Source: Candidatus Saccharimonadota bacterium (GTDB taxonomy: Bacteria > Patescibacteriota > Saccharimonadia > Saccharimonadales > Saccharimonadaceae). Taken from it: a DNA stretch of 64,000 bases. The stretch spans positions 1 through 64,000 of the forward strand of contig JAFWHC010000003.1 of the NCBI GenBank assembly GCA_017512095.1, in the 5' to 3' direction. Made by a program: the position numbers and the translations under genes. The notes below the pieces were generated by a model that saw nothing but the letters and a program-made list of their open reading frames with translations, had not been told where the DNA came from and searched no databases. Positions within the stretch are counted from its first letter, which is position 1; each line of letters begins with the position of its first letter. Below, piece after piece: positions 1 to 64,000 of this stretch.

Positions 1-2
1 CC

Positions 3-959
3 GACGAAGCTGACCCCTGCGCTACCGTTCAAATTGAAATCCCTTCTGGCGCCAACCTTTCCCAGATTGCTGACCTGCTCAAAAATAACGGCATTATTAA
101 AAGTCCGCTCGCCTTTCAAATTTACGCCCGTCTAACCGGTCAATCGTCCGAACTAAAATCCGGCACCTACAATCTCGCCCCCTCTATGCCAATCGAGAAA
201 ATCTATTCAAAGCTCATCGACGGCTCAAACGACGCCGTGGTTTTCCGCTTCACTGTTCTGCCTGGCGAGACCATGCGCGACATTAAAAAACGGCTTCTCA
301 GCATCGGTTATACAACAGAAGAAGTCGACGCCGCTTTCGCTAAAAACTACAATCACCCAGTCCTTGCCGACAAGCCTGCCGACGCTTCCCTCGAGGGCTA
401 TCTCTTTGGCGAAACTTACGAATTTTACCAAACCGACTCCGTCGAAACCATCATCATTCGCATGCTCGACGAACTATACGCCGTTGTCGAAAAGAACAGT
501 CTCCGCACAAAGTTCAACTCCTTTGGCTACACCCTCCATGAAGGTATCATAATGGCCTCTATCGTCCAAAAAGAAGCCGGCACCGTCTCAAAGGAAGACC
601 AAAAAATCGTCGCGCAGATTTTCTGGGATCGCCTCAAAGACGGCTGGAAACTCGGTTCCGACGTCACTGCGACCTACGCCGCCGATTTGGTCGACCCGGA
701 GCGCAAAACCTACACCGACAACGCCGCTGTTCTCGACATAGACTCCCCCTACAACACGCGCAAATATGCTGGTCTCCCCGCTGGTCCAATCTGCAATCCT
801 GGTGCCCTTGTCCTCATCTCAACCGCCACTCCCGCTGACACTACTTATCGTTATTTCTTGACAGGAGACGATGGTTTGATGTATTATAGTAACACGGAGG
901 CTGAGCATCTCCAGAATGCGTCTGCCCATTGCCAAGTCCTCTGTAACGCTCAACTATGA
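3..959 (+). CDS. mltG: Endolytic murein transglycosylase MltG, 5' end cut off
   Basis: The frame is open from the window edge, so the N-terminus with its membrane anchor is missing; 318 residues are visible. The visible part opens with the LysM-like stretch of the YceG/MltG family (IPSGANLSQIADLLKNNG, then the LKSGTYNL turn). It continues into the catalytic domain with ASIVQKEAG, the position of the family's conserved VEKE-type motif, and SDVTATYA and YNTRKYAGLPAGPICNPG, which match the family core. The protein cuts nascent glycan strands at the outer face of the membrane and sets strand length. It ends in TGA, overlapping the next ATG by four bases (ATGA), so the two wall genes are probably translationally coupled. 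One acidic residue of the usual pair reads Q here; I cannot say whether this affects catalysis. Confidence 0.93.
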   Translation, partial: DEADPCATVQIEIPSGANLSQIADLLKNNGIIKSPLAFQIYARLTGQSSELKSGTYNLAPSMPIEKIYSKLIDGSNDAVVFRFTVLPGETMRDIKKRLLSIGYTTEEVDAAFAKNYNHPVLADKPADASLEGYLFGETYEFYQTDSVETIIIRMLDELYAVVEKNSLRTKFNSFGYTLHEGIIMASIVQKEAGTVSKEDQKIVAQIFWDRLKDGWKLGSDVTATYAADLVDPERKTYTDNAAVLDIDSPYNTRKYAGLPAGPICNPGALVLISTATPADTTYRYFLTGDDGLMYYSNTEAEHLQNASAHCQVLCNAQL

Positions 960-2020
960 AAACTAAAAAATCTTCAAAAACCGGCAAACACCCGTTTCTG
1001 CGGGTTGTTGGTTATGCTTTGTCTGGTGCGGCCATCTTTGGCTTGGTTTATTTTGGTTCTCAAAACAAAACCGCTGAAGAAAACGGCGTGCCGATTATGA
1101 TGGCTATTTCCGACAACAACTACTCCGTATCCGTCGACCAGCTTTCTGAACTTTACATCGTCGCAGAAATCGCCAACAATGTTAGCTTGAGCTCGTCGAG
1201 CTATCTCAACATGGACTATATTTCCGCTGTCACGCAATACTCAATCAACCAAACCGCTTCTTCTCGCATTGAAAAAACCAACATCGTCGACACTTCGTCT
1301 CTCGCTAAGGGCGTGATCGAATATGAAGTTGGCCAGAACGAGTCTATGGAAGCCATCGCCGCCTCCTTCGGCTTAACAACCGACCAAATTCGTTGGTCAA
1401 ATGGCCTTAAAAACACTGACATTTCCGCTGGCCAAACACTTTACTTGCCTAGCGTCGCCGGTATCGTTTATACCATCAAAGAAGGCGACACTGCTGACTC
1501 AATCGCTAGCAAATACGGCTCCTCAGCTGACGAAATTGCCGACAAGAACAACCTCGCTTCTCGCGGTGTCACCGCTGGCACGAAAATTGTCGTTCCTGGC
1601 GGCGTCGTGCCGGAAACCGAACGCCCAGAATATGTTCCGCCTGCCCCCGTCCAAACATACACTCCGACATACAATCTCTACGCGACTAGCTCGAATCCAA
1701 TGCCATATGGCTGGTGTACTTGGTATGCCTGGCAATGGCGCTACGAAAACGGCTCTCCGCTTCCTGGCGGTCTCGGCAACGCCCGTTACTGGGCTTCGCA
1801 GCTTGGCTCTAAGGGTTTCGCCGTTGGACGTGAACCTGCCTATGGTGCGGTCTTCGTCTCTCAGGCTGGTTATTACGGCCACGTTGGCATCGTTACCGGC
1901 GTCAACGCTGACGGTTCAATCGAAATCACCGACATGAACGGCGTGGCAGGTTGGGGCCGTGTCGGCACAAAAACCGTCTCCGCCGGCGAAGCCGCCAGCT
2001 ACCAATACGTCTATATGTAA
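956..2020 (+). CDS. Membrane-anchored LysM-CHAP peptidoglycan hydrolase
   Basis: A 354-residue protein with one N-terminal membrane helix (about residues 15-35) and two LysM repeats (about 122-167 and 170-215; the second starts YTIKEGDTADSIASKYG). A Pro-rich linker and a C-terminal CHAP amidase/endopeptidase domain follow. The expected CHAP cysteine lies in GWCTWYAW and the histidine in YYGHVGIV. The layout is that of an exported cell-wall hydrolase that binds glycan and cuts peptide or amide bonds. It overlaps mltG by four bases, so a glycan-cutting and a peptide-cutting enzyme are made together, fitting a role in wall growth or separation. It could equally act on the host cell wall in an epibiont; the sequence does not decide this. 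Confidence 0.92.
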   Translation: MKTKKSSKTGKHPFLRVVGYALSGAAIFGLVYFGSQNKTAEENGVPIMMAISDNNYSVSVDQLSELYIVAEIANNVSLSSSSYLNMDYISAVTQYSINQTASSRIEKTNIVDTSSLAKGVIEYEVGQNESMEAIAASFGLTTDQIRWSNGLKNTDISAGQTLYLPSVAGIVYTIKEGDTADSIASKYGSSADEIADKNNLASRGVTAGTKIVVPGGVVPETERPEYVPPAPVQTYTPTYNLYATSSNPMPYGWCTWYAWQWRYENGSPLPGGLGNARYWASQLGSKGFAVGREPAYGAVFVSQAGYYGHVGIVTGVNADGSIEITDMNGVAGWGRVGTKTVSAGEAASYQYVYM

Positions 2021-2058
2021 ACTCGGTTAACGCATTTGCTTATATGATGCAGATATGG

Positions 2059-2064
2059 TATAAT
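2059..2064 (+). promoter_or_regulatory. Extended -10 box of obgE (leaderless start)
   Basis: TGG-TATAAT with only 6 nt between the box and the ATG at 2071, which puts the expected transcription start on the A of the start codon. There is no SD sequence. Confidence 0.75.
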
Positions 2065-2070
2065 TAGCCT

Positions 2071-3375
2071 ATGTTTGTTGATACCGCAAAAGTAAAATTA
2101 AAAGCCGGCAAGGGCGGTGATGGAGCCGTCTCTTTTCGCCATGAAATCTATATTCCAAAAGGCGGTCCTGACGGTGGCGACGGTGGCAAAGGCGGTTCAA
2201 TCATCTTTCGTGCCGACAAAGATACAAACACTCTTCTCGATTTTCGCTACAACCCCGAGCTGAAGGCCGAAGACGGCAAAAACGGCGCCGGCACGCGCTC
2301 TGCTGGCCGCTCTGGCAAAGACTTGATTGTCGAAGTCCCGATTGGCACGGCAGTATGGAAAATAGCGAGCGAATCTTCAACCACAAGCAAGCGCGTTCTC
2401 ATCGCCGACCTTGTCGAAGATGGCCAGACCGCCGTTATCGCAAAGGGTGGCGACGGTGGCTTTGGCAACGCCCACTTTAAGTCTAGTACTCGTCAGGCTC
2501 CGATTATCGCCGAAGTTGGCGAACCGGGCGAAGAATTCGAAGCCGAACTCGAGTTAAAACTCCTTGCCGACATCGGCCTTGTCGGTCTTCCGAACGCTGG
2601 CAAATCCACTTTTCTCTCGGTTGTCTCAAACGCTAAGCCAGAAATCGCCGATTACCCCTTCACAACCATCACTCCAAATCTCGGCGTCGCTACTATCGAC
2701 GACAAGGATCTGCTTATCGCTGACATCCCCGGCCTCATTGAAGGCGCTGCCGAAGGAAAGGGCCTAGGCCACGCTTTCCTCCGCCACGTCGACCGTACGG
2801 CAGTTCTGCTTCATCTTGTCGATGTCTACAATGACGACGCTGGCAAAGCCTACGAAACAATTAGACAAGAGCTCACTAAATACTCCGATCTTCGAGATCG
2901 CCCCGAAGTCGTCGCTCTGACCAAATGCGAAGGTCTCGACCCCGAAATCATCGAGATGCAAAAACAATCAATTCTCTCGAAAAAACCGAACGCCAAAATC
3001 TTCGCCATCTCCTCCTCCGCCCACCAAGGCTTAGATGAATTATTACGAGAATTAAAAAACAATATTAAACATAAAAAACCAATTATTAAACAAGATAACA
3101 ATAAATCGGATATTCCTGTAATTTCGCTAAATCCAGATTTAGTAAAAGAAACATGGAAGATTGAAAAAACCGACGACGACAAATTTGTCGTCACCGGCGA
3201 AAAAATCGAAAAATTCGCCCGCCGCACCGACTTCAACAACTACGCCTCGGTCAACCGCCTCCGCGACATCTTGAAAAAGCTTGGCATTCGTGCCGAGCTC
3301 ACGTCTCAGGGCGCTGGACCCGACTCTATCATCAGCATTGCCGACCGCGAATTCACCCTGGTAGAAGACTGGTAA
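2071..3375 (+). CDS. obgE: GTPase ObgE/CgtA
   Basis: A 434-residue Obg protein with all three domains. The glycine-rich Obg fold (residues 1-158) contains GKGGDGAVSFRHE and GGDGGKGGS. The G domain has P-loop GLPNAGKST near residue 172, switch I DYPFTTITPNLG and G3 DIPGLIEGA. An OCT domain (about 350-434) ends in the conserved GAGPDSIISIADREF stretch. Obg GTPases bind the 50S subunit and act in ribosome maturation and the stringent response. It is monocistronic, with a leaderless-type promoter directly upstream. From about 3050 the third base of codons turns A/T-rich for about 100 nt (the domain linker), then returns to the C-ending style of the region. Confidence 0.97.
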   Translation: MFVDTAKVKLKAGKGGDGAVSFRHEIYIPKGGPDGGDGGKGGSIIFRADKDTNTLLDFRYNPELKAEDGKNGAGTRSAGRSGKDLIVEVPIGTAVWKIASESSTTSKRVLIADLVEDGQTAVIAKGGDGGFGNAHFKSSTRQAPIIAEVGEPGEEFEAELELKLLADIGLVGLPNAGKSTFLSVVSNAKPEIADYPFTTITPNLGVATIDDKDLLIADIPGLIEGAAEGKGLGHAFLRHVDRTAVLLHLVDVYNDDAGKAYETIRQELTKYSDLRDRPEVVALTKCEGLDPEIIEMQKQSILSKKPNAKIFAISSSAHQGLDELLRELKNNIKHKKPIIKQDNNKSDIPVISLNPDLVKETWKIEKTDDDKFVVTGEKIEKFARRTDFNNYASVNRLRDILKKLGIRAELTSQGAGPDSIISIADREFTLVEDW

Positions 3376-3404
3376 ATTTTACAACATTTTTTGGCATAAC
3401 CGTC

Positions 3405-3433
3405 TTGACATAAGCACGATAATTCATTAAAAT
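3405..3433 (+). promoter_or_regulatory. Sigma-70 promoter of the ncRNA upstream of uvrB
   Basis: TTGACA at 3405-3410, a 17-nt spacer and TAAAAT at 3428-3433. No reading frame follows; a structured segment ending in a strong hairpin terminator does. Confidence 0.8.
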
Positions 3434-3439
3434 AGACTT

Positions 3440-3585
3440 AAGCTGATACGCTTCACGGGGTTCCACTGATTCTTAGTGGAGTGTGGAGACTACATTAAAA
3501 ACAAAAACAGCGGATTAAAACAAAACAATGTGCCCCAGGGTGGGCGCGCATCAGCGGGAGGCCGGCAAACGCCGGTCTCCTTTTG
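3440..3585 (+). ncRNA. Structured small RNA of unknown class
   Basis: About 145 nt bounded by a consensus promoter and a strong terminator, with no credible ORF. GCTGATACGC (3442-3451) pairs with GCGCATCAGC (3546-3555), 9 of 10 pairs. GGGG (3457-3460) can pair with CCCC (3533-3536). TCCACT/AGTGGA (3462-3467, 3475-3480) makes an internal hairpin. The middle, 3493-3528, is A-rich and probably single-stranded. A long closing helix around an open centre is the general plan of 6S RNA. The signature bases of the SRP RNA, tmRNA and RNase P are absent, so I leave the class open. Confidence 0.7.
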
Positions 3586-3592
3586 TATTTTT
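3557..3592 (+). terminator. Intrinsic terminator of the ncRNA
   Basis: A 10-bp GC-rich stem (3557-3566 with 3571-3580), AAAC loop, then TTTTGTATTTTTT. Confidence 0.88.
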
Positions 3593-3604
3593 TAAAAAAG
3601 CATA

Positions 3605-3610
3605 TATAAT
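3605..3610 (+). promoter_or_regulatory. -10 box of uvrB (leaderless start)
   Basis: TATAAT 7 nt before the ATG at 3618, directly after the ncRNA terminator; no SD. This decides the start codon of uvrB. Confidence 0.7.
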
Positions 3611-3617
3611 ATATAGT

Positions 3618-5621
3618 ATGAAATTTGAACTTGTCTCGAAATATCAGCCAACCGGCGATCAGCCCGCCGCCATTAAACAGCTCACTAAAGGCCTTAAAGA
3701 GGGAATTAAGGAACAGACTCTCCTCGGCGTCACTGGTTCCGGCAAAACTTTCACGATGGCGAACTTAATCCAAAACTTCGGCAAGCCGACCCTCGTCCTT
3801 GCACATAACAAAACTCTCGCCGCTCAACTCTACTCCGAGTTTCGCGAATTTTTCCCCAAAAACGAAGTCCATTATTTTGTATCATATTTCGACTACTATC
3901 AGCCCGAGGCCTACATTGCTTCGACCGACACCTACATCGAAAAGGACTCCGCCATTAACGAAGAAATCGACCGCCTTCGCCACGGCGCCACCGAGGCTCT
4001 TTTAACTCGTGATGATGTTATCATCGTCGCCTCGGTTTCCTGTATTTACGGCATCGGTTCTCCTGCAAACTACCAAGAAATGTCCATGCCACTCTGGAAA
4101 AAGCCATCCGGCTGGGTCACGACTGGCGACGTCGCGATTAACGGTCAGCTTGACTTCATTCGCTCCCTCGTCCATATGCAATATCATCGCAACGACCTCG
4201 CCTTTGAACGTGGCAACTTCCGCGTCATGGGCGACACGATTGACCTCTTTCCGGCCTCTGGCGAATGGGCGTATCGTTTTGAATTCGGTTTTGACAACCT
4301 CGAATCCGTCAAGATTATCGACCCTCTGACTGGCGAAGTCCGCGAACGTCCCGACCATATTCACATTTTTCCGAATACTCATTACGCGACACCCGACTCC
4401 GACCTCCAGCGCGCCCTTGTCAGCATCGAAAAAGAATATAAAGAACGCCTCGCCTTTTTCGAAAAACATCAAAAATACCTCGAAGCCCAGCGTCTCTCGC
4501 AAAGAATCAAATATGACCTAGAAATGCTAGAAACCACGGGCTTTGTCAAGGGCATAGAAAACTATTCGCGTCATCTCGAGGGTCGCAAAGCCGGCGAACC
4601 GCCCTCCACTCTCCTCGACTTCTTCCCGGAAGACTTCCTTCTTCTCGTTGATGAATCACACATGACCCTGCCCCAAGTTCGTGGCATGTATAACGGCGAC
4701 CACTCGAGAAAACAAAATCTCGTCGACTATGGCTTCCGTTTGCCTTCTGCTCTCGATAACCGCCCGCTCACCTTCCCCGAATTTTATCGACATATCTCCC
4801 ACGCTGTTTACGTCTCTGCCACCCCTGGTGATTATGAGCTTGCGAACTGCCCGAAACCCGCCGAACAAGTCATTCGTCCGACTGGCCTTCTCGACCCAGA
4901 AATCGAAGTGAGGCCCTCCGAAGGACAAATTGACAACCTCATGGAAGAAATCGATCAGCGCATCGCCAAAAACCAGCGCACCCTGGTTACAACCCTAACG
5001 AAGCGTATGGCGGAAGACTTAACTGACCATCTCAAAGAACGCGGAATTAAGACCGCCTATGTCCATTCCGACATCGATACATTAGAGCGCGGCGACATCT
5101 TGCGCGATCTCCGCGCCGGTGTTTACGACGTCCTCGTCGGCATCAACCTTCTTCGCGAAGGACTCGACCTTCCCGAAGTCTCTCTCGTTGCAATTCTCGA
5201 CGCCGACAAAGAAGGCTTCCTTCGTTCCGAATCTGCTTTGATTCAGACTATTGGTCGCGCCGCTCGTCACGTTGAAGGCAAGGTTATCATGTATGCCGAC
5301 TTCATCACCGAAAGCATGGAAAAAGCCATCAGCGAGACTGCTCGTCGTCGCGATATTCAAATGGCTTACAATAAAGAACATAACATCACCCCACAAGGAA
5401 TTAAAAAGGAAATCTCTGCTGGTCTTCGCGCGATTATTCCAGAAAAAGAAGAGAAATCGAAGTTCGACATCAAGAAGATTCCAAAAGAAGAACTCCCGAG
5501 CCTCATTAAACAACTCGAATCCGAAATGAAGCTCGCCGCTGCGAACCTCGAATTCGAGCGCGCCGCCATGCTCCGCGACTCCATAGCCGAGATTCAGTCC
5601 ACCCTCCACCCGAAAAATTGA
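3618..5621 (+). CDS. uvrB: Excinuclease ABC subunit UvrB
   Basis: A 667-residue UvrB: the damage-verifying helicase-like subunit of nucleotide excision repair, loaded by UvrA and partner of UvrC. Walker A GVTGSGKT lies near residue 38. The beta-hairpin region [10 protein letters not shown] is followed by [14 protein letters not shown]. The helicase motif DESH sits in [21 protein letters not shown], with motif [12 protein letters not shown] further on. The C-terminal UVR domain (about residues 628-660, [21 protein letters not shown]) binds UvrC. An upstream in-frame start at 3528 would run through the ncRNA terminator and is rejected; the ATG at 3618 begins [16 protein letters not shown] as in the family. 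The stop codon overlaps the -35 box of luxS. Confidence 0.97.
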
Positions 5622-5646
5622 CAAGAGTAGAAGTTGATAGTATAAT
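5618..5646 (+). promoter_or_regulatory. Consensus promoter of luxS
   Basis: TTGACA (5618-5623), a 17-nt spacer, TATAAT (5641-5646). The -35 overlaps the uvrB stop codon. Unlike its neighbours it drives a leader of about 50 nt. Confidence 0.85.
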
Positions 5647-5655
5647 ACACCGCAG

Positions 5656-5697
5656 TTGTCCTTTGCGACAATGAATTTTTTGACAATTGGAGAGTGA
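5656..5697 (+). promoter_or_regulatory. luxS leader: hairpin and eight-codon upstream ORF
   Basis: TTGTC/GACAA (5656-5660 with 5667-5671) forms a small hairpin. An upstream ORF, MNFLTIGE then TGA, runs 5671-5697. Its last codons GGA GAG overlap the SD of luxS (TTGGAGAG, 5687-5694), so translation of the mini-ORF and initiation at luxS would interfere or couple. Translation of the mini-ORF is inferred only. Confidence 0.4.
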
Positions 5698-5702
5698 TTT
5701 TC

Positions 5703-6200
5703 ATGTTGAATCAGGACACGATTGCAAGCTTCGAAATCGACCACACCAGGCTGCGCCCCGGGCTGTACATTTCTCGTCTCGACCACTTTGGCCTTGCCAT
5801 GATGACGACGCTTGACCTCCGGTTTGTCTCGCCAAACAGCGAGCTTGAACAGCCCTTGTCGCCCGCCGCCCTGCACACCATTGAGCATCTCGGCGCGATT
5901 TATCTTCGCAACTACACTCCTGAGCGTCTCAATGTCGTCTACTTCGGACCGATGGGGTGCCGCACGGGCTGCTACACCGTAATGTATGGTAGTCACAAGG
6001 TCGAGCATTACGTTCCGTTGTTTGTCGGCATGGCCGACTTCATTCTGAGCTGGAACGACAAAATTCCCGGCGCAACACGCGAAGGCTGCGGCAACTATCG
6101 TGATCACAATCTGCTCGCCGCCAAAGCCGCCATGTACAAATGGCGCAACGTGCTCGAGTCTCGTGATCTTGACTACGACCAGTTTCACTATCCAACATAA
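5703..6200 (+). CDS. luxS: S-ribosylhomocysteine lyase LuxS
   Basis: A 165-residue LuxS, the normal length. It cleaves S-ribosylhomocysteine to homocysteine and DPD, the precursor of autoinducer-2. The metal-binding motif is HTIEHL (about residues 57-62), the catalytic-cysteine motif is GPMGCRTGCY and the third metal ligand is in GCGNYRDHN. The substrate-end motif DHTRLRPGLYISR opens the protein. The start at ATG 5703 is set by TTGGAGAG eight bases upstream; a GTG at 5694 lies inside that SD. It is monocistronic with its own consensus promoter and terminator. GC-rich codons (CTG, CGC, CCC) differ from the neighbours and hint at acquisition. No Pfs or other methyl-cycle gene is nearby. Confidence 0.95.
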   Translation: MLNQDTIASFEIDHTRLRPGLYISRLDHFGLAMMTTLDLRFVSPNSELEQPLSPAALHTIEHLGAIYLRNYTPERLNVVYFGPMGCRTGCYTVMYGSHKVEHYVPLFVGMADFILSWNDKIPGATREGCGNYRDHNLLAAKAAMYKWRNVLESRDLDYDQFHYPT

Positions 6201-6210
6201 CTTTTCTCGC

Positions 6211-6233
6211 GGAGCCGCAACGGCTCCCTTTTT
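6211..6233 (+). terminator. luxS terminator
   Basis: GGAGCCG-caa-CGGCTCC followed by CTTTTT. Confidence 0.88.
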
Positions 6234-6258
6234 ATACACAAGAGCTTGAAAAACATCG

Positions 6259-6287
6259 TTGTTTTTAAGTCTGGCTTATGCTAAAAT
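6259..6287 (+). promoter_or_regulatory. Promoter of the small membrane protein
   Basis: TTGTTT (6259-6264), 17 nt, extended TGC-TAAAAT (6282-6287), 10 nt before the ATG at 6298. Near-leaderless. Confidence 0.6.
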
Positions 6288-6297
6288 AAATATAAAT

Positions 6298-6570
6298 ATG
6301 AGTGAAGAGAGAGTTAAAAAGATTATTTCTAGCGACCCTGCGCGGCCTAACCCATCATCAATCATGTCCGCCCCGCGCGACAAAAAGAAAACCCAGCGTA
6401 GCTTAATAATCTTCGGCGCTCTCATTTTGAGTCTCGCCATAAACATCGTTCTCCTCGTCGTCTTTGTCTCTAAAAACGAAAAAATTAACGCCCTCGAAAC
6501 CGAAGTTAAAGACAACGAAGCTCTAATTCTCGAGCTAAAAAACAAAGTCAACTCATTAAGTAGTTTTTAA
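6298..6570 (+). CDS. Small single-pass membrane protein with coiled-coil tail
   Basis: A 90-residue protein that I do not recognise. It has a basic cytoplasmic N-terminus of about 35 residues, one hydrophobic segment (about 36-57, LIIFGALILSLAINIVLLVV) and a short charged heptad-like tail (KNEKINALETEV to NKVNSL) able to form a coiled coil outside the membrane. The upstream in-frame ATG at 6259 would include promoter sequence, so MSEERVKK at 6298 is preferred. The shape recalls FtsB/DivIC-like or LapA-like proteins, but no specific motif supports either. It stands alone between luxS and gatC, each with its own promoter. Confidence 0.7.
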   Translation: MSEERVKKIISSDPARPNPSSIMSAPRDKKKTQRSLIIFGALILSLAINIVLLVVFVSKNEKINALETEVKDNEALILELKNKVNSLSSF

Positions 6571-6586
6571 TTTGCTCGATAAGTGT

Positions 6587-6592
6587 TATAAT
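6587..6592 (+). promoter_or_regulatory. Extended -10 box of the gat operon (leaderless)
   Basis: TGT-TATAAT ending 8 nt before the gatC ATG at 6601; no SD. Confidence 0.72.
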
Positions 6593-6600
6593 TTCCATTA

Positions 6601-6888
6601 ATGGAAGTTACAAAAGAAGAAATCACGCACCTCGCCAGCCTTAGCAATTTTTCTCTTGGCGCCGAGGAAATCACCAAATTAAAAGCCGACCTTGAAAACA
6701 TTTTGAGGTACATCAGTAAGCTGGACGAGCTCGACGTTAAAGGCGTAGAGCCGACCTACCAAGTTTTTGAAATGGAAAATGTTTGGCGCCCGGACGAGAT
6801 TATTGCTCAAGACGCCGATCGTGAAGCGCTCCTTAACCTTGCGAAAGACTCCGAAGATCATCAAATTAAAGTCCCGAAGGTATTATAA
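6601..6888 (+). CDS. gatC: Asp-tRNA(Asn)/Glu-tRNA(Gln) amidotransferase subunit C
   Basis: A 95-residue GatC, the small scaffold that wraps around GatA and GatB in the transamidosome. The family pattern is clear: the N-terminal EITHLASLSNFSLGAEE, the ILRYISKLDELDVKGVEPTY segment and a C-terminal WRPDEI element. It is first in the gatC-gatA-x-gatB operon, two bases before gatA. The presence of GatCAB implies that Gln-tRNA and/or Asn-tRNA are made by transamidation rather than by a dedicated synthetase. Confidence 0.95.
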   Translation: MEVTKEEITHLASLSNFSLGAEEITKLKADLENILRYISKLDELDVKGVEPTYQVFEMENVWRPDEIIAQDADREALLNLAKDSEDHQIKVPKVL

Positions 6889-6890
6889 TT

Positions 6891-8282
6891 ATGAAAATTG
6901 CTGACAAGAAAACCACCGCTGTCTCGCTCGTTGAAGCGAGCTTGAAACGCATCGAAGAAACTAAAGATTACAACATCTTCACCTTCATCGATAAGGACCA
7001 GGCTCTCAAAAAGGCTCAAGCTATTGATGACAAAATCAAAAAAGGAGAAAACCCTGGTAAGCTCGCCGGCGTTCCTTATGCTTTAAAGGCCAACTTCCTC
7101 TCAAAGAATCGCCCTGCCGATGCTTCTGCAAAAATTCTCACCGAGTTCATCTCGCCCGTCGACTCAACCACGGCCGAAAAACTCGACAAAGAAGGCGCTA
7201 TTTGCGTCGGTTGCGTTAATCTCGATGCTTTTGCGCACGGCTCTTCAACAGAAAATTCCTACTACGGTCCGACAAAAAACGCCAAGGATAAGACTCGTGT
7301 CGCTGGCGGTTCGTCTGGCGGTTCGGCGGTTGCGGTCGCTCTCGATTGTGTGGAATTTGCCACCGGTTCCGACACTGGCGGCTCAATTCGCCAACCAGCT
7401 TCGTTTAATGGCGTCTTCGGCATCAAGCCAACTTATGGTGCTATTTCTCGATATGGTGTTGTCGCAATGGCTTCCAGTCTTGACGTCATCGGTTTCTTTG
7501 CTAAATCCGCTGCCGACCTTGACCTTCTCATGTCTGTCACCGCCGGGAAAGACGAAAAAGATCAAACCACTCTCCCGGATTTTTACGGCTCAAACGACAC
7601 CGAACTCAAGAAAAAGTCCGTTGGCTTCATTAAAGAGTTCATGGCAAGCGAAGCTCTCGACCCGGAGATTAAATCCGCGCTCGAAACAAAACTCGCAAAA
7701 CTCAAGGACAAAGGCTACAAAATCGTCGAGCTCTCTATGCCTACGCTCGAATATGCTCTCGCGGCTTATTACATTATCCAACCCGCCGAGGTTGCCTCCA
7801 ACCTTTCTCGTTACGACGGTATTCGCTACGGCTTCCGCACAGAAAACCTAAAAGCCGATGATAAGACCCCGCTCGACTTGCTCTTTGAGAACACCCGTTC
7901 CGAGGGTTTCATGCCAGAAAACAAACGCCGCATTATGATAGGAAACTTCGTCCTGAGCTCTGGTTTCTACGACGCTTACTTCCTCAAAGCCGCCAAAGCG
8001 CGCACTCTCATCATCGACGAATTCAATAAAGCCTTTGCGGATGTTGACGCCATTCTCACGCCCGTTTCTCCGAACCCCGCCTTCAAGCTCGGCGAAAAAA
8101 TCAGCGACCCAGTCGCCATGTATCTCGAGGACGTTATGTCTGTCCCGGTCAATCTTGCCGGCCTTCCTGCTGTTGCCTTCCCAGTTGGAGAAAATAAAGC
8201 TGGTCTTCCGCTTGGTTTACAAATCATCGGTCCTCGCCGCAGTGATAAAAACCTGCTCAAGCTCACGGAGGAACTCGCCTAA
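6891..8282 (+). CDS. gatA: Amidotransferase subunit A (amidase)
   Basis: A 463-residue amidase-signature enzyme that releases ammonia from glutamine for the transamidation of mischarged tRNA. The Ser-cisSer-Lys triad is visible: lysine in GVPYALKANF, cis-serine in GGSSGGSAVAVA and the nucleophile in GSDTGGSIRQPASF. The C-terminal NLAGLPAVAFPVG and GLPLGLQIIGPRRSD segments are typical. The length is slightly under the usual 480-490. It ends TAATG, its stop overlapping the next start by one base, so the downstream gene is translationally coupled. Confidence 0.96.
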   Translation: MKIADKKTTAVSLVEASLKRIEETKDYNIFTFIDKDQALKKAQAIDDKIKKGENPGKLAGVPYALKANFLSKNRPADASAKILTEFISPVDSTTAEKLDKEGAICVGCVNLDAFAHGSSTENSYYGPTKNAKDKTRVAGGSSGGSAVAVALDCVEFATGSDTGGSIRQPASFNGVFGIKPTYGAISRYGVVAMASSLDVIGFFAKSAADLDLLMSVTAGKDEKDQTTLPDFYGSNDTELKKKSVGFIKEFMASEALDPEIKSALETKLAKLKDKGYKIVELSMPTLEYALAAYYIIQPAEVASNLSRYDGIRYGFRTENLKADDKTPLDLLFENTRSEGFMPENKRRIMIGNFVLSSGFYDAYFLKAAKARTLIIDEFNKAFADVDAILTPVSPNPAFKLGEKISDPVAMYLEDVMSVPVNLAGLPAVAFPVGENKAGLPLGLQIIGPRRSDKNLLKLTEELA

Positions 8283-8707
8283 TGAACGACGCAAGTTTTT
8301 ATGCTTTGTTTGGCTCGATTGCTGTCGTCGGCATTTTGATTTTTGTCGCCGTCGTTCTTACCGGCAAAAAGAAATACACTTTCAACAAACTCGAATACCA
8401 ATCCGACTTTCTCGCCATCGAGAACTCTCTGGAAAAGTCAAATCCACAAAGCTACAACATGGCTGTCGTCGAAGGTGATAAACTGCTTGATAAGGCTATG
8501 ATGGAAATGGGCATCCCCGGCAAAACCATGGGCGAACGTCTCAAAAAATGTGGCAAAGAAAAATATTCTCAACTTAACGCCGTTTGGAACGCCCATAAAC
8601 TACGCAACCAAATCGCCCACGAGCCCGGATTTAAGCTTGAATATCACCAAGCTCGCCATGCCCTTACGATTTATAAAACTGCGCTAAAAGATTTAGGAGC
8701 CATTTAA
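8282..8707 (+). CDS. Membrane-anchored HEPN-like protein inside the gat operon
   Basis: A 141-residue protein of unknown function. Residues 6-27 form one membrane helix; the rest is a soluble alpha-helical domain. The segment LRNQIAHEPGF carries R108-x4-H113, the Rx4-6H signature of HEPN domains, which in active members cuts RNA; other members only bind nucleotides. It is joined to gatA by TAATG and to gatB by another TAATG, so its expression is tied to the tRNA amidotransferase. This placement suggests, as inference, a role near translation at the membrane. It may equally be a co-transcribed housekeeping protein with an inactive HEPN fold. Confidence 0.75.
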   Translation: MNDASFYALFGSIAVVGILIFVAVVLTGKKKYTFNKLEYQSDFLAIENSLEKSNPQSYNMAVVEGDKLLDKAMMEMGIPGKTMGERLKKCGKEKYSQLNAVWNAHKLRNQIAHEPGFKLEYHQARHALTIYKTALKDLGAI

Positions 8708-10131
8708 TGAATCAGAAATATGACATCACAATCGGCATCGAATGCCATGTCCAACTAAAAACAAAGACTAAACTCTTTTCCGAAGTCGACAATGACGCTC
8801 GGGGCAAGGAGCCGAACTCGTGCGTCTCGCCAGTCGACTACGCTCTCCCCGGCATGCTTCCGCGCCTCAATGGAGAAGCGATAAAACTTGCCATTCGCGC
8901 TGGCGCCGCCATGAACGCAAAGATTAACCCATCTTCTCGCTTTGACCGCAAACACTATTTCTATCCTGACTCTCCGAAAGGTTATCAAATCACGCAGTTT
9001 TATCACCCCATTGTCGGCGAAGGTTATATCGAACTTCCTTCCGGCAAAAAAATCCGTATCGAACACGCTCATCTCGAAGGCGACGCCGGCAAGCTCACGC
9101 ATTTTGATACTTACTCGCTCGTTGATTTGAACCGCGTCGACACGCCGCTTCTCGAAATCGTCTCCATGCCCGACATTTCGAGCGCCGAAGAAGCTCGCGA
9201 CTATTGCAAGGAACTCTGGCGTAATATGGTCTACGCTGACGTTACTAACGGAGACCTCTATAACGGTAACATGCGTTTCGACGTCAACATCTCGCTTAAA
9301 AAACCCGAAGACAAGAAGCTCGGTACTCGTGCTGAAATCAAAAATCTTAACAGCTTCCGATCCGTTGAGCGAGCGGTTGTTTATGAATATGAACGTCAAT
9401 CGAAACTTCTCGACAGAGGCGAAAAAATCAAACAAGAAACCCGCGGTTGGTCTGATGCAACTGGCAAAACCACATCACAACGCAGCAAGGAAGAGGCCCA
9501 GGATTATCGCTACATGCCCGAGCCCGACCTCCCTCCGCTAAACCTCAGCGAAGAATTTATCAAAGCCGAATACGAAAAATGTCCCGCTCTCCCAGCCGAA
9601 TATCGCACTCGTTTTGCAGATATTATCCCTGCCGATACTCTCGAAGTTCTGCTTGATTATCCCGAGCTCGTCTCTCGCCTAGCCGAAATCGCCGCCAACG
9701 ATAGACCTGTCGACTATGTCGCCAATCTTTTCGCCTCTGTTCTTCTCGCCGAAGAAAATGCAAGCCTCCTAAACGATCCGCTCCCAACTGCCGCGCAGCT
9801 TACCGAACTCGCCGAGATGAAGGCTAAAAAAGAACTCTCTTCAACCGCTGCTAAGGAAGTCTTTATTAAACTCTTCGAACAAAAACATGCCGGCAAATCT
9901 CCTCGTGACCTTGCCAAAGAGCTTAACTTAATTCAAGAAAATGATTCTGCTGCTCTCGAGGCTATTGTCGATGCCGTTCTTGCGAATCCTGCAACCAAGA
10001 AAGCGCAAGAAGACTACAAGGCTGGTGAGACGAAAGTGCTTGGCTTCCTCGTTGGCCAAGTCATGAAAGAGTCCAAAGGCAAGGCAAATCCTGCCGCCGT
10101 CTCGGAAATTCTCAAAAACAAATTAAAATAG
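8707..10131 (+). CDS. gatB: Amidotransferase subunit B
   Basis: A 474-residue GatB, the kinase/transferase subunit that binds mischarged tRNA. The family start GIECHVQLKTKTKLFS is present, followed by NKVSPVDYALPGMLP-like CVSPVDYALPGMLPRLN, DRKHYFYPDSPKGYQITQ, and the acidic ED segment LEGDAGKLTH. A C-terminal YqeY-like tail domain occupies about residues 330-474. Last gene of the operon, overlapping the HEPN-like gene by one base. After it, 50 nt contain only the promoter of the next gene. Confidence 0.96.
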   Translation: MNQKYDITIGIECHVQLKTKTKLFSEVDNDARGKEPNSCVSPVDYALPGMLPRLNGEAIKLAIRAGAAMNAKINPSSRFDRKHYFYPDSPKGYQITQFYHPIVGEGYIELPSGKKIRIEHAHLEGDAGKLTHFDTYSLVDLNRVDTPLLEIVSMPDISSAEEARDYCKELWRNMVYADVTNGDLYNGNMRFDVNISLKKPEDKKLGTRAEIKNLNSFRSVERAVVYEYERQSKLLDRGEKIKQETRGWSDATGKTTSQRSKEEAQDYRYMPEPDLPPLNLSEEFIKAEYEKCPALPAEYRTRFADIIPADTLEVLLDYPELVSRLAEIAANDRPVDYVANLFASVLLAEENASLLNDPLPTAAQLTELAEMKAKKELSSTAAKEVFIKLFEQKHAGKSPRDLAKELNLIQENDSAALEAIVDAVLANPATKKAQEDYKAGETKVLGFLVGQVMKESKGKANPAAVSEILKNKLK

Positions 10132-10156
10132 GCTTAACAATTTTCGCCTAGTAGTC

Positions 10157-10162
10157 TATAAT
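10157..10162 (+). promoter_or_regulatory. -10 box of the bactofilin-like gene
   Basis: TATAAT, then a leader of about 13 nt with the SD AAGGAG (10172-10177) before ATG 10182. A leadered start, unlike gatC. Confidence 0.65.
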
Positions 10163-10181
10163 AAGTGGAGTAAGGAGTATT

Positions 10182-11402
10182 ATGGCTAAAAAAATCAAAA
10201 TTTTTTCGCAAGTTTTTCTCGGCGTCGCTTCTGTCTTGACGCTCGGTTACGCGATAAATATCAAACCAGCTTCTGCTTGTGTTGGCGCTGATGGTAAACC
10301 TATCGTCGGTAAAAATGGCGAAGTTGCGAATTGTGTTGAGACTATTGAAGTGCAAGAAGGTGACGACGGTCCGCTCGTCGCCCCTGCCGCCGTAACTGAT
10401 GGCTATTCCGAAGCAGGTGCCGATGTTAAGTCCGAAAAAACCATCCGCCATTCATATTTCCTCGCCGGCAATCAAGTCGACTCAAAAGACGACATCTCAG
10501 GCTTAGCGGCTTTCGCGGGCAATGGTGTCGTTTTTTCTGGCTCGTCTGAATATGCTGCCCTCGCTGGCAACTCCATCCTCGTAAAAGGCGACATCGAAAA
10601 TGACCTTTTCGTCGCTGGTAATGCCGTTGAACTCACCGAAGACGCATATATCGGTCGCGATGTTTTTGGCTTCGGCAATACTTTTCTTATTAAAACCAAT
10701 TTAAATGGCAATGTCTTCGTTAGTGGTAATCGTCTTGTTCTCGAAAACGTCACTATCGCCGGCGACTTAAAGGTTGGTTTTGACGAAATCGTCATCAAGG
10801 GTAAATCCGCCATTTCCGGCACTTTTGAATATAACGACACTGCCATCGTCACCGGCCTCGACAATCTCTCCGCCGACGAAATTACAACTTACGCCGGCTC
10901 CAAAAACAACACTGTCACTTTTGCAGTGTCGCTAACCGACAAAATTATTTTCTTGCTCGGTCGTTTGCTCGTCACGATTATCTTCGTTGCTATTGCTAAA
11001 AAGCTTTCTAAGCGCATTATCGACGAATTTGAACTAAAGAGCGCATGGAAGAACCTCGCTCTTGGTCTTGGTCTTCTCATTGTCATTCCGCTCGCCAGCA
11101 TTTTTGTCATGATAACCTTTATTGGCCTCCCGCTTGGTCTTATTGGCTTTGCCTTCTATGTCCTCTTTGCCTATCTTGCCAACTCCGTCACGGGCGGCGT
11201 CATCGGTCATCTCCTTGCCGAAAAAGCCTTCAAACAGCCAAAGATGCATATCTTCCTTCAATACACTATAGGCATCGTTCTTGTCGAGCTCCTCACGCTC
11301 ATTCCGTATGTCGGTTCTCTCATTGGTGGCATTTCGGTCTGCTTTGGCTTCGGCTATCTCATTCATAAAATCTTCCGCCAGTCCGAAAAAGCTAAGAAAT
11401 AA
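10182..11402 (+). CDS. Exported bactofilin-like beta-helix protein with C-terminal membrane domain
   Basis: A 406-residue protein. A signal-like N-terminal helix (residues 7-28) precedes a linker. Residues 85-245 form repeated short strands of the polymer-forming (bactofilin-like) beta-helix type: VFSGSSEYAALAGNSI, VKGDIENDLFVAGN, IGRDVFGFGN, LNGNVFVSGN, IAGDLKVGFDEIVIKG. Then come four hydrophobic segments (about 248-272, 285-310, 312-335, 350-390). This combination is known in many bacteria as an uncharacterised envelope protein. The beta-helix would lie outside the membrane. It may help organise the cell surface; this is inference. SD AAGGAG supports the start. Confidence 0.8.
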   Translation: MAKKIKIFSQVFLGVASVLTLGYAINIKPASACVGADGKPIVGKNGEVANCVETIEVQEGDDGPLVAPAAVTDGYSEAGADVKSEKTIRHSYFLAGNQVDSKDDISGLAAFAGNGVVFSGSSEYAALAGNSILVKGDIENDLFVAGNAVELTEDAYIGRDVFGFGNTFLIKTNLNGNVFVSGNRLVLENVTIAGDLKVGFDEIVIKGKSAISGTFEYNDTAIVTGLDNLSADEITTYAGSKNNTVTFAVSLTDKIIFLLGRLLVTIIFVAIAKKLSKRIIDEFELKSAWKNLALGLGLLIVIPLASIFVMITFIGLPLGLIGFAFYVLFAYLANSVTGGVIGHLLAEKAFKQPKMHIFLQYTIGIVLVELLTLIPYVGSLIGGISVCFGFGYLIHKIFRQSEKAKK

Positions 11403-11407
11403 CTTAT

Positions 11408-12115
11408 ATGCACAGCTCCTGGAAACCGTTTCTAGAAGAAGAATTCAAGAAACCATATTTCCAGGAGCTTTCCGCATTTTTAAAACAAGCCTACGCTACT
11501 AAAACTATTTTCCCGAAACGCGAACAGGTTTTCCGCGCATTCGAAACCAATCTTGACGAGATAAAGGTGGTCATTCTTGGCCAGGACCCTTATCACACTC
11601 CAGGGGCCGCCATGGGCCTTGCCTTTTCCGTTCCTGCTTCGGAAAAAATTCCACCATCTCTCATAAATATCTACAAAGAAATCGATTCCGACCTTGGCAA
11701 ACTTTACCAAGATCTCAAAACCATGAATCCAAGTTTAGATTTGAAACTTGAGGATTATCGACACCAAAACAAAACCGGGGATTTATCAAGCTGGGCAAAA
11801 CAAGGAGTTTTGCTCCTTAATAATGTCCTCACGGTTGAAGCTCACCTTGCCGGGTCTCATCGTGGTAAGGGCTGGGAAAACTTTACGGAAGACGTCATCA
11901 AATATTTAAACGAAACTCGCCCGCATCTCGTTTTTATTCTCTGGGGCCGCGATGCTCGCAGCAAGAAACCGCTCATCGACCAGTCGAAACATCTCATCAT
12001 CGAATCAGCGCACCCATCTCCTCTCTCCGCTCACGCCGGTTTCTTCGGTTCCCGCCCCTTCACAAGAACGAATAATTTTTTACTCGAGCATAAGATGAAA
12101 GCAATAATGTGGTAA
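11408..12115 (+). CDS. ung: Uracil-DNA glycosylase, family 1
   Basis: A 235-residue Ung that removes uracil from DNA. The water-activating motif GQDPYHTPGAAMGLAFSVP and the leucine-loop motif HPSPLSAHAGFFGSRPF are near-canonical, and GVLLLNNVLTVE and LWGRDARSKK fill the core. It is separated by 5 nt from the preceding gene and likely shares its transcript. It converges with the dCMP deaminase gene, whose product feeds dUMP, so uracil metabolism is clustered at this point. Confidence 0.96.
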   Translation: MHSSWKPFLEEEFKKPYFQELSAFLKQAYATKTIFPKREQVFRAFETNLDEIKVVILGQDPYHTPGAAMGLAFSVPASEKIPPSLINIYKEIDSDLGKLYQDLKTMNPSLDLKLEDYRHQNKTGDLSSWAKQGVLLLNNVLTVEAHLAGSHRGKGWENFTEDVIKYLNETRPHLVFILWGRDARSKKPLIDQSKHLIIESAHPSPLSAHAGFFGSRPFTRTNNFLLEHKMKAIMW

Positions 12116-12117
12116 CT

Positions 12118-12651
12118 TCACACCCACTTTAATAGTCGCTCGCGCTCCGGCGTGCCCGGCTCATATTGCGCCAAAATATCTTCCGTATATGTTTTTCCAT
12201 TCGTGATATTTAATGTCTCGACGTCCGGACACGCCGCCAGCAGCCGAATTACAGCTTCATCGGTATCGATATTAGTCATCGACTTTTTAGTATCGGTTTT
12301 ATGCGAGTGTACGCGCAACTCTTTATAGACAAACCTTTTTATTCCCGCCTGCAAACAATACTTCAAGCAATTTTCGCAGGTCGCAATCGTATTGTAAACA
12401 GTATAGCCAGTTAAATCTCGCCCCGCAAACAATACTGCGTTCATCTCCGAATGGATAGAAAAATAGTATTTCATCGGGCGTTCGCTGAGTGTCATCTTCG
12501 ACTCGTCTGCACCTTGAATTGTCCCATTGTAACCAAATGACACAGGCCGGTGCCGTTCGTCGACAATTACGCATCCGTTTTTTGAAGACGGGTCTTTTGA
12601 TTTTTTTGCAACTTCCGTTGCGATCCCCATAAAGTATTCATCCCAATTCAT
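12118..12651 (-). CDS. dCMP/cytidine deaminase-family zinc enzyme, probably dCMP deaminase
   Basis: A 177-residue member of the CDA superfamily. The zinc and proton-shuttle motif HSEMNAV and the paired-cysteine motif TCENCLKYC are intact, and the N-terminal MNWDEYFMGIATEVAKKSKDPSSKNG is typical of dCMP deaminase (ComE/Dcd1-like). It would make dUMP for the thymidylate synthase encoded near 44 kb. The gene is divergent from the cutinase-VWA gene and starts leaderless from its own extended -10. The exact substrate (dCMP versus a nucleoside or modified base) cannot be set from sequence. Confidence 0.85.
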   Translation of the reverse strand: MNWDEYFMGIATEVAKKSKDPSSKNGCVIVDERHRPVSFGYNGTIQGADESKMTLSERPMKYYFSIHSEMNAVLFAGRDLTGYTVYNTIATCENCLKYCLQAGIKRFVYKELRVHSHKTDTKKSMTNIDTDEAVIRLLAACPDVETLNITNGKTYTEDILAQYEPGTPERERLLKWV

Positions 12652-12657
12652 AACAAA

Positions 12658-12663
12658 ATTATA
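12658..12663 (-). promoter_or_regulatory. Extended -10 box of the dCMP deaminase gene
   Basis: On the minus strand TGA-TATAAT, then 6 nt, then ATG at 12651: predicted transcription start on the A of ATG. Confidence 0.72.
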
Positions 12664-12704
12664 TCATATCATAACGCTGTTGCTTGAGAAAACTTAAATT
12701 TTAC

Positions 12705-12729
12705 GATAATCTAAGAATAATTTAAGGAG
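12705..12729 (+). promoter_or_regulatory. -10 and SD of the cutinase-VWA gene
   Basis: GATAAT at 12705-12710 and a good SD AAGGAGAG at 12723-12730 just before ATG 12736. A -35 is not clear: TTGAGA at 12684 gives a 15-nt spacer. Confidence 0.45.
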
Positions 12730-12735
12730 AGAATC

Positions 12736-14520
12736 ATGCGCTTACGCCGACATCATTTCAGAAATATCAATTATAAACTCATCGCAAGTGCGTTTGTCTT
12801 GCTACTTTCGAATGCGCTTCTTGTTCGTCCCGCTATCTCCGCAACTAGAGAAAGCGATTACTTAATCTGCTCCGACTTTATGTTCGTATTTGCACGTGGC
12901 TCTGGCGCCGAAGTAAATTCCGACCGCGACTTCAAGCCGTTCAAAGCTGCTGTTGATGAGGTCTTTGGTGGCTCCGGTTATAGCTACAGTTTCTATGAAC
13001 TTGGCTCTCGCCCAGAAGGCTGGAGCGGCAAATCTTATCCCGCCCCAGGGATTGGCATCTCGTCCTTCGACCGCTTCACAACCTCACTTGGCGCTCTCTT
13101 CTCGGGCGGCGAGATGAATAACTACGGCGATTCTGTCGAAGACGGCGCCACAGAAGCTATGACTTTTACCATGAAAATGCGCGGCGCCTGCCCAAATACA
13201 AAAGTCGTCCTTGCTGGCTACTCTCAAGGCGCGCAGGTCGTTTCAAAGACATTGCAAAAGATTAACCCAAAATGGATTTTTGCTGCCCTCACTTTCGGTG
13301 ATCCTAAACTCTTTCTTCCCGAGGGGAGGCGCAACCTCTTTTCTCAAACTACCGCCGCTTGCCGTGGCGAAAGTTATTCCGAATATCGCGCCTTTGTTCC
13401 AGACTGTTATGCTTACGAAGGCATTCTCGGTGGCTACCAGCCGTACCAGCCCTCAAGCGAATATAGCGGCAAGCTGAAAGCCTATTGTCAATTCCACGAT
13501 GTTATCTGCAGCTCGTTCATTGACCTCGACAAACTTATCTCCGGACACGCCACCTACGCTGCACAAGGCACCTACAAACGCGGCATTCAAGACGTTTTCA
13601 ATATGGTGAGACCGCGAACGTATAATCGCCCCAACCAAGATCTTGCGATTCTCTTCGACAACACCGGCTCGATGGGACCGCTTCTCGCGCAGTTCCAGCA
13701 TGAAGCCATCACTGCAGCAAATCGTGTTCTAAGAAAAGGTGGCAAAGTCGCTCTCTATACCTACGGTGACCTCGAAGACTCGCAACCTGTCGAGCTTTGT
13801 AGCTTCGAGACCTGCGACTCGAGCAATATCGAGGATTTGATAAAAGGCATTGAAGTTAGTGGCGGCGGCGATCTTCCAGAGTCGCTTCTCTCCGCCTCGT
13901 ACACATTAATGCGCAGGCTAAAATGGGACATTGGCGCCAACAAATCTCTCATTGTCCTCACAGATGCTAACTACCACAACCCAGATCGTGACGGCATTAC
14001 GCTCGACCAAGTTGTTGCGCTCTCAAAAAGCATCGACCCGGTCAACTTCTACATCTTAACCGACCCTGCCTATGCCGATTCTTATGCCGAGCTCGCTGAA
14101 CTAACCGGCGGCGCCGTTTATACTTCCGACATCGCCTCCGCCTTCGACGATCTCGAAACTGAAATTCTTTCAAGAGAAGTACCGGAAATTTACATTTCGA
14201 CCGACCTTCCTGCTCCAGATTTTGCTACTGTCACCGATTTAAGATTAACTAAAACCTCGGACTCTTCCGTTCATCTTGATTTTGTAACTGATGGCGTAAT
14301 TAACTTCATCACGCTTAATGATTATGCCGTCGGATTCACTGAAGATACATCCGTCGAAATCACCGACCTTGACCTATCAGAGCCCATCACTATCTGCGTT
14401 TCCTCCGCCTCCGCGAGCGGCTTCCGCGGCGACGCTGTCTGCGCCTCCACCGCCGAAGGCCTTGGCGGAACCGTGAATAATATTATTCCTAAAGCTCCGA
14501 ACACTGGTAAATCCAAATAA
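12736..14520 (+). CDS. Secreted cutinase-like esterase fused to a von Willebrand A domain
   Basis: A 594-residue exported protein with a signal peptide at residues 1-36. The first domain (about 44-290) is a cutinase-type alpha/beta hydrolase. The nucleophile elbow is GYSQGAQ near residue 161, the aspartate is in FHDVIC and the histidine in GHATYA, the order and spacing of the cutinase triad. Cysteine pairs are placed as in cutinases. The second domain (about 300-480) is a VWA fold with MIDAS DNTGSMG near residue 309, GGGDLPES and LIVLTDANY. A Fn3-like region (about 490-585) and the tail PKAPNTGKSK follow. Cutinase-like enzymes of actinobacteria act on lipid esters, so a host-envelope lipid is a plausible but untested target. 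Confidence 0.85.
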   Translation: MRLRRHHFRNINYKLIASAFVLLLSNALLVRPAISATRESDYLICSDFMFVFARGSGAEVNSDRDFKPFKAAVDEVFGGSGYSYSFYELGSRPEGWSGKSYPAPGIGISSFDRFTTSLGALFSGGEMNNYGDSVEDGATEAMTFTMKMRGACPNTKVVLAGYSQGAQVVSKTLQKINPKWIFAALTFGDPKLFLPEGRRNLFSQTTAACRGESYSEYRAFVPDCYAYEGILGGYQPYQPSSEYSGKLKAYCQFHDVICSSFIDLDKLISGHATYAAQGTYKRGIQDVFNMVRPRTYNRPNQDLAILFDNTGSMGPLLAQFQHEAITAANRVLRKGGKVALYTYGDLEDSQPVELCSFETCDSSNIEDLIKGIEVSGGGDLPESLLSASYTLMRRLKWDIGANKSLIVLTDANYHNPDRDGITLDQVVALSKSIDPVNFYILTDPAYADSYAELAELTGGAVYTSDIASAFDDLETEILSREVPEIYISTDLPAPDFATVTDLRLTKTSDSSVHLDFVTDGVINFITLNDYAVGFTEDTSVEITDLDLSEPITICVSSASASGFRGDAVCASTAEGLGGTVNNIIPKAPNTGKSK

Positions 14521-14527
14521 TATATAT

Positions 14528-14533
14528 TATAAT
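14528..14533 (+). promoter_or_regulatory. -10 box of the first giant surface protein
   Basis: TATAAT, 9 nt before ATG 14543, in an AT-only stretch of about 25 bp that holds a second TATAAT (14535-14540). No SD: leaderless type. Confidence 0.6.
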
Positions 14534-14542
14534 ATATAATAT

Positions 14543-17281
14543 ATGTCCGACGAAATCGCTGAAGTTCGCAGTAGGGAAGAGACTTTTGTCTCCAATGTTT
14601 CCGGTCGCCCAAAAACCGAATCTCATCGTTCTGTCGGCAATACCTCAAAAAAACAAAAAACTAGGAGCTTCCTTAAAAAACATGCCCCGCTCGTCGTCAT
14701 CATTGGCGTTCTTATCACCGCCGTCGCCCTCATTTTCGTTTCGCAATCTTTCATGCCTTTCGCCCTTGTCAACCGTTTTATCGAAGAATTCAACGGCAAC
14801 GGCATCGCTTCTACTCTTCGCTCCGATAGTATTCTTGACATCCAACTTTCGTCAACCGGTTCGTACTTCGGTCTCTCCGACAACCAACGCACTGCGCTTA
14901 AAGACTCGCATATCTATCCTGTCGATATTTCCGCCGAAGGCACGGCCGCCACGGTACTAGTTTACGAAGAATCGGCTAACCATTGGCGCGCCGTCGCACC
15001 CAAATCCATCGCCAGCTCAAGCGGGCTTAACAATAAAATCAGTGCCGCGCTCAACAATTCCGACATTAACCTCACCGAGTCGCCGCTCGCCGTCGAAGAC
15101 GCTCTTAAAACCGGTACGTTCAAAGAAAAGTATGCCGTCGCCAGCAAAACTTGGCGCGGTGGCAACTCTGGCTGGTACGACTCGCTAGAAGACTTAACTG
15201 AAGCTCGCCTTGCAATTAAGCGCACACGATTCAACTCGTGGACTTCTGCCGCTCTGTCCAGTGCCGATGAAGCTTGGCGCAAAATGGCCGCCGGGAACGC
15301 TACTGCGAGCGACAGCGGTATCTCCGACTATGGCTCTTACGTCGACACTGACGCCGATGGCAACGAAACGACTTCCACCAACGCCGGCTCAGTCGACTCC
15401 AGCTCCCTTGCTGGCGCCACCACTATGGATTCTGTCAGAAACGTCCTAAACTCAAAAATCACTAGCGTCGCCAAGCTTGCCGCTACGGCGGGTTGCGCCG
15501 GGGTAGAAATTATGAGCGCCATCCAGACCTACATGGCCGCACAACAAGCCCGTCAATATCTCAACCTTGCCACTGGCTATCTTGAGGCCGTCCAGGGTGC
15601 CCAAATCGGCAAGAATGACGGTACGCCCATGAATAAATATAATGAAATTCTCACTACTCCCGACCCCGACACTGGCAAAACGCCTATGGAGGCGGCGACC
15701 AGTCAAGCTATCTTTTCCGGCACAACCGTCGACCCGAGCGACAAAAGCATCAAGAACGTCAGCTTTGAAAACCTCATGTCGAGCCTTGGTACCCTAACTG
15801 GCAATGTTAATTTTACAGCCCAAGCCTTCGAAGCCTGCTCGTATGTTAAAATGGGGGTCGCCGGCGTCAACTTCGCCACCACCGTTCTTAACTTCGTACC
15901 TGTCCTTGGCCAAGCAGTCAAAGCCATTCATATCGTTGCTCGTCTCGTTGGACGCATTGCGCTCGGCGTCACCATCGCTTCAATCTCTAGCTTTATTATT
16001 CCGAAAATCCTCACCCCAGTCTTTCAAAATGTCGCTAAAAACGTCGCCACGGAATGGGTTGGCGAAGACTATTTCAACGCTATGTTCAGCGGCGCCGGCA
16101 AATACCTCGGCGGCAATTATCAAACTGGCGGCGGCTCTGCTGGCTCAAAAGAAGCCGTCCTCGCCTATAACCGCGCCAAAGAAGTCGTCCTCGCTGAACA
16201 AGCCGAACTCGACCGAAAAACCAGAAGCCCATTTGACTTGACTTCAAAAAACACTTTCCTTGGCTCGATTGCGTATAGTTTGATTCCGCTCGCAACTAGT
16301 GCCGGCGTCGGCTCAACATTAAAAAATATCGGCAGCATCTTCACGAGTTCAATTTCAAACATCCTTCCGAGCGCCTCCGCTATCGCGGAAACTTCACTTG
16401 TTGAAAGCTTCGGCTCCTGTCCAATCATGAACAGTGTCGGCGCGGTCTGCGACCCGACTGGCAACCCATATTACGTCGAAGACTTATCAACCATCAACAT
16501 GACGCCCGCCGAAATCGAAGCCAAGATTCTCGAAATCGACCCGAACGCCTTTAAAGGCGAAACGTCGACCGGTCAAAAAATCATCAACCCAAAGTCGAAC
16601 CTTGGTAAAACCGCCACCATTCTCAACCAACGTATCGCCACGCTCGGCATCGCCGACGCATCTGCCGCTAACATCCTCGTCCAACAACCATCCACCATTA
16701 TCGCTAACCTCCCGCTCGTCGGTGACGTCGCCCAGCTTATTTCCGCGATTGGCCAGGCAGAAAATATGCCATGGATTTCTGGCTCTGCTGGTGTCAACTC
16801 CGCCGATAATCCACTTTGGGATGAAGTTAAGTATTATCAACGCTACATCGAAGACCAGCGTCTTCTCGAAGTTGCTGGCGTAACTCAAAAATCTTCCGTC
16901 ACGGCTCTCCTGGAAGACTACTATAAAGAAAACCCGCTCGACAACAGCGAGCAGGGCATCATTGCGCGCTACTCCGGACTCACTAAAGACGAGGTTATTG
17001 CCGTCGAAAACACCATCGATGTCATCACTTATATCGCAAATTACGATCCGACCACGCGCGAAGATTTTTCCCAAAACCATGACGCTTATGCTATAATTAA
17101 TAATATATGCCAGAACAAGTCTTGCGAAACGCCGAACAGTCCTCAATGGATTCGTCTCGAGACTCCAGAAACAATGGAGCCGTCGAAGAAGTCCGTGCTC
17201 TCGAAGGTGATTCTTTCGTCAGTTCCGTCACTGGCGAAAAGCCAATTAAGTTTCAGAAGGGAAGCGTCAAAGGCGGCCTAA
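14543..17281 (+). CDS. Giant membrane-anchored surface protein A of a tandem paralogous pair
   Basis: A 912-residue protein that I do not recognise. A polar cytoplasmic N-terminus (EVRSREETFVSNVSG) leads to a membrane helix (about residues 50-72), then a long outer part with TWRGGNSGWYD. A central hydrophobic stretch (about 430-500) is followed by WVGEDYFNAMFSGAGKYLGG and a segment with RSPFDLTSKNTFLGS, then a two-cysteine loop (GSCPIMNSVGAVCDPTGNPY). It is a paralogue of the next protein over the whole length. Possible readings are a pore-forming or secreted effector, or a VirB6/TrbL-like membrane component of a type IV secretion system; neither is proven. Its last 58 codons overlap the next gene in another frame. 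Confidence 0.7.
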   Translation: MSDEIAEVRSREETFVSNVSGRPKTESHRSVGNTSKKQKTRSFLKKHAPLVVIIGVLITAVALIFVSQSFMPFALVNRFIEEFNGNGIASTLRSDSILDIQLSSTGSYFGLSDNQRTALKDSHIYPVDISAEGTAATVLVYEESANHWRAVAPKSIASSSGLNNKISAALNNSDINLTESPLAVEDALKTGTFKEKYAVASKTWRGGNSGWYDSLEDLTEARLAIKRTRFNSWTSAALSSADEAWRKMAAGNATASDSGISDYGSYVDTDADGNETTSTNAGSVDSSSLAGATTMDSVRNVLNSKITSVAKLAATAGCAGVEIMSAIQTYMAAQQARQYLNLATGYLEAVQGAQIGKNDGTPMNKYNEILTTPDPDTGKTPMEAATSQAIFSGTTVDPSDKSIKNVSFENLMSSLGTLTGNVNFTAQAFEACSYVKMGVAGVNFATTVLNFVPVLGQAVKAIHIVARLVGRIALGVTIASISSFIIPKILTPVFQNVAKNVATEWVGEDYFNAMFSGAGKYLGGNYQTGGGSAGSKEAVLAYNRAKEVVLAEQAELDRKTRSPFDLTSKNTFLGSIAYSLIPLATSAGVGSTLKNIGSIFTSSISNILPSASAIAETSLVESFGSCPIMNSVGAVCDPTGNPYYVEDLSTINMTPAEIEAKILEIDPNAFKGETSTGQKIINPKSNLGKTATILNQRIATLGIADASAANILVQQPSTIIANLPLVGDVAQLISAIGQAENMPWISGSAGVNSADNPLWDEVKYYQRYIEDQRLLEVAGVTQKSSVTALLEDYYKENPLDNSEQGIIARYSGLTKDEVIAVENTIDVITYIANYDPTTREDFSQNHDAYAIINNICQNKSCETPNSPQWIRLETPETMEPSKKSVLSKVILSSVPSLAKSQLSFRREASKAA
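17092..17097 (+). promoter_or_regulatory. Extended -10 box of giant protein B, inside gene A
   Basis: TGC-TATAAT within the coding region of protein A, 9 nt before ATG 17107. It supports independent, leaderless expression of the second paralogue. Confidence 0.62.
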
Positions 17282-19893
17282 AGAAAAAAGGCCCACTCAT
17301 CGCTATCGTTGCTCTCCTTGCTATCTTCGCTGGTCTAATTTTTCTTGCTCAAAGCGTCATGCCTTTCGCAATTGTCAACCGATTAATTGAAGAATATAAT
17401 ACTGCCGGCATCACATCAGTATTGCGCGCCGATAACATTCTAGACACACAACTTTCTACGCAAAAGGATTCAATCTTTGGGCTTAGCTCTTACCAATGGG
17501 ACAGTTTAACCGAGAATAATATTCTCCCACTCGACTATGGCGGCGGTACTATCCTCGCCTACAAGGTTCATCCGTCTCTCGACAATGAATGGAAAGTCGT
17601 CCACGGCACTACGCCAGCAAGCCCTAGTGTCACCGATATTCTAAATCAGTATTCTAACAATTATTCCGGTTTCACATTCGGCAGAATGTCGCTCGTTACA
17701 ATCGAGGAGGCCATGCAGGACGGTAATTTTAAAAACCCTTACACCACCGCCTCGAAAACTTGGCGCGGCGGCAATGCCGGATGGTATGATACCGGAGCCA
17801 CTCTTCTGGAGTCAATTCGTGGCTTCGAGCGCAGTCGCTACTGGTATACCAACACGCACAACTTGAGTAGTACTCTAGCGCGCAGCACAAAAGTACTTGG
17901 GTATAGAAACAGTCTAACCACTACGGCCTGGAATGTTGTAACTGGCAGGCGTACGCTAAATCAATGGTTGCGCGATTCCATGGCCGGCACAAAAGTAGGC
18001 CGCGTTCTTAATATTCAAAACTCTGGCAATTCCTTCGATCGGTCTTTCACGGAGAACAATCTAAAACTTAACGCGGCGGCATTAGCAAGTGGGGCGGCTT
18101 CTTTGGCCAACTTCACATGCACTGGTCTACAAATGGTCAACAAGGCTCAAAACCTCATCGCTAGCATTCAGAATATGCAATTTACGAATTTAGCATCTGG
18201 TTACATGGAATCTGTCCAGAAAGTTCAAATTGGCGAAAGCGATGGACGCGCCATGAGCAGCTATAACGACGGTTTAGTATTAAATGATGATTCTGGGAAA
18301 AACGGCATGTCGTCTGCTGGCATGGCGGCTCTCATGTCCGGAGAAGTAATCGATGATCAGTCCGAAAGTATCCAGCGCATCAACCCAGAAAACGCAATGG
18401 CAAATCTCAGCCATAATAGCTCTGGCAATGTTATCTCAAACATGCTATACGGTGCCGCTACAGGTATTTCTGATATTATGTCTGCCATCACAACGTGCAA
18501 TACCGTTGCCTCCGGTCTGAGCATCTTAAGCACAGCTATCACTGTTGCAGTCGGCGTTGCTACCGCAGGAATTGGTTCGATTGTCTCGCTCGCAATCAGT
18601 TCCATCGTTGGCGCAATTCTACAAGCCGCTGCCGGACCGTTGGTTGACCAGTTGTCTAGGGCTATTCTTGACTGGATATGGGATAACTTCGCCGCTACCG
18701 TTGCTCAAAACGTCGCTACGGAATGGCTAGGCGAAGATCTCGCTAATGCCCTTATATCAGGCGGAGATTTACTTCTTGGCGCCGGGCATCAGATCGGTAG
18801 TGGCACTCCCGCAAGCAAAGCCGAGGTCATCTTATATCGCCAAGCTCAAGATCGCGTTATCGCCGAAGAGGCCGAATATCAGCGTTCAATTCGCTCTCCA
18901 TTTGACACAACGTCTCAATACACTTTCCTTGGATCAATGGTTTATAGCTTGATTCCGCTTGCTACCACGTCTGGTGCGGGAACCATTATTAAAAATATTA
19001 GCTCTATCATGACCGGTTCCATGTCGAAGATTCTCCCAACGGCTTCTGCGGTGGCTGAAACTAATCTCGTGAGTGGTTTTGGTACTTGCCCAGCATTAGA
19101 AAGTATCGGTGCCGCTTGTGATAAATTCGGCAGACCATATATTATTTCCGATCGCAGTGCCATAGATGGAATTACTATGGACGAAGCTATCAGAGTTACG
19201 TATAACAAAGGCGGCATTACGAGTATGACGCCAGACGCTAACGGCACCTTCACCGTTGTCCCTAATTCTAATGCCGAACGTTTCCTTAAATACTGTAGCG
19301 AGCGTGCTTCAAACTTTGGCGCAGCAGATGCCAGTATAATCGAGGACATTACGAACACGGAGCGCGCGAGCCAATGGTGGCGCAAAATTCCACTAATCGG
19401 TAGTTTAGTTGGCGAAATCGTAGATTTTGCAAAGGGTGTATTTGGCAACGAACAGCAAGTTGCATGGGCTACCGGCGCTTATTGTGTTAACTCCGAAGAA
19501 AATTCGTGTTTTTGGGAGTCTGAAGCAAAATATTATCAAGCATTCTTTGAAGACCAGCGCATTCTTGAAAACGCCGACAAAATCGAAAAAAGTGCCGGTG
19601 CTCTGGCTCTTGAAAAATATCACGAAAGCCATCCCCTCGACCAATCATTTGAAGGTGTCCTCGCCCGCTACTCTGGCATGACTAAGGACGACGTCATCGC
19701 AACGCTAGATTATATCGACGCCCTGGACTATATCGCTAATTATCATCCCGAAACTCGCCTTGCGTTTGGCGAGCAAACCGAAGACGATAAAATCTTCTTC
19801 GAGATCACAGAAGACGAATTTAATAAATTCATCGCTACTGAACCAAAATATATCATCTACGACACTTTAAGAAACAAAACAGTTCTAGTATAA
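17107..19893 (+). CDS. Giant membrane-anchored surface protein B, paralogue of A
   Basis: A 928-residue paralogue of protein A, colinear with it: EVRALEGDSFVSSVTGE, membrane helix (about 63-82), TWRGGNAGWYD, a long hydrophobic stretch (about 440-530), ATEWLGEDLANALISGGD, IRSPFDTTSQYTFLGSM, the two-cysteine loop GTCPALESIGAACDKFGRPY and the ending EDQRILENADK, ARYSGMTKDDVI, LDYIANYHPETR. The homologous start EVRAL lies about 26 residues after the ATG at 17107; a second ATG at 17146 is also possible. It begins 175 nt inside gene A. Codon use is less C-ending than in A, so the two have drifted apart. Function unknown. Confidence 0.7.
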   Translation: MPEQVLRNAEQSSMDSSRDSRNNGAVEEVRALEGDSFVSSVTGEKPIKFQKGSVKGGLKKKGPLIAIVALLAIFAGLIFLAQSVMPFAIVNRLIEEYNTAGITSVLRADNILDTQLSTQKDSIFGLSSYQWDSLTENNILPLDYGGGTILAYKVHPSLDNEWKVVHGTTPASPSVTDILNQYSNNYSGFTFGRMSLVTIEEAMQDGNFKNPYTTASKTWRGGNAGWYDTGATLLESIRGFERSRYWYTNTHNLSSTLARSTKVLGYRNSLTTTAWNVVTGRRTLNQWLRDSMAGTKVGRVLNIQNSGNSFDRSFTENNLKLNAAALASGAASLANFTCTGLQMVNKAQNLIASIQNMQFTNLASGYMESVQKVQIGESDGRAMSSYNDGLVLNDDSGKNGMSSAGMAALMSGEVIDDQSESIQRINPENAMANLSHNSSGNVISNMLYGAATGISDIMSAITTCNTVASGLSILSTAITVAVGVATAGIGSIVSLAISSIVGAILQAAAGPLVDQLSRAILDWIWDNFAATVAQNVATEWLGEDLANALISGGDLLLGAGHQIGSGTPASKAEVILYRQAQDRVIAEEAEYQRSIRSPFDTTSQYTFLGSMVYSLIPLATTSGAGTIIKNISSIMTGSMSKILPTASAVAETNLVSGFGTCPALESIGAACDKFGRPYIISDRSAIDGITMDEAIRVTYNKGGITSMTPDANGTFTVVPNSNAERFLKYCSERASNFGAADASIIEDITNTERASQWWRKIPLIGSLVGEIVDFAKGVFGNEQQVAWATGAYCVNSEENSCFWESEAKYYQAFFEDQRILENADKIEKSAGALALEKYHESHPLDQSFEGVLARYSGMTKDDVIATLDYIDALDYIANYHPETRLAFGEQTEDDKIFFEITEDEFNKFIATEPKYIIYDTLRNKTVLV

Positions 19894-19894
19894 T
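19889..19894 (+). promoter_or_regulatory. -10 box of the P-type ATPase gene
   Basis: TATAAT overlapping the stop codon of giant protein B and ending 6 nt before ATG 19901; leaderless type. Confidence 0.65.
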
Positions 19895-19900
19895 ATAGTT

Positions 19901-22426
19901 ATGCTTTATTATAACCACTCTGTTAAAGACAGTCTTATTGACCAGCGCGTGGACAGCGAAACGGGCCTCACTAGCAAAGAAGTCAAAAAACGTCGTGCAA
20001 GATACGGCGAGAACTCTCTCGACATCAAAACTACTCCCCTCTGGCAAAAACTCCTCGAGCCTTTTGCTGATCTGTTCATGATTATCCTCGTCATTGCCCT
20101 GGTGTTGTCAATTCTACAACAATCCTGGACTGAAGTCGCTGTAATCGCTCTTGATATCGTGCTGGACGTCGCCGTCTTTTATATTCAACGATTCTCGACC
20201 GAGCGCGTTCTTAACTCACTTAAAGAAAAAACCGTTCAAAAAATCACCGCCATCCGCAACGGGGCCGAAGTTGAGCTGGACGCCTCTGAACTCGTCCCGG
20301 GCGATATTGTCGTCCTCCACGAAGGCGACCGTATTCCTGCTGACGGACGCATCATTTCCGAATCCGGGCTCCTCACCAACGAATCGATGCTCACCGGTGA
20401 GTCTGAAGCCATCGCAAAAGACGCAAAAGCAATTTCCGGCCGGAAAAAAGTTTACGAACAGCGCAACATGGTCTTCGCCGGCTCCTTCGTTATCACTGGT
20501 GCTTCTAAATTTGTCGTCACCGCTACTGGCAACGACACTGAATACGGCAAAATCGCCTCTCTCGCTTCAAATTCCGCCGCGACCTCACCGATCCAAGAAA
20601 AAATCAATAAACTCGTCGTTAAAATCGCCGCCGTCATTCTCGCCGTCGCCGTGGTCGTCCTCATCGTCCAGCTTATCGACGGCATTCCGTTTTATAGCGC
20701 CATCGAATTCACATTGGCAATGATTGTCTCCGCGGTGCCTGAAGACTTGCCAATCGTCACTGCGATTATTCTGGCTATTGGCGCTGTTCGTCTCGCCAAG
20801 AAAAAAGCCCTCATTAAAGAACTGCGCGCCATTCAAAGCATCGGCATCGTCACAACCATCGCTAGCGACAAGACCGGCACCCTGACCGAAAACAAACTCT
20901 CCGTTAAAGATGTCTGGAATCCCGAGGCTAAAAAGACGCTCAAAAACAATGAAAACTATCTCGCGGTAATCGCCGGCAGCGCCATTCCGCAAGAATCTGC
21001 CACCGACCCGCTCGACCTCGCCATCTGGCAATATGTCAAGAACGAAGCGCCTTATCTCGCAGGCATCAAACCGCTTAAAACTTATGCCTTCGACCAAGAC
21101 CTAAAAACCTCGGGCAATCTCTTTGAGGATAAACGCGGCAATCTAAAACTCGTTATTAAGGGCGCGCCAGAGACTATTTTCGCTAAGTGCACTGGGCTTA
21201 CGAAAAAAGACCGTGAAGCTGCCGAAACTCGCCTTGAATCGTTTTCTAATCAGGGCTATAAAGTTATTGCTCTCGCCTCGACCAAAGTAGATCACGAAAT
21301 CAACGAGCTGGGTAGGCTCACCAAAAACGACGTCTTCAAGTTTGAAGGTTTAATTGCAATCGCTGACACGGTTCGCGCCGGAGTTGTTGATGCCGTTGAA
21401 GCTGCCGCGACCGCCGGCGTCAAAGTAAAAATGGTCACCGGCGACCACGCACAAACCGCCTTCGCGATTGGTCGTGAACTCGGCCTTTGCGCAGATTTTT
21501 CTGAAGTTCTCGATTGTTCGAAACTTGGTGAACTCCCCGACTCCGACCTCGAGGATCGCGTCAAAAACGCCAGCATTTTTGCGCGTGTTACTCCCGAAGA
21601 TAAGTTCCGCATTCTAAACGCCATCAAAAAATCCGAAGTCGTTGCTATGACCGGCGATGGTGTTAACGATGTCCCCGCCCTCACTAATGCGCACGTCGGT
21701 ATCGCGATGGGCGATTCACCGAGCATTGTCCAGGACGCTGGCGACATCGTTCTCCTCGACAACAACTTCGCCAACATCGTCTCCGCCATGAAGGAAGGCC
21801 GCGTTATTCTCGCCAATATTCGCCGCATGCTTATCTACCTTCTCGCAACCAACGCCGGCGAAGTTCTTGCCACTCTCGGCGCACTTTTCATCTCCGGTTC
21901 TCAACTCCTTCTGCCTATCCAAATTCTCTGGATTAACATGGTGACAGACTCGCTCATGGTTATTCCGATTGGGCTTGAGCCGCCAGAACATGCCTTCATG
22001 TCGCAAAAACCCGAAGCCAAAGACGCTCCTATCCTTTCGAAAATTCTCGTCCACCGCATGATTATCTGCGCCATCACCATGGCGGCCGTTGGCCTCGGTA
22101 CATACTATTTTGCGCTCGCCAGGTTCTCTCACGATGAAGCCAACACGCTCGCCTTCACAGCTATGGTTGTTATTCAATGGTCGAATGCTTTCTGCGTCCG
22201 AGGCACCTACGAATCCGCCTTCAAACGTCTCAAGGTTAAAAATATCCTCTTTATTCTCGCCCTTATCCTCGCCGTAACGCTCCAGGCTCTCGTCCTCTTT
22301 GGCCCGTTATCGATTTTTGCTAAAACCGTTCCTGTCGACCCGCTCGCCCTGGGCATAACGGCTTTAATTGCTTTTGTCGTGCCGATAGCCATAACCGAAT
22401 TACACAAAAAACTTGCCAAAAAGTAA
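19901..22426 (+). CDS. P2-type cation-transporting ATPase, probably Ca2+
   Basis: An 841-residue P-type ATPase. The actuator motif TGES lies in MLTGESEAIAKD. The phosphorylated aspartate is in SDKTGTLTE near residue 324, with KGAPE in the N domain and MTGDGVNDVPAL in the hinge. In helix M4 PEDLP keeps the ion-binding glutamate of the PEGLP motif, and M6 shows NMVTD, the N-x-x-T-D set used for Ca2+ in SERCA-like pumps. An N-terminal cation-ATPase domain (LIDQRVDSETGLTSKEV) is present. It should export a divalent cation across the cell membrane. A Mg2+ or Mn2+ role cannot be excluded. It has its own leaderless promoter. Confidence 0.9.
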   Translation: MLYYNHSVKDSLIDQRVDSETGLTSKEVKKRRARYGENSLDIKTTPLWQKLLEPFADLFMIILVIALVLSILQQSWTEVAVIALDIVLDVAVFYIQRFSTERVLNSLKEKTVQKITAIRNGAEVELDASELVPGDIVVLHEGDRIPADGRIISESGLLTNESMLTGESEAIAKDAKAISGRKKVYEQRNMVFAGSFVITGASKFVVTATGNDTEYGKIASLASNSAATSPIQEKINKLVVKIAAVILAVAVVVLIVQLIDGIPFYSAIEFTLAMIVSAVPEDLPIVTAIILAIGAVRLAKKKALIKELRAIQSIGIVTTIASDKTGTLTENKLSVKDVWNPEAKKTLKNNENYLAVIAGSAIPQESATDPLDLAIWQYVKNEAPYLAGIKPLKTYAFDQDLKTSGNLFEDKRGNLKLVIKGAPETIFAKCTGLTKKDREAAETRLESFSNQGYKVIALASTKVDHEINELGRLTKNDVFKFEGLIAIADTVRAGVVDAVEAAATAGVKVKMVTGDHAQTAFAIGRELGLCADFSEVLDCSKLGELPDSDLEDRVKNASIFARVTPEDKFRILNAIKKSEVVAMTGDGVNDVPALTNAHVGIAMGDSPSIVQDAGDIVLLDNNFANIVSAMKEGRVILANIRRMLIYLLATNAGEVLATLGALFISGSQLLLPIQILWINMVTDSLMVIPIGLEPPEHAFMSQKPEAKDAPILSKILVHRMIICAITMAAVGLGTYYFALARFSHDEANTLAFTAMVVIQWSNAFCVRGTYESAFKRLKVKNILFILALILAVTLQALVLFGPLSIFAKTVPVDPLALGITALIAFVVPIAITELHKKLAKK

Positions 22427-22435
22427 AGCATATAT

Positions 22436-22441
22436 TATAAT
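22436..22441 (+). promoter_or_regulatory. -10 box of the secreted protein gene
   Basis: TATAAT followed by a leader of about 25 nt with SD TTGAGGA (22462-22468) before ATG 22473. Confidence 0.6.
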
Positions 22442-22472
22442 AGTCCTTAATAATAAGGTTATTGAGGAATTT

Positions 22473-23306
22473 ATGCTTAAAAACTTCATTTCTGGCTTTT
22501 TCGCTCTCACTATGCTCGCGGCAATCGTCCCCGTTCAGCCGGTTAGCGCGAACGGATCGGCTGCACCAATCGTCATTGATAACGTGCTCGATTTATGTCA
22601 AAACTTATTAAACCACGGCGACTGGCTCGATGACTCTGGCACGTGCGATGCTTTTACATCCACTCAGACTGCGGCGACGATTGTCCGTCTCATTTACATT
22701 CGCGACGACATCATTTTGAAAAACCTTAACCTGACTTTCTTGCGTCCAAACTCACCGTTTATCATTCGCGACGGCGGACGCCTTACGATTGATGGTGGGC
22801 ACTATACTTCTCCAAACTGCGTTGTCTGGATTCAATATGACAACAACAGCACGCCGGGATATTACGTCCCTACCACCACGATTCAAATCAACTCTGGCGT
22901 TTTCGAAGCGACCGTAGAAACTATGTATAGTGCTGAAGCGCCATCTCCAGTCTGCGTCTCTTCACGTTATCCTTTGACTGCTGCCGAGACCGCAAGCGTA
23001 ATCAATAATTATTTACCAACCGGCCGCCGCTTTGTCGACGTCGCGCCCAGGCTCCGCACGTTGCAAAATTCCAACGCAGTATCAAACGAGATTCCTTCAG
23101 ATGATGGCTTTGCTCATACCGATAAGGTAGAAGAGAACAGAGAAACAATAAAATATCTCAAAACCACTATGGTTGCCGTTGTTGGTGATGAGGGTCAGGG
23201 TGGAGAAGAACCCGTCTCAGAAGAGCCAGAAACTCCAGAGCCCGCCAAGACAGAAGAACCAACCGTCATCATTCCAAAAGCACCCAATACTGCTATTGCG
23301 CGTTAA
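22473..23306 (+). CDS. Secreted beta-rich protein with PKAPNT tail
   Basis: A 277-residue exported protein of unknown function. The start at 22473 gives a clean signal peptide (MLKNFISGFFALTMLAA to QPVSA) preceded by an SD; an earlier in-frame start at 22413 lies in promoter sequence and is rejected. Short strand-like repeats such as GGRLTIDGGHYTS and TTIQINSGVFEATVET resemble a small right-handed beta-helix (residues 85-150). An acidic Pro/Glu linker leads to the C-terminal IIPKAPNTAIAR, nearly identical to the end of the cutinase-VWA protein. No C-terminal membrane helix follows, so any surface attachment by this tail is unexplained. Confidence 0.72.
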   Translation: MLKNFISGFFALTMLAAIVPVQPVSANGSAAPIVIDNVLDLCQNLLNHGDWLDDSGTCDAFTSTQTAATIVRLIYIRDDIILKNLNLTFLRPNSPFIIRDGGRLTIDGGHYTSPNCVVWIQYDNNSTPGYYVPTTTIQINSGVFEATVETMYSAEAPSPVCVSSRYPLTAAETASVINNYLPTGRRFVDVAPRLRTLQNSNAVSNEIPSDDGFAHTDKVEENRETIKYLKTTMVAVVGDEGQGGEEPVSEEPETPEPAKTEEPTVIIPKAPNTAIAR

Positions 23307-23314
23307 CCTGCATA

Positions 23315-23346
23315 GTAAATTTTACAACAGTAAAAATTACATTTTT
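23315..23346 (+). terminator. Terminator after the secreted protein gene
   Basis: GTAAATTTTAC-aaca-GTAAAAATTAC (10 of 11 pairs), then ATTTTT. Confidence 0.7.
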
Positions 23347-23371
23347 ATCTCTAAAGCGCTTATATTGCCAG

Positions 23372-23400
23372 TTGACACGCTATATCTAGTGTCTTAAAAT
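23372..23400 (+). promoter_or_regulatory. Consensus promoter of nrdDG
   Basis: TTGACA (23372-23377), a 17-nt spacer, TAAAAT (23395-23400). The two NrdR boxes cover its spacer and its start site. A leader of about 85 nt with the strong SD AAGGAGGT (23475-23482) follows. Confidence 0.82.
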
Positions 23401-23424
23401 AGTAGCAGACGCTAGATATGGTGT
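23377..23424 (+). promoter_or_regulatory. Tandem NrdR boxes over the nrdD promoter
   Basis: ACGCTATATCTAGTGT (23377-23392) matches the NrdR consensus ACACWATATMTMGTGT at 15 of 16 positions. ACGCTAGATATGGTGT (23409-23424) matches at 13 of 16. The boxes start 32 bp apart, three helix turns, the known arrangement for cooperative NrdR binding. The first lies between -35 and -10, the second over the start of transcription. This predicts repression by NrdR when dATP is plentiful. No nrdR gene lies in the window. Confidence 0.82.
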
Positions 23425-23493
23425 CTAGCACAAAATCCATTGAAGAATAAATAAACAACAAGTCCATAAAAGTCAAGGAGGTCAATAATTTTT

Positions 23494-25860
23494 ATGTTCA
23501 AAAAAATCATCAAACGCGACGGCAAAATCGTTGATTTTAAAATTCAGAAAATCGAAGAAGCTATCGCAAAGGCCGGCATGGCAACTGGCGAGTTTGACAA
23601 AGAACGCGCCAAAGAGCTCGCCGTTGAGTTTGAATCTACCGCGAAAGAAATGATTAGCTCACGCATCCCGTCGGTCGAGCAAGTCCAAGATGCCGTCGAG
23701 AAGACCCTCAAAAATGCCGGCTTCAAACGCACCGCCCGTGCCTACGCCGACTATCGCCATCGCCGCTCCGACGTTCGAATCTCGAAATCTGATCTCATGA
23801 ACATCTATCGCACGATTGCTATCGCTGACGCCTCTGAGGACTCCGATGTTAAACGCGGCAACGCCAACGTCGATGGCAACTCCGCCATGGGCAAGATGCT
23901 CCAGTTCGGCGCCGAAGGCTCTAAGGTCTTCGCTAAGACCTCACTCATGAAACCGGAATACGCCTACGCCCACGACAACGGCGACATCCACATCCACGAC
24001 CTTGACTTCTACGCGACAGGTACGCTCACCTGCTGCCAAACCGACGTCCTTCGCCTCTTTAAAAATGGCTTCAACACTGGCCATGGTCACCTTCGCACTC
24101 CTCAAAGCATTGGCTCGTACGCTGCACTCGCTGCCATCGTCCTCCAAGCCAATCAAAACGAGCAACACGGCGGCCAGAGCATTCCACATTTTGACTATGC
24201 CATGGCTCCCGGCGTCGACAAAACCTTCCGCAAGTCTCTCCGCCGCAACATTGAAAAATACAACGCCTTCGTCGACAAAAAGAACAAAATCGATGTCCAA
24301 ATTGGCGACTATATTGAATTCGGTGATGACGATAAACTTTCTCGCATGAAAGTTCCTAAAGCCGTCATCAAGGCTTCCGTAGAAGACACAGAAAACCAGA
24401 CTCAACAAGCCATGGAGGGCTTCATTCACAACTTAAACACCATGCACTCTCGCGCTGGCGCCCAGGTTCCGTTCACTTCAATTAACTTCGGCACCGACAC
24501 TTCTCCCGCCGGTCGCCTTGTCTCGAAAATGCTCCTCGAAGCCACGGACAAGGGCCTCGGTAAGGGTGAAACTCCTATCTTCCCGATATCTATCTTTAAG
24601 GTCAAAGAGGGAATCAACTATAACCCCGAAGATCCAAACTACGACCTCTTCAAGCGCAGCATGGAAGTCTCCGCAAAGCGCCTCTTCCCGAACTTCTGCT
24701 TCATCGACGCCCCTTACAATCTCAAATATTACAAGCCGGGCGACTATCGCACTGAGATTGCTACCATGGGCTGCCGCACCCGCGTCTTCGCCTCAGTTTT
24801 CCCAGAGTCTGACGGCATCGTCACTGGCCGCGGTAACCTCAGTTTCACGACCGTCAACCTTGTCCGCCTCGGCATCAAGCATGGCATTGCTACTGGCGAA
24901 CGCGACGAGGCCGACTGGACTGCCTTCTTCGCTGATCTCGACCGCGTTATGGACCTTTGCGAAGGCGAACTTTACGAACGTTTCGAGTTCCAGGCCAACC
25001 AACACGTCCGTAATTTCCCGTTCCTCATGGGCCAAGGCAACTGGTTCGGCTCCGAAAAACTTGGCCCGAACGATACTCTCCGCGACGTCATCAAACACGG
25101 CACCCTCTCTATCGGCTTCATCGGCCTCGCCGAAACCCTCGTTGCCATGACCGGCAAGCATCATGGCGAAGACGAAGATGCACGCGAACTCGGCCTCGAC
25201 ATAATTTCCCACATGCGCGAAAAATGCGACGAATACTCCAAGAAGCACCATCTCAACTATTCTTTGCTTGCGACTCCCGCTGAAGGTCTCGCCGGCCGCT
25301 TCACTAAAATCGACCGCAAGGAATACGGTGTCCTCAAAGGCGTAACCGACCGCGATTATTACACCAACTCCTTCCACGTCCCCGTTTACTACCCAATCTC
25401 CGCCTTTGAGAAAATCGAAATCGAAGCCCCTTATCACGCCCTCTGCAACGCCGGTCACATCAGCTACATCGAGCTTGACGGCGACCCATCACAGAACATC
25501 GACGCTTTCGAAGCAGTTATTCGCAAGATGCACGACTGCGGCATCGGCTATGGCTCCGTCAATCATCCCGTTGACCGTGACCCAGTTTGCGGCTTCTCGG
25601 GCATCATTTCCGGGCACACCTGCCCAAGCTGTGGTCGCGAAGAAGGCGACCAGCCCTTCGAGCGCCTCAGAAGAATCACCGGCTACCTCGTCGGCACCCT
25701 AGATCGCTGGAACGACGGCAAAAAGGCTGAAGAGCGCGACCGTGTCAAGCATAATGTCGACACTGTTCCGTCAAACGTCGACGGGGTGTATAATGTAGAT
25801 GAAAAAGACAAACGCGAAGTTGAAAAACTTTACGCCGAAAAAGCATTAGGAAAAGAATAG
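23494..25860 (+). CDS. nrdD: Anaerobic ribonucleoside-triphosphate reductase
   Basis: A 788-residue class III reductase that makes dNTPs without oxygen. An N-terminal ATP-cone (residues 1-95, KKIIKRDGKIVDFKIQKIEE) gives dATP control. The core follows, with HIHDLDFY and GMG-type segments. The C-terminus carries the four-cysteine zinc site (PVCGFSG and HTCPSCGREEG) and the glycine radical loop RRITGYLVG (glycine near residue 730). It is coupled to nrdG, which starts one base after the stop codon. Its presence argues for an anaerobic habitat. Regulation by NrdR is indicated by two upstream boxes. Confidence 0.97.
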   Translation: MFKKIIKRDGKIVDFKIQKIEEAIAKAGMATGEFDKERAKELAVEFESTAKEMISSRIPSVEQVQDAVEKTLKNAGFKRTARAYADYRHRRSDVRISKSDLMNIYRTIAIADASEDSDVKRGNANVDGNSAMGKMLQFGAEGSKVFAKTSLMKPEYAYAHDNGDIHIHDLDFYATGTLTCCQTDVLRLFKNGFNTGHGHLRTPQSIGSYAALAAIVLQANQNEQHGGQSIPHFDYAMAPGVDKTFRKSLRRNIEKYNAFVDKKNKIDVQIGDYIEFGDDDKLSRMKVPKAVIKASVEDTENQTQQAMEGFIHNLNTMHSRAGAQVPFTSINFGTDTSPAGRLVSKMLLEATDKGLGKGETPIFPISIFKVKEGINYNPEDPNYDLFKRSMEVSAKRLFPNFCFIDAPYNLKYYKPGDYRTEIATMGCRTRVFASVFPESDGIVTGRGNLSFTTVNLVRLGIKHGIATGERDEADWTAFFADLDRVMDLCEGELYERFEFQANQHVRNFPFLMGQGNWFGSEKLGPNDTLRDVIKHGTLSIGFIGLAETLVAMTGKHHGEDEDARELGLDIISHMREKCDEYSKKHHLNYSLLATPAEGLAGRFTKIDRKEYGVLKGVTDRDYYTNSFHVPVYYPISAFEKIEIEAPYHALCNAGHISYIELDGDPSQNIDAFEAVIRKMHDCGIGYGSVNHPVDRDPVCGFSGIISGHTCPSCGREEGDQPFERLRRITGYLVGTLDRWNDGKKAEERDRVKHNVDTVPSNVDGVYNVDEKDKREVEKLYAEKALGKE

Positions 25861-25861
25861 A

Positions 25862-26347
25862 ATGAAAATTAGACTATCTGGGCCTCTTGAACGCGATTCG
25901 ATCGTCAATGGTTATGGCCTCCGTGCCGTCCTCTGGACTCAAGGGTGCCTGACGCACTGCAAGGGTTGTCAAAATCCAGAGACCTGGGATCTTGACGGCG
26001 GCTTCGAGGTCGACACGGAAGAAATCAAAGACCGCCTGAAAAGCTTTAAGGGGCAAGCCGGCATCACCTTTTGCGGCGGCGAACCCTTTCTTCAGCCCGA
26101 GCCGCTCATTGAAATCGCCAAATTTGCGCATGACGAACTCGGTTGGAACGTCTGGAGCTTCTCCGGCTACACCTACGAACAGATCCAGAAAAAGGGCGGC
26201 AAACAGGCCGAGCTACTCGAAAACCTCGACGCACTCATCGATGGCCCGTTTATTCTCGAACAGCGTGATTTGTCTCTCAAATTCCGCGGCTCAAGGAACC
26301 AAAGGCTTCTTCATCTCAAAAACGGCGAAATAACTAAAATAGAATAA
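25862..26347 (+). CDS. nrdG: Anaerobic ribonucleotide reductase activating protein (radical SAM)
   Basis: A 161-residue NrdG that uses a 4Fe-4S cluster and S-adenosylmethionine to install the glycyl radical on NrdD. The cluster cysteines are in CLTHCKGCQNPETW and the SAM-binding GGE motif is in FCGGEPFLQPEPL. DGPFILEQRDLSLKFRGSRNQR near the end is typical of the family. It lies directly behind nrdD in the same operon. Confidence 0.96.
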   Translation: MKIRLSGPLERDSIVNGYGLRAVLWTQGCLTHCKGCQNPETWDLDGGFEVDTEEIKDRLKSFKGQAGITFCGGEPFLQPEPLIEIAKFAHDELGWNVWSFSGYTYEQIQKKGGKQAELLENLDALIDGPFILEQRDLSLKFRGSRNQRLLHLKNGEITKIE

Positions 26348-26349
26348 TG

Positions 26350-26378
26350 TTGACATATTGGCGACAAAGTAGTATAAT
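26350..26378 (+). promoter_or_regulatory. Consensus promoter of the cysteine-rich secreted protein
   Basis: TTGACA (26350-26355), a 17-nt spacer, TATAAT (26373-26378): the best sigma-70 match in the window. Confidence 0.85.
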
Positions 26379-26384
26379 ATAACT

Positions 26385-26469
26385 ATCCTCACCCCAAAGA
26401 GGTTGGTTATACACTTTGCCAACTTGGGGAGAAGTTGGCGCACCTTACGAAATTAGGAGGGAATACGAC
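26385..26469 (+). promoter_or_regulatory. Structured 85-nt leader with competing hairpins
   Basis: GCCAACTT-GGGGAG-AAGTTGGC (26418-26439) is an 8-bp hairpin. Its left arm could instead pair with GTTGG at 26402-26406, and its GGGG loop with CCCC at 26392-26395. These mutually exclusive or pseudoknotted pairings sit just before the SD AGGAGG (26455-26460), as in a cis-acting regulator. No known riboswitch class is recognised. Confidence 0.45.
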
Positions 26470-27162
26470 ATGAAACGTATTTTCATGGTTGTCCTTGCTC
26501 TGGTTCTTTGCTTGTCTGTCATTCCGGCCTTCGCTGACTCCAACGTCAACGTCACTGTCACCGCCGGCGATTGCAGTCCGGTTAATGTCAACGTCAACTC
26601 CATCGACGGCTGCAACAATAACGCCGTCATCGGTGCTTCGGGCGGGTGCGTCACTCCTGGCAAAACCCCAGGCTGCGTCATTATCAACGGCGTCCCTAGT
26701 TGCATCGAGCCACCGGACTATTGTGGTCCCGACCCGGACTACTGCAATCGCATGCGTCGCCACACTTGCCTGAAAAACGCCGCTCGTGACGCCTTCGGTT
26801 ATCTCGAAGGTCGACTCCGTGATATCGGTTGGTGGCACAAGGGCTACAAATTCGTCCGCTCTTTTGAGACGCGAGTGATTTACGGCTCTCGCGGTGATAA
26901 CAATCACTATAAGAATCGGCGCCCGATTACGTTCTATTGTAAAGACGATCGGTCGATAAAAGTCGCGGCCTACCTCAATGTCTACAAGAAAGGGAAAGAT
27001 TTTGTTTTCCTTTTCACCACTGACTTCACGCCCGTGTCAAAATGCTCATCGAGCGGCTACACTTACGCCGAAGAGCTGATGATTACCGGCGCCTATACCG
27101 ATGGTTACGAAGCTGTCGATGAATTCATCGACTACCTGCAGTCACTCTCTGGTGACGAGTAA
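26470..27162 (+). CDS. Secreted cysteine-rich protein of unknown function
   Basis: A 230-residue exported protein. The start ATG 26470 follows AGGAGGG by 8 nt and gives a signal peptide (MKRIFMVVLALVLCLSVIPAFA). The mature N-terminus has repeated N-V-N-V units and several cysteines; a DYCGPDPDYCNRMRRHTC segment follows. The C-terminal half (about 95-230) is a compact alpha+beta domain with YKNRRPITFYCKDDRS and AAYLNVYKKGKDFVFLFTT. I do not recognise it. The consensus promoter, long structured leader and strong terminator suggest high and controlled expression. Confidence 0.75.
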   Translation: MKRIFMVVLALVLCLSVIPAFADSNVNVTVTAGDCSPVNVNVNSIDGCNNNAVIGASGGCVTPGKTPGCVIINGVPSCIEPPDYCGPDPDYCNRMRRHTCLKNAARDAFGYLEGRLRDIGWWHKGYKFVRSFETRVIYGSRGDNNHYKNRRPITFYCKDDRSIKVAAYLNVYKKGKDFVFLFTTDFTPVSKCSSSGYTYAEELMITGAYTDGYEAVDEFIDYLQSLSGDE

Positions 27163-27180
27163 CCACATTCCCCCTATCCC

Positions 27181-27208
27181 AGCCTCCCTCTCCCCAGGGA
27201 GGCTTTTT
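27181..27208 (+). terminator. Terminator of the secreted protein gene
   Basis: AGCCTCCCT-ctcccc-AGGGAGGCT followed by TTTTT. Confidence 0.9.
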
Positions 27209-27213
27209 CATGA

Positions 27214-27219
27214 TATAAT
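27214..27219 (+). promoter_or_regulatory. Extended -10 box of trmD-recG
   Basis: TGA-TATAAT, 9 nt before ATG 27229; leaderless type. Confidence 0.65.
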
Positions 27220-27228
27220 ATAAGAAGT

Positions 27229-27879
27229 ATGCCAAAAATCAAATTCACTATTATTACGCTTTTTCGTGAAGCCATCGAACCCTATTTAAACTCCTCCATG
27301 ATGTGGAAGGCAAGAGAAAAGGGCATTGTTGAATTTGACTTTGTCAATCTCCGTGACTTTGGCCTCGGCCCGCACAAATCCGTCGACGACACGCCTTACG
27401 GCGGTGGCGACGGCATGCTCCTCCGTTGCGAACCCGTCTTCGCCGCTATCGAAAGTGTCAAAACGGAAAATAGCAAGGTAATTTTGCCAACGCCCGTCGG
27501 AAAAACTTGGGATCAAGCACTCGCCAAGGAATTTTCCATGAAGCCAGGGCATTACATCATCCTTTGCCCCCACTACGAAGGCTACGACGAACGGATTTTG
27601 AGTCTCGTCGACTACAAAATCAGCCTTGGCCACTATGTCTTAACTGGCGGCGAACTCCCCGCCCTCATCATCATCGACTCCATCACCCGTCTCCTCCCCG
27701 GCGTCCTCGGCGGCGAAACTAGCGCCGAAATCGAATCCTTCTCCGACGGCAATAACCTCGAATATCCTCAATACACCAAACCCGCCGACTTCCGCGGCAT
27801 GAAAGTCCCCGACGTCCTCCTCTCTGGCAACCACGGCCTTATCGCTAAATGGCGTGAGGAACATAGTGGAGCTGCATGA
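27229..27879 (+). CDS. trmD: tRNA (guanine37-N1) methyltransferase
   Basis: A 216-residue TrmD, shorter than the usual 240 or so; the C-terminal tRNA-binding helices appear trimmed. It methylates G37 next to the anticodon, preventing frameshifts. The trefoil-knot SAM site is visible in PHYEGYDERI and GHYVLTGGELPALIIID, and the N-terminal DTPYGGGDGMLL is conserved. The stop overlaps the recG start (ATGA), so the two are translationally coupled. Confidence 0.95.
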   Translation: MPKIKFTIITLFREAIEPYLNSSMMWKAREKGIVEFDFVNLRDFGLGPHKSVDDTPYGGGDGMLLRCEPVFAAIESVKTENSKVILPTPVGKTWDQALAKEFSMKPGHYIILCPHYEGYDERILSLVDYKISLGHYVLTGGELPALIIIDSITRLLPGVLGGETSAEIESFSDGNNLEYPQYTKPADFRGMKVPDVLLSGNHGLIAKWREEHSGAA

Positions 27880-29921
27880 ACTTAACCGACTCTATCTCTA
27901 GCGTCAAAGGCGTCGGCCCAAAGACCGAGGAAATCTTGAACAAATCTGGCATCTTCACCGTCCGCGATTTGTTGTACTACCTTCCACGAACCTACGAAAA
28001 CTTCACAGAAACCACCAGACTTAGCGAGATTAAGCCCGGCAAAGTCGTCATCAAGGGCAAAATCTCTGACCTTAAAACTCGCCGCACGACCCGTCGCAAT
28101 TTAACCATCACCGAAGGCGTCATCCGCGATAACTCCGACGCTATCCGCGTTGTCTGGTTTAACCAACCCTACCGCGCCAAACAATTCGACCCCAAAAAAG
28201 ATTATTACTTCACTGGCACTTACGACCTTAACCGCGGTCGCTATCAACTCACTTCACCAAAGGCAGAACTCGCGAGCGATGTCGAAAAACAAGCCGAAAG
28301 GAACAACGGCTTCCGCCCAGTCTACCCGGTCCGCAGCGCCATTAAAAGCGAAACTTTCAAAAAAATCCTTGAAAGTTTCCGCCCCGACTTCGCCACCATA
28401 CCCGACCTTCTCCCGGAAACCGGCTCCTCAAAATTTACCAAACCTGGCACGCGCCGCGGCGCCCTTTTCATGGCTCATTTCGCCGAAAACGAAGCTGAAG
28501 CTAAGGCTGCTCGTGATTATCTTGCCTTTGAAGAGTTATTTGAGCTGATTTTGGCTAGCCAACTCAATAAAAAAGAAAACCAAAAACTTCAAGCCAACCA
28601 AATTCCTTTCGTCACGGCCGACATCAAGAAAATCGTTAGTTCACTCAAATTCAAACTCACGAACGCTCAGCGCCTTGCCACATACGAAATCCTAAAAGAC
28701 CTCGAAAAATCCAGTCCCATGAATCGACTGCTCCAGGGCGACGTCGGCTCCGGCAAAACGGTCGTTGCCGCAATTAGCGCGCTCTCTGCAATCAGAGCAG
28801 GCTTCCAGGTCGCCCTTCTTGCTCCGACCGCTATTCTCGCCGCCCAGCATGCGGAATCTCTAAAAGAACTTCTTGAGCCATTCGGCGTTGCCGTCGCTCT
28901 CCTCTCCGGCAGCACCAAACAAAAACCCGCTCTCAAGGACGCCATCAAAAACGGCAAAATTCATCTCGTCGTTGGCACGCATGCTCTCCTCACGGACGAC
29001 ACCGAGTTCAAGAACCTTGCATTCACAATTATCGACGAGCAACACCGTTTCGGCGTCAATCAGCGCCAAAAACTCCTTGAAAAAACCGTCAAAAAAACCG
29101 GACTAGCCCCGCATCTTCTCATGATGACCGCAACGCCCATTCCGCGTTCGCTCCAGCTCGCCGTCTTTGGCGATCTTGATGTCTCGATTTTAAATGAACT
29201 TCCCGCCGGGCGCCAGCCCATTACGACAAAAATCATCCGAGAAGTCAATTTCCAGGATGACCTCTACCCGACCGTCCGCAGTTTCCTTGTCAAACATCAA
29301 CAAGTCTACTGGATTTGCCGCGCCATCGAAGATAACCCGATGGAAGAAACGACTTCAGTCAAAAAACAAGCCAAAAAATTAGGACAAATTTTCAAAAATC
29401 ACGCCGTCGCTTTTTTACATGGTCGCATGAAGCCAGCCGAAAAAGATGATATTATGCAAAAATTCGCCTCTGGCAAAATCGATATTCTCGTTTCTACCAC
29501 CGTCGTCGAAGTTGGCGTCAACGTCCCGAACGCAAATCTTATGGTCATTATGGATGCTGACGGCTACGGCTTAGCTCAGCTTCATCAGCTTCGTGGGCGG
29601 GTTGGCCGCGGCAGTGAAGCTGCTATGTGTTTTCTCGCCACTAAAAACGAAGAACCATCTCGTCGTCTTAAAGAACTCGAAAAATCCACCGACGGTTTCT
29701 ATCTTGCCGAAGCCGACTTAAAGCTCCGCGGCCCTGGCGAAATCTACGGCTCGCTTCAACATGGCGCCCTAAATCTTCATTTCGCGAGCCTCCTCGACAC
29801 CAAGATGATTGCCTTCGCCTCCTCCGCTGCCAAAGACTTTGCAAGCTCCGGCAACCTCGCCGACTACCCCGAACTCGCACAATGTATCAAGCGTTATCAA
29901 CAATTAACAACACTAAATTAG
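27876..29921 (+). CDS. recG: ATP-dependent DNA helicase RecG
   Basis: A 681-residue RecG, full length, which remodels stalled forks and branched DNA. The N-terminal wedge/OB domain opens VKGVGPKTEEILNKSGI and YYLPRTYEN. The helicase core has Walker A GDVGSGKTVVA, the DEQH box in IIDEQHRFGVNQRQ, MTATPIPRSL and motif VI LHQLRGRVGRG. The C-terminal region keeps the RecG-specific RGPGEIYGSLQHG. It sits between trmD (four-base overlap) and rsmD (9 nt later). Confidence 0.97.
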   Translation: MNLTDSISSVKGVGPKTEEILNKSGIFTVRDLLYYLPRTYENFTETTRLSEIKPGKVVIKGKISDLKTRRTTRRNLTITEGVIRDNSDAIRVVWFNQPYRAKQFDPKKDYYFTGTYDLNRGRYQLTSPKAELASDVEKQAERNNGFRPVYPVRSAIKSETFKKILESFRPDFATIPDLLPETGSSKFTKPGTRRGALFMAHFAENEAEAKAARDYLAFEELFELILASQLNKKENQKLQANQIPFVTADIKKIVSSLKFKLTNAQRLATYEILKDLEKSSPMNRLLQGDVGSGKTVVAAISALSAIRAGFQVALLAPTAILAAQHAESLKELLEPFGVAVALLSGSTKQKPALKDAIKNGKIHLVVGTHALLTDDTEFKNLAFTIIDEQHRFGVNQRQKLLEKTVKKTGLAPHLLMMTATPIPRSLQLAVFGDLDVSILNELPAGRQPITTKIIREVNFQDDLYPTVRSFLVKHQQVYWICRAIEDNPMEETTSVKKQAKKLGQIFKNHAVAFLHGRMKPAEKDDIMQKFASGKIDILVSTTVVEVGVNVPNANLMVIMDADGYGLAQLHQLRGRVGRGSEAAMCFLATKNEEPSRRLKELEKSTDGFYLAEADLKLRGPGEIYGSLQHGALNLHFASLLDTKMIAFASSAAKDFASSGNLADYPELAQCIKRYQQLTTLN

Positions 29922-29930
29922 GAAAATATT

Positions 29931-30434
29931 ATGCGAATTATTTCAGGCAAATACAAAAACAGGGAACTAAAATCTCCAAAATCTTCCGCTACTCACCCCA
30001 TGTCCGAGCGCGCCCGCCTCTCAATTTTTAACATGCTAGGCGACATTTCCGGCAAAACCGTCCTCGATCTCTTCGCTGGCACCGGCTCTCTAGGTCTCGA
30101 AGCTCTCTCTCGCGGCGCCGCCTCCGCCACCTTCGTAGAAAAAGATTATAAAGCACTAGAATGTTTAAAGGATAATTTGAAAGACGTCGATAATTATGAG
30201 GTTATAAAAGGCGATGTTTATAAAATAAAACTAAACAAAAAATACGACATAGTTTTTATAGATCCCCCATATGACAAATATAATAACGATATCTCTGAAT
30301 TCAAAAAATATCTTAACGACGATGGGATTATAATAATATCTTCGCCAAAAGAAATTGATTTTGGATTTGATTCCAAGGTTTATGCTAATTGTAGAATTAG
30401 CAAGGCGAGGCAACAGGATTTCTCGAGGCACTAG
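29931..30434 (+). CDS. rsmD: 16S rRNA (guanine966-N2) methyltransferase RsmD, altered C-terminus
   Basis: A 167-residue RsmD. Motif I is LDLFAGTGSLGLEALSRGA and the catalytic DPPY is in IDPPYDKYN; the family start MRIISGKYKNREL is clear. The usual last strand should end near KVYANCRISKA; the final residues ARQQDFSRH are not family-like. They are read from sequence that leads into the large palindrome at 30463-30629, so the natural 3' end may have been replaced by an insertion. From about 30150 codon use becomes strongly A/T-rich. Whether the enzyme remains active is unknown. Confidence 0.88.
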   Translation: MRIISGKYKNRELKSPKSSATHPMSERARLSIFNMLGDISGKTVLDLFAGTGSLGLEALSRGAASATFVEKDYKALECLKDNLKDVDNYEVIKGDVYKIKLNKKYDIVFIDPPYDKYNNDISEFKKYLNDDGIIIISSPKEIDFGFDSKVYANCRISKARQQDFSRH

Positions 30435-30462
30435 TAGTAGCAGCTTCTGTTCGGGGCTTGAA

Positions 30463-30629
30463 GTGACTTTTTGTTCTGGGTTTTGTCCGAATACGCAGAC
30501 CCCAGCAGTCCAAACCACAACATTTACCAAGCGAGTTCGAGGTGACGTCGTCGACGAGCGCAGGACTAAATGTTGTGGTTTGGACGACTGCGGGGCGAGG
30601 ACCAGGACAAAACTAGAACTAAAAGTCAC
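30463..30629. repeat. 167-bp imperfect palindrome between rsmD and the LPSTG gene
   Basis: The left arm 30463-30526 and the right arm 30567-30629 are reverse complements. The inner 19 bp (30508-30526 with 30567-30585) are perfect, as are most of the outer 27 bp. An interior block of about 19 nt is only loosely matched. The 40-nt centre contains the palindrome TCGTCGACGA. No ORF, T-run terminator or transposase is present. Beyond this, 30435-30462 and 30630-30661 hold nothing I can name. Confidence 0.85.
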
Positions 30630-30661
30630 CGTGAGTCCTTGCGTTAATTGCATGATTATGG

Positions 30662-30667
30662 TATAAT
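30662..30667 (+). promoter_or_regulatory. Extended -10 box of the LPSTG protein gene
   Basis: TGG-TATAAT, then a leader of about 40 nt with SD TAGGAG at 30698-30703. Confidence 0.6.
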
Positions 30668-30711
30668 AGACTCAATAAGATTTCGGTGGGCTGTAAATAG
30701 GAGTTATTATT

Positions 30712-31101
30712 ATGTACGGTCAAACCGAAGACCAGGATAAACAAAAGAAAAAAATCATCATCGTCTCTCTCGTCATGGGGATTATTATCATCGTCCTCAT
30801 CGGCGTCCTGATTTCCGCCATCACAAGCAAAAATAAGGCTAAGCTTGCTGAGGGTAAGGAACAAGAAACCGCCGTTATCCGCGAGGACGAAAAACAAGAG
30901 CCGACCAAAGTTGAAGAAACTAAAAAAGCTGAAGACGAAAAGCTCGAGCCTGTCGCCAACGACCCGAAAACCGACACAAAGACCGTCACTCCATCTTCGG
31001 AATCTAAGGACTTGCCGTCGACTGGCCCTGGCTCCGTACTCGGACTTGCTCTGCTCGCCGGCTCCGCCACGACTTACGCTTTCTCAAAGAAACGCTTCTA
31101 G
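30712..31101 (+). CDS. Small surface protein with N-terminal membrane helix and LPSTG sorting signal
   Basis: A 129-residue protein. Residues 14-37 are a membrane helix without a clear signal-peptidase site. A highly charged, Lys/Glu/Thr-rich spacer follows (40-98). LPSTG at residue 101 is followed by a hydrophobic segment and the tail SKKRF: a complete sortase sorting signal of the Gram-positive type. The combination would tether a flexible strand at both ends. It implies a sortase elsewhere in the genome; none is in the window. Function unknown. Confidence 0.75.
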   Translation: MYGQTEDQDKQKKKIIIVSLVMGIIIIVLIGVLISAITSKNKAKLAEGKEQETAVIREDEKQEPTKVEETKKAEDEKLEPVANDPKTDTKTVTPSSESKDLPSTGPGSVLGLALLAGSATTYAFSKKRF

Positions 31102-31102
31102 A

Positions 31103-31134
31103 CACAAAGCCAGCCAAAAGCTGGCTTTTTTGTG
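31103..31134 (+). terminator. Terminator of the LPSTG gene
   Basis: AAGCCAGC-caaaa-GCTGGCTT with a T-run; the outer bases CACAAA/TTTGTG extend the stem. Confidence 0.88.
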
Positions 31135-31144
31135 TTGAATAAAG

Positions 31145-31150
31145 TATAAT
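31145..31150 (+). promoter_or_regulatory. -10 box of the flippase-like gene
   Basis: TATAAT ending 6 nt before ATG 31157; leaderless type. Confidence 0.62.
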
Positions 31151-31156
31151 CTTTAT

Positions 31157-32239
31157 ATGCCCAAAGAACCAAAAGAAGAAAAAGTGTCTCTTTTTAAGCG
31201 CAAGCGCGTCAAACAACTTCTTATCATAGCTTTTATCATTTTTAACATCGGCATTATCGGTTGGACGGCCTCCCGTGAACTTAACCGCGACGAAGGCCTC
31301 CCCGAGGCTCATTTCACTTGGTGGCTATTGCTTCTCGCCGTCGTCGCTTTTGTTGGTGCTCTAGCCTCTGATATTTACAAGTATTATATCTTAATTCGTC
31401 ATTTCACCAAAAAGAAGAATCTCAAACTCGCGGCACAGACTGTATTCTTAGGACGCTATTATGACAACATTACGCCGAGCGCTGTCGGCGGCCAACCCTT
31501 CCAAATTCATCACATGCATAAGCACGGCAATATCGACAGTGAGCACGCTGCCATGATTCCAATTATCGCCTTTGTTTCGCTCCAATTTGCCTATGTTGTC
31601 CTCTGTTTCTTGACTATTCTTTTTGGCTCCCATATTGTCCTATCCGACGTTACGTACGCTGCCAGTTTTGTCGGCATCCTTCTCATGGCCGCCGCGCCAG
31701 GCACGGTAATTTTCTTTGCCATAAAACCCAAGGTTGCCCAAAAAATCGCCACTGGCATCTTAAAATTTCTTCATAAAATCCATATCGTTCGCAATTATGA
31801 AAAAGCCGAAGAAAAAACTCTTGGTCAAATCCAGAGCTACGCTACAGTTGTCCGCCGTTTCATGAAAAATCGAAAGCTTCTTGCAAAAACTCTCGCCCTT
31901 TCGTTCTCTTATCAAATCCTCCTCTACAGTATTCCATTCCTTGTTGTCCGCGCATTCGGTGGCGACGTCGATTATCTCCCCGCTGCCATGACCGCCATCA
32001 CGATTCAGGCCGCCATCACCTTCATCCCAACCCCAGGCAACGCCGGCGCCGCCGAGGGTTCCTTCTATCTTGTCTTTGCCAGCCTCGGCTCCGGCAACAC
32101 TTTCTGGGCCATGTTCACTTGGCGTTTCTTCACTTATTACGCTTTCATCGCCCTCGGTGGTCTCGTCTATCTCGAAATGGCTTACCAAAAACGCAAAAAA
32201 GGTCTTAACGCCGGTCATCCCGCCAACTCGACAAACTAA
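31157..32239 (+). CDS. Flippase-like membrane protein of the UPF0104/LPG-synthase transmembrane family
   Basis: A 360-residue polytopic protein with about eight hydrophobic segments. The family hallmarks SAVGGQPFQIHHMHKHG (after FLGRYYDNITP) and PTPGNAGAAEGSFYL are present. Relatives include YbhN, the membrane part of MprF and archaeal AglD, which move or modify lipid-linked sugars or lysyl-lipids. No soluble transferase domain is attached, so the protein alone may flip a lipid. It precedes a tRNA and an oppositely oriented glycan cassette, a weak hint to lipid-linked sugar transport. Confidence 0.85.
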   Translation: MPKEPKEEKVSLFKRKRVKQLLIIAFIIFNIGIIGWTASRELNRDEGLPEAHFTWWLLLLAVVAFVGALASDIYKYYILIRHFTKKKNLKLAAQTVFLGRYYDNITPSAVGGQPFQIHHMHKHGNIDSEHAAMIPIIAFVSLQFAYVVLCFLTILFGSHIVLSDVTYAASFVGILLMAAAPGTVIFFAIKPKVAQKIATGILKFLHKIHIVRNYEKAEEKTLGQIQSYATVVRRFMKNRKLLAKTLALSFSYQILLYSIPFLVVRAFGGDVDYLPAAMTAITIQAAITFIPTPGNAGAAEGSFYLVFASLGSGNTFWAMFTWRFFTYYAFIALGGLVYLEMAYQKRKKGLNAGHPANSTN

Positions 32240-32250
32240 CAAAAATCATA

Positions 32251-32256
32251 TATAAT
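32251..32256 (+). promoter_or_regulatory. -10 box of tRNA-Leu
   Basis: TATAAT, 9 nt before the mature tRNA 5' end. Confidence 0.65.
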
Positions 32257-32265
32257 GTACATAGC

Positions 32266-32350
32266 GCCCGGGTGGTGGAATTGGTAGACACGCATGCCTT
32301 AGGAGCATGTGCCGCATGGCTTGCAAGTTCGATTCTTGTCCCGGGCACCA
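32266..32350 (+). tRNA. tRNA-Leu (UAG)
   Basis: An 85-nt class II tRNA. Acceptor arm GCCCGGG with CCCGGGC, A73 and an encoded CCA. The anticodon loop CTTAGGA on stem CATGC/GCATG gives anticodon UAG (reads CUN). A long variable arm follows (GCCGCATGGC) and the T-loop is TTCGATT. Confidence 0.96.
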
Positions 32351-32359
32351 GATAAAAAG

Positions 32360-32384
32360 AATCCCCGTAGGGGATTATTTTTAT
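32360..32384. terminator. Bidirectional terminator between tRNA-Leu and the glycan cassette
   Basis: AATCCCC-gta-GGGGATT flanked by an A-run and ATTTTTAT, so it works for the tRNA on + and for the cassette on -. Confidence 0.82.
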
Positions 32385-33932
32385 CTAGGACCCAAAGTCG
32401 AATCCTTCGCCCTTAAACTCAACCACGATCGTTGTTTTATCGCCGCGAATCGTGTAGAACGCCGTCTCTCGAAGCACTTCCATCTCATCCTCATCAACTT
32501 CAATCGCTTTTTGCGCATCATACATCAACCCCGGCATCCCCGTCCACGACAACTGATGTGCCATCCACGGCACATCTTTCCCGAAGGTCGGCCCGAGCAG
32601 TCTTCTGAGAATTCGGTAGCGATCTTTCGGCGTGTTCTGAACGACCGGAGAAAACCCAATCTGTCCGCGCACGACCAAAGTTTTCGTGCCCTCTTCCATC
32701 TCCGGTAATATCTCATTCAAATCACTCATCACCATCCCAACTTGCATATTGCGATAATCGTTTTGCTCCTTCAACATATTTCCAAACGTGAGCGCAAACA
32801 CGAAAAAGCACCAAGCCAGTATCGCGACCGGCATGAGCACTGCCTTCCGAAACTTTCCCGAAACCGCATAAATTCCAAGCGCCGCGACGCACCCTCCAAT
32901 CGGATACATTGCTCGCGTCGCGAACAGCGGTTTCTCAAGTACCGAATATGGCGCATATGCCGCCAGTGTCATCGCGATAATCCCAACTAGCGCCACGACG
33001 CTGGCGAGAATCTTATTCCGCTTACTCCGCACAATAAACAAAACTCCCGCCCCAACCGCTATAAGAATCATAAGCCCGAGCCAAAGCGCCCGAAAATCAC
33101 TCGTAAGCAACCGGAAATATTGTTCCATGTGTTTTGTAAACTGCAGAAAGAACGAACTAGCCTCTGGCACCTCATTAGAAACATAAACATCACGCACACG
33201 CATCAAAAACTTCTGAAAGAACAGTAATGATGCCAAGAATCCTCCCGCTGACCACACAGCAAATTTCAGACTCTCGCCCGCCTTGCCATTTTCGGCCTCG
33301 TTCCAATCCTTTATCGTCAAGAATATAACTAACGTTAGATAAATTCCAAGCGACGCCTGATAAGTCATACACGCTCCAAGCATTCCAACAGAAAGCACCA
33401 CCATATATAATAACCGCGAACGTTTCCTAAACGCCAATGGCAACACGACGAACAATACCGAAAGCGCCATGTACACCGCATCGTATTGATACGCCATACA
33501 TTCCAAGAAATACGGACAAAGCACGAGCGGTGTCGTTGCTACTACTCGCCAAATCCATTCCGTCCATCTTTTCTTGAAAATCTCTCGCCCAGAAACCACG
33601 CAAACCACAATCAGGCTCGATGCTGCTGACATGAAAATCGCAATGAGTTGCGGAAGCGGCGCAATGTTCGTAAGATATGTGTCCGCAAACAATCCATATG
33701 ATGCCACTGTGTCGATATAACGGCTAAACGCCGACCACCCAGGATAGCCACTTACCGTCCGCGCCACATCATCCGCATAGTGTACGTTCGCGATTAGCAT
33801 CGCCGAGAACGCGACGAGATAAACCGCAAGAAACACCAAAAACGGTTTTAGGAGAAAACGATTATCATGACACCATATTTTAAACTGCGAACCACATTTA
33901 TTTAAGTCTAAACCTTTACTTTTTATTTTCAT
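32385..33932 (-). CDS. GtrII-like membrane glucosyltransferase
   Basis: A 515-residue polytopic protein with about ten hydrophobic segments. The early outer-loop motif ANVHYADDVARTVSGYPGW and the following TNIAPLPQL match the GtrII (glucosyl transferase II) family, which adds glucose from a lipid carrier to a surface polysaccharide. The C-terminal region is a soluble domain of about 120 residues. The gene is last in a three-gene minus-strand cassette, overlapping the deacetylase gene by 17 nt. With a GtrB-like enzyme upstream it forms a lipid-linked glucosylation route for the envelope. The acceptor is unknown. Confidence 0.78.
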   Translation of the reverse strand: MKIKSKGLDLNKCGSQFKIWCHDNRFLLKPFLVFLAVYLVAFSAMLIANVHYADDVARTVSGYPGWSAFSRYIDTVASYGLFADTYLTNIAPLPQLIAIFMSAASSLIVVCVVSGREIFKKRWTEWIWRVVATTPLVLCPYFLECMAYQYDAVYMALSVLFVVLPLAFRKRSRLLYMVVLSVGMLGACMTYQASLGIYLTLVIFLTIKDWNEAENGKAGESLKFAVWSAGGFLASLLFFQKFLMRVRDVYVSNEVPEASSFFLQFTKHMEQYFRLLTSDFRALWLGLMILIAVGAGVLFIVRSKRNKILASVVALVGIIAMTLAAYAPYSVLEKPLFATRAMYPIGGCVAALGIYAVSGKFRKAVLMPVAILAWCFFVFALTFGNMLKEQNDYRNMQVGMVMSDLNEILPEMEEGTKTLVVRGQIGFSPVVQNTPKDRYRILRRLLGPTFGKDVPWMAHQLSWTGMPGLMYDAQKAIEVDEDEMEVLRETAFYTIRGDKTTIVVEFKGEGFDFGS

Positions 33933-34710
33933 CTTGCCACTCCTTTAAGAATTCTTGATAAGTCAGAAAATCGGCTTTAGTTTTCTTCAGTTCGCGTATG
34001 AGCCAGTCAAGCCGCGACTTTAATTTTTCACCACTGTTCCTTCGGATATACCATGGTACGGGCCATTTGTCAAAGTCCGTAAACTCCCACGGGTGAAAAT
34101 AAGTTGTAAAATAACCTTGTCGCTTCAATGTTGATTTCGCCAAGCCAAGATATGCTGCTTTAGGAAAATTGTGCAAGGCCAGCCAGAACAGCGGAATTCT
34201 AAAAACCGTTGCTGCTGAAGTTGGCACTTCAATTATGCCGTTATCCCAAAATAGCTTTCGCGGCGTCGAAAAATTATTGTACCTGCCAGGAATAAATGCA
34301 GGGTTTAAACTCGAATCGTACAGAAATCCCTGCCGACGGAGTTCCGCTTTGTCTATTTCAAACATTCGTGGCTGACGATAGCCAACCACTTTTGTGCCAA
34401 TCGTCTCTTCAAGAATTTTTTTTGAACGCGACGGATCAGTCTTTGCTGGTTTAAAATGGTCAACTCCATGGCAAGCAACTTCATGACCAAGAGATTTGAT
34501 TTTTCGGACCAGCCTCGGATTAGTTTTTGCAAAATTTCCAGTCACAAAGAAAGTTCCTCGCACGCTATTCTTACTTAAAACATCCAAAATCGACTCAACG
34601 CCTCGGCTCGAAATCTTCACGCCTTCATCGACGGAGATATCTTCGCCCCTTTCGCGCGGAAAATCAAACTCCTCAATATCAAAACTGAGTAAGACTTTAT
34701 TTCTTCGCAT
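33916..34710 (-). CDS. Polysaccharide deacetylase-family (NodB) protein
   Basis: A 264-residue NodB-fold enzyme. The metal-site motifs are SFDIEEF (D-x-E type), TFFVTGNFA, the histidine pair in ACHGVDH and YRQPRMF. No signal peptide is seen, so it would act in the cytoplasm or on a lipid-linked sugar at the inner face. The form resembles the PuuE/XrtA-associated branch, which carries an E in the first motif. It sits between the GtrB-like and GtrII-like genes with overlaps of 14 and 17 nt, so it probably removes an acetyl group from the sugar being transferred. Substrate unknown. Confidence 0.86.
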   Translation of the reverse strand: MRRNKVLLSFDIEEFDFPRERGEDISVDEGVKISSRGVESILDVLSKNSVRGTFFVTGNFAKTNPRLVRKIKSLGHEVACHGVDHFKPAKTDPSRSKKILEETIGTKVVGYRQPRMFEIDKAELRRQGFLYDSSLNPAFIPGRYNNFSTPRKLFWDNGIIEVPTSAATVFRIPLFWLALHNFPKAAYLGLAKSTLKRQGYFTTYFHPWEFTDFDKWPVPWYIRRNSGEKLKSRLDWLIRELKKTKADFLTYQEFLKEWQDENKK

Positions 34711-35656
34711 CTTTAAGACCTACAGACTTAGACTTATTGACGACATAAAGCGGGCGATTCTTTGCTTCGGCATGGATATGGGAAATATAGAGTGCTGTAA
34801 TGGATTGCGATATTAGAACCAGCCCAACCAGAAATGCGCTAAAAAATCCCGTCGCGACTCCTCCGCCCCACTGCAAATGCATCGGATCACCTAAAATATA
34901 TTCTTGAATCAACTGAAACAGTCCAGGAAAAAAGGTAATCATCATAATGAACGCACCGATATAACCAAAAATCACCAACGGCGTCCTCGAAGTAGATATC
35001 ACGCTATCGCCAGTTAGTGCCATGAGTTTCTTAAACCCATAGGTCGCCTCACCGCTCGTCCGCCCCTTTGTCTTAACTCGAATGTATTCTTGCGGATAGC
35101 CGAGCCAATTGATAAGTCCGCGTGTTAAACGATTGTGTTCGGTGAATTGGTTAAAGGCGTCGACAACCTCACGGTCCAACAGTCTAAAATCCGTCTCCCC
35201 CTCAACTATGTCTTTGTCGCCAGTGATTTTCATCAATGTATAATAAACTCTTGAACCAAATTTATGCTTCGTAGTGTTCTTTTCTCGAACCGCTGTCACG
35301 ATCATAGCTCCGTCGTGCCATTTTTCAACCATCCTCGGAATTTCACTTGCTGGATGCTGGCCATCCGCATCGATCATAATTACGGCGTCGCCCTCTGCTT
35401 CTCTTAGCCCCGCCGTAAGAGCATTTTCTTTTCCAAAGTTTTTCATAAGTGCAACAACTCTTATTTTTACATTAGGACCAAGATCACACGATTTAACGGT
35501 TTCCACCGATTTATCCGTCGAGCCATCATCGATAACGACGACCTCGACCTTTTCATCAAGTTTTTCGATTGAAGGCCCAAGTTCCTTCTCTAGAAAAAAC
35601 TTTATGCCGGCCTGTTCGTTATAGACAGGCACAACTACAGAAATTAACCTCTTCAT
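34697..35656 (-). CDS. Family 2 glycosyltransferase, GtrB/polyprenyl-phosphate type
   Basis: A 319-residue GT2 enzyme. The nucleotide-sugar site is VVVPVYNEQAG and VIDDGSTDKS; the metal motif DADGQH follows. Two C-terminal membrane helices (about 236-260 and 270-295) are as in GtrB and DPM synthases. It should load a sugar onto polyprenyl phosphate and present it to the GtrII-like transferase. It is first in the cassette and is expressed from a leaderless promoter on the minus strand. Confidence 0.9.
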   Translation of the reverse strand: MKRLISVVVPVYNEQAGIKFFLEKELGPSIEKLDEKVEVVVIDDGSTDKSVETVKSCDLGPNVKIRVVALMKNFGKENALTAGLREAEGDAVIMIDADGQHPASEIPRMVEKWHDGAMIVTAVREKNTTKHKFGSRVYYTLMKITGDKDIVEGETDFRLLDREVVDAFNQFTEHNRLTRGLINWLGYPQEYIRVKTKGRTSGEATYGFKKLMALTGDSVISTSRTPLVIFGYIGAFIMMITFFPGLFQLIQEYILGDPMHLQWGGGVATGFFSAFLVGLVLISQSITALYISHIHAEAKNRPLYVVNKSKSVGLKDAKK

Positions 35657-35664
35657 TGAATACT

Positions 35665-35670
35665 ATTATA
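35665..35670 (-). promoter_or_regulatory. Extended -10 box of the glycan cassette
   Basis: On the minus strand TGC-TATAAT, 8 nt before ATG at 35656; leaderless type. Confidence 0.65.
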
Positions 35671-35706
35671 GCACACGTTTTAAGGAAATATTAAGCTTTT
35701 TTATGC

Positions 35707-35735
35707 TTTACAATCTTCCTCAAATAATATATTAT
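35707..35735 (+). promoter_or_regulatory. Promoter of tuf
   Basis: TTTACA (35707-35712), 17 nt, TATTAT (35730-35735). A leader of about 65 nt follows. Confidence 0.6.
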
Positions 35736-35747
35736 ATATAGGTAGAG

Positions 35748-35799
35748 TCTCGAGAGCTGGTTTTTATTAGTGCTCTTCGAGAATATAATAAAAAGGAGA
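35748..35799 (+). promoter_or_regulatory. tuf leader hairpin and SD
   Basis: TCTCGAGAGC (35748-35757) pairs with GCTCTTCGAGA (35772-35782), one bulge. SD AAGGAGA (35793-35799) lies free below it, 9 nt before ATG 35809. Confidence 0.6.
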
Positions 35800-35808
35800 A
35801 ATTAAAGA

Positions 35809-36993
35809 ATGGCAAATTTTGACCGTTCCAAACCGCACATCAACGTCGGTACCATGGGTCACGTCGACCACGGTAAAACCACTTTGACTGCTGCGATTAC
35901 TTCCGTCTTGGCGAAAAAACTTCCGTCTGACGTTAACAAACCTGTCGCTTACGACCAAATCGACAACGCTCCTGAGGAAAAGGCCCGTGGTATCACCATC
36001 GCTACCTCCCACCAAGAGTACGAATCCGAAAAGCGTCACTACGCTCACGTCGACATGCCTGGTCACGCCGACTACATTAAAAACATGATTACCGGTGCCG
36101 CTCAAGTTGATGGCGCTATCCTTGTCGTTGCTGCAAACGACGGTCCGCTTCCACAAACTCGTGAGCACGTCCTCCTTGCGCACCAAGTGAACGTTCCAAA
36201 AATCATTGTCTTCTTGAACAAGATGGACCTCGCTGATCCAGAACTCGTCGAACTTGTCGAGATGGACGTCCGCGAACTTCTCAACAAGTACGGCTTCGAT
36301 GGCGACAACGCCCCAATCATCAAGGGTTCCGCTACCAAAGCCCTCGAAGGCGACCCAGAGAACGAACAGGCTATCATGGACCTCGTTCACGCTATGGACG
36401 AATACTTCGACATTCCTGAACACGATCTTGACAAGCCGTTCCTCATGCCTATTGAAGACGTCTTCTCCATCAAGGGTCGTGGTACTGTTGCTACCGGCCG
36501 TATCGAGCAAGGTGTCGTGAAACTCAACGACGAAGTTGAAATCGTTGGTCTCCGCGAAACCCAAAAATCCGTCGTTACCGGTATCGAAGCCTTCCACAAG
36601 ACTCTCGACCAAGGTCAAGCTGGCGATAACGCTGGTCTCCTTCTCCGCGGTATCGAACGCGAGCAAATCGAACGTGGTCAAGTCATCGCTGCTCCTGGCA
36701 CCATCACTCCACACACCGAGTTTGAGGCCCAGGTCTACATCCTCAAGAAAGAGGAAGGCGGCCGCCACACTCCGTTTGCTAAGGGTTACAAGCCACAGTT
36801 CTACTTCCGCACGACTGACGTCACCGGTGAAGTTGAACTTCCTGCTGACAAGGAAATCGTCATGCCTGGCGACCAAGTCACTTTCAACGTGAAACTTCTC
36901 GCCCCAGTCGCCATGAACAACAACGACCGCTTCGCTATCCGCGAAGGTGGCAAGACCGTCGGTTCTGGTGTTATTACCAAGGTCATCAAGTAG
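35809..36993 (+). CDS. tuf: Translation elongation factor Tu
   Basis: A 394-residue EF-Tu that brings aminoacyl-tRNA to the ribosome. G1 is GHVDHGKTT, switch I ends [10 protein letters not shown]3 is DMPGHADY and G4 is NKMD. Domains II and III are complete. Codons are strongly biased (GGT, GTC, AAG, CGT), as expected for a very highly expressed gene, and clearly unlike the neighbours. It is not in an str operon here; it stands alone with its own promoter, leader hairpin and terminator. Confidence 0.98.
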
Positions 36994-37007
36994 GTTCTAT
37001 AAACCTT

Positions 37008-37038
37008 AAAATAGCCTCTGAAAAGGGGCTATTTTTTT
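37008..37038 (+). terminator. tuf terminator
   Basis: AAATAGCC-tctgaaaagg-GGCTATTT, then a run of Ts. Confidence 0.88.
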
Positions 37039-37050
37039 ATTTTTACCCTC

Positions 37051-37079
37051 TTGATTTTTATATCGCTTATTGCTATTAT
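37051..37079 (+). promoter_or_regulatory. Promoter of the pilin gene
   Basis: TTGATT (37051-37056), 17 nt, extended TGC-TATTAT (37074-37079), a leader of about 30 nt with a weak SD AAAGGAT. It lies outside the predicted invertible segment. Confidence 0.62.
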
Positions 37080-37116
37080 AAGAATAAGCATAAAATTAGA
37101 AAGGATAAAAACCGAC

Positions 37117-37638
37117 ATGAATATCAAATCTAAGAAGGGCTTCACTATTATCGAGGTCGTGCTTGTGCTTGCCATCGCGGGTCTTATCTTCCTCATGGTC
37201 TTCGTTGCGCTTCCGACCATGCAGCGCAGCCAGAGGGATACCCAGCGCAGGAACGATTACGCCGCCTTCGCTGCGAACATCACGAACTACCTAACAAATA
37301 ACAATGGCAACTTACCAAAAGCTGGTGCCACGCTCGACCCGAAAAAATATGTCAACGATGCTGGTACAGATGGTGCAGGAAAAACCTATTCAATTACTGT
37401 TGTAACATGCACAAAAACATCTGTGACAGTTGATGGTGTTGCCTATGCTAATTCATGTGGGAACTCTGGAATTAATCCATTAACTGTGATGAATCAAAAT
37501 GCTGCACCGCAGATTTATTTGGTTCTCAAGGCAAAGTGTAACACCGTCCAAGGGCTCACAATGACCTCGGCAGGAAATCGCGACTTTGCGGTTCTTGGCC
37601 AGCTTGAATCTGGCGTGTTCTGTCAAGACAATGTTTAA
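37117..37638 (+). CDS. Type IV pilin, expressed copy of an invertible pair
   Basis: A 173-residue prepilin. The short leader ends in glycine 8, the processing site is G|FTIIEVV with the key glutamate at +5 (E13), and a 20-residue hydrophobic helix follows. Residues 30-42 are encoded by a perfect 38-bp repeat that recurs inverted at 38152-38189. From residue 43 on the sequence differs from, but is homologous to, the silent copy: both keep RRNDYA-FAANIT, LDPKKY, GTD-AG and the ending LGQLESGV-CQDNV. The head (promoter, leader, helix) is thus constant and the body exchangeable. An in-frame start at 37051 lies in the promoter and is rejected. Pilins of this type polymerise into adhesive pili. Confidence 0.88.
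   Translation: MNIKSKKGFTIIEVVLVLAIAGLIFLMVFVALPTMQRSQRDTQRRNDYAAFAANITNYLTNNNGNLPKAGATLDPKKYVNDAGTDGAGKTYSITVVTCTKTSVTVDGVAYANSCGNSGINPLTVMNQNAAPQIYLVLKAKCNTVQGLTMTSAGNRDFAVLGQLESGVFCQDNV
37205..37242 (+). repeat. 38-bp inverted repeat, left copy (predicted inversion site)
   Basis: Perfect reverse complement of 38152-38189. It encodes pilin residues 30-42. It contains TGCGCT-N11-AGCGCA, a possible pair of recombinase arms. Identity stops abruptly at both ends, while the downstream codons differ at many synonymous sites. Confidence 0.9.
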
Positions 37639-37660
37639 TCTTTTCTAGGCATAACTGCGA

Positions 37661-37690
37661 AAAATCTCCCCATGGAAGCGGGGAGATTTT
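37661..37690. terminator. Bidirectional terminator at the centre of the invertible segment
   Basis: AAAATCTCCCC (37661-37671) and GGGGAGATTTT (37680-37690) pair perfectly over 11 bp. Outer AACTGCGA and TTCGCAGTT add pairs. It lies between the converging expressed and silent pilin bodies and serves either orientation. Confidence 0.85.
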
Positions 37691-37716
37691 CTGGTTCGCA
37701 GTTTCTTTTAGAAAGG

Positions 37717-38189
37717 CTAGACGTTGTCTTGGCAATAAACGCCGGACTCGAGTTGACCGAGCAGGGCGTAGTCTCGATTACCGCTGCTTGCTTTGACAGT
37801 TCCTTGTTCGTCGCCGCACGCAGCACCCTTGACGATGACAACACGAGGGTCGGAGTTTTGGGTCATCTCTGTCATCACGCCGTTAGTGAGGGCGCCGGTA
37901 AGGCCGTTTGTACATTGTTGTCCTGCGGTGCTTTTGTCGCATTTGATAACCGCAATGTAGTAAGTGTGCCCGGCAGTATCGGTCCCGCTTTCATTGATAT
38001 ACTTCTTTGGATCAAGACCGTGGGAGCTAATCTGACTTACACCACTACTGTCGACGTAGCTCCAGGAGCTGTCGCTTGGGAGTCTACCGTTGTTGTTAGT
38101 GATATAGCCTGTGATGTTTGCGGCGAACGATGCGTAGTCATTGCGTCTTGCGGTATCCCTCTGGCTGCGCTGCATGGTCGGAAGCGCAA
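37717..38189 (-). pseudogene. Silent pilin body cassette lacking leader and membrane helix
   Basis: On the minus strand 152 codons from an internal Met are homologous to residues 35-173 of the expressed pilin (QRSQRDTARRNDYASFAANIT, LDPKKYINESGTD, LGQLESGVYCQDNV). The homology begins exactly at the 38-bp repeat. Upstream of it the frame reads into a TAG, with no leader peptide, SD or promoter of its own. The cassette overlaps the 3' end of the recombinase gene in another frame. Inversion between the repeats would join it to the head at 37117 and give a 186-residue pilin. It is therefore a stored alternative rather than a decayed gene; the reading frame is fully open. Confidence 0.85.
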
Positions 38190-39133
38190 GCAGCTAAAAT
38201 AAGCGCATCGTTATGACCTAAAACGTGACTATACCGTTTTAAAACTGTCGCCTGCGTATCGCCAGAAACTTCTGCCACGACCGGAAGTGACACCCCGCCC
38301 GCAATCAGCCGTGAAATGTAAGTATGGCGAAACTCATGCAATCTGTATCTTGGCAACCCAAGCTCATCACAAACCCTCCCGAACACTTGCCGGACGGCTT
38401 GCGGAGAAACGTCGAAAATCCGAACAGGGGTATCACCTCTATCCATTTGCGCAGATTGCTTCCGCGCTCTAAACGCATGGATTTCATCCAAAAACTCCCG
38501 AAAATCAGTCGTAAGTATTGGTATTTCTCGTATTTTTCCGTTCTTTGTCTCTTTTATCACTCCGAAATCCGACAGATAAGATTTATCAACTCTTACTCGC
38601 CAAATATCTTCATTGACTTTCTTAAAATTCTCCGACCCAAGCGCCAGTGCCTCACCAATCCTCACTCCGGTATTATATAAAAGCATAAACAAAAACCGAT
38701 ATTTCCGATATAGTTCAACCCCTCCGCGCCAATACTCATGTTCCTCAAACCAACGCATAATCCGCAAAAAGTCTTCGTGCTTAACTACTCTGGCGCTCGC
38801 CCCCAGAGAAAATTTCGGGCCTTCCAAGCGAGCTGCCAGTGAATATCGAACTAATCCTCGCCTGTACGCCAAGTTAAGTAACTTCCTTAAAGTCGTATTG
38901 AGTCCATAGATTGTCTCGGGCGCATAACCAGACTCGCGCATCTTTAAAACCATCTGCTCGTATTGCGAGACCGAAAGTCGCTCTATCCGTGTCGTCTCGG
39001 GAATGAATTGTGCCAACATCTTAAAAGACGTTTCCGTATTTTTGATGGTTTTCGGCGAAAATCCCTGCACTTTTGCTCGCTCAAGCCAAACCCCCATCGC
39101 CATTGCTAAAGTTGCTCGACGGAATAAAACCAT
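38138..39133 (-). CDS. Tyrosine recombinase, probable pilin invertase
   Basis: A 331-residue Xer/integrase-family recombinase. An N-terminal SAM-like core-binding domain spans about 10-95. The catalytic residues are R158 (NTGVRIGEA), a lysine near 200, H266 and R269 (LHEFRH), D292 where many relatives have H or W, and nucleophile Y301 (KRYSHV). Codons 316-327 are written in the right copy of the 38-bp repeat, and the stop lies inside the silent pilin cassette. Inversion would change the tail from RKTQ to a 19-residue tail starting PAQERLRR. Adjacency and overlap make it the natural invertase, by analogy with Rci of R64 shufflons; this is inferred. Confidence 0.85.
   Translation of the reverse strand: MVLFRRATLAMAMGVWLERAKVQGFSPKTIKNTETSFKMLAQFIPETTRIERLSVSQYEQMVLKMRESGYAPETIYGLNTTLRKLLNLAYRRGLVRYSLAARLEGPKFSLGASARVVKHEDFLRIMRWFEEHEYWRGGVELYRKYRFLFMLLYNTGVRIGEALALGSENFKKVNEDIWRVRVDKSYLSDFGVIKETKNGKIREIPILTTDFREFLDEIHAFRARKQSAQMDRGDTPVRIFDVSPQAVRQVFGRVCDELGLPRYRLHEFRHTYISRLIAGGVSLPVVAEVSGDTQATVLKRYSHVLGHNDALILAACASDHAAQPEGYRKTQ
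38152..38189 (-). repeat. 38-bp inverted repeat, right copy (predicted inversion site)
   Basis: Perfect reverse complement of 37205-37242. Read in one frame it belongs to the silent pilin cassette, in another to the recombinase C-terminus. Confidence 0.9.
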
Positions 39134-39138
39134 AGAAA

Positions 39139-39168
39139 TCTCCTTTTTATGTCTAGGAGACTATTTTA
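39139..39168 (-). promoter_or_regulatory. Recombinase -10 box and SD-occluding hairpin
   Basis: On the minus strand TAAAAT (39168-39163), then a transcript predicted to start near 39156. TCTCCT (39160-39155) pairs with AGGAGA (39144-39139), which is the SD region in AAGGAG. The ribosome site would be masked from the first bases of the mRNA. Confidence 0.6.
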
Positions 39169-39171
39169 CCG

Positions 39172-39372
39172 CTATTTCGAACTCAAATGCCAATGATTCC
39201 CGAACTCGCATTTATAAACCGTCAAAGCGGGCGCATGATGGTCGTGCTCCGCAATTCTCGCCGCCACTTCTGCCTCTTCGCGCGAATGATAAACAATCTT
39301 ATGCGACTCACCCACCCAACATCTTTCCGGCTCAAACCCGCTCAATTTATTCACGTCAAAATGTCTACTCAT
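39172..39372 (-). CDS. Small conserved-looking protein, unknown
   Basis: A 66-residue protein ending in YKCEFGNHWHLSSK, with a His-rich middle (EHDHHAPALTV). The last part, one cysteine with three histidines/aromatics, looks like a small metal-binding or DNA-associated module, but I do not recognise a family. It is divergent from the DUF362 gene with only 14 bp between the two start codons, and lies immediately upstream of the recombinase, whose -10 overlaps its end. The good extended -10 and the codon style make it a real gene. Confidence 0.65.
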   Translation of the reverse strand: MSRHFDVNKLSGFEPERCWVGESHKIVYHSREEAEVAARIAEHDHHAPALTVYKCEFGNHWHLSSK

Positions 39373-39386
39373 GCTATAATTGTATC
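39373..39386. promoter_or_regulatory. Back-to-back leaderless promoters in 14 bp
   Basis: On + TGC-TATAAT (39375-39380), then 6 nt to ATG 39387. On - TGA-TACAAT, 6 nt before ATG at 39372. The two -10 boxes overlap, so only one polymerase can bind at a time. Confidence 0.65.
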
Positions 39387-40268
39387 ATGAAATCGAAAGT
39401 TTACTACTCTAAGGCAATCTCTCCAGAAGCTCTCATCAAAGTTTACGAAGCGCTCGGCGTGGAACTAACCGGCAAGGTCGCCGTTAAAGTCTCAACCGGC
39501 GAGAAGGGCGCCGAAGGCTACCTAAAGGCTAGCCTCATTGAGCCGCTTGTCAAAAAACTAAACGGCACCATCGTCGAATGTAACACCGCCTATAACGGGG
39601 CTAGGAACGAAGCCGCCGAACATCTCGAAGTCGCCAAAGCTCACGGCTTCGATTTTGCGCCGATTGACATCATGGACGCCGACGGCGACCTTAAAATCCC
39701 GGTCAAAAACGGCAAACACCTAGAATACGACCTCATCGGCAAAAACTTCGCAAATTACGACAGTATCTTGAACCTCGCCCACGGCAAGGGCCACATGATG
39801 GGTGGCTTCGGTGCTAATCTCAAGAACCAAAGCATTGGCATCGCCTCCAGAAACGGCAAGGCCTACATCCACTCTTGTGGTCAAACCGAAGACCCAGACG
39901 CTTGCTGGCACGCCAAATACGAACAAATTGAGTTCATCGAGTCTATGGCTGAGGCCGCTAAAGCCGTCGCGGATTACTGCGCCGAAAATAACAAAAAGAT
40001 TCTCTACATTACCGTCATGAACGCCATCTCGACTTCTTGCGACTGCGACTCTAACCAAGACGACCCCGTCATGGCCGACCTCGGCATCGTGGGCTCTACG
40101 GACCCCGTCGCAAACGACCAAGCTTTCCTCGACCTCATCTGGAACTCAAAAGACCCCGGCAAAGATAAACTTATCGAAAGAATCACTAGCCGAGAAGGCG
40201 AAAAAATTACCGCTTACGCTGAAAAAATTGGATTAGGTTCTACCGATTACGAATTGGTTATGCTATAA
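39387..40268 (+). CDS. DUF362-family protein
   Basis: A 293-residue protein of the DUF362 family (uncharacterised, often linked to Fe-S centres). Conserved-looking parts are KVSTGEKGAEGYLKASLIEPLV, the central NLAHGKGHMMGGFGANLKNQSIG and the cysteines in SCGQTEDPDACW and SCDCDSNQDD. A longer in-frame reading starting at 39003 runs through the recombinase gene and is rejected, because a leaderless promoter ends 6 nt before ATG 39387. The stop codon overlaps the potA -10 box. Function is not established for the family. Confidence 0.82.
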   Translation: MKSKVYYSKAISPEALIKVYEALGVELTGKVAVKVSTGEKGAEGYLKASLIEPLVKKLNGTIVECNTAYNGARNEAAEHLEVAKAHGFDFAPIDIMDADGDLKIPVKNGKHLEYDLIGKNFANYDSILNLAHGKGHMMGGFGANLKNQSIGIASRNGKAYIHSCGQTEDPDACWHAKYEQIEFIESMAEAAKAVADYCAENNKKILYITVMNAISTSCDCDSNQDDPVMADLGIVGSTDPVANDQAFLDLIWNSKDPGKDKLIERITSREGEKITAYAEKIGLGSTDYELVML

Positions 40269-40269
40269 T
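40264..40269 (+). promoter_or_regulatory. Extended -10 box of the pot operon
   Basis: TGC-TATAAT over the stop codon of the DUF362 gene, 6 nt before ATG 40276; leaderless. Confidence 0.68.
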
Positions 40270-40275
40270 TAGTAT

Positions 40276-41052
40276 ATGGAAAAAAGGGTGCTGGTACGAC
40301 TAGAAAACGTCAAAGAATCTTTTGGCGACAAAGTCGTAATCAAAAATTTGAATCTTGACATCTTCGAGGGCGAATTCTTGACGCTCCTCGGTCCTTCTGG
40401 TTGCGGAAAAACTACGGTTCTTCGCCTCATCTCCGGCCTCAACTCCGCGACGTCCGGCAAAATCTTCCTCGATGACCTCGACGTCACCGATATCCCTGCC
40501 GCTAAACGCCCCGTCACGACCATTTTCCAGAACTTCGCCCTTTTCCCGCACTTAACCGTCCATGACAACATCAACTTCGGCCTCAAAATGACTAAAATCC
40601 CCAAACGCGAAGCCGAAAAACGTATTAGATCGGCGCTAAAAACTGTCAAACTCACCGGCTTCGAAGACCGCTTTCCGTCGCAACTTTCTGGTGGCCAGCA
40701 ACAACGCGTTGCTATCGCCCGCTCCATTGTCATGCAACATAAGCTCCTCCTGCTCGACGAATCCCTCGCGAGTCTCGACTTAAAACTCAAAAGGGAAATG
40801 CAGACCGAGCTAAAAAACCTCCAACAGAAGCTCCAGATGACGTTCGTCTACGTTACGCACGACCAAGACGAAGCTCTCACCATGTCCGATCGAATCGCCA
40901 TCATGAATAACGGCGCTATTGTCCAGCTTGGCGCGCCAGAAGAAATCTACGCCCACCCTAAAAATGACTTCGTAAAAAGTTTTATTTCTGACATTGACCT
41001 CATCAATTTCCGCCGCACTCGCATGAAGAGGTATGAGCATGATAAATCCTAG
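40276..41052 (+). CDS. potA: Spermidine/putrescine ABC transporter ATP-binding protein, short form
   Basis: A 258-residue ABC ATPase. Walker A is GPSGCGKTT near residue 37, the Q-loop FQNFALFPHL, the signature LSGGQQQR, Walker B LLLLDESLASLD and the H-loop YVTHDQDEAL. PotA proteins are normally about 370 residues with a C-terminal TOBE regulatory domain; here the protein stops just after the ATPase core. The last bases overlap potB by 20 nt. With potBCD it forms a complete polyamine importer, consistent with dependence on external polyamines. Confidence 0.9.
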   Translation: MEKRVLVRLENVKESFGDKVVIKNLNLDIFEGEFLTLLGPSGCGKTTVLRLISGLNSATSGKIFLDDLDVTDIPAAKRPVTTIFQNFALFPHLTVHDNINFGLKMTKIPKREAEKRIRSALKTVKLTGFEDRFPSQLSGGQQQRVAIARSIVMQHKLLLLDESLASLDLKLKREMQTELKNLQQKLQMTFVYVTHDQDEALTMSDRIAIMNNGAIVQLGAPEEIYAHPKNDFVKSFISDIDLINFRRTRMKRYEHDKS

Positions 41053-41980
41053 TCGCACTACAATCCCTCGCGGTGTTTTTGAACGTTTTTCTCAACCGGT
41101 GCCAGCAAAAACTGCCACGACTCGTAAAGAAAAGCCGAGTCTTTTTAAAACTGTTTTTACCCTCCCAATTATTTTCTATGCGCTCCTTTTGATTGCTTTG
41201 CCAATTCTTTATGTTTTCTTCCTGAGTTTCTTAAGGTCAGACAACTACGGCGGCTATCTTTACGAATTTAACCTCGAAAACTATGGCGAAATCCTCGACA
41301 GCACTTATCTCTCCATTTTCCTAAAATCCGCTGTTATCGGCCTCGCCACGACTGCTATCTGTCTCGCTATCTCTTATCCCTTCGCCATTTTCCTTCGCGG
41401 CAAATCCGAACGAAAACGCAACTTCATTATGAAGCTCATCATGGTCCCCTTTCTTACGAATTCGCTCATCCGTACATATGGCCTCATTACGCTGCTTCGT
41501 AAAAACGGCGTCATAAATAGCACCCTCCTAAACCTCGGCCTTATCGGCGCACCGTTAAACCTCATGTATAATAATCTTGGCATTCTTATCGGCATGGTTT
41601 ACACTTTGCTTCCGTTTATGCTACTCCCCGTCTGCTCCGCCGTTAGTAAGGTTGATCAAAACTTGCTCGACGCCGCCTCCGACCTCGGTGCCGGCAAGGT
41701 CCAAAAATTCTTCAAAGTCTATCTCCCGCTTACGCTTCAAGGCGCCTTTAACGGCTCGCTCATGGTTTTCACGCCTGCCATCGGCTATTTCTTTATCGCC
41801 GATGTTCTTGGTGGCGGTAAAGCTATGATTATCGGTAACCTCGTCAAAAATCAGTTCTTAACCGCCCGCAACTGGCCGCTCGGCGCCGCGCTCTCCATTC
41901 TCCTCCTCGTTATCACCTTCCTTCTTGTCAAACTTTACAAGAAGATCGGCGGCAATCTTGATGAACTAGGAGGTGGCTAA
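41033..41980 (+). CDS. potB: Spermidine/putrescine ABC transporter permease
   Basis: A 315-residue permease with six membrane helices. The EAA loop that docks on the ATPase reads LLDAASDLGAGKVQKFFKVYLPLT. An N-terminal cytoplasmic stretch of about 40 residues is longer than usual. Start is ATG 41033 (MSMINPS) or ATG 41039; both overlap potA. The stop is followed by potC after one base. Confidence 0.92.
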   Translation: MSMINPSRTTIPRGVFERFSQPVPAKTATTRKEKPSLFKTVFTLPIIFYALLLIALPILYVFFLSFLRSDNYGGYLYEFNLENYGEILDSTYLSIFLKSAVIGLATTAICLAISYPFAIFLRGKSERKRNFIMKLIMVPFLTNSLIRTYGLITLLRKNGVINSTLLNLGLIGAPLNLMYNNLGILIGMVYTLLPFMLLPVCSAVSKVDQNLLDAASDLGAGKVQKFFKVYLPLTLQGAFNGSLMVFTPAIGYFFIADVLGGGKAMIIGNLVKNQFLTARNWPLGAALSILLLVITFLLVKLYKKIGGNLDELGGG

Positions 41981-41981
41981 A

Positions 41982-42782
41982 ATGCGATTAATAAAGCGCG
42001 GGGGCAAGTTGCGCAATTTATATATCTTTCTAGTGCTTTTACTCCTATTTCTCCCGATTTTTATCCTTGTCGCTTTTAGTTTCAACGAATCAAAACTCAA
42101 CGTCATTTTCACTGGTTTCACGTTTGACTGGTATGGTAAACTTTTTGAAAACCCCGACCTTCTCGACGCCTTTAAAAACACTCTTCTTATCGCCGTAGCG
42201 AGTACCGCCATCTCGACCGTTCTCGGCACAATCGGCGCTTTTGGGCTTTATAAATTCCAATTTAGGGGCAAGTCTTTCATCGACAAGCTTCTCTACATTC
42301 CCATTGTTATCCCGGAAATCGTCCTTGGCATCGCCCTTCTCTCCATTTTTACACTCGCTAAAATTGAGCTCAGCCTTTGGACTGTCCTTCTCGCCCACAT
42401 CTCATTTTCCGTACCATTCGTCATCACGAGTGTTCGCTCGACGCTCTATGCTATGCCGAAAAACATCGAAGAGGCCGCCGAAGACCTCGGCGCCAACCGC
42501 TGGCAATCTTTCTGGTACGTTACACTTCCAATCTTAAAACCCGGCATCGTCTCGGGCGCTTTGCTCGCTTTCACATTAAGCCTCGACGACGTCGTCATTT
42601 CTTACTTCGCCGCCGGCCCTGGCACCAACACTCTTCCGCTTTATATCTATGCCAACATTAAAACCGGCATCAGTCCCGACGTCAATGCGCTCACAACGCT
42701 CATGCTTATCTTTACCATAACCGTTTTAGCTTTAAGCGCGCATTTAGAGTCTAAAAAGCAACTTGAAAGGGTTATAAAATGA
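41982..42782 (+). CDS. potC: Spermidine/putrescine ABC transporter permease
   Basis: A 266-residue permease with six membrane helices and the EAA loop IEEAAEDLGANRWQSFWYVTL. The early SFNESK and the FTFDWYGKLFEN segments are typical of PotC. A GTG at 41973 lies inside the strong SD AGGAGGT (41968-41974), so ATG 41982, seven bases after it, is the start. The stop overlaps potD (ATGA). Confidence 0.92.
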   Translation: MRLIKRGGKLRNLYIFLVLLLLFLPIFILVAFSFNESKLNVIFTGFTFDWYGKLFENPDLLDAFKNTLLIAVASTAISTVLGTIGAFGLYKFQFRGKSFIDKLLYIPIVIPEIVLGIALLSIFTLAKIELSLWTVLLAHISFSVPFVITSVRSTLYAMPKNIEEAAEDLGANRWQSFWYVTLPILKPGIVSGALLAFTLSLDDVVISYFAAGPGTNTLPLYIYANIKTGISPDVNALTTLMLIFTITVLALSAHLESKKQLERVIK

Positions 42783-43825
42783 AGCGTTTAAGCTCGTCCG
42801 TAAAAACCATTCTCGGCTCAATTCTCGCAGTTACGCTATTGGTTACTCTAACCATATTCGTTTTCAAGAAACCAAAAGAAAACGTTTCCGACACCTCAAA
42901 AACTCTTAACGTCTTAAACTGGACCAGCTATATCCCGCTAGAAGTTATTAAAGACTTCGAAAAAGAATCCGGCATTAAAATAAATTATGGCACCTACTCT
43001 TCAAACGAGGAACTCCTCGCAAAACTAGTCAGCTCCGCCGAAGGGACGTACGACCTCGTTTTTCCGAGTGACTACATGGTCGACCTGATGTCTTCTCGCG
43101 ATATGATTGTCCCACTCGATAAATCTAAACTCAAAAATCTCGAAAACGTTAGTCCGCTCTTTCTGGGGCAGTCTTATGACGAAGAGAACAAATACTCTCT
43201 CCCGTTTTTGCTTGCCACCACAGTCTTTCTTTATGATTCGACCAAACTCCCTCGTCTCACCTCTTATAAAGACCTCCTAAACGAAAAACTAAAAAACAAC
43301 CTTATTCTCCTCGACGACCAACGCATTATCATCGGCGCTATGCTCCAGGCCACTGGTCGCCCCATGAACGACGTTCGCGAAGATTCGCTCGAGGACAGCT
43401 TAAACTTCTTCGAAAAACTAAAACCAAACATTAAGGCCTTCGACTCCGACTCCCCTAAAACTTTCTTCATCACTAAAGAGGTCGATGCCGGCCTCGTCTG
43501 GAACGCTGAAGCGCTTATCGCCGTCGAGGAAAATCCTGACCTTAAAATCAGCTACCCTGCCGAAGGTTTCGCGCTTAGTATGGACAACTATTGCCTCGTC
43601 AAAGGTGGCAAGAATCACGACGCCGCCTACCTCTTCATCGATTATTTACTCCGACCCGACGTCGCTCAAAAGATTGTCGACGAGTATCCCTACATCTCTG
43701 CCATTAAAGGCGTCGACACTGTTCCGGAAAACGAGCTAATCGAAATCTTAAATAACGGCTCTTATGTCGAAAATGTCGGCGCCGACATCAAAAAATTCGA
43801 TAAACTCTGGGCAAAATACAAATAG
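42779..43825 (+). CDS. potD: Polyamine-binding protein of the Pot transporter, membrane-anchored
   Basis: A 348-residue solute-binding protein. An uncleaved-looking N-terminal helix (residues 8-29) replaces the lipobox, so the protein is anchored by a membrane segment. The mature part opens LNVLNWTSYIPLEVIKDFEKESGI and has DLVFPSDYMVDLM, both typical of PotD/PotF. It delivers spermidine or putrescine to PotBC. Coupled to potC by a four-base overlap. Confidence 0.9.
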   Translation: MKRLSSSVKTILGSILAVTLLVTLTIFVFKKPKENVSDTSKTLNVLNWTSYIPLEVIKDFEKESGIKINYGTYSSNEELLAKLVSSAEGTYDLVFPSDYMVDLMSSRDMIVPLDKSKLKNLENVSPLFLGQSYDEENKYSLPFLLATTVFLYDSTKLPRLTSYKDLLNEKLKNNLILLDDQRIIIGAMLQATGRPMNDVREDSLEDSLNFFEKLKPNIKAFDSDSPKTFFITKEVDAGLVWNAEALIAVEENPDLKISYPAEGFALSMDNYCLVKGGKNHDAAYLFIDYLLRPDVAQKIVDEYPYISAIKGVDTVPENELIEILNNGSYVENVGADIKKFDKLWAKYK

Positions 43826-43830
43826 TTATA

Positions 43831-43836
43831 TATAAT
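43831..43836 (+). promoter_or_regulatory. -10 box of thyA
   Basis: TATAAT in an AT-rich run, then a short leader with SD GGAGGA (43851-43856) before ATG 43861. Confidence 0.62.
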
Positions 43837-43860
43837 ATATATAGCTAAACGGAGGAAAAT

Positions 43861-44799
43861 ATGTCCCGCTTCGATGAACAATATCTCGATTTATGTAATC
43901 GAATTCTTACCCATGGCGAAAAAATCACGACCGACCCCGCCGTCCTTAAGCGAAAGACCGGCGATAGAACCAAGACTAACATGCCGACTCATCTCGCGCA
44001 AACCGAAAAACCGACCACAACTTTCTCCCTCCCACATGAAGTCCTAACTTTCGACCTCGCCGAAGAATTCCCAATCCTAACAACCAAAAAAGTCGCCTTC
44101 AAAACCTCCGTTCTCGAAATGCTTTGGATTTATCAAGTCGCGTCAAATGACGTTTCTTGGCTTCATGACCGCGGGATTAAAATTTGGAACGAATGGGAAA
44201 TCCCCGCTTCCGGTCTTTATGCTGGCAAAGATTTTAAAAAACTCTATCAAAAAAAGGGAATTAAAGAAGACCCCGTCGGCACCATCGGCACAGCTTACGG
44301 CTGGATCGTAAGGCGCTATGGGCTCGTCGAAAGCCTAATCGAAACCATCAAAACCGACCCCGCCAATCGCCGCATGATTATGTCGCTCTGGCAAAACGAA
44401 TGGCTAGAAACGGCCGCTCTCCCAAGCTGCGTCTGGAACTCCCAATGGAACGTCACCGGCAAAAAATTAAACCTCATGGTTACCGTCCGCAGTAACGACG
44501 TCCCGCTCGGCATGCCTTTCAACGTCTCGCAATACGCCACTCTCTGTTACCTTCTCGCTCAGGTCACCGGCTTAAAACCTGGCAAGATGACTTATGTCAT
44601 CAACAACGCCCATATTTACGAAAACCAAATCGACGGCATCAAAGAACAAATGACTCGCGAATCTTTCAAAGCGCCAACTCTTTGGATTAATCCCGAGATA
44701 AAAGATTTTTATAAATTTGATAATTCCAAGGACCTAAAAGACATTCGCCTGGACAACTATCAAAACGCCGGCACGATTCGCATGCCGGTCACGGAGTAG
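43861..44799 (+). CDS. thyA: Thymidylate synthase
   Basis: A 312-residue ThyA that methylates dUMP to dTMP using methylene-tetrahydrofolate. The catalytic cysteine is in LPSCVWNSQW near residue 190 (usual form LPPCH). RSNDVPLGMPFNVSQYA and the folate/dUMP motif YVINNAHIYENQ are intact. The paired arginines are in DPANRRMIMSLW. It is followed after 56 nt by the DHFR-SHMT fusion, which regenerates its cofactor. A ThyX-like gene also exists at 58-59 kb. Confidence 0.96.
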   Translation: MSRFDEQYLDLCNRILTHGEKITTDPAVLKRKTGDRTKTNMPTHLAQTEKPTTTFSLPHEVLTFDLAEEFPILTTKKVAFKTSVLEMLWIYQVASNDVSWLHDRGIKIWNEWEIPASGLYAGKDFKKLYQKKGIKEDPVGTIGTAYGWIVRRYGLVESLIETIKTDPANRRMIMSLWQNEWLETAALPSCVWNSQWNVTGKKLNLMVTVRSNDVPLGMPFNVSQYATLCYLLAQVTGLKPGKMTYVINNAHIYENQIDGIKEQMTRESFKAPTLWINPEIKDFYKFDNSKDLKDIRLDNYQNAGTIRMPVTE

Positions 44800-44855
44800 G
44801 GATTATGATTTAACCTCGGGCTTTCTTGCCAAATCAACTTAAACGGAGCTTCAAA

Positions 44856-46727
44856 ATGTCATTTTCTCTCATCGCCTGCATCGGTAAAAACCGCGAACTC
44901 GGCAAAAATAACGACCTCATTTTTCATTTTAAAGAAGACATGAAATTCTTCCGCGAAACCACTCGGGGTCACACTGTGGTCATGGGGCGAAACACTTGGA
45001 CTTCTCTGGGCTGCAAACCTCTCCCCGGCCGCAAAAACCTCATCCTGTCCCACGAACCTTTGAAGAATCTTCCGAGCGGAGCGGTTCAGATTCCCGACGC
45101 TAAACAGTTCATTAAAGAACACAAAGATTCCCTCGAGGAAATTTTCATCATCGGCGGCGGCAAAATTTACGAACTTTTTCTCCCCTACGCAAGCAGCCTC
45201 TATCTTACCGAAGTCGAAGCCGAGGCAAAAGACGCCGACGTTTTCTTCCCAGAATTTAAGTTATTGGAGCGCGGGTGGAATCTCCGCAAAATCGCCACAT
45301 TTACAGATGAAAACGGCACAAATTTCACTATCAACAAATACACAAGAAAGGAAACCATGAACGACCCAGTTTTCACCCTCATAAGAAAAGAAGAAACTCG
45401 CCAAAAGGAAGGCCTAGAGCTTATTCCAAGCGAAAATTACGTTAGTAAAAATGTCTTGGAGGCCGCCGGCTCGGTCCTCACTAACAAATACTCCGAGGGC
45501 TATCCCAGCTTTGAAGGCATCGAAGGCGACGCGAAAACCTTTTGGAGTGAAGACGAAATCGCCTCGAAAAAACTCAGCAACTTCCGCTACTATGGCGGCC
45601 AAGACAACGTCGACAAAATCGAGCGCCTCGCCATCGCCCGGGCTTGTAAACTTTTCCATGCCGACCATGCTAATGTCCAGCCTCATTCTGGTGCAAATGC
45701 CAACGAGGCGGTTTACTGGGCTTGGTGTGAGCCGGGCGACACCATTCTCGCTATGTCTCTCCCCGCTGGTGGCCACCTCACTCACGGCGCTAAGGTCACT
45801 CGTTCCGCCCACATTTACAACTTCCTTGGCTATGGCGTCGACGAAACCGGCGACATTGACTATAAAGAACTCGAGCGTATTGCTCTTGAGGAGCAACCAA
45901 AAATCATTCTCGTTGGCTACTCCGCTTTCATGAAAATCCCAGACTTCGACCGCGTCGTCAAAATCGCTAAGAAAATCCCCGGCTGCCTCCTCATGGCCGA
46001 CATGGCGCACGTCGCCGGCCTCATTGCTGGCGGCGTCCATCCAAATCCCCTAGACCACGGTTTCCACGTTATGACCACGACGACCCATAAAACCCTTCGC
46101 GGCCCTCGCGGCGGTCTCATCCTTAGCAAGGGCGTCGTTTCTAGCCCTCTCAAAAAACCAGAACATACCTTAGAAAACATCCCGACCCTCATCGACCGCG
46201 CCGTTTTCCCAGGTACTCAAGGCGGACCTTTGGAGCACATCATCGCCGCTAAAGCCGTTGCTTTCGGTGAGGCTCTAAAGCCAGAGTTTAAGGCCTACGC
46301 AAAAAACATCGTTAAAAACGCGAAAGCTTTAGCGGAAGAACTGAAAAAACTCGGCTTCACGCTCCAGGGTGGAGGCACCGAAAACCATCTCATCCTCATT
46401 GACATGCAAAAATCCTGCGGCATTGACGGCAAGTTCTTCGAGCGTGCCCTCGACATGGTCGGTCTCAACTTAAACGCCAACTCTCTCCCGACCGATAAGG
46501 GTGCCGCCTTCCGCCCCTCTGGCGTTCGTCTTGGCACTCCCGCTATCACTACCCGTGGCCTCGGCGAGACAGAAATGAAACAACTCGCCGCCTGGCTCAA
46601 AAGAGTAGCCGACATCTGCGTCGGAGTTGGTGACGAAGCTCGCTTGGGCGACGCCAGTGACGAACTAAACAAAATCCGCGAAGAGGTCAAAACTCTCGCT
46701 AAAAAATTCCCAGTACCAGGAATCTAA
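44856..46727 (+). CDS. Dihydrofolate reductase-serine hydroxymethyltransferase fusion
   Basis: A 623-residue bifunctional protein. Residues 1-165 are DHFR: SLIACIGKNRELGKNNDLIFH, the HTVVMGRNTW motif, and IFIIGGGKIYELFLPYA. From residue 168 an SHMT begins with a typical start (FTLIRKEETRQKEGLELIPSENYVS). Its PLP lysine lies in TTTTHKTLRGPRGG. There is no stop between them. An internal ATG at 45357 has a weak SD (AAAGGA), so a free SHMT could also be made. The SHMT part, about 456 residues, has an insertion near DAKTFWSEDEIASKK. Start ATG 44856 is set by GGAG seven bases upstream. With ThyA it forms the whole thymidylate cycle. Confidence 0.9.
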   Translation: MSFSLIACIGKNRELGKNNDLIFHFKEDMKFFRETTRGHTVVMGRNTWTSLGCKPLPGRKNLILSHEPLKNLPSGAVQIPDAKQFIKEHKDSLEEIFIIGGGKIYELFLPYASSLYLTEVEAEAKDADVFFPEFKLLERGWNLRKIATFTDENGTNFTINKYTRKETMNDPVFTLIRKEETRQKEGLELIPSENYVSKNVLEAAGSVLTNKYSEGYPSFEGIEGDAKTFWSEDEIASKKLSNFRYYGGQDNVDKIERLAIARACKLFHADHANVQPHSGANANEAVYWAWCEPGDTILAMSLPAGGHLTHGAKVTRSAHIYNFLGYGVDETGDIDYKELERIALEEQPKIILVGYSAFMKIPDFDRVVKIAKKIPGCLLMADMAHVAGLIAGGVHPNPLDHGFHVMTTTTHKTLRGPRGGLILSKGVVSSPLKKPEHTLENIPTLIDRAVFPGTQGGPLEHIIAAKAVAFGEALKPEFKAYAKNIVKNAKALAEELKKLGFTLQGGGTENHLILIDMQKSCGIDGKFFERALDMVGLNLNANSLPTDKGAAFRPSGVRLGTPAITTRGLGETEMKQLAAWLKRVADICVGVGDEARLGDASDELNKIREEVKTLAKKFPVPGI

Positions 46728-46736
46728 AAAATATGT

Positions 46737-46742
46737 TATACT
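46737..46742 (+). promoter_or_regulatory. -10 box of tRNA-Ala
   Basis: TGT-TATACT, 9 nt before the tRNA. Confidence 0.6.
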
Positions 46743-46751
46743 AAGGTGGTT

Positions 46752-46827
46752 GGGGTAGTAGCTCATCTGGTAGAGCGCAGCATTCGCATTGCTGAGGTGG
46801 TCGGTTCGAGCCCGATCTACTCCACCA
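46752..46827 (+). tRNA. tRNA-Ala (CGC)
   Basis: 76 nt. Acceptor GGGGTAG with CTACTCC, A73 and an encoded CCA. The anticodon loop TTCGCAT on stem CAGCA/TGCTG gives CGC, reading GCG. The T-loop is TTCGAGC. Confidence 0.96.
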
Positions 46828-46840
46828 ACCTCGAAGCATA

Positions 46841-46866
46841 GGCATTTTTCGGAAATGTCTTTTTTT
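46841..46866 (+). terminator. Terminator after tRNA-Ala
   Basis: GGCATTT-ttcgg-AAATGTC followed by seven Ts; similar to the one after tRNA-Trp. Confidence 0.82.
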
Positions 46867-46880
46867 CGAGATTTTTAAAT

Positions 46881-46909
46881 TTGCAAAATTTCCATCTTTA
46901 TGATAAAAT
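46881..46909 (+). promoter_or_regulatory. Promoter of methyltransferase-like gene 1
   Basis: TTGCAA (46881-46886), 17 nt, TAAAAT (46904-46909) preceded by TGA. The leader to ATG 47021 is about 105 nt. It holds GAAATCG/CGATTTT (46957-46963, 46981-46987), an internal AAGGAG, and a proximal SD GGGAGGG (47007-47013). Confidence 0.65.
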
Positions 46910-47020
46910 ATTTGCACCGTGTCGGAAAAAGCTGACAAGTAATTTAAAAAGGAGTGAAATCGTTTCATATTAATCTGTCGACGATTTTCTGGCACAAATA
47001 ATTTTTGGGAGGGAAACCTA

Positions 47021-48169
47021 ATGTTGTTCGGAAACACCAGTAACTGCTTCGACACCAAGATTGGCCCAAGAGAAGTCCCGTACTTAAACCTCAAGCCCAA
47101 CTCGTCCAGCACATATAGCTGGATGACGCGCAGCGCCATGATGTCTGACGACTATCGTTCCAACCAACACGTCGTCAGTGATGAGTTCGAAGACGGCCCC
47201 GCCCTCGTGGAGTCTATCCGTCGCCAGCTCGATGCGACTTGCCTTACGCTCTTCCCGCAGAACATGTTGGAAGACTACAAAGCAAGCCCGTTCCGTCAGA
47301 AGTTCCTGTCAAAGCTCGATAACCCGGGTTTCGTTAACTTCTGCCAGTTCTTCAAGGTTGCCGAAGACCCCGGTTTCATCTATTTTCTCTGGCATGCCTG
47401 GAACGGTGATCCCTGTCGCGCCAACGACGCTTTCCATGGTTTCTATTGGAAACCGGACGGAGATTGGAACATCTCGAAGCAGCATACTAGCTTTGAGCAC
47501 ATGATTAAAATCTCTGGGCTCGAAGAAACTGAACGCATCAAGGCCAAAGATTTTGTCAAACACATCGACTGGGTGTACGACAAGATTTACGACTTGTCGC
47601 ACGTAACATGGTTCGGCTCCGGCAACATGCCGGCCCGCCACTACAACCTGGCGCCTGCTTACTTCACGATTTTTGACCCCACCACGACATTGACGTCCGC
47701 GGATTTATTCGGTGACTTCGCCCAGCGCAACAACACGACCATCTATCGTGCAAGCTACGCCGAAGCCCTCAAACATCGCAATCTCGTCGAAGCGCAAAAC
47801 GCCGTGTCTCTCGAAGACCTCGCCGCGACGCTCAACGAGGACGAATTGGTCAACGCTCTTGTTATCGCTGCAAAACTGCTCCTGCGCCATGGTCGTGCTT
47901 ACTTTACGCTACCAATCGCAAACGAAGTATCGCACTGCCTCCGCGCAACGCTGGACTATCCTGCAGAGCCGCCAAAGTTCAACTTCGAAACCGTCGACCA
48001 GGCCGTAACCTACATTCAGCGCATCGTTCGCGCGGTAAATGAGCGGCTCAAGACGGAAAGCAAGCCCTGCTTCCTCACGATTGAGGATATTCGTTTGACT
48101 ACTGCCGGACCGTGGGGCGTCACTAACGTCCGCGTCTTCCTTGACAAGATTATCCCCGGAGTCGATTAA
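47021..48169 (+). CDS. Methyltransferase-like protein 1 of a paralogous pair
   Basis: A 382-residue soluble protein. I do not recognise a named family. Paralogy with the next protein is clear: FYFLWHAWNGD with FYWHAWHGD, EETERIKA with NNERIKI, FGSGNMPARHYNLAPA with LNSGGFPERHYGLPEA, and the ending WGVTNVRVFLDKI with WGATGVRFYLKKH. The glycine-bearing strand FGSGNMPARHY followed about 12 residues later by an acidic strand end (TIFDP) has the form of a class I SAM-methyltransferase motif I/II, probably degenerate; this is inference. No membrane segment. Monocistronic, with its own promoter, long leader and terminator; C-rich codons, like the next two genes. Confidence 0.65.
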   Translation: MLFGNTSNCFDTKIGPREVPYLNLKPNSSSTYSWMTRSAMMSDDYRSNQHVVSDEFEDGPALVESIRRQLDATCLTLFPQNMLEDYKASPFRQKFLSKLDNPGFVNFCQFFKVAEDPGFIYFLWHAWNGDPCRANDAFHGFYWKPDGDWNISKQHTSFEHMIKISGLEETERIKAKDFVKHIDWVYDKIYDLSHVTWFGSGNMPARHYNLAPAYFTIFDPTTTLTSADLFGDFAQRNNTTIYRASYAEALKHRNLVEAQNAVSLEDLAATLNEDELVNALVIAAKLLLRHGRAYFTLPIANEVSHCLRATLDYPAEPPKFNFETVDQAVTYIQRIVRAVNERLKTESKPCFLTIEDIRLTTAGPWGVTNVRVFLDKIIPGVD

Positions 48170-48178
48170 CTCCTACCT

Positions 48179-48210
48179 AGCCCCAAGCATTTCGCTTGGG
48201 GTTTTCTTTT
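48179..48210 (+). terminator. Terminator of methyltransferase-like gene 1
   Basis: CCCCAAGC-atttc-GCTTGGGG followed by TTTTCTTTT. Confidence 0.9.
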
Positions 48211-48224
48211 GTGCTTAAGATTGT

Positions 48225-48230
48225 TATAAT
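48225..48230 (+). promoter_or_regulatory. Extended -10 box of methyltransferase-like gene 2
   Basis: TGT-TATAAT, then a leader of about 80 nt to ATG 48320, with SD AAGGGGGAG (48307-48315). Confidence 0.65.
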
Positions 48231-48270
48231 GACATTATTATCCTATCGAGCCGTTCTGGCGCGCTAGAAT

Positions 48271-48300
48271 ATGCTCGTTACAAAAGGAGAGTGATACTCT
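48271..48300 (+). promoter_or_regulatory. Leader mini-ORF and hairpin before methyltransferase-like gene 2
   Basis: MLVTKGE then TGA (48271-48294), ending in the same codons GGA GAG TGA as the luxS mini-ORF. AGAGT-gat-ACTCT at 48288-48300 can fold over its end. Translation is not proven. Confidence 0.35.
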
Positions 48301-48319
48301 GACAGAAAGGGGGAGAAAT

Positions 48320-49474
48320 ATGTCCAACAAATTCGTGCTTTCCAACTACACTTTCGGAACAATCGGCACTTACCAAGAAATTCCCATCGACGCCCTGACC
48401 AATCCTGACCACGCTCTAACTCAAAGCCAAATCCACAGATTTGCCTCAATCCCAGCTAGTCTTAGCGAAAGCTTCAAAAATGGCTCCATTCCGCCTTCGA
48501 CTCATTTTTCCGACGGGCGCTGCTACATCGGCAAAGTAATGACCGATCTCGACCACACCTTCCTGCATGTTTTTACCGAGCTCAACAGGGAATACTTAAG
48601 AGAAGACAGTTTTCGCGATTTCTTCCGCAAGAAGCTCGAAGACCCCGGCGCACTTTATGTCGCGGTTTACTTTGACATCGCAAACGATCCGACTACCATT
48701 GCTTTCTATTGGCACGCTTGGCACGGCGACGTCGATAAATGCATGGATTTTTATCACAACCGCTGTTGGAGTCTCTACTACAAATGTGGCCCCGTCGATA
48801 AGTCGAGCGCATGGCATCATGTAAACACCATCGATGGCGTAGGCAATAACGAACGCATTAAAATCGCCGATTTCGTCACCCGTCTTCAGAAAACTGCCAA
48901 GGCATTAAATCGCCCGCTGAGAATCACCTGCCTCAATAGCGGCGGCTTTCCGGAGCGTCACTACGGTTTGCCCGAGGCCGACATGACCATCATCGGCAAT
49001 GAGAACGCGCCCCAGCTTAACCAACTGTTCCCAGATTCATCTGTTCGCAGTCGAGTTCGTTATATTCGTGACGACCTCTTAACAACAATCGAACATCCTG
49101 AATTGTTCGGCAGGCAAGATGTCGTCACTATGTTCGGCACTGTCGCCAGCTTTGGCGAGAAAAATGCCATTCAGATTATTTTGTTCGGCGTGGAACTACT
49201 TCATGATAAAGGCGTTATTGCCTTCGATTTACTCATCATGAACGAAAGTTTGCGTCGCCTTCTTTCGACCCGACTGGGGGCGCCGACTGAAGAACTAAGG
49301 GTTTTCGATTCCGCCGGCGAAGCTATGGCCGTCGGCATGGACATCGTCAACACCGCCAACGAACAGCTTGAACCCAGGCGCATTATCCTCACGGCTGAAC
49401 CGCCAATCGTCACTAAAGTCGGCGCCTGGGGTGCAACGGGTGTTCGCTTTTACCTCAAGAAACATGTTCTTTAA
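48320..49474 (+). CDS. Methyltransferase-like protein 2 of a paralogous pair
   Basis: A 384-residue paralogue of the preceding protein, with the same order of blocks: IAFYWHAWHGDVDKCMDFYHNRCW, NNERIKIADFVTRL, the motif I-like strand RITCLNSGGFPERHYGLPEAD followed by MTIIGNE, a helical region, IAFDLLIMNE and a final WGATGVRFYLKK. It lacks the classical GxGxG of active methyltransferases, so binding of SAM is uncertain. It has its own promoter and terminator. Together with the adenylating enzyme downstream it suggests a tailoring or biosynthetic function that I cannot name. Confidence 0.65.
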   Translation: MSNKFVLSNYTFGTIGTYQEIPIDALTNPDHALTQSQIHRFASIPASLSESFKNGSIPPSTHFSDGRCYIGKVMTDLDHTFLHVFTELNREYLREDSFRDFFRKKLEDPGALYVAVYFDIANDPTTIAFYWHAWHGDVDKCMDFYHNRCWSLYYKCGPVDKSSAWHHVNTIDGVGNNERIKIADFVTRLQKTAKALNRPLRITCLNSGGFPERHYGLPEADMTIIGNENAPQLNQLFPDSSVRSRVRYIRDDLLTTIEHPELFGRQDVVTMFGTVASFGEKNAIQIILFGVELLHDKGVIAFDLLIMNESLRRLLSTRLGAPTEELRVFDSAGEAMAVGMDIVNTANEQLEPRRIILTAEPPIVTKVGAWGATGVRFYLKKHVL

Positions 49475-49484
49475 AACTCTCCTT

Positions 49485-49511
49485 ACCTCAAGCTTTGGCT
49501 TGAGGTTTTTT
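49485..49511 (+). terminator. Terminator of methyltransferase-like gene 2
   Basis: ACCTCAAGC-tttg-GCTTGAGGT followed by TTTTT. Confidence 0.9.
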
Positions 49512-49536
49512 AATGGCTTTAATAGTAAAAATATGT

Positions 49537-49542
49537 TATAAT
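49537..49542 (+). promoter_or_regulatory. Extended -10 box of the ANL ligase gene
   Basis: TGT-TATAAT with a leader of about 60 nt and SD AAGGA (49595-49599). Confidence 0.62.
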
Positions 49543-49609
49543 TAGCGACGTTAAGGTTGGGCTAAAGTACATTAAGATTAGACTAGATTTACGAAAGGAA
49601 GTGATCCGT

Positions 49610-51295
49610 GTGCTCACTGGTTTCCCGTCTGTCGACAAGATTCATCTCAAAGATGTCCCAGAATCAAAACTCCACCCCAAGATTGAAACGGCGAGCCTGT
49701 TCGGCGCCTTCGAGGCCATTAACGCCGCATCTATGGATGACGGCAAGACCTTGATTGAGCGCTGTGGTCAAACCCTCACTAAGCGCGAATTCGAAGGCGA
49801 AGTTCTTGCGGTTTCCGCAGGGCTTATCAGTCTCGGGTTTACGCCGAAAGACACGCTCGTCATGTACACTCCGAACCTCATCGAAAGCATGGTCTTGACT
49901 TTTGCGGCTAATGCTATCGGCGTTAAAATCGCCTACGCAAATTTCTACAAGCCTCTCGACCACGCAATCGAGACCGCCAACGCGCATAAGGCCAAAATCT
50001 TGGTCGTCGCCAACCTGCAGGACGATGAACGTGATTCCGTCTTCGACCAGGTCGACTCGCTTCAGTTGATTCTTGACGTTGCGTCGTCAGAGGCCAACGA
50101 AGCAGAGAAACGTCGCCTGACTTACGGCGCACTGAAGAGCGCCGCGACGACTGTCGCTCCAGAGCTGGTTAAGCCAGTCATCATGTCCCAAATGACGTCC
50201 ACGTCCGAAGCGATTTTTCTACAAACCAGCGGTTCCACCGCCAACGTACCAAAAATCCTTCCGGCAACCAATCGGAACGTCATTGCTGCCCTCATCTACA
50301 TGACTAATGGCACAAACCAGACCACGAACGATGAAGTCCTCAAAAAGGGCCTGAGCATTTTGCCGTTTAACCATCCGTACGGCTGGATGATGATTGTCGC
50401 CAATATAATCGGTGGTAATCATATCGAACTCGTCCCAAGCGAGTCGCTCGAAAAGATCGGCGAATGGTATAAATATCAGGCAAACTTCATCTATGGTACG
50501 CCGCAAATTTTGCGCGAACTTATCGACAAAACTCCGGCTTCCGCCGACCTGTCTCCGCTTAAAGCGTTCTTCTCTGCCGGACTCAAAACCGAAGAAGAAC
50601 TGTTTAACCAAGCCGATTCATTCTTCCATGCCCATGGCTCAAACGCCGAAGTGCGTAACAACTATGGCATGGGTGAGACTCTCTGCATCGGCACCACGTC
50701 TGACGGTGTACCGCATCGCGCAGGAACCTGCGGCAAAGTTTACCCAGGGCTGGAGCTTTACATCGTCGACGAAGCCTTGAACGAAGTCAAATATGACGAA
50801 CCTGGCGAAATCCTCGTCTGGTCAGAGTCTACGGTAACGCACTACTTCGGCGACGATGAAGCAACCCAGAAATCGTTTATTACGTATCACGGCAAAACAT
50901 TTTTCCGCACTGGCGACATCGGCTCGCTTTCAACTGACAATTATCTGACCTTGCTTGGGCGTAAAAAACGCTTCTACCAGCCAAGGGGAGCATTCGACAA
51001 GGTCAATTGTGAAACGGTTGAAACCGCTCTCGATGCGCTCGACTCTGTCCGCGAAAATGCCGTTGCAATCTACACGCTGCCAGACGGTTCCGAATCTGGC
51101 GCGGCGTTCGTCGTGCTTGTCGACGGTGTACCGTCATCCAACGCAACGCGCGAGCGTATCCTCACTTCGCTCGGTGAATGTCTGCGCGCTTTCGAACTCC
51201 CCACGAAAATCGTTTTCGTGCGTCAGCTTCCGCTTCTTTCGTCTGGCAAAATCGACTATCCCAGCCTAACGGAAATCGCCAATCTCCTGGTCTAA
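49610..51295 (+). CDS. ANL-superfamily adenylating enzyme (acyl-CoA synthetase/NRPS A-domain like)
   Basis: A 561-residue AMP-forming ligase. The A3 phosphate loop reads LQTSGSTANVPK (A where G is usual). A5 is NNYGMGET, A7 is FRTGDIG, the hinge is LLGRKKRFYQPRG and the A10 lysine is in SSGKIDYPSL. It should activate a carboxylic acid as its adenylate. No carrier domain is attached and no phosphopantetheinyl transferase is nearby; the acceptor could be CoA or a small molecule. GTG 49610, 10 nt after the SD, is the probable start; GTG 49601 lies too close to the SD. It stands beside two methyltransferase-like paralogues. The substrate cannot be read from sequence. Confidence 0.85.
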   Translation: MLTGFPSVDKIHLKDVPESKLHPKIETASLFGAFEAINAASMDDGKTLIERCGQTLTKREFEGEVLAVSAGLISLGFTPKDTLVMYTPNLIESMVLTFAANAIGVKIAYANFYKPLDHAIETANAHKAKILVVANLQDDERDSVFDQVDSLQLILDVASSEANEAEKRRLTYGALKSAATTVAPELVKPVIMSQMTSTSEAIFLQTSGSTANVPKILPATNRNVIAALIYMTNGTNQTTNDEVLKKGLSILPFNHPYGWMMIVANIIGGNHIELVPSESLEKIGEWYKYQANFIYGTPQILRELIDKTPASADLSPLKAFFSAGLKTEEELFNQADSFFHAHGSNAEVRNNYGMGETLCIGTTSDGVPHRAGTCGKVYPGLELYIVDEALNEVKYDEPGEILVWSESTVTHYFGDDEATQKSFITYHGKTFFRTGDIGSLSTDNYLTLLGRKKRFYQPRGAFDKVNCETVETALDALDSVRENAVAIYTLPDGSESGAAFVVLVDGVPSSNATRERILTSLGECLRAFELPTKIVFVRQLPLLSSGKIDYPSLTEIANLLV

Positions 51296-51301
51296 TCCAA
51301 C

Positions 51302-51325
51302 AACCGCCCGAAATGGGCGGTTTTT
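51302..51325 (+). terminator. Terminator of the ANL ligase gene
   Basis: AACCGCCC-gaaat-GGGCGGTT followed by TTTTT. Confidence 0.9.
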
Positions 51326-51348
51326 CACATTTTTCTTTGAATTTATGC

Positions 51349-51354
51349 TAAAAT
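51349..51354 (+). promoter_or_regulatory. Extended -10 box of the sensor-like gene
   Basis: TGC-TAAAAT and SD TGGAGGT (51370-51376) before ATG 51380. Confidence 0.55.
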
Positions 51355-51379
51355 AAAAGCATAATTCATTGGAGGTTAT

Positions 51380-52705
51380 ATGTTCTTAATTACGATTTTG
51401 CTTTATGCCGTAGCCGCCCTGACTATTTTGACCGGCATTTCAGTCCTCTGCGGCACAACTAAGCAGTCTCGACTTAAAGGTGCTTGGTTCGCCCTTGCTG
51501 CTCTAGGCACGGCGGTTTGGTCTGCGGCTATCGCTCTCTTTTTATCTCTCCCAGAGTCAAGTTCCAACATTGCTCCGCTCGTCGTCGTCGGCATCATTGC
51601 CGGCATCACCTTAACCGACGTTGCTCTCCTTGGTTACGCCAGTTGGGAAAATGGCCGCACCGGCAAATTGCTCACCTTAATTGGCGCGCTCGGTGGCATT
51701 TTCGTCGTTAGCGCTTTGGCTCTCCATCCAGAACTATTTTACAACGACATCACTTTCGGCAACGGTCTAAACACTATTCACACTGTCCGAACCTGGTACT
51801 TTTATTTCATAATCGGCTATTTCACTCTTGTCTCCGTTATTTATACAAACAGCATCACGAAAGGCGCTAAACACATCAAAGGTCGCGGCGCCAAGCTTGG
51901 CCTGAAGATTTTTCAGGCAGGACTCTCTCTCGGCGGCATTCTCGCACTGATATTCGACCTTCTTCTTCTAACCTCGCATCCTACTCTCGTTTGGATCGGC
52001 CCTATGGCGGTCTCTGTCACAATTGCCATCTTTTACTACTCCGTCGTCAAATATCGTATCCTCGCCCTCACTGGCGACTCGATGAAATTACTCTCCTATA
52101 TCATCGTCATTGCTATCGGCGCCATCGTTTACATCCTTCTCTTCTATCTCATTTTTACGGCCATCTTCCGAGTTGCTACTCCCTCGATAGAAATCCTAAT
52201 TCTCAATCTCATTATGGTTGCCATTGTCTTCTGCCTCATGCCCGCCATCTTCGAAGTTACCGCCATGATTAAAGCCTCTCTCCCCACAAAACAAATCGAC
52301 CTCGGCTACATTACTAAAAAGCTTCGCCGCCTTGATAAGCAAAACGTTGACTACAAAGAACTCGCCGGTTTTCTCGCGCAACACTTAAAGCTCGACTATT
52401 TTGGCTTTCTAATAAACGACCATCTCTACGGCTCTAAAAATATAACCCTCTCGGCCGAAGATTCCGCCGAATACAAAAAACTCAAAACACCAAAGTCAGG
52501 TATTTGGTATAGCTTCGACGAAGCTCGCACTGAGGAAGATGAAATCGCTCAAGTTGCAGCTCTGCTAAATGCTAAAGACGAACCTTCCGGAAAAATTCTG
52601 CTTGGCCGCCCAAACTCTCGTCATATTTTAACTAAACGCGAATTAATCGAAGTCGAAATGGTCTTGCGACTCGCCGGCGTCATCATTGATGGAGACAAAA
52701 TCTAA
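51380..52705 (+). CDS. Polytopic membrane protein with histidine-kinase-like sensor half, no kinase
   Basis: A 441-residue protein. Eight hydrophobic segments (residues 1-300) resemble the N-terminal sensor half of membrane histidine kinases (the HIHTVRTWYFYFI-like region and FYYSVVKYRI near the end of the bundle, just before the cytosolic part). The remaining 140 residues contain a GAF-like or coiled region (IDLGYITKKLRRLDKQNVDYKELAGFLAQ) but no H-box, N-box or G-box. It may be a receptor that signals through protein contact, or a remnant of a kinase. The stop is joined to the CAP-domain gene as TAATG, so both are co-translated. Confidence 0.7.
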   Translation: MFLITILLYAVAALTILTGISVLCGTTKQSRLKGAWFALAALGTAVWSAAIALFLSLPESSSNIAPLVVVGIIAGITLTDVALLGYASWENGRTGKLLTLIGALGGIFVVSALALHPELFYNDITFGNGLNTIHTVRTWYFYFIIGYFTLVSVIYTNSITKGAKHIKGRGAKLGLKIFQAGLSLGGILALIFDLLLLTSHPTLVWIGPMAVSVTIAIFYYSVVKYRILALTGDSMKLLSYIIVIAIGAIVYILLFYLIFTAIFRVATPSIEILILNLIMVAIVFCLMPAIFEVTAMIKASLPTKQIDLGYITKKLRRLDKQNVDYKELAGFLAQHLKLDYFGFLINDHLYGSKNITLSAEDSAEYKKLKTPKSGIWYSFDEARTEEDEIAQVAALLNAKDEPSGKILLGRPNSRHILTKRELIEVEMVLRLAGVIIDGDKI

Positions 52706-53664
52706 TGACCGCCGCCGCTGCCACACTTAAACAGACGCGGATGACAATTTTACTTTCGCTCAATGCGGCAGCTATTTTGATTGCTGGAGTTTTGATTGCC
52801 AGGTCTATTTCTGGTGAAGGCCTGGAATTTCGCGCCGTCAATGAACGCTCCGACGAAATCGCCGAAAGCCCAGAAGAAGTCGCACTTTTAAAGTCTGTTT
52901 CCGATTCTTCTGCCGGCAAGACCATCGCCAGTGCTGACGGCACAGTTTACCAAGTCGCCGCCAACGGCTGGATCTCTTCCGACCCCGTGCCAAACGGTGA
53001 GCTTTGGAACGAAACATCAATCACTATCTATCAGACCGCCGACATCGACATCTGTGTTGGCGGCAACCTTTCCGGTCTCGGCTCAATGTACTGGCAGTCC
53101 TCCGACCAAAATGTCATTTCCGGTTTCTACTCAACTGCGCGCACGTGGCTCGGTTATTCATCAGACATTTGCCGCTATCCCATCATCAAAAACCCTGGCA
53201 CCACCACTATCACCGCCGGCACCTATGACGGCCGACGCCATGACTCAATCACCGTCACGGTTGTCGAAGTCCCGGTCGAGCAGTGGAAACGTGAGGTCCT
53301 TACTCTCGTAAACCAGGAACGTACTAAAAATGGTCTAGAAAGCCTTGAATGGGGCGTTACTTGCGAGGCGGCTGCCGCAATTCGTGCTCGCGAGCTCATG
53401 CATAGCTACTCGCACACTCGCCCCGATGGCTCATCGTGGGAAACTGCCTGCCCGCTCCCCGACACTGGAGGTAGCAGCGGAGAAAACCTCATGGCGGGCA
53501 ATGCTGCTGTCTCCCCAGCAACAGTCGTCAATGCCTGGATGAACTCCCCCGATCATCGCGCCAACATCCTCAGCCCTAACTTTACCAAACTCGCCGTCGG
53601 TTTTGTCTTTGACCCAGAAGCACAATATAAAACTTATTGGTCCGAATTCTTCTCAACTTACTAG
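52705..53664 (+). CDS. Membrane-anchored CAP (SCP/PR1)-domain protein
   Basis: A 319-residue exported protein. One N-terminal membrane helix (about residues 12-32) precedes an all-beta, cysteine-bearing region (70-195). A C-terminal CAP domain (about 200-319) has VNQERTKNGLESLEW, IRARELMHSYSHTRPDG, SGENLMAG and the hallmark AWMNSPDHRANIL. CAP proteins are secreted and bind sterols, lipids or metals, or act as proteases in some cases; in epibionts they may touch the host. The gene overlaps the sensor-like gene by one base and converges with the next. Confidence 0.85.
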   Translation: MTAAAATLKQTRMTILLSLNAAAILIAGVLIARSISGEGLEFRAVNERSDEIAESPEEVALLKSVSDSSAGKTIASADGTVYQVAANGWISSDPVPNGELWNETSITIYQTADIDICVGGNLSGLGSMYWQSSDQNVISGFYSTARTWLGYSSDICRYPIIKNPGTTTITAGTYDGRRHDSITVTVVEVPVEQWKREVLTLVNQERTKNGLESLEWGVTCEAAAAIRARELMHSYSHTRPDGSSWETACPLPDTGGSSGENLMAGNAAVSPATVVNAWMNSPDHRANILSPNFTKLAVGFVFDPEAQYKTYWSEFFSTY

Positions 53665-53665
53665 G

Positions 53666-54469
53666 CTAAGCTTCGTTCTCGATGTGCGAGAGCATAACTT
53701 TTTCAATCATCTCGCCTAGCTTCTGAAAATCAGTCTGGAAGGGAAAAGTTTTTGCAACTAGCGCCACGGCAAAGCTTCGCACTCGCCCCTCTCCCATATC
53801 GAATTCTACAATCGCCGCATCGCGATAAACCTCGAAGAAACTGCCGTTAGTATCCATAAAGTTCTCGTTATAAACTTTTACATTCTCACTCGTAAAACCT
53901 TTTGGCAATCCGTCGCGCACTTTGCAGTACCCGTGGCATCGCTCCTCGGAATAAATCTCTGCCTGAGCCAGCAACTCGTTTTTATAGGTTGCCCATTCTT
54001 CATCGCTCATGCCGTCGTGCTTGAAAGCAACCTTGAGAATATCAACCAGCTCGGCGGCTGAAGTTTGTCCAGCCGTGGCAAAACTGCGCCCGAACTTCGC
54101 CGCCAAATCGCTCGCCACGTGCCCTGTATAAACTCGATCGGGGTCTATCTCGCCGACAACCTCATTTTTATCAAAGTCAAATACCTGTACGCTCGCCGAA
54201 AAATCGCGAGAAAAAGTCCCAAGCCAGCCACCGAGCGTCCGGTTTAGCCACAATTGCTCCTCTGGCTCATCATCTTCCGACGGTACCTTGCTAATCACCT
54301 CTGGATTATTCTTCTCCTGATTTTCTGGCTTTACGGCTGTCAGTCTAAAAATGGCATATGTTGCCCCTGCCACCAAAACAAGCGTCAAGACATCCAAGAC
54401 CAGCTGCATAGCCTTGCTTCTTTTATGTTTCTTTTCTATCTGGCTTGATTGAGTCGGTTGATAAACCAT
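53666..54469 (-). CDS. Membrane-anchored protein with degenerate serine-hydrolase-like domain
   Basis: A 267-residue protein with a basic cytoplasmic N-terminus and a membrane helix (about 21-43). The outer domain resembles the beta-lactamase/penicillin-binding fold in layout: an opening strand ASVQVFDFDKNEVVGEIDPDRVY, then a helix (HVASDLAAKFG) where active members have SxxK, and a closing strand pair AAIVEFD and SFAVALVAKT. The SxxK serine is not in place, so I regard it as a non-catalytic relative at best; this is inference. It overlaps the CapA-like gene by 34 nt and shares its transcript. Confidence 0.6.
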   Translation of the reverse strand: MVYQPTQSSQIEKKHKRSKAMQLVLDVLTLVLVAGATYAIFRLTAVKPENQEKNNPEVISKVPSEDDEPEEQLWLNRTLGGWLGTFSRDFSASVQVFDFDKNEVVGEIDPDRVYTGHVASDLAAKFGRSFATAGQTSAAELVDILKVAFKHDGMSDEEWATYKNELLAQAEIYSEERCHGYCKVRDGLPKGFTSENVKVYNENFMDTNGSFFEVYRDAAIVEFDMGEGRVRSFAVALVAKTFPFQTDFQKLGEMIEKVMLSHIENEA

Positions 54470-55872
54470 TCTATCTCCTCCATATTCATTAGTCTTGTTT
54501 GATAACTCGAATCGTAGACCGTGCCAAATCTTCGTGTTTGGAGCAGTTTACCGTTCCAAAAATAATGTGTTAGCCCAAGGGAGCGCGTTGTCCCAGGCCA
54601 CCAAATCTGATCAAAGAAAACATTTCCAAGTCCATAGTATATTTCTCCGCCGTTATATTGCTCAAAAGTCTGCGTTTGATGAGCGCTAGTACCCACTACG
54701 ACATCAGCACCCATATCGACCAAGCTCCGAAAAAGTCCAACTTGGTCACCAGGCGCCGAGTCAGCGCGGTCGCAATAGGTGTTCTCGTTTACATCGTCAT
54801 AGGCGTTACACTCATTGAACTGCACGTCAACAATTACGAAATCGCCTCTCTCTTTCGCTTCGCGGATTCTCGCTTGCGCATTTTCTGGATAATACTGATT
54901 AGCGCCTGGCGTGTCGCCTAGGGTCGCTCCGCCCGTGCTCTGATTATAGGCCAGCATCGTAACGTTGGTGCCTTTAGCTCCGAATCGTAATGGCAACTCT
55001 GCCTCGACCGCATTGCGTCCGCCCCCGACGGTTTTAATATTAAGTTCCTGATATTTTTCATATGTCGAAATCGCATCTTCTGCACCGCAATCAACATTAT
55101 GGTTGCCGGTTAGCTCGACAATGTCGAGTCCAATATCGGTTAGCGTATCCAGAAAACGCCAATCCGAACAGATATTCGAGGCACTCGCCCAATTTGAAAA
55201 ACTGCTTTCATTGCTCGTATGTGTAAAATCAAACTGGCGCAAAAACTCCGCAAGATTCGCTGAAAAATACTTACCATCTCCAACCTGAGCCATCTTCGCA
55301 TTCATTCCTCGGCTCATCGCCGTCACGCCAGTTTGTGTAAAAGTTAAAACTTCCTCCTTCTTTGGAAAACTTGGCAAAACTGATGTAACGCGCTCTCTCA
55401 CTCTAGTCGTGTCGTCGTCATTTTCGCCGTGAATCTCCACAAGCTTAAACTTAGCGCCATTATTAAAGCTATCAAGATAATAATTTCCGCCAACTTTCAG
55501 CAGTTTTTTAGTCTCGTCAAGTTTAAGCACCGATAAAAACCCTTCGCCATTCTTAAACCTCGCCTCGAATTCTTGCGTGGAGATTTCTTCACGCGCCTCG
55601 TAAAAATCAGCAACTGGTACAAATACGTCAACGAGCATGCCACCATTATACGAGTCGCTAAATGATTCAGAAAACGTTACATCCTGTTCGAGCTCAATAT
55701 CGCCAATCGCCTCTCGAAACATTGCAATGTCGGCCTCCGACACAGTCTCATCAAAAATTAATGCCCCGGGGACCTTAAATATGCCAGTCTTCGTAAAGAA
55801 TTGAACAGCAAAAAAGGCTACTGTCGCCCCTATAAAGAAACAAAACCCACCGATGACGATTTTCTTCTTCAT
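54436..55872 (-). CDS. CapA-family (poly-gamma-glutamate capsule) metallophosphatase-like protein
   Basis: A 478-residue exported protein with an N-terminal membrane helix (about 5-27). An unusual N-terminal region of about 150 residues precedes a PGA_cap/CapA domain, recognised by TGVTAMSRGMNAKM (usual form GDVMLGR), DIVELTGNHNVDCG, QFNECNAYD and GTSAHQTQTFEQYNGGEIYYGLGN. The first metal-binding motif is altered (GV-T for GD-M). In Bacillus CapA assists poly-glutamate transfer; many homologues in other bacteria have no known substrate. Promoter on the minus strand just upstream. Confidence 0.86.
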   Translation of the reverse strand: MKKKIVIGGFCFFIGATVAFFAVQFFTKTGIFKVPGALIFDETVSEADIAMFREAIGDIELEQDVTFSESFSDSYNGGMLVDVFVPVADFYEAREEISTQEFEARFKNGEGFLSVLKLDETKKLLKVGGNYYLDSFNNGAKFKLVEIHGENDDDTTRVRERVTSVLPSFPKKEEVLTFTQTGVTAMSRGMNAKMAQVGDGKYFSANLAEFLRQFDFTHTSNESSFSNWASASNICSDWRFLDTLTDIGLDIVELTGNHNVDCGAEDAISTYEKYQELNIKTVGGGRNAVEAELPLRFGAKGTNVTMLAYNQSTGGATLGDTPGANQYYPENAQARIREAKERGDFVIVDVQFNECNAYDDVNENTYCDRADSAPGDQVGLFRSLVDMGADVVVGTSAHQTQTFEQYNGGEIYYGLGNVFFDQIWWPGTTRSLGLTHYFWNGKLLQTRRFGTVYDSSYQTRLMNMEEIEWFINRLNQAR

Positions 55873-55880
55873 ATGTTTCC

Positions 55881-55886
55881 ATCATA
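55881..55886 (-). promoter_or_regulatory. -10 box of the CapA-like gene
   Basis: On the minus strand TGA-TATGAT, 8 nt before ATG at 55872. Confidence 0.5.
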
Positions 55887-55942
55887 TCATTTTCAAACGC
55901 AAAAAACTAGCTAAAAAGCTAGAAAAAAAACCGTAGATTATA

Positions 55943-55948
55943 TATAAT
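55943..55948 (+). promoter_or_regulatory. -10 box of the GH97 gene
   Basis: TATAAT with 6 nt to ATG 55955. An ATG at 55949 abuts the box directly and would lie upstream of the transcript. Confidence 0.62.
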
Positions 55949-55954
55949 ATGCTT

Positions 55955-57949
55955 ATGGCTAGCATAAAACAGCGTTTTTTGGACTGGTTGTACGGCGGAA
56001 AAAGACCACTTTCTGATACGGAAAAGATTCTCACTTCCCCTGATGGTACAGTTGCGGTTAAGATTTCTCTCCGCCAGGGTCATATCGCTTACTCGGTCAC
56101 AAAGAACGAGTCTACTATCCTCCGCACCTCAAAGTTAGGTTTCAAGTTCAAGAATCACCCCGCAATCGGCGACTATCTATCTATCGTTCGCGCAACCGAA
56201 AAAACGGTTCAAGAAACTTGGGAGACCGTCTGGGGCGAAGAACATTTCATCGCTGATAATTACAATGAACTTGCTCTCTATCTTTCTGAAACTTCAAAAA
56301 CCAAACGCCTTTTTACCGTCCGCTTTCGTGCGTTTAATGACGGCTTCGCTTTTCGCTATGAGATCCCGCCCCAACCAGCCTTCTCGCGCGTTGAAATCGA
56401 AGATGAGCTTACCGAATTTAATGTCGATCTGAACGGCGAAGCCTGGCAAATTCCTGCCTATCAGCCAGATCGTTATGAATATAATTATGAAAAAATCCCC
56501 GTCTACGAACTAGAAAAATCCGTTCACACTCCTCTCACGATTGTTCTTCCGAACAAATACCACATCTCGATTCACGAAGCCGCCCTCTATGATTACGGCG
56601 AAATGACCATTAAACTCGACGAATGGAAAGCCCTCAAAGCCGACATCACCCCGCTCTCTGACGGAATTAAAGCGCGCGTCGAACTTCCGTTTAATACTCC
56701 TTGGCGCATGGTCATGATTGCTGGCAACCCAATCGGCCTCACTAAAAATCACATTATGTTAAGCTTGAACGACCCGCCAAGTGAGGATTTCTCTTGGGTC
56801 AAGCCTATAAAATTCCTTGGCATTTGGTGGGCAATGTACGTAGGCGAATGGACATGGGCGAGCGGGGAACGACACGGCGCTTCAACTGAGCATGCTCTTG
56901 AATACATCGATGCTTGTCGACGTCTTGGCATCGGCGGGCTTCTCATGGAAGGTTGGAACGGCGGCTGGGATGGCGACTGGCTCTTAAACGGTAAGACCAC
57001 CGACTTTATCCATGCGCAGCCAGATTGTGACCTTCCTGGCATCACGGAATACGCCCGTCAAAACGGCATCGAAATCATCGGCCACCACGAAACCGTCGGT
57101 TTTGTCGACAATTACGAAGCGCAGCTCGAAGCAAGCTATAAATACTATTCTAGCCTGGGCATTCATTATATCAAGCCTGGTTATGCAGGCTCAATGATGT
57201 CCATTCAGGGCAAAAGGGAATACCACCATTCTCAACTTGGCGTGCTCCACTATCAAAAAGCTCTTGAGCTTGCCGCTAAATATCATATATGCCTTGACGT
57301 CCACGAGCCAATCAAAGGCACCGGCATAGAGCGAACATATCCAAATCTTTTGACGCGCGAAGGTGCGCGTGGCCAAGAGTATGAAGGCGGCGCACTCTCC
57401 CCGTCTCACGCTTGCATCCTTCCGTTCACCCGCTTACTGAGTGGACCAATGGATTACACTCCTGGCATTTTCGACATAACGAACGCCACCAAACGCCTCT
57501 CGAGCACACTTGCTCGTCAACTAGCATACTTTGTTACTATCCCCTCCGGCATGCAAATGGCAGCCGATCGCCCGCGCTTTTACGAAGAGGTCAACCCAGG
57601 CGCGTTCAAATTTATCCATGATGTCCCGGTGAACTGGGAGACTAGCGTCCCGATTATGGGTGCGATTGGCGAATATTACGTCGTCGCCCGTAAAGAACGC
57701 GGTACAAGCAACTGGTTCGTTGGCGGCGTCACCAACGAAAGCGCCCACAAAGTTCGCGTACCATTAAGCTATCTTGACGATGGTGAATATGTTGCCGAAA
57801 TCTATCGCGATCACGAAACTGCCCACTATCGTGACAATCCTCTGGCAATTTCGATTGAAACCACCACCATCAACAAAACCAATTTCATCGACATTTGGAT
57901 GGCCCCCGGCGGCGGCTTCGCCATCTCGCTTAAAAAACAAGGTCAGTAA
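55955..57949 (+). CDS. Glycoside hydrolase family 97 (alpha-glucosidase/alpha-galactosidase), no signal peptide
   Basis: A 664-residue GH97 enzyme. The N-terminal beta-sandwich (about 25-270) opens LTSPDGTVAVKISL. A TIM-barrel follows with GIWWAMYVGEWTWASG, GIGGLLMEGWNGGWDGDW and the acidic region DVHEPIKGTGIERTYPN then TREGARGQEYE. A C-terminal beta domain closes the protein. GH97 (type member SusB of Bacteroides) hydrolyses alpha-linked glucose or galactose; inverting and retaining members differ by one carboxylate and I cannot decide which this is. No signal peptide or membrane helix is present, so it should act in the cytoplasm on imported oligosaccharides. Confidence 0.88.
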   Translation: MASIKQRFLDWLYGGKRPLSDTEKILTSPDGTVAVKISLRQGHIAYSVTKNESTILRTSKLGFKFKNHPAIGDYLSIVRATEKTVQETWETVWGEEHFIADNYNELALYLSETSKTKRLFTVRFRAFNDGFAFRYEIPPQPAFSRVEIEDELTEFNVDLNGEAWQIPAYQPDRYEYNYEKIPVYELEKSVHTPLTIVLPNKYHISIHEAALYDYGEMTIKLDEWKALKADITPLSDGIKARVELPFNTPWRMVMIAGNPIGLTKNHIMLSLNDPPSEDFSWVKPIKFLGIWWAMYVGEWTWASGERHGASTEHALEYIDACRRLGIGGLLMEGWNGGWDGDWLLNGKTTDFIHAQPDCDLPGITEYARQNGIEIIGHHETVGFVDNYEAQLEASYKYYSSLGIHYIKPGYAGSMMSIQGKREYHHSQLGVLHYQKALELAAKYHICLDVHEPIKGTGIERTYPNLLTREGARGQEYEGGALSPSHACILPFTRLLSGPMDYTPGIFDITNATKRLSSTLARQLAYFVTIPSGMQMAADRPRFYEEVNPGAFKFIHDVPVNWETSVPIMGAIGEYYVVARKERGTSNWFVGGVTNESAHKVRVPLSYLDDGEYVAEIYRDHETAHYRDNPLAISIETTTINKTNFIDIWMAPGGGFAISLKKQGQ

Positions 57950-57992
57950 AAACCGCCGATTGCTCGGCGGTAAGGAATAAAAATCTTGAGAG

Positions 57993-59159
57993 TTAAATTT
58001 TGCGGTCAAATGCATGTTCCTGACCAAGCGGACACGGACGATAGCAAATCTGCTCCGTAAACTGGCACTTGGTCTTGTCCTTGATCGGGTAAAGCATCTT
58101 AAAGACCTCCGTCTCGCCATTTTCAACCACGGCAGAGATATAGCGGTCGAGTGTCGCCTTTGTTTGCTGGCAAATTTCCAGCTGCGCCGCTCCGCAAAGT
58201 CGCTCCGAACACTTCGACATTAAGAAGTTTTCTGGCGTTCCGCGCTCGTTAATTCCAACGAGCATCCCCTGCGGATAGTTTTCCTTCACTGCCCTCATGT
58301 CGCTAAGATATTCACGCTCCCACTGCGTCCCGCGAATAATCGGCGGCACAAAGAACCCCGCTCTATGCGGCTCCACAACGGTCATCTCATAGTCAATCGA
58401 ACGATGCCTCTGCGCCTGCGCAAGCTGCGCAAAACTCCCGGTATAGTTCACCGAATAGACCTCGCCAAAGTATTCGCTCCGTCTTCTCGACGCAAACAGC
58501 GACAAAGTGCGCCCCTTCCGGTCGCGCATCTGTTCGCAGTTCATTACCGAGCGGAGCACTTTTGCCGTCTCAAGGAGCCACGGTGTTAGCTTTCGCCAGA
58601 ACGAATCACTGTCGGCTATCTCGCAATACCCCGCATATTCCTCCAGAAAGCCAATCAAATAATTACCCTGCCGGAAATCTACGGTGTATTCCATTATGGT
58701 TGACGGTGTAAAAACGGAGATAAAATATCTCGCATTTTCCTGCGCCAACTTGAGCCGAACTTTCTCGTCGATCTGCGGATAGACGGCCGTGATTGCCACC
58801 TGAAAAAGATCTAACCATTTCGCATAAAGTCGTTCTTCATCTCCCGACAATGCCATCTGCGTATATCTCGCCGACTTCTCGGAAGTGCAATAGTCTTTCT
58901 CGTTGTTCAAAATCATCGCAATAATCTTCGGCACACCAGAAAGCAGCAGATTGTAGCTCGTATGCCCTGCCACGCTATGATGACCAGAGCCTGCCGTCTG
59001 CGCAAACCGCTTCAAAGACTTTTCCTCTGGCTCCTTTGCAATCGTGTCGAAATCGTCCTTCATATAACAAATCCCCGCAGATTGTCCGGCGAAGATTTTC
59101 GCCTCCTCAACTGGAAGCTGGTAGTCTGGACAGGTCGACGCCAACACTCGAACATCCAT
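57993..59159 (-). CDS. Long ThyX-like (FAD-dependent thymidylate synthase family) protein
   Basis: A 388-residue protein with two ThyX-like halves. The C-terminal half holds QAQRHRSIDYEMTV, which resembles the ThyX signature RHRx7S, and ERLCGAAQLEICQQTKATL. The N-terminal half has GSGHHSVAGHTSYNLLLSGV, like the ThyX GH-S-EH stretch. Classical ThyX is about 220-250 residues; long forms occur in some bacteria. A thyA gene is also present in this window, so the role may be something other than bulk dTMP synthesis. ATG 59159 is chosen since GAGAGGTG lies 6-8 nt upstream; a GTG at 59168 lies within that SD. Confidence 0.75.
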   Translation of the reverse strand: MDVRVLASTCPDYQLPVEEAKIFAGQSAGICYMKDDFDTIAKEPEEKSLKRFAQTAGSGHHSVAGHTSYNLLLSGVPKIIAMILNNEKDYCTSEKSARYTQMALSGDEERLYAKWLDLFQVAITAVYPQIDEKVRLKLAQENARYFISVFTPSTIMEYTVDFRQGNYLIGFLEEYAGYCEIADSDSFWRKLTPWLLETAKVLRSVMNCEQMRDRKGRTLSLFASRRRSEYFGEVYSVNYTGSFAQLAQAQRHRSIDYEMTVVEPHRAGFFVPPIIRGTQWEREYLSDMRAVKENYPQGMLVGINERGTPENFLMSKCSERLCGAAQLEICQQTKATLDRYISAVVENGETEVFKMLYPIKDKTKCQFTEQICYRPCPLGQEHAFDRKI

Positions 59160-59187
59160 CGAATTCACCTCTCAAATTGTAAAAATT

Positions 59188-59219
59188 CCACGCCCGAAGG
59201 CGTTGGTGACTATATAATA
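59188..59219 (-). promoter_or_regulatory. ThyX-like gene promoter and 5' terminator-like hairpin
   Basis: TATTAT on the minus strand (59219-59214). The transcript would open with the hairpin CCAACGCC-ttcg-GGCGTGG (59206-59188), followed by AATTTTTAC. It has the form of an intrinsic terminator inside the leader. Confidence 0.5.
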
Positions 59220-59260
59220 CCATTTTCCCCTCAAAAAAGCAAATCGCAGAGAAAAGTCAG

Positions 59261-60193
59261 CTACTTTAGCTTCAAACTGTCAACAACATCAGTTATAAGT
59301 TTTATGTCGGCCTTAACTCTCGCAGCTTCAGCATCGACATCGATAGGCTTGGTTATTGAAGCGGCTTCAAAAGCATCACTCCGGTTGTCTACGGCGATAT
59401 GAAGTTTTCCGCCAACAAAGAAAAGCGCCACTCTGCCCCCATGCGCCTCACCGAGTTTTTCAATTCTCTCAAGAAAAGCTGGATCCAAAAGATAAAATGC
59501 CTCAAACCCATCCTCGGCATAAACCCTGAAACGATTATGAAACGCGTCGCTCTCAAGCGTAATGCGCCTAAACTTGTGTATCTTATCACGACTCCTTAAA
59601 CTTGCCACGCCAAAACCTTTCCCAACCACGGCCAGCTTAAACTGAAAATCCTTCTTTATATCAAAAACAGCCCATCTACCCATAAAAATCGTTCGATAAG
59701 AAGTATGTCCTTCATCATCTTCCTCGCGCTCCTGAATTAGCACGTCGGCCTGCCTAAACTTCAGCCCATTATACTCCCCGCATACCAAATCTTCCGAGCG
59801 ATAGACATCTCCCGTATCTACCATACACGTCGCCGAAAGCTCAGACTCATCAATGCCCGCATCCATTTTGTATGTACAACCCGGAAATGAATCCCTCAAG
59901 GCCTTCTCGACAAAAACAGATTTATAAAGTGACTTATATTCCGCAGCAAGCTTATGGTTTGCAATATAAAAAATAATCATACCAAAAGCATAGGGAAAAA
60001 TCGCCGCAACAAAAGCCGGAACGAGCGTAAACATAAAAGAGAAAACTGACGATCTTCCCCCGCGAGAAGACACTAAAGAAATGCCCAAAATAAGCGTCGC
60101 TAAGGCTATCGCTGCAATGAGCGAATAGCGTTGCGCCTTTTTATATTTAGCATGATATTCGGCGCGTAGCCGTTCTAACTTCTGGATTTGCAT
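59261..60193 (-). CDS. DUF3137-family membrane protein
   Basis: A 310-residue protein with two N-terminal membrane helices (about 23-43 and 52-77). A cytoplasmic domain follows with features of DUF3137: IFMGRWAVFDIKKDF, the ESDAFHNRFRVYAEDGFEAFYLLDP-type block (about 215-240), FFVGGKLHIAVDN and the end DIKLITDVVDSLKL. Families of this kind are often found beside LemA; here no lemA is nearby. Function unknown. It starts leaderless on the minus strand. Confidence 0.82.
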   Translation of the reverse strand: MQIQKLERLRAEYHAKYKKAQRYSLIAAIALATLILGISLVSSRGGRSSVFSFMFTLVPAFVAAIFPYAFGMIIFYIANHKLAAEYKSLYKSVFVEKALRDSFPGCTYKMDAGIDESELSATCMVDTGDVYRSEDLVCGEYNGLKFRQADVLIQEREEDDEGHTSYRTIFMGRWAVFDIKKDFQFKLAVVGKGFGVASLRSRDKIHKFRRITLESDAFHNRFRVYAEDGFEAFYLLDPAFLERIEKLGEAHGGRVALFFVGGKLHIAVDNRSDAFEAASITKPIDVDAEAARVKADIKLITDVVDSLKLK

Positions 60194-60199
60194 AAGAAG

Positions 60200-60205
60200 A
60201 TTATA
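60200..60205 (-). promoter_or_regulatory. Extended -10 box of the DUF3137 gene
   Basis: On the minus strand TGA-TATAAT, 6 nt before ATG at 60193; leaderless. Confidence 0.68.
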
Positions 60206-60260
60206 TCACATTTTCTCAATCGAATCTCGGCATAGCATTATCCTAAACTTTATGGTAATA

Positions 60261-60266
60261 TATAAT
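60261..60266 (+). promoter_or_regulatory. -10 box of tRNA-Trp
   Basis: TATAAT, 14 nt before the tRNA. Confidence 0.55.
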
Positions 60267-60280
60267 ATATACACTTTCAT

Positions 60281-60356
60281 ACGGGTGTAGCTCAGTTGGT
60301 AGAGCACTGGTCTCCAAAACCAGGTGTCGGGAGTTCAAGTCTCTCCACCCGTGCCA
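60281..60356 (+). tRNA. tRNA-Trp (CCA)
   Basis: 76 nt. Acceptor ACGGGTG with CACCCGT, discriminator G and an encoded CCA. Anticodon loop CTCCAAA on CTGGT/ACCAG gives CCA. T-loop TTCAAGT. Confidence 0.97.
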
Positions 60357-60369
60357 AATCTAAGACAGT

Positions 60370-60396
60370 GACATTTCTCGCAGAAATGTCTTTTTT
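60370..60396 (+). terminator. Terminator after tRNA-Trp
   Basis: GACATTTCT-cgc-AGAAATGTC followed by TTTTTT. Confidence 0.9.
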
Positions 60397-60417
60397 AATC
60401 AGAAAACATTAAGCTTA

Positions 60418-60446
60418 TTGACGAAACCGCAAGCGTTTAATAAAAT
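60418..60446 (+). promoter_or_regulatory. Promoter of the InlB-repeat pseudopilin
   Basis: TTGACG (60418-60423), 17 nt, TAAAAT (60441-60446), 10 nt before ATG 60457. Confidence 0.68.
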
Positions 60447-60456
60447 ATAACTATTG

Positions 60457-63006
60457 ATGGTTGGTGTAAAAAGAAAACAAACATTGTTTGGCGACACTCT
60501 TGTTGAAGTGATGTTTGCGGTTGGGATTTTTGGTCTTGTTGCTATCTCTGCTATTTCTCTGATGAACCGCGGGCTTCAAAACGCTCAGGGTGCCCTAGAA
60601 ATTACCATGGCGCGCCAAGAAATGGACGCACAAGCTGAGTCGCTTCGCTTCATCCAAGAAGCTTACGCCTCAGAAAGACCAACGACTGACAATGTCTATA
60701 CGACTGTCTGGGAGGAGATTGCTGATAATTCTTATACAAACTCAGAACTTCTCAATGAGATTCCTGATTTTTATTCCGGATACAACGGCAACGAACACTC
60801 ATGTAACGAACTCTACGAACGTCTCCCGCAAAAGGCATTTATTATCAATTCTCGTCAATTAGACGCGCCAGACATTCAAGACGCGGCTAATGGAATCAAC
60901 GGCAAGTCACTCGCTGATCTCATTATCACGCGGGATACATCATCTGATACAGAAATTAATCTTCGCCCCAGCGCGACTTACCCTCGTCTGTTATTTGGCG
61001 CTACGGAAGACCAAGCCGACACGAGCAATCTTTCTGATGCGACCGCAACCAGTGTAAGCTACGACAAAAAGCTCTACTCCGCTGAAGGAATCTGGGTCAC
61101 AGCAGTCAAATCTGGCGACGGTCTCAGCTGCAGTTCGGATAGTGGCGGGTTTCGTCCGGATTATTACGACTTCTACATTAGAACTTGTTGGGACACCCCC
61201 GGCGGAAATTCTTCGACGACTCTCGCCACCACAATGCGACTCCAAAATCCTGACGGCGATGCAAACTGTAGTGCTAATAAGGAAAGATATGCATACACCG
61301 TCTTCTTCGACCGCAATGGTGGATTAGGAACTATGTCTTCGGCAAAATTCTACCAGGGAGAGCCAGCTCCGCTTCCGGCCAACAGATTTTACAACACAAA
61401 CGGCTTAGTTTTTGCGAATTGGAATACATCCGCCGACCAGTCTGGCGATTCTTACGCTAACCAAGCCGTCGTAGTGGACCTTGCTCCGCCACGGCAAAGT
61501 ATCACTCTCTACGCTCAATGGAAAGAGGGATACTATGACATTGACTTCTCGCCAAACAGTGGAAGCGGCACGATGAATAGCCTCCATGTTCGGCTTGGCT
61601 CCACGTTCCGGCTTCCTGCCAATTCTTTCACAAAATCTAACTACCATTTTACGAGTTGGAACACAGCCGCCAATAAAACAGGTACAACATTTTCCGACAA
61701 GCAAGAAATCACTAGAGACCTCACCAACGCCGACAGCAGGATTACTCTTTATGCTCAGTGGAGCCCGGACACGTATATGGTTGTTTTTAACCCGAACGGT
61801 GGCACACCAAACGCAAATCGCGTTCAAACCATCAATCGAGGCGTCTCCACGGCGCTTTTGGCAAATAATTATTCTCGCCAAGGCTATACGTTTAGAGGAT
61901 GGAACACTCGAGCCGACGGTTCTGGGACGTCATATTCCGACAGACAGCAAGTAACCAACTTGGCCGCACGCGACCAGTCGATCGTACTCTACGCGCAATG
62001 GCAACAGCAAGCTTATACGGTCAAGTTTAACGGAAACGGCGCAACTTCTGGGAGCATGCCAGATCAAACCATTGCACGCGGTGCCACAACGGCTCTAAAT
62101 GCCAACAATTTTTCTCGCACATATTTCCAGTTTACCGGCTGGAACACCGCAGCAAATGGCTCCGGAACATCTTATTCGGACCGTCAAAATGTTACCAACC
62201 TTGCCGCAGCGGGTGCATCAATCACGCTCTATGCTCAGTGGCGGGCACAATATTCTTCAGGCGCAAATCAATATCTTGGAGTGTCCTCATTGATGTTATT
62301 AGGCAAGGTGCCAGGTCTGTCGACTGCTGAAGAGTTTTCTACGCGTGCTTTCAGCGTCGGTGCATATTCACCCCAAAAACACTACAGCTCCTTTACGCCT
62401 GGTCCGGATTACGTCAAAACAGTCAATAACTGGAGCGACGTTAAATGGCGTCTTCCTGGATTTATCATAGACCCGATGGATGCCTACGGTAAAAACAGTT
62501 TCGCCGCGCCGCAGTCCAACGCCTATCATATTTATAGACCAGGTAACTCGAGGGCTGACTTCACACCACCAAATAACACGAGGACTGTCATCTATGTCGG
62601 TTCTTATAACTGGGGCGATTCGAGTCAATCCGACCACAAAATACATCTATACTATAATCAATATAACGAATGGACTGCAGAAAGGATCGAATCAGCCGAA
62701 ACATACTTTTATAATTGTGGCATCGCTCCATCAGGCGGCATCTACACTTGGTCTTATCTAGAAGGATGCCTAGAGAGACATGTAGAGAATATATATTATA
62801 ATGAATACGACTATTATAGCGTCGATGACGTTGCTCCTGGCTATTTCCTTAACATTAAGGCTCGAAATGCAACAAAGGAATCGAATCAACCACTTTTTTG
62901 GATTGTCGCAAGGACGATATTTGACAGAAGCGCGCGGAAATTTCTAATTGAACCAATTAATATACTGACTAGAAGACTCCCATCGGATTTTCTCTGGGAC
63001 CCATAA
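60457..63006 (+). CDS. Giant pseudopilin with four InlB-type B-repeats (predicted adhesin)
   Basis: An 849-residue protein. The N-terminus is a prepilin signal: basic leader, G12|DTLVEVMFAVG with E17 at +5, and a hydrophobic helix. The body (about 60-285) is followed by four repeats of about 75 residues (about 286-595) of the Listeria-Bacteroides (InlB B/Flg_new) type. Each has a Y-x-V-x-F-x-x-N-G opening, a W-N-T core (FANWNTSAD, FTSWNTAAN, FRGWNTRAD, FTGWNTAAN) and an ITLYAQW ending. The C-terminal 250 residues, rich in Tyr, Trp and Asn, may be a ligand-binding head (W-x-LPGFIIDPMDAYG). The protein would ride on a type IV pilus, likely at its tip, and bind a surface; this is inference. Confidence 0.85.
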   Translation: MVGVKRKQTLFGDTLVEVMFAVGIFGLVAISAISLMNRGLQNAQGALEITMARQEMDAQAESLRFIQEAYASERPTTDNVYTTVWEEIADNSYTNSELLNEIPDFYSGYNGNEHSCNELYERLPQKAFIINSRQLDAPDIQDAANGINGKSLADLIITRDTSSDTEINLRPSATYPRLLFGATEDQADTSNLSDATATSVSYDKKLYSAEGIWVTAVKSGDGLSCSSDSGGFRPDYYDFYIRTCWDTPGGNSSTTLATTMRLQNPDGDANCSANKERYAYTVFFDRNGGLGTMSSAKFYQGEPAPLPANRFYNTNGLVFANWNTSADQSGDSYANQAVVVDLAPPRQSITLYAQWKEGYYDIDFSPNSGSGTMNSLHVRLGSTFRLPANSFTKSNYHFTSWNTAANKTGTTFSDKQEITRDLTNADSRITLYAQWSPDTYMVVFNPNGGTPNANRVQTINRGVSTALLANNYSRQGYTFRGWNTRADGSGTSYSDRQQVTNLAARDQSIVLYAQWQQQAYTVKFNGNGATSGSMPDQTIARGATTALNANNFSRTYFQFTGWNTAANGSGTSYSDRQNVTNLAAAGASITLYAQWRAQYSSGANQYLGVSSLMLLGKVPGLSTAEEFSTRAFSVGAYSPQKHYSSFTPGPDYVKTVNNWSDVKWRLPGFIIDPMDAYGKNSFAAPQSNAYHIYRPGNSRADFTPPNNTRTVIYVGSYNWGDSSQSDHKIHLYYNQYNEWTAERIESAETYFYNCGIAPSGGIYTWSYLEGCLERHVENIYYNEYDYYSVDDVAPGYFLNIKARNATKESNQPLFWIVARTIFDRSARKFLIEPINILTRRLPSDFLWDP

Positions 63007-63030
63007 AAATCATAAAAACGGAAAACAAGA

Positions 63031-63495
63031 ATGCCAAAAGAAAAGAAGACCGTAAACAAGAAACACCTCATCATTTTAACTGCGACTATTGTTGCTCTCG
63101 TACTCGGAGCTAGCATCTTCTTCATTGTGCGCGGAAAAAAGAGCAACTCTGGACAGAATGAATCGCAGGTCGATGAAGCATCTAAGCCGTCTTATTCGAC
63201 AGAACGCGACCCGGAAACTGGGGAAAGAGAAAATTTTGGAGCCGACGAAAATAAGAATAACTCCGGTGAAGCTTTCGTGGAATACCAAGAACGGATTATT
63301 GAATCCGAACATTCATCGAACGAAGATATTTTTGACGCAAAAATTGCTCAAGCCTCCTATTATATCGCCATCGGTGAATACGATAACGCCCAGGCCATCC
63401 TTGACTCCCTCGATCAATCCACTTTTTCCTCCGATCAGCAAGAGCGCTTCAATAACATCGCTAGGAATCTTGATATCGCCAGAAATAGCGAATAG
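63031..63495 (+). CDS. Small membrane-anchored protein with a TPR-like tail
   Basis: A 154-residue protein. A Lys-rich N-terminus and one membrane helix (about 13-34) are followed by an acidic, low-complexity linker (40-85) and a helical tail. The tail, IAQASYYIAIGEYDNAQAI, has the spacing of a single tetratricopeptide repeat. It lies 24 nt after the InlB-repeat pseudopilin and probably shares its transcript, so a supporting role in pilus or adhesin export is possible. Unrecognised otherwise. Confidence 0.65.
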   Translation: MPKEKKTVNKKHLIILTATIVALVLGASIFFIVRGKKSNSGQNESQVDEASKPSYSTERDPETGERENFGADENKNNSGEAFVEYQERIIESEHSSNEDIFDAKIAQASYYIAIGEYDNAQAILDSLDQSTFSSDQQERFNNIARNLDIARNSE

Positions 63496-63529
63496 CAATC
63501 GAAACATACACAAAATCTTTAAATAGTGC

Positions 63530-63535
63530 TAAAAT
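63530..63535 (+). promoter_or_regulatory. Extended -10 box of the glycosyltransferase gene
   Basis: TGC-TAAAAT, 7 nt before ATG 63543; leaderless. Confidence 0.6.
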
Positions 63536-63542
63536 AAATATA

Positions 63543-64000
63543 ATGAAAATACTCATGCTCGGGTGGGAGTTACCACCGCACAATTCTGGAGGTCTTGGCG
63601 TCGCTTGCCTAAATCTTTCCCGCGCTCTCGCAAAAGACGGCTGCGACATCGATTTTATCGTCCCTTATGAAGCGAAACATGAAAACATCACTTTCATGCA
63701 CGTTCTTTCCGCTTCGCATCTCGACCCGCTTTTCCGCTTCGGCATCGGCGCTTACGATTCTGACAAAATCGAAGATATGATTATCCCGGACGTTCATATT
63801 CCCGGCGCTATCTCTAAAGACCAAATCTCCATCCGCCAAATCCAAAAAACTTACTGTGACTTCGTCGAAAAATATTTGATGGAATATAAGCCCGACTTAG
63901 TACATGCTCATGACTGGCTTACGTTTGAAGCTGGAGTTCTTGCAAAAAAGAACTTTGGCATTCCGCTCATCGCTCATGTCCACGCTACAGAATTTGACCG
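63543..64000 (+). CDS. Glycosyltransferase (GT4/GT5, glycogen-synthase-like), 3' end cut off
   Basis: The first 152 residues are visible. The start MKILMLGWELPPHNSGGLGVACLNLSRAL has the GGLG donor-binding turn and the general form of a glycogen/starch synthase or GT4 transferase. DLVHAHDWLTFEAGVLAKK and IPLIAHVHATEFD correspond to the conserved HxHDW and HxxE-like parts of the N-terminal Rossmann domain. It may build an alpha-glucan, which would fit the cytoplasmic GH97, or a surface glycan. The C-terminal nucleotide-binding half lies outside the window. Confidence 0.85.
   Translation, partial: MKILMLGWELPPHNSGGLGVACLNLSRALAKDGCDIDFIVPYEAKHENITFMHVLSASHLDPLFRFGIGAYDSDKIEDMIIPDVHIPGAISKDQISIRQIQKTYCDFVEKYLMEYKPDLVHAHDWLTFEAGVLAKKNFGIPLIAHVHATEFD

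Follow-up and report, generated by a model that had tools for sequence, protein, structure and literature searches.

The window, by which we mean the whole 64,000-nucleotide stretch of DNA that was analysed, probably carries a two-state type IV pilin inversion switch run by a tyrosine recombinase, in which the change that inversion would bring to the C-terminal tail of the enzyme is most likely a by-product. The locus belongs to a 0.62-Mb genome (8 contigs) and comprises the following features:

35809-36993, plus strand: EF-Tu, left flank
37117-37638, plus strand: expressed type IV pilin, 173 aa, with a class III signal (KKGFTIIE) and an N_methyl domain (PF07963)
37205-37242, plus strand: left repeat copy, within the expressed pilin, in codons for ..LPTMQRSQRDT
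37242-37301, plus strand: source DNA of the alternative 19-codon tail (PAQERLRRLRCEHHELPNK, TAA stop) that follows from in-silico inversion
37660-37691, no strand assigned: palindrome resembling a terminator, AAAAATCTCCCC..GGGGAGATTTT, lying between the convergent pilin bodies, read by eye and a weak match
37717-38175, minus strand: silent pilin body, a 152-aa frame lacking both signal and N-terminal helix; it shares the recombinase strand and begins within the last recombinase codons
38138-38152, minus strand: present recombinase tail, codons 328-331 (RKTQ) and TGA, in DNA that also encodes TARRND of the silent pilin
38152-38189, minus strand: right repeat copy, encoding recombinase residues 316-327 and, in the other frame, the start of the silent pilin body
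38138-39133, minus strand: tyrosine recombinase gene (PF00589), 331 aa, ATG at 39133 and stop at 38138-38140
39172-39372, minus strand: small conserved gene, 66 aa, right flank of the cassette-recombinase unit

The expressed pilin and the recombinase are convergent; the silent pilin body occupies the space between them and is on the strand of the recombinase. The repeat is a 38-bp exact inverted repeat (TTGCGCTTCCGACCATGCAGCGCAGCCAGAGGGATACC), the two copies of which are separated by 909 bp. In the recombinase frame, the right copy begins with the third base of codon 315, continues through the whole codons 316-327 and closes on the first base of 328. The recombinase frame takes the third base of each pilin codon and the first two of the next; the enzyme ends GGA TAC CGC AAG ACG CAA TGA, where the pilin frame reads ..RDTARRND. 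The initial annotation had pointed out both the passage of the recombinase frame through codons 316-327 to the tail RKTQ and the coding of the 38 bp for two proteins in two frames, and its coordinates and translations all hold.

The inverted arrangement was built in silico and translated. Both frames stay open: the pilin remains an intact ORF of 186 aa (173 aa at present), and the recombinase becomes 346 aa long, with 19 codons past the repeat, ending PAQERLRRLRCEHHELPNK at what is now the TAA of 37299-37301. The lengths of 331 and 346 residues proposed earlier for the two states, and the stop codon proposed for the second, are thus reproduced. The longer tail exceeds the shorter by 15 residues and is basic.

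On the recombinase strand, the silent body follows the recombinase gene, and its ATG is inside the last recombinase codons. Transcripts of the recombinase could thus extend over it, and it might even be translated from them. Four other genomes of the genus (L076, L078, L079 and L080) correspond to an empty site at window positions 37635-39172, showing EF-Tu, a pilin and the small 66-aa gene, with neither silent body nor recombinase between the pilin and the 66-aa gene. Since these four genomes lack the insert, the silent body and the recombinase appear to be a unit added beside a resident pilin.

Residues 140-304 of the recombinase match the Phage_integrase catalytic domain (PF00589, E-value = 4.7e-14), and alignment locates the catalytic residues at R158, K197/K200, H266, R269 and Y301. 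In an alignment of 16 sequences R158, H266, R269 and Y301 are retained, H266 being nearly invariant. The Gly-His box is Gly-Asp (G291 D292) both here and in the related enzyme of a second genome of the genus, G257: the third catalytic position, usually histidine in the family, is an aspartate. Near the catalytic tyrosine, the Ser-Gly-Asp at this position (window residues 291-292; G257 locus L002, 1462-2388) is thus common to two recombinases that are only 44% identical. Foldseek matches the fold to the Tn1549 integrase, XerH and Cre. An identity with the XerC/XerD enzymes of housekeeping dimer resolution was rejected, the NCBIfam scores being 53 and 50 bits against cut-offs of 335 and 330. At 331 aa the enzyme is only slightly longer than Xer types. 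An Xer-like recombinase gene lies a few kb from the pilins in many genomes of the genus (L044-L073).

Further evidence comes from G257, which encodes an orthologous recombinase 43-44% identical to the window enzyme. Its geometry is that of the window: the 3' end of the recombinase runs through a repeat into a silent pilin body that faces an expressed pilin. The recombinase frame crosses a 33-bp exact repeat and ends PEGYRS* within the silent body, and a terminator-like palindrome (AAAAATACCCCTCGCGAGGGGTATTTTT) lies between the two pilin bodies at the place equivalent to that in the window. The locus occupies a different chromosomal place, its neighbours being TrmD and an Obg-like gene (both named by motif only), not EF-Tu. 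In-silico inversion again leaves the pilin and the recombinase open, changing the tail from RS to AKTK. A whole-genome pattern search allowing 2 mismatches found exactly two repeat copies in each of the two genomes (the window genome, G000, and G257). Because G257 has the identical layout with a diverged recombinase, we take the overlap of recombinase and repeat to be a feature common to the locus in two species, its conservation resting on two cases and on one genome per species. The repeat and its read-through architecture, recurring in this diverged relative, are in our judgement beyond chance. Further orthologues were found in none of 174 genus, 295 family, 393 order and 380 phylum genomes; besides the G257 ortholog, the genus search gave three weak domain matches. 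A scan of GTDB contigs for the recombinase returned one unrelated recombinase only, and a scan of viral contigs returned distant integrases only. The repeat was not found in viral contigs.

In each genome the two copies of the repeat match exactly (38/38 in the window, 33/33 in G257), but between the genomes they differ at 4 of 33 bases. In the pilin arms beyond the repeat, likeness falls to about 75%; identity is confined to a short block of 33-38 bp with abrupt ends. Exchange between the copies is required, because they share changes within a lineage yet differ between genomes; the pattern supports inversion or conversion, indirectly. All four base differences between the species' repeats alter a recombinase residue, while of the three pilin codons affected two remain synonymous. 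The pilin frame therefore appears to dominate over the recombinase frame in the repeat, as judged from only four changes. An extra constraint on the repeat codons was considered and dropped: synonymous-site conservation is higher in the repeat (6 of 8 identical codons, as opposed to 59 of 123), but the excess over background is not significant (p = 0.16-0.23). For the crossover, a dyad core is likewise not convincing. The structure in the window is weak, its best 9-7-9 match having an uncorrected p of about 0.03 among many tests, and there is no clear core in the G257 repeat.

We propose that the adjacent tyrosine recombinase would recombine the two inverted 38-bp sites, one within the pilin gene past the N-terminal helix, the other within the 3' end of its own gene. 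Inversion would leave the pilin N-terminus constant and exchange the variable body that follows it. As the right site sits in the recombinase reading frame, every inversion would also swap the few recombinase codons past the site, the enzyme taking its stop codon from the adjoining cassette. Being nearly complete before the site, the enzyme would tolerate whichever tail that cassette supplies. The assignment of the inversion to this recombinase is suggested by its adjacency, by co-occurrence in two species and by the retained catalytic residues, and we infer that inversion takes place in living cells.

Other pilin loci of the genus show a different organisation. In G268 (L055, contig C3, 4849-5982) a complete pilin is faced by a silent body that lacks the signal helix, and the inverted repeat there measures 126 nt (96%). 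No dedicated recombinase lies directly beside it, and we regard the locus as a further one for pilin variation, based on long repeats. In G392 (L053, contig C14, 6046-9522) a full pilin and two truncated bodies in mixed orientation are accompanied by a perfect inverted repeat of 512 nt and by numerous shorter inverted repeats. This looks like a multi-cassette pilin variation locus, or an assembly duplication (contamination estimate 7%). Across the genus (L044-L073), many genomes have two or three different full-length pilins adjacent to one another, often convergent.

Such loci lend some weight to another account of the window, in which homologous recombination or gene conversion keeps the repeats identical and the recombinase is left over from an integrative element that came in together with the silent pilin body. 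Elsewhere in the genus, pilin bodies that are silent or duplicated occur with long inverted repeats (126 nt at 96% in G268, 512 nt at 100% in G392) and with no such recombinase adjoining, the cassette and recombinase of the window resemble an insertion, and the Gly-His box is altered. However, identity in the window is confined to an abrupt 33-38 bp block, unlike the long tracts of G268 and G392, and the recombinase is intact, keeps its other catalytic residues and recurs in G257 with equal geometry. We consider this account unlikely.

The initial annotation had further suggested that the state-dependent tail could bias the direction or rate of switching, and this part of its reading is not supported. 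The tail pairs are RKTQ and 19 residues in the window versus RS and AKTK in G257, where both tails are short (2 and 4 residues past Gly-Tyr). Since inversion in G257 changes RS to AKTK, a contrast between long and short tails is not conserved. Nor do matching cassettes supply matching tails. In both genomes the body next to the recombinase is of the TARRND type and that of the expressed gene of the TQRRND type, and the silent bodies, 59-62% identical between the two species, give RKTQ in one and RS in the other.

The structure models point the same way. In the AlphaFold model of the 331-aa window form, of moderate quality (mean pLDDT 73.7), the final helix ends at residue 317 and residues 318-331 have a pLDDT below 50; in the G257 enzyme the final helix ends at 301 of 309 residues, with a pLDDT below 50 for 297-309. 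The repeat-coded C-terminal region, which follows the catalytic tyrosine and the last helix, is thus predicted to be largely disordered in both enzymes, and the catalytic domain and last predicted helix would be complete, or nearly so, ahead of the state-dependent residues.

Chance suffices to explain how long the alternative tail is. Among 65 pilins of the genus without the system, the equivalent frame runs for at most 4 codons in 45 and for at least 16 codons in 17, and 35% of random pairs of these pilins differ by at least 15 codons. A stop arises in the tail frame where a codon ending in T precedes GAY (e.g. Asn AAT before Asp); the expressed copy of the window uses AAC, and so its tail frame remains open. 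The view that the open alternative frame is remarkable in itself was accordingly set aside, since such a frame depends on codon choice and is common in genus pilins. Because the catalytic part is nearly complete earlier and the pilin codons set the length, the tail difference is most likely a tolerated by-product, and we infer that the tail is neutral.

A state-dependent feedback, in which the 346-aa and 331-aa forms differ in activity or site preference and thereby bias the direction or rate of switching, does have precedents. Integration of phage Mx8 replaces the 3' end of int and alters integrase activity (PMC6070905), and since such a 3'-end swap has that effect, a modulatory role of the tail is conceivable here; in shufflon invertases of the Rci type, cooperative binding relies on an additional C-terminal domain (PMC11852207). 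The 15-residue difference in the window and the basic character of the long tail would also suit it. Yet the two short tails of G257, the unlike tails from matching cassettes, the predicted disorder of the C-terminal stretch and a length gap expected from pilin coding make such feedback quite improbable. Still more speculative is the idea that re-tailing at each flip acts as a built-in memory of the switch state, setting the rate or direction of the next flip; we give it very little credence. We also think it very unlikely that the locus is locked, having inverted in the past and no longer doing so, with the silent body a fixed pseudogene: both genomes are indeed in one state, but a random switch puts two genomes in one state half the time, and the silent bodies are open, with no stop up to the conserved C-terminus, at 59-62% identity between species.

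We thus retain the two-state pilin switch with a by-product tail as the probable reading. In cultivated Saccharibacteria, to which the genome appears related by its size and gene content, type IV pili mediate host binding (PMC12206443), and a switch of the pilin body in such a reduced genome, if true, would open a way for obligate episymbionts to vary their host range or antigens. No paper joining Saccharibacteria, pilin and inversion was found in the literature collection searched. One short DNA block would here be at once the presumed recombination site, pilin code and recombinase code, and the overlap offers a clean test case for the question whether a recombinase is unaffected when its own product rewrites its tail.

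In Moraxella, inversion by Piv swaps the type IV pilin body behind a fixed N-terminus, which is the likeness to the present locus. The difference lies in the enzyme: Piv belongs to the Piv/MooV (IS110-like) family, while the window enzyme is a PF00589 tyrosine recombinase with Arg, His, Arg and Tyr present. The original report of the Moraxella inversion is given as of 1988 in a citation within PMC5903667.

In the R64 shufflon, Rci exchanges the C-terminal portion of pilV, a type IV pilus protein, by inversion, with the recombinase encoded alongside, a constant N-terminus and short sites within coding sequence (PMC11852207). The present locus shares these traits: an adjacent tyrosine recombinase accompanies a pilus protein whose C-terminal part is exchanged, with frames intact, when the segment is inverted in silico in either genome. 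Four segments and seven sites make up the shufflon, whereas here there is one segment with two sites, in G000 as in G257. Moreover, rci is co-directional with pilV (L084), its 3' end pointing away from the shufflon and its C-terminus not overlapping the sites, and the pilin here is an ordinary short one.

For the overlap itself the parallel is phage Mx8, in which attP lies inside int and integration gives the gene a new 3' end with altered integrase activity (PMC6070905); the integrases of Mx8 and SSV extend across attP (PMC4383910, Islander). If the repeat is the recombination site, it lies inside the recombinase frame in two species, and recombination would likewise give the enzyme a new 3' end. 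Mx8 differs in that a prophage integrates into the chromosome, as against a reversible inversion of about 1 kb touching only residues after 327, and in that the effect on activity was measured there, whereas the present system is read from sequence. By analogy, the best reading is that the locus would work like an R64 shufflon reduced to one segment, with Mx8 as the precedent for an altered C-terminus.

Follow-up and report, generated by a model that had tools for sequence, protein, structure and literature searches.

An enzyme gene paired with a 7TM sensor gene in Saccharimonadaceae: a candidate lineage-specific form of a small-molecule signalling unit of Patescibacteria

Coupling between a signal-making enzyme and the receptor of its product is described for Ralstonia, where phcB, encoding a SAM methyltransferase, lies in one operon with phcS, encoding a membrane sensor histidine kinase, and where the PhcB product, methyl 3-hydroxymyristate or methyl 3-hydroxypalmitate, is described as being sensed by PhcS (PMC8578825, PMC10576176, PMC11960443, PMC6989110, PMC9102662). 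Two signal types are reported among strains, split by the PhcB and PhcS sequences (PMC11960443). The Patescibacteria are mostly uncultured bacteria with very small genomes whose life is spent on other cells. As to how they sense partners or kin, an enzyme-sensor unit that survives genome reduction is a specific candidate for small-molecule communication in this group.

The locus described here comes from a Candidatus Saccharimonadota genome that is indeed reduced, as a first-pass annotation of the same DNA had supposed (624,889 bases in 8 contigs, 92.5% complete); the genome encodes a SAM synthetase. The window is the whole stretch that was analysed, 64,000 nucleotides of one contig, and the features of interest in it are as follows.

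46880-46909, + strand: promoter-like site before MT1 with an extended -10 (TG.TAAAAT), 9/12 matches
47021-48169, + strand: MT1 (P0001), predicted methyltransferase-fold protein of 382 aa, a degenerate copy (ORF)
48179-48203, + strand: terminator-like hairpin 3' of MT1 (terminator scan)
48320-49474, + strand: MT2 (P0002), predicted methyltransferase-fold protein of 384 aa (ORF, AF2 model)
49485-49506, + strand: terminator-like hairpin 3' of MT2 (terminator scan)
49610-51295, + strand: predicted ANL-superfamily adenylating enzyme (P0003) of 561 aa with a GTG start (ORF, Pfam)
51380-52705, + strand: 7TM sensor protein of 441 aa (HisKA_7TM-related N-terminal region, GAF-like domain)
52705-53664, + strand: membrane-anchored CAP/SCP-domain protein (ORF)

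The first-pass annotation had singled out the three adjacent genes for MT1, MT2 and the ANL enzyme, and all three open reading frames are present; a second in-frame GTG lies at 49601, upstream of the P0003 start. The region that it marked, 46881-51325, stops one gene short of the 7TM gene, the conserved partner, which starts at 51380. It had also given each of the three genes its own extended -10 and hairpin terminator. Direct reading of the sequence places a TGnTATAAT or TGnTAAAAT box ahead of every one of them and a G+C-rich hairpin with a T-tail behind, though neither scan total is above chance (promoter-like sites: 4, with 3.7 expected; terminators: 8, with 5.9 +/- 2.8 expected). The promoter and terminator evidence persuades by placement and not by scan counts. 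The window genes have their own promoters and are not one operon, which counts against the signalling unit proposed below. The only RNA family match near them is a tRNA.

MT1 and MT2 are homologous (29% identity over 366 columns, E 6e-44), as had been noticed at first pass, and the remark that they belonged to no recognized family was fair, since neither matches a Pfam or NCBIfam entry at E <= 1. Their supposed likeness to methyltransferases is upheld by structure prediction. The AF2 model of P0002 (pLDDT 89.8) reaches Z >= 8 with 1000 of 1000 aligned PDB chains, with methyltransferases throughout the matches listed; the top match is PDB 3ocj from Bordetella parapertussis (Z 18.2, rmsd 4.1, 257 aligned), followed by a runner-up at Z 16.7. 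Judged from this model, the family has the class I SAM-dependent methyltransferase fold, and the window proteins carry in addition an N-terminal helical domain that is particular to them. A PDB sequence search with the profile of the genus methyltransferases gave one weak methyltransferase match (E 0.005). Methyltransferases of the genus and those from outside it are homologous, with an hhalign probability of 98.2% (E 3.6e-14) against less than 1% for six controls, and 3ocj is the second-best PDB match of the outside profile (E 2e-4). A phage origin was considered and rejected, as MT2 has no match in viral contigs or phage records. In plasmid records, one outside methyltransferase used as query has two weakly matching relatives (Fusobacterium, Sinorhizobium), neither adjoining a gene that matches the kinase profile.

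Residues of the SAM site are conserved in the family at large. In MT2 numbering, G208 of the glycine-rich motif I is present in 65 rows (92%) among 72 full-length members, and position 226, at the end of strand 2, is D or E in 67 of 70 rows. MT2 has G at position 226, where the family has an acid. MT1 keeps the acidic residue ending strand 2 and has D at 273, where 67 of 71 rows have G, and T at 303, where 65 of 72 have D. The conserved SAM-site residues are therefore not all kept in either P0001 or P0002, and both proteins may be inactive in the window; their membership of the fold stands, while enzyme activity is doubtful on sequence grounds. These losses favour the view that the window methyltransferases are pseudo-enzymes or decaying leftovers and that only the ANL enzyme and the 7TM protein (with CAP) still work, a view to which we give slightly less than an even chance. 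A third and more degenerate copy (G000:C1) points the same way, as do two genomes of the same clade (G002 and G150) in which the methyltransferase is reduced to an N-terminal piece of 194-204 aa; there, the CAP gene and the fragment remain beside glyA and an ANL-7TM pair lies on another contig. On the other hand, the MT1 and MT2 reading frames are full length and free of frameshifts, and the N-terminal pieces are conserved between genomes, so that some part of the protein may have a function. Decay of the window copies is in any case compatible with the explanation of the locus that we prefer (see below).

The third gene had been read as encoding an adenylating enzyme with the ANL motifs, and by its domains and motifs P0003 is a member of that superfamily. 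It matches AMP-binding (PF00501, 143 bits) and AMP-binding_C (PF13193, 29 bits), and YGxGE, RTGD and SSGK (K547) are present and align with four relatives; we take the motifs of P0003 to be the P-loop, A5/A7 and the C-terminal catalytic Lys. P0003 falls below the NCBIfam equivalog cut-offs (best NF004837, 149 bits against 476) and so is not placed as a CoA ligase of known substrate. Its phosphate loop reads TSGSTANVPK, and the change that had been called unusual is peculiar to P0003, since the four near relatives read TSGSTSGKPK, TSGSSSGKPK, TSGSTS-IPK and SSGYMTGEEK.

The 7TM protein consists of the HisKA_7TM-related N-terminal region, two more hydrophobic helices and then a cytoplasmic GAF-like domain. 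The protein itself has no Pfam match (PF16927 included); HisKA_7TM (PF16927) is found in two of four genus relatives scanned (36 and 48 bits, cut-off 28.6), and at the profile level sensors of the window's type resemble HisKA_7TM kinases from outside the genus. HisKA and HATPase_c, which those outside relatives have, are both missing from the 441-aa protein. The kinase part is absent from the sensors of the genus, for which the analysis identified neither a partner kinase nor a regulator. Neighbours that had been candidates for two-component genes (c9, c10 and c12) are in fact Cthe_2159, DUF4956 and VTC domain proteins, with no sensor kinase or regulator among them. The best Foldseek matches of the 7TM model are GPCRs (E 7e-4, rmsd mostly 5-10), which is read only as a 7TM bundle.

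The conserved partner of each enzyme is the 7TM sensor gene just downstream. Among 174 genomes of the genus, 56 have the methyltransferase and 19 have close relatives of the ANL enzyme; of these 19, 18 carry the ANL gene no more than 6 kb from a 7TM gene and 17 carry it directly upstream. When overlapping loci are entered once, a methyltransferase or ANL gene lies within 6 kb of 85 of the 98 long (GAF-bearing) 7TM genes listed, which are all or nearly all of those in the genus; for 51 of the 85 the enzyme gene is immediately upstream and has the same orientation, with a median gap of 96 bp. In the tree of the sensors, rows linked to ANL group into a single clade of 18 (support 100) lying among those linked to a methyltransferase, and two further ANL-linked rows fall outside it. 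The remaining 13 long genes have no nearby enzyme, and six of them form, with seven sampled GAF-less copies, a single enzyme-free clade. GAF-less sensors occur in 47 genomes, none of which has a methyltransferase or close ANL. A functional link between GAF and enzyme was considered on this account. It is weakened because most of the enzyme-free sensors belong to a single clade, some members of which do bear GAF, and further by an independent-pairs test without an informative pair and by four ANL-linked sensors that lack the GAF-like part, which is thus not obligatory.

That MT1, MT2 and the ANL enzyme work in one biosynthetic pathway is suggested by their adjacency on the same strand in one genome, but the first-pass annotation had itself named a lack of co-occurrence in other genomes as what would refute it, and the methyltransferase and close ANL share a locus only in the window's own genome (1 of 174). 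A common pathway is very improbable. In two other genomes (G129 and G130) the two enzymes are on different contigs, beside different sensors. The first-pass proposal that the trio may make or modify a signal accordingly divides: the signal is supported through the pairing of enzyme and sensor, and the three-gene pathway is not. That related bacteria keep the pairing points to chemical signalling, and away from a metabolic pathway that stands alone.

The pairing extends well beyond the genus. At the level of the order, where loci were picked by sensor similarity alone, a methyltransferase gene is directly upstream of 26 of 31 sensor kinases (gaps -38 to 90 bp, five of them -4), and the other five have some other upstream gene. 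One further locus of the same family (L214 in G354), with a 471-aa sensor and CAP but no methyltransferase, was left out of the 31. All nine upstream proteins scanned match methyltransferase families (E <= 0.02), four of them PF12147 over its cut-off, and the one sensor scanned has HisKA_7TM, HisKA and HATPase_c. At the level of the phylum, loci were picked by methyltransferase similarity alone, and 12 of the 14 matches outside the order at E <= 1e-10 were used (G547 and G590 left out). In all 12, the next same-strand gene after the methyltransferase encodes a 7TM histidine kinase; in L259 an 83-aa opposite-strand ORF lies between the two. Pfam finds HisKA_7TM, HisKA and HATPase_c in 5 of 5 kinases scanned; the five enzymes scanned all match methyltransferase families, four of them PF12147 ('Putative methyltransferase') over cut-off. 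Taking all outside methyltransferases scanned, PF12147 is over cut-off in 8 of 14. The open-access literature searched yielded no mention of PF12147 and no report of a methyltransferase-7TM-kinase pair in Patescibacteria or Saccharibacteria.

Adjacency of this kind might also reflect receptor adaptation, in which a CheR-like methyltransferase methylates the sensor (or its GAF or linker) to tune it and there is no diffusible signal. The two genes are directly adjacent and often translationally coupled, and 3 of the 14 outside methyltransferases scanned have weak CheR matches (PF01739, E 0.15, 0.3 and 0.006). The divergence data argue otherwise. Across 50 of 51 eligible genus loci, the window left out, methyltransferase divergence follows the membrane part of the sensor (rho 0.63, Mantel p 0.001), also when CAP or GAF is accounted for (0.60 in either case), and not the cytoplasmic GAF part (rho 0.27; -0.14 given the membrane part). 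In addition, several phylum-level sensors have no GAF segment at all, and in 17 genomes the place of the methyltransferase is occupied by an ANL enzyme, a type incapable of receptor methylation. Receptor adaptation is therefore improbable. Co-divergence of enzyme and sensor can also arise from adjacency and linked inheritance, and outside the genus its relation to the membrane domain is weak (rho 0.155, p 0.074, n=26).

A different role is suggested by the CAP gene, whose ATG in the window overlaps the stop codon of the 7TM gene (TAATG) and which directly follows 65 of the 98 long 7TM genes listed in the genus (median gap 2 bp). The enzymes could serve envelope homeostasis by modifying a lipid of the membrane or a fatty acid taken from the host, with the 7TM protein reading the state of the membrane, CAP acting outside and no intercellular signal. 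The genome has no acyl carrier protein, so that acids would come from outside, which fits such a role. However, the divergence of CAP is unrelated to that of the methyltransferase once the 7TM membrane part is accounted for (rho 0.23 falling to 0.04, n=50), the CAP profile has no match in order-level loci L215-L223 or phylum-level loci L248-L259, and fast diversification of methyltransferase and sensor would be unusual for lipid housekeeping. Envelope homeostasis is thus an unlikely account.

We lean, with a little better than even confidence, towards the region being a lineage-specific form of a Patescibacteria-wide two-gene signalling unit, in which a small-molecule-modifying enzyme is encoded upstream of a 7TM sensor of its product. 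The usual enzyme would be a SAM methyltransferase of PF12147-like type, its gene lying directly upstream of the sensor gene. In the ancestral form, this enzyme would make a methylated signal that is probably lipophilic, such as the methyl ester of a fatty acid, and that would be exported; a HisKA_7TM-(GAF)-HisKA-HATPase_c sensor would bind the signal in its membrane domain and then phosphorylate a response regulator. The sensor of the window's genus has lost HisKA and HATPase_c and has kept 7TM plus GAF, so another protein would have to relay the signal. In the window's clade, the enzyme position has been taken over by an ANL ligase, and the signal would now derive from an acid in its adenylated form or as a CoA ester; both methyltransferase copies, having lost SAM-site residues, may be relaxing or acting as binding proteins. 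A change of enzyme class next to one and the same receptor would amount to a natural experiment, showing how a signalling system can come to use a different molecule. More tentatively, and at somewhat less than even odds, the pairs of PF12147-like methyltransferase and 7TM kinase may constitute an undescribed, phylum-wide chemical language that diversifies fast from species to species, with a kinase-free genus in the ruminant gut and an ANL-swapped clade within it.

Parts of this unit resemble known systems. The order- and phylum-level sensors scanned carry the HisKA_7TM, HisKA and HATPase_c of PF16927 kinases, whereas the window sensor stops after its GAF-like part and its own sequence has no Pfam match. 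Likewise, MT2 is predicted to share the class I SAM methyltransferase fold (3ocj best) and 8 of the 14 outside methyltransferases scanned match PF12147 over its cut-off, but the window proteins match no Pfam family and have their own kind of helical N-terminal domain. RpfB is an acyl-CoA ligase, that is, an ANL enzyme, and the RpfB/RpfF-RpfC (DSF) system therefore also has an ANL-type enzyme together with a membrane sensor. A survey of quorum sensing in CPR lists RpfB homologues in CPR genomes, and its main text does not contain the words methyltransferase, PhcB or 7TM (PMC7567580). The likeness to phcB-phcS-phcR is one of gene arrangement: 26 of 31 order-level and 12 of 12 phylum-level loci have a methyltransferase gene next to the gene of a membrane sensor kinase. 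The sensors here differ in being HisKA_7TM-(GAF) proteins, those of the window's genus have no kinase left, and there ANL can stand in for the methyltransferase. In the neighbourhoods looked at, no gene was recognised as PhcR-, PhcQ- or PhcA-like. By this analogy, the unit is best read as a putative synthase-receptor pair that would work like PhcB-PhcS of Ralstonia.

The first-pass annotation had reported three adjacent genes at 46881-51325, two for homologous methyltransferase-like proteins of no familiar family and one for an adenylating enzyme. All three are present and have the sizes claimed. Together with the two genes that follow, they are:

47021-48169, MT1, methyltransferase-like protein of about 383 residues
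48320-49474, MT2, its paralogue
49610-51295, ANL, adenylating enzyme
51380-52705, 7TM membrane sensor gene
52705-53664, CAP, the next gene

MT1 and MT2 are indeed homologous (29% identity, E 6e-44) and without match to any Pfam or NCBIfam family, and the third product is an ANL enzyme. Extended -10 boxes and hairpins are visible on direct reading, but counts from an automated scan are not above those of shuffled sequence. The suggestion that MT1, MT2 and ANL act in one pathway is not supported: the trio is not conserved across the 174 genomes of the genus. The earlier observation is confirmed and its interpretation partly supported. The genome concerned has 624,889 bases and is 92.5% complete; the six named relatives of the MT family are MAG contigs of 'Candidatus Saccharibacteria', and four of them come from the gut of goat, sheep and roe deer.

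A tRNA-Ala gene (anticodon CGC; 46752-46827, +) lies directly 5' of MT1. The 633-aa ORF at 44826-46727 (+) consists of two parts fused in frame, which we take to be dihydrofolate reductase-like and serine hydroxymethyltransferase-like; the same cluster is split into two ORFs of ~160-170 and 456 aa in the related loci L096, L110, L111, L116 and L117. A 391-aa protein at 57993-59168 (-) matches Thy1/ThyX weakly (PF02511, 42 bits), and ThyA is also encoded, at 43861-44799.

MT and ANL share one type of neighbour, the 7TM membrane gene. Its product, of ~450 aa, is found in 136 of the 174 genomes when shorter forms are counted, while MT profile matches occur in 56 and the ANL subfamily in 19 (score gap: at least 387 bits vs 307 for the next). 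Neighbourhoods were fetched for nearly all long 7TM copies, 98 GAF-bearing copies in 86 genomes. An MT or ANL gene lies within 6 kb of 85 of these 98 and is the directly upstream same-strand gene in 51 (median gap 96 bp). Since the first 40 loci were picked via MT or ANL and later ones mostly via the 7TM gene, the figure of 85 in 98 comes near a census rather than being a biased sample. Of the 19 ANL genomes, 18 have the ANL gene no more than 6 kb from a sensor gene and 17 have it directly upstream, next to a long sensor in 13 cases and a short one in 4. Thirteen of the 98 long sensors have no MT or ANL nearby, and one sensor clade has lost its enzyme. Genomes with GAF-less sensors carry the enzyme in 0 of 47 cases; this genome-level correlation is not independent evidence.

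Other neighbours recur. At L084:11624-13423, directly 3' of the 7TM gene, lies a gene resembling carbohydrate phosphorylases (PF00343, 67 bits), and several MT-linked genomes share this arrangement; neighbour cluster c16, taken to equal the phosphorylase-like c6, is downstream of 11 of the 98 long copies. A VTC / DUF4956 / Cthe_2159 row stands directly 5' of enzyme-free 7TM-CAP pairs (loci L168-L173, L153 and L180). Seven sensor matches contain a single in-frame stop, read through by the search (genomes G139, G027, G135, G122, G112, G136 (TAG) and G114 (TGA)).

The model of the 7TM protein shows, besides the seven helices, another two hydrophobic ones and a mixed domain at the C-terminus, and some members of its family in the genus match HisKA_7TM. 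Relatives outside the genus are longer, with frames mostly of ~700-760 aa, and the one scanned matches HisKA_7TM, GAF (weakly), HisKA and HATPase_c. Judged from these relatives, the window protein is therefore probably related to sensor histidine kinases and no longer has the kinase part. No replacement for that part was found in the genus; the window's genome has five HATPase_c matches, none linked to the sensor.

The pairing of MT and sensor is old. Among 31 order-level kinases, selected by sensor similarity alone, 26 have an MT of 325-530 aa directly upstream on the same strand (gaps -38 to 90 bp). All nine upstream proteins scanned match methyltransferase families, PF12147 being above cut-off in four. 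Profile comparison joins these MTs to those of the genus (probability 98.2%, E 3.6e-14; six controls below 1%). In the phylum, the profile of MTs from beyond the genus matches in 55 of 286 sampled genomes. Twelve of the 14 non-order matches with E <= 1e-10 were taken, regardless of kinase, and 12 of 12 are followed, as the next gene on that strand, by one for a 7TM histidine kinase (in L259 a small opposite-strand ORF intervenes); Pfam confirms both partners in all five pairs scanned. The larger find is a candidate phylum-wide methyltransferase-7TM-kinase signalling unit, of which the window appears to hold an unusual kinase-free, enzyme-swapped form.

The description 'methyltransferase-like' is borne out by structure. 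The AlphaFold2 model of MT2 (mean pLDDT 89.8) is, among solved structures, closest to 3ocj (Z 18.2 over 257 residues; second match 16.7), and the structural matches listed are methyltransferases or methyltransferase-fold proteins. Conservation among 72 full-length family members is strong: the glycine of motif I, G208, stands in 65 rows (92%), and 67 of 70 have an acidic residue where strand 2 ends. MT2 has glycine in place of that acid, and MT1 has lost G273 and D303; both may lack activity or be relaxing. A third copy, more degenerate still, lies on another contig, G000:C1. Degenerate paralogues at G000:C1:42454-43470 (L093; the window's genome) and G059:C17:48725-49717 (L091) have a common position and several common neighbours, and the stretches fetched around them contain no 7TM gene. 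The N-terminal helical domain of MT also occurs as stand-alone proteins of 192-204 aa:

L110:9139-9723, in genome G002
L117:9835-10449, in genome G150
L014:1303-1881, in genome G059

The L110 protein (also fetched as L010) and the L014 protein have similar C-terminal ends too, and separate use of this domain is possible.

In a tree of 110 sensors, the ANL-linked ones form one 18-row clade (support 100) nested among MT-linked rows, and the window is its sole row with both MT and ANL. Two ANL-linked rows fall outside it, G155 and a long-branched second copy of G136. In G002 and G150, within the clade, the ANL-7TM pair and CAP are on separate contigs, so ANL and sensor moved together; CAP is still beside glyA, with an MT remnant of 194-204 aa. 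MT itself diverges fast (median identity 20% at 50 genus loci). At these loci, the more alike two sensors are in their membrane part, the more alike are their MTs (Spearman 0.63, Mantel p 0.001); the coefficient is much lower for the GAF part of the same sensor (0.27) and for CAP (0.23). The membrane-part correlation is 0.60 given CAP or GAF; the MT-CAP correlation given the membrane part is 0.04. The 26 pairs from the order show a weak, non-significant trend (0.155, p 0.074), although their membrane parts vary as much as their MTs (median identities 26% and 25%), unlike the kinase (57%).

Because changes in the enzyme track the adjacent membrane part, probably the ligand-facing one, and because an unrelated enzyme can replace MT, the pair looks like a signal synthase and its receptor. 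A methyltransferase that modifies the receptor is also possible, as is a role in envelope lipids, and the 13 enzyme-free long sensors, the clade that lost its enzyme and the impaired look of the window MTs weigh against signalling itself. For a synthase and receptor, SAM synthetase is encoded in the window's genome; acyl carrier protein has no match there, so the acid moiety of the signal would probably be taken from hosts or food. ANL would then yield a CoA ester or an adenylate-derived compound. By its logic the closest known case is PhcB-PhcS of Ralstonia, likewise a methyltransferase with a sensing kinase: PhcB is reported to make a hydroxy-fatty-acid methyl ester that the PhcS kinase senses (PMC8578825, PMC10576176, PMC11960443, PMC6989110, PMC9102662). 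The sensor of the window's genus differs from PhcS in being without a kinase.
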